Shown here one piece after another: positions 1 through 21,319 of a stretch of 21,319 nucleotides of DNA. Position 1 is the stretch's first letter, and every line of letters begins with the position of its first letter. The DNA comes from a virus, in IMG/VR virus record IMGVR_UViG_3300024289_001078, positions 1 to 21,319 of that record; one strand, 5' to 3'. The notes under the pieces were generated by a model. It had not been told where the DNA came from. It saw nothing but the letters and a program-made list of their open reading frames with translations, and ran no database searches. Both the position numbers and the translations under genes were made by a program.

Positions 1-981
1 TTATGAACCAATTTTGTACAGTAAACTCGGTAGATTTTTCTTCTGGTGAAGAAGGTGATCGTAGATCTTAAGAGTAGTAGTTGTGCTTTCATGCCCCAGC
101 TTTGCACTAACCACTCTGGGGTCAACTTGGTTCAGCAAAAAAGTTGCGCACGTGTGCCTAAGGTCATGGATCCTGTAACCACCGCACACCTTTTTCCACC
201 AGTCCCTGCGCAAATTGCTTGGGTGCAATCTGGAACCGTGCAAAGACTTGCACAGAGGCTCCCTAGGAAGGCCCTTAAAATCGTTTAATAGCCTGTTTAA
301 TGGTGCAGATAAGGGCAATACCCTATTTGAGCGAGAAGTCTTAACTGGAGTGATTTTAGGGCCTTTATTATTGGGTGCATAAGATTTGCATATTTTTATG
401 CTCTCTCCGTCCCAGTCTTCCCAGTTCAGTGCTAAGACCTCACCAAGTCTTGCACCTGTATCCAGTAGGATACACAGAAGTAAATAGTAATTTGGGTAAT
501 CCTTCTGCGTTCTATGTAGGAGTTCTTGCACCTGCTGTTCAGAAAGTGCAGTTCCCTTCTTGTGCTTATACGCAGTCCTTACATTTGGTGGAAATGGTAT
601 CTCTGCAAATTTACAAAGTACTTTTAACCTCTTTAATGCCCTACTGCTCTTCGCAGCAGTGTATCTACATTGTATATCCTCGATAATGCGCATGATGTTA
701 TCACGGCTTGTTTCTAGGCTTTTCATGCACATTCGCAGTGATGCAATTTCCTGCTGATACCGCACTAATGTTCTTTCCCGCACCTTTAATGTTCCTAGAT
801 ACTGCGTAAGGATAGTACTAAAATCTGATACTACTGGTGCACTAATTACAGAAGGCCGGGCTGTTGGCTTGAATGCCACAGCCTCGGCCTTGGATTTAAA
901 ATACTTGACTAAGGTTTTACCTGATTGCTTCCATGAACATGCCCAACAAAACCTGCTTTTTTGAAAATACACACTTGGCAT
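1..981 (-). CDS. int: Tyrosine site-specific recombinase (phage integrase)
   Basis: Catalyses integration and excision of phage DNA by strand exchange through a 3'-phosphotyrosine intermediate. In the 326-residue product the full catalytic set is visible: R178 (TGARLGEV), a probable K214 (PVKTSRS), H272 and R275 (HDLRHT), H297 (LGHEST) and nucleophile Y307 (LKIYDH). Residues about 50-130 fit the core-binding SAM-like domain. The N-terminus carries C12 and C15 in a short basic segment that may be a small arm-binding or zinc-like element. The frame is open to an ATG at 1110, but the ATG at 981 is preferred: it has a strong AAGGAGGTG five bases upstream, while the longer start would run 100 bases into the acetyltransferase gene. 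The stop is the first codon of the window, so any attachment site downstream of int is just outside. Last gene of the co-directional run. Family assignment is very secure; temperate lifestyle is inferred. Confidence 0.96.
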   Translation of the reverse strand: MPSVYFQKSRFCWACSWKQSGKTLVKYFKSKAEAVAFKPTARPSVISAPVVSDFSTILTQYLGTLKVRERTLVRYQQEIASLRMCMKSLETSRDNIMRIIEDIQCRYTAAKSSRALKRLKVLCKFAEIPFPPNVRTAYKHKKGTALSEQQVQELLHRTQKDYPNYYLLLCILLDTGARLGEVLALNWEDWDGESIKICKSYAPNNKGPKITPVKTSRSNRVLPLSAPLNRLLNDFKGLPREPLCKSLHGSRLHPSNLRRDWWKKVCGGYRIHDLRHTCATFLLNQVDPRVVSAKLGHESTTTTLKIYDHLLHQKKNLPSLLYKIGS

Positions 982-985
982 GATG

Positions 986-994
986 CACCTCCTT
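986..994 (-). promoter_or_regulatory. Shine-Dalgarno site deciding the integrase start
   Basis: The minus strand reads AAGGAGGTG, then CATC, then ATG at 981. This is close to the perfect anti-16S complement with good spacing and is the main reason for choosing the 326-residue integrase over the longer frame. Confidence 0.85.
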
Positions 995-1010
995 GCGGGG
1001 GCGCACATAG

Positions 1011-1439
1011 TCAAAGGTCGATTCTCATGCAAGTCCCATTCTGGTAAAATCCAAACTTCTCGTAAAAGCTTGTTAGTGCAGAATCGCAGTCTAGGATTAC
1101 CTTGAAACATCCTCTAATTTGAGCAATTGTAAGGCAGTACCGCACAAGCTCTTTTGCTATACCCTTACCCCGAAACTCTGGCAAAACTGCAACATCGTCT
1201 ATGATTGCGTAAGGGTAACGAAATTGCAATTTATCCAGTATATACAGGGTTGCAGTACCTACTGGCACTCCATCCTCCAACCAGACAAAAGTGGGAGAGC
1301 AACCACCATAGTTTCTCTCCCGCAATATGTTTTCCCGCTCTTTGCAATTAGTGTAAACAGGTCCTAATTGCTCCAAGAGCTTGTCGTAAGATTCAAGATC
1401 ACATTGGTCCAGCCGTCTGATTTTTGCAAGATTGAACAA
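1011..1439 (-). CDS. GNAT acetyltransferase resembling glucosamine-6-phosphate N-acetyltransferase (GNA1 type)
   Basis: A 142-residue single-domain GNAT protein that should use acetyl-CoA. The acetyl-CoA loop is VLPEFRGKGIAKEL (R90-G91-K92-G93), preceded by strand IIDDVAV. The C-terminal part, CFKVILDCDSALTSFYEKFGF (residues 111-131), matches the GNA1 signature pattern CYKIILDC...FYEKCGF closely, and the length fits GNA1 (about 150-160). GNA1 makes N-acetylglucosamine-6-phosphate for the UDP-GlcNAc pathway in eukaryotes; most bacteria use GlmU instead. The start codon is TTG at 1439, with AGGGAGG six bases upstream and no internal ATG until the C-terminus. It overlaps the end of the exonuclease gene by 41 bases and ends 29 bases before int. 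GNAT membership is certain; the substrate is inferred from motif resemblance and could instead be another amino sugar or a small metabolite. Confidence 0.88.
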   Translation of the reverse strand: MFNLAKIRRLDQCDLESYDKLLEQLGPVYTNCKERENILRERNYGGCSPTFVWLEDGVPVGTATLYILDKLQFRYPYAIIDDVAVLPEFRGKGIAKELVRYCLTIAQIRGCFKVILDCDSALTSFYEKFGFYQNGTCMRIDL

Positions 1440-2001
1440 ATTCTGCCTCCCTTACAATCAACTCCTTGATGTACCCTGTGTTAGGAAGCATTTCCACCAA
1501 GCAAATCCTTTCATGAGGTTTGAACTTTGGAGCATCTGAATAGGACACGTAGTGCGCTATCTTTGCACCTGTCACACCCAGTTGGTGTTGCAGTTGAGGA
1601 TAGTAGTACTTTGGAACCCATCCACGGAGAGCTTCACTGTGTGCTCTATCATTGGGACATTTGATTTCCAGAATTACATTTCCGCACTCGGATAGTCCAT
1701 CCAGTGATGCACGGAACCATGGGAACTGGATGTGCTCAACGCACACTGGGGTCATTTGCAATCCGGTTAGCTCTTCGTACATTTGGCGCACAATTGGCTC
1801 AAGTCTTTTACCTCTCGCCATGCGCTCATTTTCGTACTCCTCCTGAGCTTCACCAACTTTCTTTTGGCGCAGTTCGGAAGGTTTGCACCATGGATTGCAA
1901 CCCATGATTACTGCACTGTCAGAACCACCAACCCCCTGCCTTCTCCATTCCAGCCACTCTGATCCGCTTTGGTCCATAGTCACCAATTTGTATTGGCTCA
2001 T
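1399..2001 (-). CDS. YqaJ-type viral recombination exonuclease (lambda exonuclease fold)
   Basis: Probable 5'-3' dsDNA exonuclease of the YqaJ/lambda-exo PD-(D/E)XK family, which produces 3' tails for single-strand annealing in phage recombination. The 200-residue product shows the family motifs in order: GVGGSD (about 24-28), the ARGKRLEP helix with E68, SLDGL with D101, LEIKCP with E112 and K114, and the Y..QLQHQL helix near 134-141. The ATG at 2010 has its only purine-rich site directly abutting it, whereas the ATG at 2001 has AGAGG nine bases upstream, so the shorter start is chosen. It overlaps the small gene upstream (83 bases) and the acetyltransferase downstream. No partner annealase (Erf, RecT or Redbeta) is visible in the window. 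Confidence 0.92.
   Translation of the reverse strand: MSQYKLVTMDQSGSEWLEWRRQGVGGSDSAVIMGCNPWCKPSELRQKKVGEAQEEYENERMARGKRLEPIVRQMYEELTGLQMTPVCVEHIQFPWFRASLDGLSECGNVILEIKCPNDRAHSEALRGWVPKYYYPQLQHQLGVTGAKIAHYVSYSDAPKFKPHERICLVEMLPNTGYIKELIVREAEFVQSCKNQTAGPM
1446..1452 (-). promoter_or_regulatory. Shine-Dalgarno site for the TTG-started acetyltransferase
   Basis: The minus strand reads AGGGAGG, then CAGAAT, then TTG at 1439. The strong site supports use of the rare TTG start. It lies inside the coding sequence of the upstream exonuclease gene. Confidence 0.75.
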
Positions 2002-2191
2002 TCTTTGCATCCTCTGGGTGGTGCAATGGAAGTCCCAACTCCACCCTTATTTGCATTACCCTGATTTTCTCAGGGGATCCGGGTGGAAATTGTGTGGGTA
2101 GGCTAGGGTCTATTTTATCACCCCAGTCATAGATCTGCCTAGTAGAAATACCGGGGGAATCTTTAGATTCCCCCTGTAATTTACGCAACAT
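1919..2191 (-). CDS. Small conserved-looking phage protein of unknown function (90 aa)
   Basis: A 90-residue product without membrane segments or a catalytic motif. The central part, FPPGSPEKIRVMQIRVELG followed by LPLHHPEDA, resembles a short 'GSxEKIxVMxxRxxxGLPLFHPxD' motif that I associate with small planctomycete proteins; this is memory, not a search. The N-terminal ISTRQIYDWGD has a helix-turn-helix flavour but is too short to call. It starts inside the end of the preceding 53-residue gene (11-base overlap) and runs 83 bases into the exonuclease gene in another frame. The overlap, codon usage like its neighbours and the recognisable motif make it likely real. It may regulate or accompany the recombination genes. 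Confidence 0.72.
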   Translation of the reverse strand: MLRKLQGESKDSPGISTRQIYDWGDKIDPSLPTQFPPGSPEKIRVMQIRVELGLPLHHPEDAKNEPIQIGDYGPKRIRVAGMEKAGGWWF

Positions 2192-2342
2192 TTTTTAGTG
2201 CATTCCTAATGCCAACAGCAGCAAGTGCACCCAGAAAGCTTTGCACTGCCTGCTCAACCTGTCCTTGGGAAAACTGATAAAGTGCAAGTCCAAACAGCCC
2301 AGCAGCAGCAAGATAAGTTTTATACCCATTGAGTAAATTCAT
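2181..2342 (-). CDS. Small hydrophobic membrane protein, holin-like (53 aa)
   Basis: A 53-residue ORF that begins MNLLNGYKTYLAAAG and ends IRNALKNVA. One hydrophobic helix spans about residues 9-22; a second amphipathic or weakly hydrophobic helix rich in Ala, Gly, Leu and Val spans about 33-47. This size and composition are typical of small phage membrane proteins near lysis genes; 'LNGYKTY(I/L)xAAG' is a start I recall from many phage small membrane proteins. The start is supported by AGGGGGA ahead of the ATG, embedded in the end of the upstream gene two bases away. The stop overlaps the next start by 11 bases. Holin or holin-accessory function is inferred from size and place only. Confidence 0.75.
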   Translation of the reverse strand: MNLLNGYKTYLAAAGLFGLALYQFSQGQVEQAVQSFLGALAAVGIRNALKNVA

Positions 2343-2344
2343 GG

Positions 2345-2533
2345 TTATCCCCCTATTAGTTTTTTAAGTTCTTCGTCCACATTTACTTCCTTGCTCTGTT
2401 TGTCTCTTTCCTTGAGCCTCTGTCGCACAAGTGCAATCAGTGGATGATCTGCTGGCCTACTCTTTTCCGCAAAGAGGTAACCGCACACCGCACCCACCAA
2501 AGCGGTAACAAGTGTGGTGGTATCAAAATTCAT
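2345..2533 (-). CDS. Small single-pass membrane protein with basic cytoplasmic tail (62 aa)
   Basis: The product starts MNFDTTTLVTALVGAV; residues about 7-22 form one transmembrane helix (LVTALVGAVCGYLFA). A charged, helical tail rich in Lys, Arg, Glu and Gln follows and ends KKLIGG. The frame is open to an ATG at 2566, but AGGAGGG at 2540-2546, seven bases upstream, fixes the start at 2533. It overlaps the stop of the upstream gene by 11 bases. One N-terminal helix followed by a charged tail fits a holin accessory, an antiholin or an inner-membrane spanin-like subunit, but no diagnostic motif is present. Confidence 0.78.
   Translation of the reverse strand: MNFDTTTLVTALVGAVCGYLFAEKSRPADHPLIALVRQRLKERDKQSKEVNVDEELKKLIGG
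2348..2354 (-). promoter_or_regulatory. Embedded Shine-Dalgarno site AGGGGGA for the 53-aa gene
   Basis: This site lies over the last codons (Ile-Gly-Gly-stop) of the upstream 62-residue gene and sits five bases before the ATG at 2342. The same arrangement occurs before the genes starting at 3122 and 16868. Confidence 0.7.
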
Positions 2534-3122
2534 CTTTATCCCTCCTAAAAATAACCAGAAGTGCAAAACAAATCATAAAACCACCGAACAGCAACGATGT
2601 ACTCAGCAGAGTACGCCGTAGATCTGGATCACCGTCCCTTCTGTAGTTGGGGTCGGCCTTCCTTAGTGCACCAGCCAATCCAACTGCACCATCGGAATAG
2701 TCGTCCTGTCTGTGAACCACCTTCCCATTAGGTAACTGCACGTAGATGGTTGGAGTTCCTGCTGTGTGGAACCCAACACCTTGCACAGCCCAGTGGTCAG
2801 GTGCGTAATCCTGTACAACAATGTGATCTCTTAATATTTCAAACTCAGGGTTAATTTTGATATCGTTGAGCACAATTTTGCGTTGCTCTTCAGTACCAAT
2901 AATTGTTACCCGCAGATGTGTGGAATCGTCAGGCACTCCACTAACTTTCTGTGTTGCAGTTCCCTTGGAAACCTGCGCACCATTGAAGAAGTACCTTTCG
3001 CCACGTTCAATCTTGGAAAGATCCACACCGTAGTTGCTTATCCTTCGCATCTCTGCAATTGGATCCTCATCAGGAATTTGCTCCTGTCCGCAGAGTAATA
3101 AAAGAATGCTTAATAAATTCAT
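2523..3122 (-). CDS. Membrane-anchored protein with probable thioredoxin-like fold lacking CxxC (199 aa)
   Basis: The product has a hydrophobic N-terminus (MNLLSILLLLCG, a signal peptide or short anchor), a soluble domain and a C-terminal transmembrane helix (LLSTSLLFGGFMICFALLVIF) followed by a charged FRRDKDEF tail. The middle shows strand LRVTIIG, a helix, a second strand, then GTPTIYVQLPNGKVVHRQDDY. The TPT step before a strand and a 'dGkv' turn look like the cis-Pro region of thioredoxin folds, but there is no CxxC, so redox activity is not expected. The start at 3122 is set by AGGGGG upstream; the frame is open to 3179 but that would overlap the peptidase gene. It lies between the candidate endolysin and two small membrane proteins, suggesting an envelope role in lysis. 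The fold is inference. Confidence 0.75.
   Translation of the reverse strand: MNLLSILLLLCGQEQIPDEDPIAEMRRISNYGVDLSKIERGERYFFNGAQVSKGTATQKVSGVPDDSTHLRVTIIGTEEQRKIVLNDIKINPEFEILRDHIVVQDYAPDHWAVQGVGFHTAGTPTIYVQLPNGKVVHRQDDYSDGAVGLAGALRKADPNYRRDGDPDLRRTLLSTSLLFGGFMICFALLVIFRRDKDEF
2540..2546 (-). promoter_or_regulatory. Shine-Dalgarno site AGGAGGG for the 62-aa membrane protein
   Basis: A strong site seven bases before ATG 2533. It decides between this start and the longer frame from 2566, and lies in the last codons of the upstream gene. Confidence 0.75.
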
Positions 3123-3124
3123 AA

Positions 3125-3937
3125 CTAACCCCCTATTGGTGGTGGAGGCGGAGGTGGTGCAATCCACACGACTGCCCATCCTGTACCACCATCAGTCCAC
3201 CTTGATTTAAAGTCCTCAGTGCTCATCCAAATGATTTCCCCCGGAGTTCCATTGTTGTCCCATATACCAGCAACACTGTCGTCTAAGTGGCACAGGCACA
3301 CCATGTGCGCAATGGTTCCGCTGTACCTGACCTTGTCACGTCCTGCATATGTCACAGCAGGAAACCTTCCCGTGCGTAGCGCAGTCTTCAACAAACTCAG
3401 GTCTGTGCCCTCGTATTGCACGTAGTCAAACCCTTGTCCTAATTTTTTGAAGTACTCCTGCAATTGTCGATCAACCTTGCTTGGGTAACCACCACCGGGT
3501 TGTTTTGCACACCAGTCTCGCAGTCCTCGCAGTGATTCAATATTTTGCCAGCGTGCTGCCATTTCAATGCTGCTCATCACGCACATACCTGCACCATCCA
3601 CATGGGATCCAATGTTTGAAATGTGCTGCGATAGTGGGAAATCAATTTGCACTGGTGAGTTGTTTGGTGCAATCTTACCACCCAGTGTTATTCCCTCAAC
3701 TGAGGGTTGGGCGGGATTACCCCATGGTCTTTTTGGTTTGGGTTTGTCAGGTGGTGCAGGTTTTGGGGTTGGGCATTTCCCATCCTTGCACGGATCGCAT
3801 TTGCAAGGGTCGCAATTGCAGTCTTTGCACTTAACCCTCACCTTGGAAAGTATGTCCAACGAAGGAAGTGTTGGAATCACTTCCTTCGTCACCATGAATA
3901 CACCAACTAGAAGAATAGGTATTGCAAGTTTTTTCAT
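3125..3937 (-). CDS. Secreted or anchored papain-like (C39-like) cysteine peptidase, candidate endolysin
   Basis: A 270-residue protein in five parts: N-terminal signal or anchor (MKKLAIPILLVGVFMVT), a Cys-rich tract (residues 37-55, seven cysteines, CxxCxCxxCxCxxCxxxxC), a Pro/Lys linker (56-72), a peptidase-like domain (about 85-260) and a C-terminal PPPPPPPIGG. The likely catalytic residues are C119 (GAGMCVMSS), H211 (TIAHMVCL) and N228 or D227 (IWDNNGTPGE), the Cys-His-Asn order of papain-like and C39-like folds. In the lysis-like position it could cleave envelope peptides during host exit. The start at 3937 has GAGGAG seven bases upstream and overlaps the upstream stop as ATGA. Cysteine-peptidase fold is likely; the lytic role is inferred from context. 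It could instead be a virion or secreted protease. Confidence 0.8.
   Translation of the reverse strand: MKKLAIPILLVGVFMVTKEVIPTLPSLDILSKVRVKCKDCNCDPCKCDPCKDGKCPTPKPAPPDKPKPKRPWGNPAQPSVEGITLGGKIAPNNSPVQIDFPLSQHISNIGSHVDGAGMCVMSSIEMAARWQNIESLRGLRDWCAKQPGGGYPSKVDRQLQEYFKKLGQGFDYVQYEGTDLSLLKTALRTGRFPAVTYAGRDKVRYSGTIAHMVCLCHLDDSVAGIWDNNGTPGEIIWMSTEDFKSRWTDGGTGWAVVWIAPPPPPPPIGG
3129..3134 (-). promoter_or_regulatory. Embedded Shine-Dalgarno site AGGGGG for the 199-aa gene
   Basis: AGGGGG then TTAGTT then ATG at 3122. It lies over the Ile-Gly-Gly-stop end of the peptidase gene, which is read in the same direction. Confidence 0.7.
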
Positions 3938-4101
3938 CTGGTAACTCCTCTATTGGTCAAAATAAAAACAACAAAGAAGATTAAACCTGTCAATGCTGCA
4001 CCATCCCTGAATCCCTGCCAGTACAGGCGTTCAATAATCATGCGCACTGGAATAAGGATGTCATCCAGCAACTCAATCGGTGGCATTTCCTGTGGATTCA
4101 T
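3934..4101 (-). CDS. Small membrane protein with one C-terminal transmembrane helix (55 aa)
   Basis: A 55-residue ORF starting MNPQEMPPIELLDD, with an amphipathic region, then a strongly hydrophobic helix (AALTGLIFFVVFILT) and a short NRGVTR tail. GGAG lies five bases before the ATG. The stop overlaps the peptidase start in ATGA, implying translational coupling. The 5' end overlaps the Cys-rich gene by 29 bases. With its position directly before the candidate endolysin it is a reasonable holin or peptidase-partner candidate; no family is recognised with certainty. Confidence 0.78.
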   Translation of the reverse strand: MNPQEMPPIELLDDILIPVRMIIERLYWQGFRDGAALTGLIFFVVFILTNRGVTR

Positions 4102-4459
4102 ATGCACTCCATTTACCTATGGGACACTTCTCAGTGACCCAGCTAGTTTTAGTCTTTATAAAACAGCCACATACACCGCACCTGTTTTGCTCTTTTAGGA
4201 ACTCACACTCTACGCATGTGCGCATTCTCTGCTGTTGCACTTCTAGTGGAACCCTCTTGCACCCTGCAAATGCCCACTTTGCTGCACTGGTGATCAGGCT
4301 TTTAGCCTGCTCACCTGCTGGTGGCAGTTCCACCTTGGTGTCTTCATCCCAAGCTTTGCGAACTCTGTCGTTGTGGTGGTAATACCAACACAGTTGGCAC
4401 TGTGTGGAGTCCCAAGTGCTGTTGGGTATCACATTGTCACAGGCACAGGGCCTAGGCAT
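4073..4459 (-). CDS. Cys-rich, double zinc-ribbon-like phage protein (128 aa)
   Basis: The product has two cysteine groups. The N-terminal one is C5, C7, C21 and C24 with nearby H28 and H29. The C-terminal one is C82-x2-C85, C94-x2-C97-x-C99 and C112, ending CPIGKW. The second, 'CxxC...rCGxCGCfixxK...CPxgkW', is a recurrent motif of small phage and bacterial proteins of unknown role and probably binds zinc. Between them lies an Ala-rich helix (KSLITSAAKWAFAGC). GAGG lies six bases before the ATG at 4459. It overlaps the end of the TIG fibre gene by eight bases. No membrane helix. Position between fibre and lysis genes gives no clear function; tail-fibre assembly or host take-over are possibilities, unproven. 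Confidence 0.82.
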   Translation of the reverse strand: MPRPCACDNVIPNSTWDSTQCQLCWYYHHNDRVRKAWDEDTKVELPPAGEQAKSLITSAAKWAFAGCKRVPLEVQQQRMRTCVECEFLKEQNRCGVCGCFIKTKTSWVTEKCPIGKWSAYESTGNATD

Positions 4460-7400
4460 TGCAAACCTCAGTCATTTGCAGGTTTTCTACAGGTGTTTCC
4501 GTAACAGTGAATGCAGTTGTTGGGAAAGACGAACTTGTATACACAAGAGGTAGTGTGGAGTAGTTTGCAAGAAATGAATTTAGGTCAGAGAATGCAGTAA
4601 TGTCTGTGGTGGATACCCTACCATTTTCAAACTCAGTACCGCACATAATAGAGTACAAATCGTTTTTCCCGTAGTGCCCTACAAACATTCCATTGCCATC
4701 ATCGTCCCCAGTCGTAGATTCAAGGTCGCCCATAATTAATGGGTAATCAAAGACACCATCCCTTGCCATAAATGCACTTTTAATAGTTGGATTAATTTGC
4801 AAAGAGTTCCAAAAATAACCCGTGGTAAAATTAATCTTGTTGTTGCCGTTTAATTGTGGATCTGCAACAACGGAATACTGACTAAATCCACTTTTATTAA
4901 CTGTCGGATGATAACCTTTGAAAAAGTCATAATGTGTGGGGGATGTTGGATGCAACTGGAATCTATAATTCCAGTCTAATGATGGATCTGCTGCAATATC
5001 GTGCTGCATTAAAGATCTTACAGAAGTTTCCCCAACGTATTCTGTAAGGTTTGTGGGTTTTAATTTCTTAACAAGAATTTCCTCTCTTAGTCGCCACGCA
5101 CCATTTGTAGATGCACCATAATAAGCAATATTCGCATAGTTTTTTGAGCTTGAGAAAAACACATACAGTGCTCCATTAAATAAAGTAATTTTAGGTTCAT
5201 ATAAACTTCCACCGTTTATGAATTCCACGAGTGGGTTGTATGCATAACCTCCCGGCATATGAATTGCTTTAAAAAAGAAAGCATCTGTTGTAAAATTATT
5301 AACGTATCCGTTTGGTTCTGCAATTACAGGAGGAGAACTAATTTTTCTTGAAAACTGCAAAGCAAGGTTTTTTGAATACTTTTTTACAACTCCTACAAAA
5401 TGTCTCTGGGTTTGTCCCCCTACTATAACCACATCGCCTGATGACAGCATTCCAACAACAAACCTTGCAGGTACTTTGAATCCCCTATGAAGGTTATTTA
5501 CAGCAATTTCCCCAAAATTTGGGTCTGATGCATGGTCGTACCCAACTGCATATACTGAATCCCCACTGACGTAAATATCACTAATATGGCAATTTGTATT
5601 ATTCCTCGGACCCTTTACCTCAATGTAAGACATAACTCCTGTTTGCAAATTAATCTTTGCAATAATGCTCCTGCAATTCTCTATTGCTTGCCAGCTATCT
5701 GGGTAACCCGCAGATGTTGTAAGCTTACCATTACTTTCCGATAAAAGTGCGTAAAGGTTAGGGTAGTCTGGAACAACTTTTAGTACATCAACCCTTTCTG
5801 TAAAACCTGCGGAAGACCAATCAAACTTGTAAAACTTCTTTGCAGCGTTCTCCACAGAAGGCCAGAATTTTTGCCATTCCCCATTATTGGAAAACCAACC
5901 AGCAGTAGCCCTTGTCCACTCAGCACTGTCTGATAAACCATCATGCCTTGTAACAGGTTTTGCAAAATAGATGTCGTTTGCCTTTTCCCAAGTTGAACTG
6001 TTTTCAAAGTAAAGGTTTGCGCCAACAAGAGTGTTTACAGGAGTTGTGTTGTTTGAGTAAGGTGCTTGGTAGCTGGATATGGTGGGATAGTTGATGTTTC
6101 GCAAATCAACTTGAAGTTGTATTGCATTATCTTTTGTTACCGTCCCGTATGCGCTAGTTAGTGTAAATTTAACCAATCCTCCAGTGGTTAAATTATTCAT
6201 AAATGGTACGGTAAATGAAACACGTGATGCATCTATTACCGTAAAAGTAGCCTCATACTTTACATTTGGATTGTTTGTGTAGAAAAATTCAATTTTTTGA
6301 GTAGTGTCTAAACCACCTCCCCAAATGACATATTGTCTTTCACTATCTAAATATGGAACAGAGTTATTCTCGGTTCCGTTTGCGTCCTTGTAAATACCTA
6401 CCCCATAAAGAGTGGGAGAATAATTCCTTGTAAAGTTTGAAGTAGATGTCGCAGTACCACCATTGGTGGTTACGGAAATAGGACCTGTGACTGCGCCAGA
6501 AGGCACAAATGCACGAATTGTGGTTGGCGTAACATCTGTAAAAGTAGCGGTCCAATTTCCAAAAGATACTCTACCTACAACCGGGGTTTGATTGTCCACA
6601 GCACTAACAAAATTAGTACCTGTAATAATAACTTCTGCTCCACTAAGTCCGCTAGTGGGTGTAAAACTGGATACGGTTGGAGCAGGCTGTAAAGTAAAAT
6701 TACCAACTGATGTTACTGTCCCAGCGGGAGAGGTTAATTCTATTTTACCACTGGTTGTTTGTTCATTAATAGATATAAAAATAGTATTGTTACTGGTAGT
6801 ACTTTTAGAAAATTGGTGCCCAACGCCATTAATTTTTACAGAGGTTGTGTCAAGTACGTTTTGCCCGAAAATTGTAATATATGAATTACTAGAACCTGTC
6901 CAAAGCTGGGGCGTTTCTGAAATTATAATTGGTTTGTAAAATAGATTTGAAGAGCTTATGTTATTTGGGTTACTGTATTGTTGCCCATATTCTAATGTAC
7001 GGTGATTATATTTTAAAATTGCTCTAAATGTCTTAACATCTTGAGGATTAGTAAATATAAATGTTTTCTTGTTTGGGCTATCGGGAGAAAACCCGGCAAT
7101 TCCAGCACTACGGAGTATTTCATATCCTTCAGCACCAATTGACCAAATTTGATAGTGACCATTAATATCTCTATTTGAGGATATTGTAATAGTTTCACCA
7201 CCACTGGCAGAACCTGTGGTTGGCGAAATAGTTATTGTGGGTTTATATACTGGAATTATTGTGAATAAAGTTCTCTGCTCAGAATAAAGAGTTCTTAGGG
7301 GATAATACAGGCTTACTCCATAAGATCCCGCATTAATCCAACCGGTTCCAGTATCCCCTACAGTAAATGGATTAATTATATTTGCTTCATTATAATAGCT

Positions 7401-8015
7401 AACACCTACTTTAGCGAAGTCGTAACCAACTAACCCAGCATTATTGTATTTAGTACCATTATTTGCATAATAACCTTTTGAAAATTTAAAAATACTTAAA
7501 TTTATGCCTTTTAGAATTATTACATCGCTTAACCAACTTTCTTTATGTTGTATAGATTGAATGCCCGTAGTATCATTAATGCTGGTAATAATACCTGAGT
7601 TTTCTGGAAGTAAAACCAATGCGGTCTTTCCATTGAGGTACTTTTGCAAAACTCTATAGGTATCTGTACGTGTTACATTATTTGAGTTTAATAAAAATGT
7701 TCTTGTTATGGTTACATATTTAAAAAGGTCCCCCTGTGACCAACCAAGTGGTGACAGGACATCTCCTGTATTATTAACAGGTGTAATATTTATAGGGTGG
7801 TCTGAAAGGAATGGTACTCCAATTCCAACCCCATAATTCCCATAATTATTATTGAACCTATTAAAATGTACCCACCCACTATTTGATGGATCTCCAAGAC
7901 CAACAGAAAACGTGCCAGTAGCATTAATTACATTTTCAGATGCATCTTTAAATTGAACATTCAGTGTTGTAATAAAACCTGATGTTGAATTAAATTCAGG
8001 CCATTCATAAGCCAT
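4452..8015 (-). CDS. Large TIG/IPT-domain tail fibre or adhesin (1187 aa)
   Basis: Probable receptor-contact protein. Residues 1-255 are an Asn/Gly-rich beta region. Three or four TIG/IPT immunoglobulin-like domains follow at about 258-360, 362-441, 445-529 and 533-634; the clearest has PTVSSFTPTSGLSGAEVIIT, GTNF and a C-terminal VTTNGGTATSTSNF. Residues 730-1187 look like repeated beta-sheet blades (LYALLSESNGKL, SVYAVGYDH, ALYVFFSSS), possibly a propeller or carbohydrate-binding region. AAGGTG lies four bases before the ATG. Base usage changes sharply near residue 670: the N-terminal two thirds are AT-rich (10 G+C of 60 at 7441-7500) and poor in TGCA, while the C-terminal third matches its neighbours. 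The fibre role is inferred from phage context; TIG domains also occur in bacterial surface proteins. Confidence 0.85.
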   Translation of the reverse strand: MAYEWPEFNSTSGFITTLNVQFKDASENVINATGTFSVGLGDPSNSGWVHFNRFNNNYGNYGVGIGVPFLSDHPINITPVNNTGDVLSPLGWSQGDLFKYVTITRTFLLNSNNVTRTDTYRVLQKYLNGKTALVLLPENSGIITSINDTTGIQSIQHKESWLSDVIILKGINLSIFKFSKGYYANNGTKYNNAGLVGYDFAKVGVSYYNEANIINPFTVGDTGTGWINAGSYGVSLYYPLRTLYSEQRTLFTIIPVYKPTITISPTTGSASGGETITISSNRDINGHYQIWSIGAEGYEILRSAGIAGFSPDSPNKKTFIFTNPQDVKTFRAILKYNHRTLEYGQQYSNPNNISSSNLFYKPIIISETPQLWTGSSNSYITIFGQNVLDTTSVKINGVGHQFSKSTTSNNTIFISINEQTTSGKIELTSPAGTVTSVGNFTLQPAPTVSSFTPTSGLSGAEVIITGTNFVSAVDNQTPVVGRVSFGNWTATFTDVTPTTIRAFVPSGAVTGPISVTTNGGTATSTSNFTRNYSPTLYGVGIYKDANGTENNSVPYLDSERQYVIWGGGLDTTQKIEFFYTNNPNVKYEATFTVIDASRVSFTVPFMNNLTTGGLVKFTLTSAYGTVTKDNAIQLQVDLRNINYPTISSYQAPYSNNTTPVNTLVGANLYFENSSTWEKANDIYFAKPVTRHDGLSDSAEWTRATAGWFSNNGEWQKFWPSVENAAKKFYKFDWSSAGFTERVDVLKVVPDYPNLYALLSESNGKLTTSAGYPDSWQAIENCRSIIAKINLQTGVMSYIEVKGPRNNTNCHISDIYVSGDSVYAVGYDHASDPNFGEIAVNNLHRGFKVPARFVVGMLSSGDVVIVGGQTQRHFVGVVKKYSKNLALQFSRKISSPPVIAEPNGYVNNFTTDAFFFKAIHMPGGYAYNPLVEFINGGSLYEPKITLFNGALYVFFSSSKNYANIAYYGASTNGAWRLREEILVKKLKPTNLTEYVGETSVRSLMQHDIAADPSLDWNYRFQLHPTSPTHYDFFKGYHPTVNKSGFSQYSVVADPQLNGNNKINFTTGYFWNSLQINPTIKSAFMARDGVFDYPLIMGDLESTTGDDDGNGMFVGHYGKNDLYSIMCGTEFENGRVSTTDITAFSDLNSFLANYSTLPLVYTSSSFPTTAFTVTETPVENLQMTEVCNA

Positions 8016-8023
8016 AAATCACC

Positions 8024-8263
8024 TTAGTATTGGAAGTATAATCCGTTGGATGGTGCAGTTCCTGTTGGAGCAGTAGTGCCAAACGTGTAAGCATTTGCAC
8101 TGCCCGGTACTAGATATGCAAGTGAAGTCCACGTTGCACTGCCGTTCCCAATTTTCATTTTCCCAGTGTCAGTCTCGTAAGCCAATTCTCCTTCAGAGAG
8201 AGTTGGGTTTATTAGTGCCCAGTTTTCACTTGTGTCACGGCGTAATTGAATTGGAATTGCCAT
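8024..8263 (-). CDS. Mtd-N / hyaluronate-lyase-type tail fibre N-terminal domain protein (79 aa)
   Basis: The product starts MAIPIQLRRDTSENW and continues with NPTLSEGELAYETDTGKMKI and GNGSATWTSLAYL. This is the common phage tail domain 'QlRRgTaxxWxxxNPvLxxGExgyETDTgxxKiGdGxxxWxxLxY', found at the N-terminus of Bordetella phage Mtd and many fibres. Here it is almost the entire protein, with only a Gly/Thr/Ala-rich tail (YTFGTTAPTGTAPSNGLYFQY). AGGAG is positioned well before the ATG. The same domain begins the 1052-residue fibre. It may be a short virion fibre base or adaptor for the TIG fibre encoded eight bases downstream. No reverse transcriptase or template repeat of a diversity-generating retroelement is seen. 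Confidence 0.85.
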   Translation of the reverse strand: MAIPIQLRRDTSENWALINPTLSEGELAYETDTGKMKIGNGSATWTSLAYLVPGSANAYTFGTTAPTGTAPSNGLYFQY

Positions 8264-8271
8264 ACATACTC

Positions 8272-9576
8272 CTATGGGTTTGCATTACCTGCATCAAATG
8301 GTGCTATGCCTCCGTACACAGTGTCAGCAGTACCACCATCAAGATTTGGAATTTGAATACCGTTGTAAGAACCACCACCACTACCCCCACCACCACTACC
8401 ACCACCTATTCCAGATGCATTGGTGGGCCTCCACCTGAAGTCATTTGCACCTTCTGTGGATTCACGCCAAGCCAGAACTTGATTTGCTGTCGCACCATCT
8501 TGCCCTAAACGGATCTCTAGATTAGTTAAATCATACTCTATGGGCGCAATCGGTGTCAACAACGGTTGCACATCTCCGGGTTTCCACTCATTACTGGAGT
8601 TGTCCCAAATTAGTGCCTGTCCATCAGCAGCACCTGACCTATTTATCCTCACTGTTTGTGTTGCACTAATGTATTGCAGAGGTGAAACAGCATTCAGGCT
8701 GTAAGCACCACTACCACCGCTGGATGGTATGTAATCCTCAATGTGTTGAAATGTGTTTGCATCACTCCACCAAGACTCAGTACTTGCTATGTCCCCATCG
8801 TAGAGATAGCCGTTTAATGTAGTGCTTGTTGGTGGGCCGAAACCAAGCTTTATGTGCATTGTTTTGCCAGATTCGTTGTACATGGTAATCTGGCGTATAA
8901 CACTGCTATTAGGGCTTCTAGAAGCTGTAGAAGGCAGCTTAAAAACACTAAAAACTTGAGTATTCCCATCAACTGCGACTATTTTTTGCTCAAGTCTTTC
9001 ATTAATGATTGTTTCAGAACTATCCTGCACCTCACCATGGGAAACTGTGATGTGCAACCTGTCATCTGACGTTAAAACATCACTTCCTGTGGCAGCTAAA
9101 ACAACGGAAATTTCATCAAAATTGCTTTCCTTGCTCAGTACTATTACTGACGGGTAACTAAGTAGAAAAGCTTCAGAAAATCTCCAAACTTTGTGCGATG
9201 GTATTACAAAATCAATCAGGTTCGTGTCTGTGTAATTTGCAGGGTCGTCTAATTGGCCTGATGATGTTCCAGCAGCAAGTGTAATGTCGGTATAAGACCT
9301 GATTCGCAGTGAGAAAGACTGTGTGCTTCCAGCAGTATTATAAAAGTAAAATTCCCTAACTACTCTTTTTTCACCAGAAGTACTACTTGTACTAAGAATT
9401 GTATTTACATTGTTCTGGGATGGCTGAGAGTAGGATACAAGTTCCTTGTATGTCTCATTATTCTCAGAATCCATGCTGTAACGCATGTAGTGCACGGTTG
9501 CTGCGATGTTGCACGCCACTCCCTGAGACTGCACATAAAGTTTTGATTTCTGGGGTATTACAAGAGTTTTGCTCAT
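8272..9576 (-). CDS. Tail fibre protein with duplicated beta domains and GGGS linker (434 aa)
   Basis: The start at 9576 is preferred to 9588 because its ATG overlaps the upstream stop in ATGA; the 9588 ATG abuts its only GGGG. Residues about 10-150 and 205-270 look like two related beta domains (compare EFYFYNTAGSTQSFSLRI with ITMYNESGKTMHIKLGF). Two fibre repeats follow (IRINRSGAADGQALIWD-type, near 296-335, and near 345-385: LEIRLGQDGATANQVLAW). A natural flexible linker IGGGSGGGGSGGGS lies near 390-403. The C-terminal NLDGGTADTVYGG is a motif seen at phage fibre ends. The repeats match those of the neighbouring collagen-like fibre, suggesting one fibre complex. Function inferred from repeats and position. 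Confidence 0.8.
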   Translation of the reverse strand: MSKTLVIPQKSKLYVQSQGVACNIAATVHYMRYSMDSENNETYKELVSYSQPSQNNVNTILSTSSTSGEKRVVREFYFYNTAGSTQSFSLRIRSYTDITLAAGTSSGQLDDPANYTDTNLIDFVIPSHKVWRFSEAFLLSYPSVIVLSKESNFDEISVVLAATGSDVLTSDDRLHITVSHGEVQDSSETIINERLEQKIVAVDGNTQVFSVFKLPSTASRSPNSSVIRQITMYNESGKTMHIKLGFGPPTSTTLNGYLYDGDIASTESWWSDANTFQHIEDYIPSSGGSGAYSLNAVSPLQYISATQTVRINRSGAADGQALIWDNSSNEWKPGDVQPLLTPIAPIEYDLTNLEIRLGQDGATANQVLAWRESTEGANDFRWRPTNASGIGGGSGGGGSGGGSYNGIQIPNLDGGTADTVYGGIAPFDAGNANP

Positions 9577-12500
9577 ATTCCAAACCATCCCCTTCTGTAG
9601 CCTGCATTAATTGGTTTGCTTTTCACAACAGCCTTGCTCCCAACAACAGCAAGTGCGTTGGTGGAATCAGTGTTTAATTTCAAATAAATTGCAGGATCCG
9701 CAGGTGTGCTGGGTACTGTGTCTAAAACAAGACCTGTTCCACTGCGAGTCTTTATTGCAAGAGTTGGATTTTGTGTGGTTCCCGTGTTTGCAAGACCACC
9801 GTTTGCATCTGCAAGTGTTGGGTCAGGAGATATACCTTGTGGTCCTTGTGGACCCTCTGCACCTGTTGCACCAGTGGGACCCCTTAAATTAGTTGGAGCA
9901 CCCCAAGGGTCTGTTGCACTGCTTGTCTTTGGCCCAAATATATAAGTCCCAACATACTCACCCAGTGTGGTTTCCAGCCTTGTAATATGGAAGTCGTCCA
10001 CATCACCAAGTGCAGAAGATGGATCGGGTGGAGTTGATGCGTTTGATTGCACTGTCGCATGATGTATGATCTGCCCTGATTGTGGTCCGGCAGGACCTGT
10101 GGCCCCTGTAGGGCCAGCAGGGCCTGTTGCACCTGTATCACCGTGCAATTCCACATAATTATCAGGCCAAACATTGTTAGCTTTTGGGCCGTAAAACCTT
10201 GTACTGGGTTCTGGACTAAGTATGGATACAAGAAGGAAGTCCCCATTTACACCAATACCTGAGTAAAGTGCAGGTAAGTCCTGACCTGTAAGTAATACAG
10301 GGTGGTCCACTCTGCGTATAAGGTTGGATGTACTCTGTCCTCTAGGACCTGTTGCACCTGTAGGACCAGCAGGACCTGCTGGTCCTGTTTCACCCTGAAT
10401 ACCTTGCACTCCTTGAGGGCCAACAAGATTTACAGGATCCTGCAACGATGTCCACCTGTTACCCAAGCAACCGCTGCACTTAGGTCCGTAAAGGATGTGA
10501 TTTGTGGTGTCTATGTAAAAATCACCACTGTTTCCAAGGTCCTGTGCAGGTACACCATCACCCCACAGTATGGTTGGCCTTGTGTGGTCGTATGGAACAG
10601 ATGCAATCCAGTTCACACCATCGTACACAAGTACATCACCCGCACTACCATTCACACCAAACGTGAGAGTGCGTGTGGTTTTATCCCAGTCAAGTGGAAG
10701 TGTTGCTTTGATATCAGCAGGTGGTAATTCTTTCTCACTCCAAATCTTTAGAGTGTCATCCCATGTCATTACATACCCATCAGTAGTACCCTCTGTAATT
10801 TTTAGAGTACCTGTGGATTTGTCCCAATCCAGTGGGGACATTGCAGTAATTTCAAGGATTGCTGTTGAGTTGACCCAGTTAGTTCCATCAAACTTTAGAA
10901 TTTCGTCCTGAGTAGGAGTTGTGATGATTACATCTTCTAGCTCATCGAGAGTGTCCACATATGTGCCGTGGTTCACCCACTCGTTGTTTTTAAATACAAG
11001 TATTTGGTCCTGTTCCGGGTTGGTAATGGTTACATCAGTAAGGCCGTCCAGTGTCACAATTGGTGATTGTGGTGTCCACGCCTTTGTGGTGTTGTCCCAA
11101 GTGAGAACTTCGCCAGTTGTTGTGCCATCAGCCAGTGCAATCGTGAAAGTGGTAACATTGTTGGATGTCTCAGACGATATGCTAATTGGTGCAGTGCCTT
11201 GCAGGTCAGCGGGTGGCCCCTGCTCACCACGCTCCACCAAAAGATCCCAGTTAGCCGTGGTGTTTGGTGTAATATTTAACGTGTTGTCCAACTCACATAT
11301 GTAAATTGCTCCCTGATACCCAACAACAGCACCTTTGGAGTAATTTACAGTGGAATCCCAGTTTCCGTTCCACTCCATACCAGCAGTGCCATCTTCCCCT
11401 GCTGGACCTGCCGAACCATTAGCACCATTTGCACCTGCCGGACCAACAAGTGAAATACCAGTACCCCAGCTAACAACACTATTGCTTGTGGATCTAGGAC
11501 CGTACAACAGTGGAGCACCTGTACCAGCAGTCTGAATGTACCAGTCGCCGTCAGTTGCATCTGTAGTCCCATCTGGTGCGCCCGTCCCTGTCTGGAGACT
11601 TTTTGCAGCACTTGCTTTGGATGCAACCCAGCTAGTCCCATCGTACTTAAGAACATTGCCAGTTTGTGCATTTGGAACATTGAATGAAAGTGTGGTTGTG
11701 GACTCGTCCCACACTATAGGAGCATTAGCATAAATGGTTGCAACTGCGTTCGCAGTGGAACCCTTGGATGCTACAAGGTTCCAATCTGCTGCGTTGGTTG
11801 GAGCATTGGTCGTACCACTGTTTGCAATCACAACATAGGAACTACCGTTGAACTGCACAACAGAGTTTAATGGGTACTGTGTACCACTTACGTAAGAACC
11901 CTTCCACACAAGTCCGGGAGTACCAGCAGGTCCTGTCGGCCCAGCAGGACCTGCTGAACCTGCACCACCTGCAAGACTGATTGGAGGCCCCCAAGGAGTA
12001 CCATTCGCAGCTACATAACCGCCGTACAAGTTCTTTGCAATCAGGTCAAAGTAGAAGTCTCCATCGTTCACACTGGTTGGATCAGGAAATGAGCTTGTTG
12101 GTGCTTGGTTTCCGTAGTGTATGGTCGCACCACGTGGTCCTGTTAAACCAGTAGGTCCTGCATCACCAGTATCACCCTTGTCACCCTTGTCACCTTTAAG
12201 GGAAATTCCATTACCCCAGCTAACCACACTATTTGTGGTAACACGTGGTCCAAATAAATCCTTGCTAGTGGTGTTTAAAAAGTAGTCGCCATCAATTCCA
12301 GTAGTGCTAGTGGTAGGATTACTTGTCCCAGTGAGTATGGTTGCCCCACGAGCACCCTGCACACCTTGAACACCTTGAATACCCTGAGTACCCTGCGGTC
12401 CGGTGGGGCCTGCTGGCCCCGTAGGACCGCTTGCAAGTACTCTTTCCCACACACCTGTGCCGTTTGAGTACTTCCATATGTACAGGTAATTTGTGTCTGT

Positions 12501-12731
12501 TTCGTACCAAAATGCTTTAGTTGTGGATGGATTACTTGGCGCAGGTGGTTCTGTGTTCTGAGCAATGTACGTAATTGCCCCTGCAAGGGAACTGATGGAA
12601 ACCCCACCAATGGTAAAACCATCACCTACAAACAATTCTCTCGTGTCTGTTGCAAAAGCTGGTTCACCTGCAAGAAGAGATTGTGTTTGTATTGCAGATT
12701 GTGGGCCACGTTTAAATTGAATTAATGCCAT
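9573..12731 (-). CDS. Collagen-like tail fibre with Mtd-N start, YGP modules and CBM-like domains (1052 aa)
   Basis: Residues 1-50 are an Mtd-N-like attachment domain (LLAGEPAFATDTRELFVGDG). Six modules of the type 'GDfYidt...lYGP...WG..isLxG' lie at about 148-180, 224-254, 395-430, 736-771, 830-864 and 912-950, each leading into a Gly-X-Y collagen-like tract. Two CBM5/12-like domains (275-320, WKGSYVSGTQYPLNSVVQF; 453-500, WNGNWDSTVNYSKGAVVGY) may bind chitin-like or other glycans. A separate fibre-repeat region (337-371, 515-711) carries 'plxWDxstxtLxi..G.VLxYDGxxW' units. GAGG lies six bases before the ATG. Probably forms a trimeric triple-helical fibre for surface contact; trimerisation is inferred from collagen-like phage fibres. 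Confidence 0.9.
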   Translation of the reverse strand: MALIQFKRGPQSAIQTQSLLAGEPAFATDTRELFVGDGFTIGGVSISSLAGAITYIAQNTEPPAPSNPSTTKAFWYETDTNYLYIWKYSNGTGVWERVLASGPTGPAGPTGPQGTQGIQGVQGVQGARGATILTGTSNPTTSTTGIDGDYFLNTTSKDLFGPRVTTNSVVSWGNGISLKGDKGDKGDTGDAGPTGLTGPRGATIHYGNQAPTSSFPDPTSVNDGDFYFDLIAKNLYGGYVAANGTPWGPPISLAGGAGSAGPAGPTGPAGTPGLVWKGSYVSGTQYPLNSVVQFNGSSYVVIANSGTTNAPTNAADWNLVASKGSTANAVATIYANAPIVWDESTTTLSFNVPNAQTGNVLKYDGTSWVASKASAAKSLQTGTGAPDGTTDATDGDWYIQTAGTGAPLLYGPRSTSNSVVSWGTGISLVGPAGANGANGSAGPAGEDGTAGMEWNGNWDSTVNYSKGAVVGYQGAIYICELDNTLNITPNTTANWDLLVERGEQGPPADLQGTAPISISSETSNNVTTFTIALADGTTTGEVLTWDNTTKAWTPQSPIVTLDGLTDVTITNPEQDQILVFKNNEWVNHGTYVDTLDELEDVIITTPTQDEILKFDGTNWVNSTAILEITAMSPLDWDKSTGTLKITEGTTDGYVMTWDDTLKIWSEKELPPADIKATLPLDWDKTTRTLTFGVNGSAGDVLVYDGVNWIASVPYDHTRPTILWGDGVPAQDLGNSGDFYIDTTNHILYGPKCSGCLGNRWTSLQDPVNLVGPQGVQGIQGETGPAGPAGPTGATGPRGQSTSNLIRRVDHPVLLTGQDLPALYSGIGVNGDFLLVSILSPEPSTRFYGPKANNVWPDNYVELHGDTGATGPAGPTGATGPAGPQSGQIIHHATVQSNASTPPDPSSALGDVDDFHITRLETTLGEYVGTYIFGPKTSSATDPWGAPTNLRGPTGATGAEGPQGPQGISPDPTLADANGGLANTGTTQNPTLAIKTRSGTGLVLDTVPSTPADPAIYLKLNTDSTNALAVVGSKAVVKSKPINAGYRRGWFGI
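9831..12428 (-). repeat. Seven collagen-like Gly-X-Y tracts
   Basis: The tracts lie at about 12342-12428, 12129-12194, 11913-11969, 11382-11444, 10338-10421, 10080-10142 and 9831-9884, within the 1052-residue fibre. They encode GPTGPAGP-, GIQGVQG- and GDKGDKGD-type triplets. Locally they raise G+C content and create repetitive DNA that could recombine. Confidence 0.9.
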
Positions 12732-12732
12732 A

Positions 12733-15504
12733 TTATGCCTCAGTAATTATTGCCTGAAGTGTGTTAGGTGATGCTGGAGTGCATGCGAATGGTGTGAGAT
12801 TCACACCGGGAATTGTGAGTGTGAATGGAGTGCAAAGACAGGTTGTAATGTTGTTAATTTCCACAGGACTTCTTGAAGCATTAACAATATCTTTCAACAC
12901 AAGCTTAAACGCAGTAGTACCAACCAGTGTAAGTTTTGCCTGAATAATGTCTTTTGTTGGTCCGAATTGGTCATATATTCCAATCCATCCACCATCTGAT
13001 GTGCTTTGTTGAAGTGGTATGACAACATCTTTGAGAAACTTACAAGAGCTTGGAGCATTGTTGAATTTAAGCTGTAAGTTCGAAGGGATTACACAAGACT
13101 GATTGGAACCGCACGGGAATGTACTGCTTGCAGAGTCTGAAATACATATTGGTGTGTTCGGTACTATTCCTGTGGAAGTGCCCTGAATATTTACAGGTAT
13201 GGATGTGAACATACCAAGTGTGAAAACTCCACCAACCTCGTTCAACTTACTATCACAAGCAATTGCCCTTGGTGCAGGGTATGGTATGGAGTCCACGCAG
13301 CGCATGTTCATGTACCAATTCATTGCTTGTGGGCGTTCTGCTTCTTGTTGAGAAAATGTGTCTGTTGCTGCATCAACGACAACAATGGCGTAGGATGGTG
13401 TTTTCTCAGTTTTATAGAAAGTCAACCTTCCCCAAGATTGTGCACCACTCTGGCAGGTGAAGCTTTTTGAACCGTACACAGTGCGTGATGCAACTTTGGA
13501 TCCATTCCAGTACACACTAACATTCATGGTTGTCTGGAAGTGGTAGTCAAGAGCAGCAGTGCCTATTGCACCACCTAGGCAAAACTTCACCACATAGGGC
13601 GGTTTGTGCCACTGTGGATATGTCGCAGCAGTTGCCCCTGTTGGGACTGTCTGGGTTTTTTGCAGGATTGCGCTGTAGGGTAGGAACATATCAGATGTGC
13701 CAAAACCATACAGTTGTGTAGTTGTACTGTCTCCCTGCATTCCTTTGCACTGACCGCAAGGATATGTATCAGCATCACAAGCTGCCTCATCACCCAAGTA
13801 GGACTCAATGTAAACCTCTTCAGTGAGGTCGTTGTAAGGTGGTCGTATCAGTCTAGTGTAGGTATCCTCAACACTAAGGTGAAATATAATGTTGTCCAGC
13901 ATTCCGTGCTGTTCTACTGGAACACAACCATTTAGGGATATATCGTCATCAGCGTATTGATATAAGGCCCAATCCCTTGCATATGTTTTGCAGAATGTTT
14001 CAATCTGATTAGTATTAAAGTCCTTCTCCGTTACACCTGTAGGAGGGTACATTAATATAGGGCATGCAGTTTTACCTGTTGTTTTATATGCACTGGCAAC
14101 AACCTTGAAATACTTGCTTAAAAGGGATTTACCCCTAAATGCATCCCCCCAACCAGAGTCACTGCGAGGCCCATAAAAGACATTATTCTTAGTGTCCAGA
14201 ATGTAGTCACCATTCTGGTATTCAACTGTTACTGAATTATTACCAGATTTGTAATAGGAGGGTTCTGAATTCTTATCATCCGGCCCTTGGTTATTGGTAT
14301 CCTCAAAGTATCGCATTTTCCCTGCAACCACTGAATCAAGGTCGGTTGGATCAACCATTGTTTCAATAATTTGAGAATGTAAAGTATCATCCCCATTAAT
14401 AGTCGTTTCACTTAGTGGCCTTTGCGTTGCAAGCCCATCCTTGTTCAAAAGATTAACTCTGATTGGGTTATTATTTACAACAAACGTAACAACCTCAGGT
14501 ATTACTCCGGGAGTGTCCCTGATATTAAGAGATTGTTTTTGCACATCATCGGAGTTTTTCCCAATGTCAGACTTGGATGGAAAACTTTTGTAAAACTTTG
14601 ATTTATCTAAATTTGCAAGTACCATTTTTCCCCCGCCCTGATTACCTGAGGGCGTGAGAAGAGGTTGTTTAAGAGCATCGAAGCTTTTCCTTGCATGCAT
14701 TATTTCTATTTGCCCATTGAAGTGGCTAATAATGCGACAGTTGCAAGATTGTGCTATCGAATCAAGAAGTAAAGGCACTCGTATGTTGTAAGACTGTTTT
14801 CGGTACAAGCTGTGTGGGAAAAGATACTCTTGGGGTATGTCAGGATCTACCAGTACTTGATGTTGTCCATAACCTAAGTTGTCAAATATGGTATAAAATA
14901 AATCCTCCCAGTTGGAGCAACTAGGTATTTTAAACTCCCCTGTGTTATGCCACCACCACCAATATCTATCATCCACTAACGGAACAACCCACAAGCTTTC
15001 CAAGTGTGGTACTGGAAACCTTCCCCTTGTTTCTATTGCATCATCAACAACAGTACTTTCAATTTGCAAAAGTGGTCTTGGTGGCAGCATATACATTTTT
15101 GCTGCCAGTGGGATCTCAGTGTTATAGATGACAAGTTTTTCAGCAGTGTAGTAATTTTTAGAATTTACCCTACTGCGCATTCCCCCAAGCGTATCAACGG
15201 CATCTTTGTACCCAAGGTTGTCAAAAGATGGTAGCTTTTCCAAGTCTTCTGAAGAAACCAAGAAAAACCCAGTTGCAAATCTACTTGCCCCTGTGGGCCA
15301 ATACAAAGAACTTAGTTTTAAATCATGGAATGGATTTTCCGAATAGTTTTTAAAAACAATGTCAGAGTTATCGAGCAATCCATAGTTAAGAGTTCTAAAG
15401 TAATTACTCGCATTAAATGGTATATTCTCCTCCACCCAGTCATATAATTCCTTGGGTGGAACCATTAATGGAACTCCAGCGTATGTAAACTCTTGGTCAA
15501 TCAT
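12733..15504 (-). CDS. Large tail/baseplate structural candidate (923 aa)
   Basis: I do not recognise a named family. Residues 1-330 contain a short motif LLDSIAQSCNCRIISHFNGQ (247-265) of a type I associate with baseplate-like proteins in planctomycete prophages (memory only). An unusual YWWWWHN sits at 181-187. Residues 431-453 carry one YGP module (GDYILDT, VFYGPRSDSGWG) like the six in the adjacent fibre. The C-terminal half is Cys-rich (CGQCKG, CLCTPF, several CxnxxC) and beta-like, ending in LTIPGVNLTPFACTP. The start codon overlaps the upstream stop by one base (TAATG) and no clear Shine-Dalgarno site is seen, so translation is probably coupled. Size, order and the shared module suggest a fibre-bearing baseplate or tail-tip protein. 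Confidence 0.7.
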   Translation of the reverse strand: MIDQEFTYAGVPLMVPPKELYDWVEENIPFNASNYFRTLNYGLLDNSDIVFKNYSENPFHDLKLSSLYWPTGASRFATGFFLVSSEDLEKLPSFDNLGYKDAVDTLGGMRSRVNSKNYYTAEKLVIYNTEIPLAAKMYMLPPRPLLQIESTVVDDAIETRGRFPVPHLESLWVVPLVDDRYWWWWHNTGEFKIPSCSNWEDLFYTIFDNLGYGQHQVLVDPDIPQEYLFPHSLYRKQSYNIRVPLLLDSIAQSCNCRIISHFNGQIEIMHARKSFDALKQPLLTPSGNQGGGKMVLANLDKSKFYKSFPSKSDIGKNSDDVQKQSLNIRDTPGVIPEVVTFVVNNNPIRVNLLNKDGLATQRPLSETTINGDDTLHSQIIETMVDPTDLDSVVAGKMRYFEDTNNQGPDDKNSEPSYYKSGNNSVTVEYQNGDYILDTKNNVFYGPRSDSGWGDAFRGKSLLSKYFKVVASAYKTTGKTACPILMYPPTGVTEKDFNTNQIETFCKTYARDWALYQYADDDISLNGCVPVEQHGMLDNIIFHLSVEDTYTRLIRPPYNDLTEEVYIESYLGDEAACDADTYPCGQCKGMQGDSTTTQLYGFGTSDMFLPYSAILQKTQTVPTGATAATYPQWHKPPYVVKFCLGGAIGTAALDYHFQTTMNVSVYWNGSKVASRTVYGSKSFTCQSGAQSWGRLTFYKTEKTPSYAIVVVDAATDTFSQQEAERPQAMNWYMNMRCVDSIPYPAPRAIACDSKLNEVGGVFTLGMFTSIPVNIQGTSTGIVPNTPICISDSASSTFPCGSNQSCVIPSNLQLKFNNAPSSCKFLKDVVIPLQQSTSDGGWIGIYDQFGPTKDIIQAKLTLVGTTAFKLVLKDIVNASRSPVEINNITTCLCTPFTLTIPGVNLTPFACTPASPNTLQAIITEA
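14181..14214 (-). repeat. Single YGP module shared with the neighbouring fibre
   Basis: Encodes the GDYILDT...VFYGP part of the 923-residue protein, the same module type that occurs six times in the 1052-residue fibre. It is degenerate at the DNA level; similarity is at protein level. Confidence 0.6.
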
Positions 15505-16868
15505 TATGCAATAAGGGAATCAGATATAGTGGGTGTTGCGCTGTAAGGAAGTGTGAAACCACCCGAACCAGTGGTAAATAGTCTGTCAAACAATACTTGA
15601 AATGTGTTGTTGGTGTACGTCAGAGTGCTTGCCTGCCCATTGGTAACCGTTGCAAGGCTTTTTGAAAATGTAATATCCACCCTCTCAGAGGTCGTAAGTG
15701 GATCTGATGCAAGTCCCAGAACAGATATAAAAGGTCCACCTGTGTAAAGTTCTGTCATTTCAGTAAGGACAAGTCTATCCATGTATACTTGGGTATTTTC
15801 TGCCGTTGTGCACCTTATGCGTAGATACACTTCCGAGGGAGTCTTTGAACCAATTACGAAAGATCCAGTAAAGGATGTGTAACTTGCTGTCAGAGTGTTC
15901 AGGTTGGCACTAAATGCAAGGTAATTGTTTGAATCGTCAGTAAGTATGTTCCCTGTGGAATCCACCAAATCAATTGCTATGGATCCTGTCGTTAGTGCTG
16001 TTGGTGCTTTTGCCCTGAAGTGAAAAGCGTACACATTCCGTGCAGTGATGCTAATAGACACGTCCTGTTGAAGCCTAACATCAGACGTGATATTACCAAC
16101 AATCTTCAATCCATCTGTGGTAGTAACCCAGTGTGTACCAGCAGTACCGTAGGATCCTACACTACTCCATCCAGCGGGAGCAGTCGCAGTGGTTGTACTT
16201 GCAATTGTGAACGTGCCATTTTCCAAAATGTTACCCTCAGACTGCGATGCAGTTAAATTGGTTCTGGAAAGTGTTACATCAGAACCAGAACCAGCCGGGT
16301 AATCATAGTTGTACACATCCGTTGCAGAATCCACCGTCTTTACACTAAATTGCTCATTACCTGCGCTTGTTCCACCTGTGTAGGAATCTGCACTAACCTC
16401 AAGTCTTAATGTTTCCGCAATGGTAAACTGGTTATCCCCACCGTCCCTGTTCTTTAGTGCGACCAGAACAGTATTTTTGTTTGTCGAATCTGTAATTGTA
16501 AATGTCGTGCTCATTGCTCTTACCGTTTTGCTATCCAATCGCATTTGGCGCAGTAGTTCAGTCATACAACTGCTAAGGTCAGCAGGAATTAGTGGGTCGT
16601 GCGCCCGTACAGAGTCGATAACCACACTACTTGCAACATTTAAAAGAAGATCCGGTATAAGATTGCTGACAGTACCAATTTGGCCATCAATAGAAGGAAT
16701 GTAATCCAAAATAAGCGATGTTTTACCATTACCTGTGAACTTGTTTACAAATGCCGGGGATTTTACATTTACAAGTGATTTTTGAAAGGTGTTTATATCG
16801 GATAAAAACCCCCCAATAAGTCCTATTTTGGTAAATATACCATAAGTTCCATCGTAGTCTATAGCCAT
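15504..16868 (-). CDS. Virion protein with inserted CBM-like jelly-roll domain (454 aa)
   Basis: The N-terminal 1-120 (MAIDYDGTYGIFTKIGLIGG, then LLLNVASSVVIDS) resembles the start of structural proteins I recall from planctomycete phage clusters. Residues about 213-370 look like a complete CBM4/9-type jelly roll: NILENGTF, PAGWSSVG, LQQDVSI, YAFHFRAKAP and the closing VYMDRLVLTEM. The region after it (to 454) resumes the Ser/Thr-rich style of the N-terminal part. GGGGG lies six bases before the ATG, embedded in the upstream gene's end. It could be a tail-associated or decoration protein that binds host sugars; a capsid role is not excluded. The jelly-roll call is fairly secure, the virion role is inferred. 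Confidence 0.72.
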   Translation of the reverse strand: MAIDYDGTYGIFTKIGLIGGFLSDINTFQKSLVNVKSPAFVNKFTGNGKTSLILDYIPSIDGQIGTVSNLIPDLLLNVASSVVIDSVRAHDPLIPADLSSCMTELLRQMRLDSKTVRAMSTTFTITDSTNKNTVLVALKNRDGGDNQFTIAETLRLEVSADSYTGGTSAGNEQFSVKTVDSATDVYNYDYPAGSGSDVTLSRTNLTASQSEGNILENGTFTIASTTTATAPAGWSSVGSYGTAGTHWVTTTDGLKIVGNITSDVRLQQDVSISITARNVYAFHFRAKAPTALTTGSIAIDLVDSTGNILTDDSNNYLAFSANLNTLTASYTSFTGSFVIGSKTPSEVYLRIRCTTAENTQVYMDRLVLTEMTELYTGGPFISVLGLASDPLTTSERVDITFSKSLATVTNGQASTLTYTNNTFQVLFDRLFTTGSGGFTLPYSATPTISDSLIA

Positions 16869-16870
16869 TT

Positions 16871-17467
16871 TTAACCCCCAATTGTGTCGTTTGGACCGCT
16901 AGTAGATGTGCTTGTCGCAGTATTGGAAGAAAAGCTTACGCCACCAACTGGCGTAAATGGAAATGTTGCATTGAAACCACCGCCAGCCCAAGAGTCAGTG
17001 TTTAATGATCCAGATGGCTTGATATAAGGCATCTGCGCTTTGTTTCCATCAATAGGACTTAGTGGATAAGTAAGTGTGGATGTACCGGGATCATAAACAG
17101 TTTGACATATGTAAATAATTCTTCCAGCAGCTTGGTATATTTGTGTTTTACCGTCACTATGTAATATTGGTGCTCCAAGCTGAATATCTGCAACCTCTAC
17201 AACATCATCTTCATTATCTTTGTAAACAGACTGAATGTATGGAATATCAGGAGCAGCATTTAACCTCACAAACTGGAATGCTAGCTCTTTCCTAGTAACT
17301 GGCTGAGATGTTTTAATGACTTTTGTTGCAGCACCGTAGTTACCCAGTCCTTTGACAGCTATTTTGTTACCTATCGTGGAGTAATGCACTGTCACATTAG
17401 CCACTAAGTATGGGTAAAGTGCGTGTGATCCACTTATTAAAGTTTCTCTTAGGGATGCTGTAGCCAT
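16871..17467 (-). CDS. Hypothetical phage structural-region protein (198 aa)
   Basis: No family recognised. The product starts MATASLRETLISG, has alternating hydrophobic and polar strands (VRLNAAPDIPYIQSVY, YQAAGRIIYICQTVY) and a low-complexity Gly/Ser/Thr-rich C-terminus (GGVSFSSNTATSTSTSG) ending TIGG. No membrane helix or catalytic motif. The upstream Shine-Dalgarno signal is weak (only TAAG-like). It lies ten bases from the previous gene, so it is probably translated by coupling. Context between tail-type proteins suggests a virion component. Confidence 0.75.
   Translation of the reverse strand: MATASLRETLISGSHALYPYLVANVTVHYSTIGNKIAVKGLGNYGAATKVIKTSQPVTRKELAFQFVRLNAAPDIPYIQSVYKDNEDDVVEVADIQLGAPILHSDGKTQIYQAAGRIIYICQTVYDPGTSTLTYPLSPIDGNKAQMPYIKPSGSLNTDSWAGGGFNATFPFTPVGGVSFSSNTATSTSTSGPNDTIGG
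16875..16879 (-). promoter_or_regulatory. Embedded Shine-Dalgarno site GGGGG for the 454-aa gene
   Basis: GGGGG then TTAAAA then ATG at 16868; it lies over the Ile-Gly-Gly-stop end of the upstream 198-residue gene. Confidence 0.65.
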
Positions 17468-17477
17468 GGTGTATTAC

Positions 17478-18140
17478 TTAGAAGTTGGAAGGGATTTTTA
17501 TAAGTCCGCTATAGGCATCATTAATTACCTGTATGAACTGTAGAGCATATAGCTTTGCATTATCTGAACCCAAATCTGCGTAATTGCTCCAGTTTGCACT
17601 CAAGTGCTCAAAAACAATTTTCCATCTTGCTGCCGGGTCTTGAACCCCGGCAGCATAGGCAGAGTACCATTTTTGGAATGCTTCTTTTCCTGTGAGGTTA
17701 TCTCCAAGGCGTGTTTGATATTGCCCAGCAGGCAACTTGGTGTACCTGCTCACAATTACCCAATTACCATTTGCATTTTTTTCTGGTACATTTACTTCCA
17801 TAGTTGGAAAAGGGACATATCTTTTCCTGCGCAAAGGTGAAAATGGGAACCTGCTTGAAAAATACTGGGCTATCTGCGCATTAAATAATTTAAAGTAGGT
17901 TGCCTTGTTAAAATTAAAAAGTGCTTGGTTTATTAAAACTGGTTGCACTTTTGGTAGTAACATATTCTCGGTTTTTGGTACTACCGTGGAGTTGTTTTTA
18001 CCTGTATTGGTTGGAGTAGACTTGCCCCTTGATTCCGTGTGGTATCTGAAATAACGTACCCTCTTCACCTTGCACAGATTAGTTGTGCACCCTTCAGATA
18101 TGTTGGTTTGACCGTAATCAAAACATGTCTTTGTTACCAT
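17478..18140 (-). CDS. Hypothetical phage structural-region protein (220 aa)
   Basis: No family recognised. The N-terminal 45 residues are Cys- and Arg/Lys-rich (MVTKTCFDYGQTNISEGCTT, then CKVKRVRYFRYH); a polar linker follows, then a more ordered region with RFPFSPLRRKRYVPFP, EKNANGNWVIVSRY and helical segments near 170-210 (WKIVFEHLSANWSNYADLG). A later start at the Met near residue 60 is possible. The start at 18140 lies two bases after the upstream stop, with GGAG eleven bases away. Membership in the structural operon is clear; the function is unknown. Confidence 0.75.
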   Translation of the reverse strand: MVTKTCFDYGQTNISEGCTTNLCKVKRVRYFRYHTESRGKSTPTNTGKNNSTVVPKTENMLLPKVQPVLINQALFNFNKATYFKLFNAQIAQYFSSRFPFSPLRRKRYVPFPTMEVNVPEKNANGNWVIVSRYTKLPAGQYQTRLGDNLTGKEAFQKWYSAYAAGVQDPAARWKIVFEHLSANWSNYADLGSDNAKLYALQFIQVINDAYSGLIKIPSNF

Positions 18141-18142
18141 GG

Positions 18143-19843
18143 TTATTCAGTCTCCATCTGTGCTAAAGAGGGATCATTGCCCATGGGTAGTACACGCTCG
18201 TAAGTGGAATCATCATTCTTTCTATTTTGCTCGTTGTAACTGAAAACCTTTTTAGTCTTGTCGTCCAAAGGAGGCTCATCAGGATTGTGGCGTATGGACT
18301 CCACAAACAACTGCTCCAAGTATGTTCCACGCATTTGATCGAACTTCTCATCCCTAACCTTAATAATTTCCAGATTTTGCAAATCGCTGTTTGGTTTCTC
18401 ATCTATAAAGGATTTTACCGTTACACCCTTTATACCTTGGGACTCTTGGAAAAATGTAAGTTTTTTAGCGTGAGCCTCTTTAAGGTCAAATTTTGCAGAA
18501 CCTTGTGTAAATGTTGGTTTAAGTGCAATGTTTGATAGTGTTGCTTCGTTTGAATTAACTAGTGAATCCACAGTGTCTAATACGCCGGACAGGCGAGTAA
18601 CATGAAATTTCACAAAAGATCCTATTACATCTTCTTCCAGAGATATTGTGTACATACCGGAATACGGTTTATAAGGTATTCTTTTTTCAATGATAAAAAG
18701 TGCCAGATATTCCAACTCGTGTTTTTCTGACAAGTTGTTACCGTAGATTGTAATATCAATCTTGTCTTCACGCAATGGCATAAATGAACTAGCAAAGTCT
18801 TTTATTCCAGTAAATGCAGTATTAAACCTTGACCCTGCACTTCCACCAGAACCTGTTATAGTATTTACCACCGCATTGATACCGCTTGATATGGAGTCTG
18901 AGAGGGATTTCTGCGAGACTGTAAGGTATTGTTTTACCTCCAACCGAGTAATGTTTTTCATTTTTGGGTAGGGTATGTCAGACACATTATTTATTGTTGC
19001 TTTTTCCGAAGACTTTCTCTTCCTTGTGTCCAAATGGTGGTGCATTTCCCTGTCAACGAAAGAGTACTCAAGCTTGAGGGAGTCTGGTGATAATTTGCAT
19101 TTGACCACATCCCTCTTAAAACCAATTGGGGATGGAATATTTAGCCATTCCCTAAAATCGTCTGGTGAGTATTTATGCCGTACTAAATAATCTGATCTGA
19201 AATGCGCAACTCCCATAACTTTTCGTGTTGTGTAAAAATCCTGATCAATTTCGTGCTCCATTACAAACTGGTTGGAAACCATTGGGTATTCTGGAGCACC
19301 AAACCTAAAAGATTCATTTATGTCTGTGGATACCACAAACTCTACCACCATGGATTGCAAACCGCTGACACTGCGGACAGTTAGGGAAACTGGTTTAGGT
19401 CCATTATTGCAATCAACTAGAGCATCAACGGATGGAGACTCCAGCATAACACTATCCCCAACCACATACTTAAGCTTTTGCCGTGGTTGCATGAGCATGT
19501 GTCGCAATAAACTTTCAATTCTTGCTACTGGTGGCAGCTTTAGGGGATTGTTACCATACACCGAAAAAGCTGGATCACTTGCACCACCATTGCTGTTGGG
19601 ACCGTCCGTTGGTTCGTTAGTGTAACAGGTGGAAAATGATGCGTATGCATCCTTGGGAAGTTCTGAATAATCTATATCTGTGTCAGGGTACACCACAGCG
19701 TTAATGGAAAGAATATGTCTGGTGTACATATAATGTGTACGCTCTTTGTCAGAGTACACTGGTTCTTTTTTATACTCATTCAGCTTTACAATATTTAATT
19801 TGATGGGGCCGTACCTGAGGTAATTAGCTGAGTTAGTAGCCAT
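18143..19843 (-). CDS. Tail/baseplate-type structural protein (566 aa)
   Basis: The product starts MATNSANYLRYGPIKLNIV and then has YMYTRHILSINAVV, a start I associate with large structural proteins in planctomycete phage-like clusters. Residues about 90-270 look like mixed beta strands; LNIPSPIGFKRDV and a Lys/Arg-rich helix (LDTRKRKSSEKA) follow. A probable amphipathic helix with Gly/Ser spacers lies near 310-345. The C-terminus is charged (EPPLDDKTKKVFSY). GGGGGTGA lies six bases before the ATG; the start overlaps the upstream stop by 11 bases. No enzymatic motif seen. Tail sheath, hub or baseplate wedge are all possible. Confidence 0.72.
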   Translation of the reverse strand: MATNSANYLRYGPIKLNIVKLNEYKKEPVYSDKERTHYMYTRHILSINAVVYPDTDIDYSELPKDAYASFSTCYTNEPTDGPNSNGGASDPAFSVYGNNPLKLPPVARIESLLRHMLMQPRQKLKYVVGDSVMLESPSVDALVDCNNGPKPVSLTVRSVSGLQSMVVEFVVSTDINESFRFGAPEYPMVSNQFVMEHEIDQDFYTTRKVMGVAHFRSDYLVRHKYSPDDFREWLNIPSPIGFKRDVVKCKLSPDSLKLEYSFVDREMHHHLDTRKRKSSEKATINNVSDIPYPKMKNITRLEVKQYLTVSQKSLSDSISSGINAVVNTITGSGGSAGSRFNTAFTGIKDFASSFMPLREDKIDITIYGNNLSEKHELEYLALFIIEKRIPYKPYSGMYTISLEEDVIGSFVKFHVTRLSGVLDTVDSLVNSNEATLSNIALKPTFTQGSAKFDLKEAHAKKLTFFQESQGIKGVTVKSFIDEKPNSDLQNLEIIKVRDEKFDQMRGTYLEQLFVESIRHNPDEPPLDDKTKKVFSYNEQNRKNDDSTYERVLPMGNDPSLAQMETE

Positions 19844-20378
19844 CGTTTGTCACCCCCAGCATGTACCTGCATTCGAAAGCAAGGATGGAAATACCGTATT
19901 GCTTTTGCGCATCCTTCTCGTCACCACCCCTTGTGTAACCATCCTGAGAGTGTCCCACAAAGTCTTGTATGGGTTGTGTCATGCGCATTGGTTCAATCAG
20001 AAGATCATTACCAGATGAATCCTTGAGCCTTCGAAGGTGGAGCAGGTTTATAACCTGCTCCTCCCTTGCGAGGTGTCCTAAGGTAGGATCTAGCAACCAC
20101 CTCTCGTCACTGTTGGAAACATCCACACCAAACCTTGTGCGAATTGCCACATACATCTGCCTTTGCACGACAGATGCAAGCCTTCCACTACCCTGCACAA
20201 ATCCATCTTCTGGTGTGGGGGAACCCGGTCTGATAATGAAGTCCTGATCACCTGTGAAATTGGGAATAATTGTTTTTGCAACCAGCAGAACCTTGTGGGA
20301 TCCCACTGCAAGTTCGTTCACTAGCAATGTCTTGATCGCAGTGAGTATGTTACCCGTGTTGCTCTTTATTAATGCCAT
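19833..20378 (-). CDS. Tail-completion-like or neck-like phage protein (181 aa)
   Basis: The product starts MALIKSNTGNILTAIKTLLV and contains FIIRPGSPTPEDG, RQMYVAIRTRFGVD and near the end ISILAFECRYMLG. A helix followed by an antiparallel beta sheet, ending in a strand like 'FECRYxL', is the style of small tail-completion or terminator proteins, though no named family is certain. AGGA lies five bases before the ATG, and the start overlaps the upstream stop by one base (TAATG). Its place between the long Lys/Glu-rich protein and the 566-residue structural protein supports a tail role. Confidence 0.7.
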   Translation of the reverse strand: MALIKSNTGNILTAIKTLLVNELAVGSHKVLLVAKTIIPNFTGDQDFIIRPGSPTPEDGFVQGSGRLASVVQRQMYVAIRTRFGVDVSNSDERWLLDPTLGHLAREEQVINLLHLRRLKDSSGNDLLIEPMRMTQPIQDFVGHSQDGYTRGGDEKDAQKQYGISILAFECRYMLGVTNDGY

Positions 20379-21319
20379 TACAGTCCTAACTCGCTGAAGT
20401 AGGGCAATTGAATGTTTACATACGAGTAAGACGGTGCGGTTTGCATTGGGAACCCGCTTCCCACAGAACTTGCAAAAGTGCCACCACCCCCACTATTCCC
20501 ACCTACTGGTGGTAAAGGTGGAGTATTATCGTGCCTTTCCCCTGTTGGCACTCTTGGTATGTGAGGTTCTCTGTTTTCTCTTGGTTCTTTAGGTTCTTTA
20601 GTTTCTTTGGGTTCAGTAGTCTCACGTGGTTCATGTGGTTCTGCACGTGGTTCATGTGGTTCTGCACGTGGTTCATGTGGTTCATGTGGTTCATGTGGTT
20701 CAGTAGTCTCACGTGGTTCACGTAGAGTACTTCTAGGGGCTTTGCTTTCTTCGCCACGAATGTGCCTAAAAGTATCTATTTGATCATGTCGAATATCTCT
20801 GTGCTCTTGAGTATCTTTTATATCTTGAATTTTTTCTTGAGTTTTTTGTTGAGCTATTTCCTGAATTTTGGAACTACGTGCATTAGTCTGAGATTTATAC
20901 TCTTTAGTAGCCTCTGCTTTTTGCTCTGGAGTAATATCAGGTTTTTTTACTTTCTCCATGTATGTATCAAAAAGTAATTGCTCTGAGGGAGTTTCAGCAT
21001 CATTTTCAATTTGTTCTTTAGCATCCTGTTTAGCATTAGTTTCAATTTGCTCAGTTTTAGAGCTAACCTCGTTAGCGTTTTTAGAACTCCTTGCGCTTTG
21101 AGATTTATAATCTTTAATCCCACCTGCAACATCAGTTGCAGCATTTTTAGTGTTTCCGGTATTGTACCCAATGTCCCTAACAACTCTTTGTTTGGCTAAT
21201 CTATCTATTTGCTCGGAGGAAAGGTTTTGATTTTCTTTCCTACCTGCTATTTCTGCACGAGCCTGCTTGTATTTAAGGTCATAGTTGGCAACAGATGTGT
21301 AAACCTCGTGCCCACTATC
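20378..21319 (-). CDS. Long Lys/Glu/Gln-rich coiled-coil protein, 5'-incomplete (at least 313 aa)
   Basis: The frame of this gene stays open through the right edge, so the true start is outside the window. An internal ATG at 20959 has no Shine-Dalgarno site and should not be taken as the start. In the visible part, N-terminal residues form helical, charged segments with two copies of a YKSQ...ARSSK motif at 21080-21112 and 20867-20902 (70 residues apart). A proline/glutamate/histidine tract (EPHEPHEPHEPRAEPHEPRA) and Lys/Glu-Pro repeats follow, then a Gly-rich segment (GGNSGGGGTF) and a conserved-looking end PSYSYVNIQLPYFSELGL. This could be the C-terminus of a tape-measure, scaffold or portal-associated protein; no fold is diagnostic. 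Confidence 0.8.
   Translation of the reverse strand, partial: DSGHEVYTSVANYDLKYKQARAEIAGRKENQNLSSEQIDRLAKQRVVRDIGYNTGNTKNAATDVAGGIKDYKSQSARSSKNANEVSSKTEQIETNAKQDAKEQIENDAETPSEQLLFDTYMEKVKKPDITPEQKAEATKEYKSQTNARSSKIQEIAQQKTQEKIQDIKDTQEHRDIRHDQIDTFRHIRGEESKAPRSTLREPRETTEPHEPHEPHEPRAEPHEPRAEPHEPRETTEPKETKEPKEPRENREPHIPRVPTGERHDNTPPLPPVGGNSGGGGTFASSVGSGFPMQTAPSYSYVNIQLPYFSELGL
20611..20723 (-). repeat. In-frame tandem repeat array (EPH / EPHEPRA)
   Basis: Two perfect 21-base units (20631-20651, 20652-20672) are followed by three 9-base units (20673-20699). The array is bounded by a 22-base direct repeat (20612-20633 and 20699-20720). Unit lengths are multiples of three, so copy-number changes keep the frame. 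It encodes a Pro-Glu-His-rich linker. Confidence 0.9.

Follow-up and report, generated by a model that had tools for sequence, protein, structure and literature searches.

Probable exchange of a whole gene at a hypervariable slot of a temperate tailed phage and its relatives

Introduction

The window studied here, a stretch of 21,319 nucleotides from the virus record IMGVR_UViG_3300024289_001078, contains one large gene whose two parts differ in composition, and the question is whether this gene was assembled from two sources or exchanged as a unit. A first-pass annotation had described it as a chimeric tail-fibre gene with a sharp switch in TGCA frequency and G+C near residue 670, and had proposed that only the N-terminal two thirds had been acquired from elsewhere. 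Our analysis supports acquisition in a different form: with a probability of roughly four in five, the gene occupies a hypervariable cassette slot of a temperate tailed-phage lineage and has been exchanged whole.

Results

The slot gene and its product

The features of the locus are listed in Table 1. The slot gene is read from 8015 down to 4452, and position 6000 corresponds to about residue 672; the codons on either side of this point are referred to below as the N part and the C part. The product is rich in Thr, Asn and Ser, and its first 672 residues are devoid of Cys, poor in Met and His and lower in Ala, whereas Thr, Ile and Asn are more frequent there. The TIG domain (PF01833, residues 446-529) scored 39.8 bits against a curated cut-off of 20.9 (E 4.4e-10), and the sequence match to 3kya and 4hw6, two proteins with TIG and beta-propeller domains, was limited to this domain. 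The C part had no match in a Pfam family search, and AlphaFold single-sequence models of the two halves reached a mean pLDDT of 31 and 33, too low to give a usable fold, so that the beta-blade region described in the first-pass annotation was not confirmed. An Rfam scan of the window found nothing.

Table 1. Coordinates of the slot gene, its parts and its neighbours in the window
Feature	Coordinates	Strand	Remarks
Conserved downstream flank, 128 aa Cys-rich protein	4073..4459	-	57-65% identical in relatives
Slot gene (Y), encoding a putative tail-associated adhesin / receptor-binding protein of 1187 aa	4452..8015	-	TIG at residues 446-529
Slot gene codons 673-1187	4452..5999	-	TGCA as usual for phage; GC 0.391, still low
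Slot gene codons 1-672	6000..8015	-	Low TGCA, contig's lowest GC, deviant codon usage
79-aa Mtd_N gene	8024..8263	-	Occupies position of relatives' larger X gene
Conserved upstream flank of slot, 438 aa	8272..9588	-	50-54% identical, 7 distinct relatives, first ~390 residues
Collagen-type tail-fibre gene	9573..12731	-	Conserved in relatives (53-59%)

Searched against phage records, IMG/VR and GTDB genomes, the whole gene and each of its halves matched nothing but nearly identical contigs of this phage, and in three independent contigs of the phage the slot protein was identical. The window gene was also unmatched in a whole-record search of 20 relative records. When the two ends were searched separately, residues 1-440 and 640-1187 were both without a match in relatives, and the TIG domain alone was common; tblastn of residues 1-440, 441-672 and 640-1187 against all loci collected other than those of the phage itself gave only weak matches in the TIG region. 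Genes near other Mtd_N proteins were considered as candidate donors and none matched the window gene, nor was a donor found in any of the searches. Relatives sought among GTDB genomes through the DNA polymerase were likewise not found, and in a search of 50,697 phage records the terminase of the phage had only remote matches.

Composition inside the gene and at its ends

The counts behind the proposed switch proved exact (TGCA occurs 23 times in 4441-6000 and six times in 6001-8015), and the G+C values of 10/60, 16/60 and 27/60 were reproduced at 7441-7500, 7501-7560 and 19861-19920, respectively. The TGCA contrast exceeded what a uniform rate would give by chance (change-point p=0.0015; 0.003 in a second test), and a sliding-window scan of the 50-kb contig G002 with 2016-nt windows placed 6000-8015 lowest for both TGCA and GC.

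The description of the switch as sharp was not borne out. The TGCA change-point was best placed at 5682, with support spanning 5662-6552, and the stretch devoid of TGCA extended only from 6511 to 7463. For GC there was no step at 6000, since 5001-5500 (0.364) was lower than 6001-6500 (0.384); the best GC-only cut within the gene fell at 6733 (p=0.008), the statistic at 5999 was small, and the low-GC stretches quoted in favour of the switch sit about 1.4 kb away from its alleged position. For four-letter composition, the best cut within the gene was not significant (p=0.118). Synonymous codon usage changed at codon 610 (p=0.03) and GC3 at codon 637 (p=0.017), and the codon statistic at codon 672 itself gave p=0.13. 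The codon-usage excess per codon was 0.164 in the N part and 0.072 in the C part, and the N part fitted the word signature of the phage less well than the C part, yet still carried it (z 3.5). Along most of the slot gene, GC3 was about 0.1 below the phage expectation.

Part of the TGCA contrast is set by the protein. When codons were sampled at phage usage with the same protein sequence kept, 3.9 TGCA per kb were predicted for the N part and 6.9 per kb for the C part, a difference due to the lower content of Ala, His, Met and Cys in the N part. On a log scale, the encoded amino acids thus account for about one third of the five-fold contrast. TGCA is the most over-represented tetranucleotide of the phage, at 1.64x its protein-conditional expectation phage-wide. 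The six occurrences in the N part compare with 7.7 expected (0.78x), or 12.5 after scaling by 1.64x (Poisson P=0.034), and the 23 in the C part with 11.0 expected (2.10x), or 18.0 after scaling (P=0.14). The N part was also below every other 2-kb coding block of the phage in TGCA. Corrected for the selection of one word out of 256, the difference between the two parts was not significant (|z| 2.8 against a mean null maximum of 2.9), although TGCA is a less arbitrary choice of word, being the most over-represented one. The TGCA deficit left in the N part after protein and phage usage are allowed for is weak, yet probably real. In the phage genes counted (window and G002) we also noticed that CGCG was missing altogether (0 observed, 52 expected) and that TGCA and TGCG both lay far above the level expected from codon shuffling; restriction avoidance is among the possible causes.

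The strongest changes lay at the ends of the gene. Recursive unsupervised segmentation of the whole window placed two strong edges, each with z about 10, at 4473 and 8042, both within 30 bases of the ends of the slot gene, and made no comparable cut inside it. The compositional island is the whole slot gene. Deviation of this size was also seen in other genes of the same phage: a2378 (L016 2378-4510) deviates in codon usage as much as the slot gene, and a9068 (L016 9068-12964; 1298 codons) has a stronger internal break in synonymous codons and GC3, near codon 800. Within the slot genes of the relatives L065, L066 and L068, composition or codon usage broke as strongly as in the window gene or more so, but none of them had a TGCA break like that of the window gene.

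These results bear directly on the reading in which residues 1 to about 670 came from an AT-rich, TGCA-poor source and the C-terminal part is native to the phage. The low TGCA of the N part, its more deviant codon usage, its poorer fit to the word signature of the phage and the change-points near codons 610 and 637 all point in its direction. On the other hand, the edges at the gene ends are strong, the internal change is broad rather than sharp and stems partly from amino-acid composition, the N part retains the phage signature, and other genes of the phage vary as much. Moreover, relatives lack any homologue of the C part, which is therefore not demonstrably native. We therefore regard this reading as unlikely. 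The added proposal that the gene shows the reverse of the usual pattern, in which the receptor-binding C-terminus is swapped, finds no support, the C-terminal part being absent from relatives too. A variant that places a two-source chimera inside the exchanged cassette, with a join near codons 490-785 and the AT-rich N part containing the TIG domain as the newer arrival, seems to us equally doubtful; the accompanying supposition that the C part was already close to the TGCA-rich composition of the phage is just as tentative.

The same slot in relatives

A search with the terminase of G002 retrieved viral contigs with TerL 75-91% identical. In every relative region compared, and as far as the contigs reach, the gene order was the same: 12733, 9573, 8272, X, Y, 4073, 3125, 2523, 1919, YqaJ, GNAT and integrase, where Y is the slot gene and X the gene ahead of it. 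Gene 8272 was present in eight of the 20 relative records (50-54%) and gene 12733 in nine (40-54%). In the window, the start codon of gene 4073 falls within the last bases of the slot gene. The relatives are collinear with the window on either side of the slot, but in nearly every lineage the slot is occupied by a different large protein, mostly one with TIG.

Several observations concern the surroundings of the slot. In gene 12733, L002 and L004 differ from window positions 13417-13603 by 10 substitutions in 187 bases, all silent and at third codon positions, with nearly identical sequence around them; this cluster is probably a small recombination tract. Just past the integrase stop (window position 1), L006 4981-5070 resembles the 3' half of a tRNA-Arg(CCT) gene, and in the relatives L062 and L066 a complete tRNA-Arg(CCT) adjoins the integrase; the piece is likely to be the attachment site. 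L006 5070-5934, beyond the tRNA-like piece and outside the window, may be DNA of the host or of a neighbouring element. At the far end of G002, L017 14599-15747 carries a bpMoxR-type AAA ATPase gene with codon usage and word signature unlike those of the phage, and this region is probably flanking host DNA.

The 18 relative loci found through gene 4073 carried 10 slot alleles, and that of the window is the eleventh. In the seven distinct alleles that were examined closely, Y ranged from 723 to 1416 aa; TIG domains were found in six of them, BspA-type LRR in two, and a beta-helix and a tail-collar domain in one each. These modules, together with Pro/Thr linkers, are shuffled among the Y genes of the relatives. 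Among close relatives, similarity in DNA stopped at the slot gene and returned at the start of the following one. The DNA of L063 and L065 is 86% identical up to 10371 (Y starts at 10365) and 96% identical from 12538 (gene 4073 starts at 12539), with some modules in common inside Y. For the pairs L063/L064 and L066/L062, similarity returned within 8 nt of the start of gene 4073 and faded sooner on the upstream side, within X or just ahead of it. The flanks of the window are only about 50% identical to those of the relatives, so its own breakpoints are not exactly placeable.

That no exchange took place, and that an old, vertically inherited gene for a Thr/Asn/Ser-rich beta protein has evolved too fast to be recognised, we consider highly improbable. 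In its favour, about a third of the TGCA contrast follows from protein composition, and GC is slightly lower in the slot genes of the relatives, too, than in the flanks. However, where the flanks of close relatives are 85-96% identical in DNA, their slot genes have long stretches that do not align and are non-homologous, with different domain families encoded, and this indicates replacement rather than divergence; in the window gene, the low GC3 shows that codon choice deviates in addition to the amino acids.

The Mtd_N gene ahead of the slot gene

The 79-aa Mtd_N protein had no similarity to the X genes of the relatives in BLAST. Its closest matches outside the phage were Mtd_N domains that open proteins, several of which are very long, encoded on other viral contigs, with 51-71% identity for most. 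This suggests that X and Y were probably replaced jointly in the window. The presence of an Mtd_N gene directly upstream might recall Mtd-type tropism switching, with the slot gene as the target of a diversity-generating retroelement, but this is scarcely credible, as reverse transcriptase (PF00078) was absent from G002 (50,466 bases, possibly incomplete) and eight relatives while control genomes matched, the slot protein does not vary among the three independent contigs, the alleles differ in whole modules and not by point changes within one domain, and Mtd_N is a general N-terminal domain of tail fibres.

Discussion

We favour exchange of the whole gene. The slot lies between the conserved genes 8272 and 4073, near the collagen-type tail-fibre gene 9573, and in each lineage it carries a smaller gene together with a gene for a single large protein of modular build, in most cases containing Ig-like TIG domains. 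The occupant would be replaced by recombination in the conserved flanks; the pattern of whole-gene replacement is seen directly in the relatives, and the mechanism is what we infer from it. In the same manner, shuffling of the interior is seen in the genes of the relatives and could proceed by recombination through shared modules. For the window gene itself, exchange is suggested by its absence from relatives and by its composition. Less readily accommodated are the TGCA deficit of the N part beyond protein and phage usage and the lack of a comparable TGCA break in the relatives. The anomaly as a whole probably reflects both an origin in another gene pool and a Thr/Asn/Ser-rich product, and the weaker difference between the N and C parts of the gene probably comes from amino-acid composition and, possibly, separate origins of modules. 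What stands of the first-pass interpretation is the exchange, in view of the edges at the gene ends and the differing slots of the relatives; its restriction to the N-terminal two thirds does not.

The slot product is probably a tail-associated adhesin or receptor-binding protein, a putative role favoured because the slot is near the collagen-type tail fibre and one allele has a tail-collar domain. Its most probable place is on the tail, where it would bind the host surface; a swap would then change adsorption specificity. This environmental temperate phage lineage would then possess a tail-adhesin slot whose entire occupant is exchanged, with breakpoints at the gene ends. The case also indicates that an anomaly in word counts needs correction for the protein sequence and a check against relatives before a gene is labelled a chimera.

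Comparable arrangements are known. In distantly related Alteromonas phages a host-recognition module has been transferred between lineages (PMC10579305); there the tail fibre moves with its cognate chaperone, whereas at our locus neither chaperone nor donor was identified. In phage receptor-binding proteins, domains of tail fibres and spikes have been shuffled recently, Ig-like ones being among the over-represented (PMC10684548), and such domain mosaicism is seen here in the genes of the relatives, while the window gene is traceable through its TIG domain only. A parallel in arrangement is given by cryoconite phages, in which flexible gene modules, or metagenomic islands, carry receptor-binding genes (PMC7468147). 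As in our lineage, a near-constant core is combined with a fixed site at which receptor-binding or tail genes are interchangeable; the relatives studied here are more diverged, and most of their alleles are modular TIG proteins without homology to one another, whereas those of the cryoconite phages are variants of one C1q-type gene. Whole-gene exchange of an adhesin is ordinary phage host-range evolution and fits this known picture.
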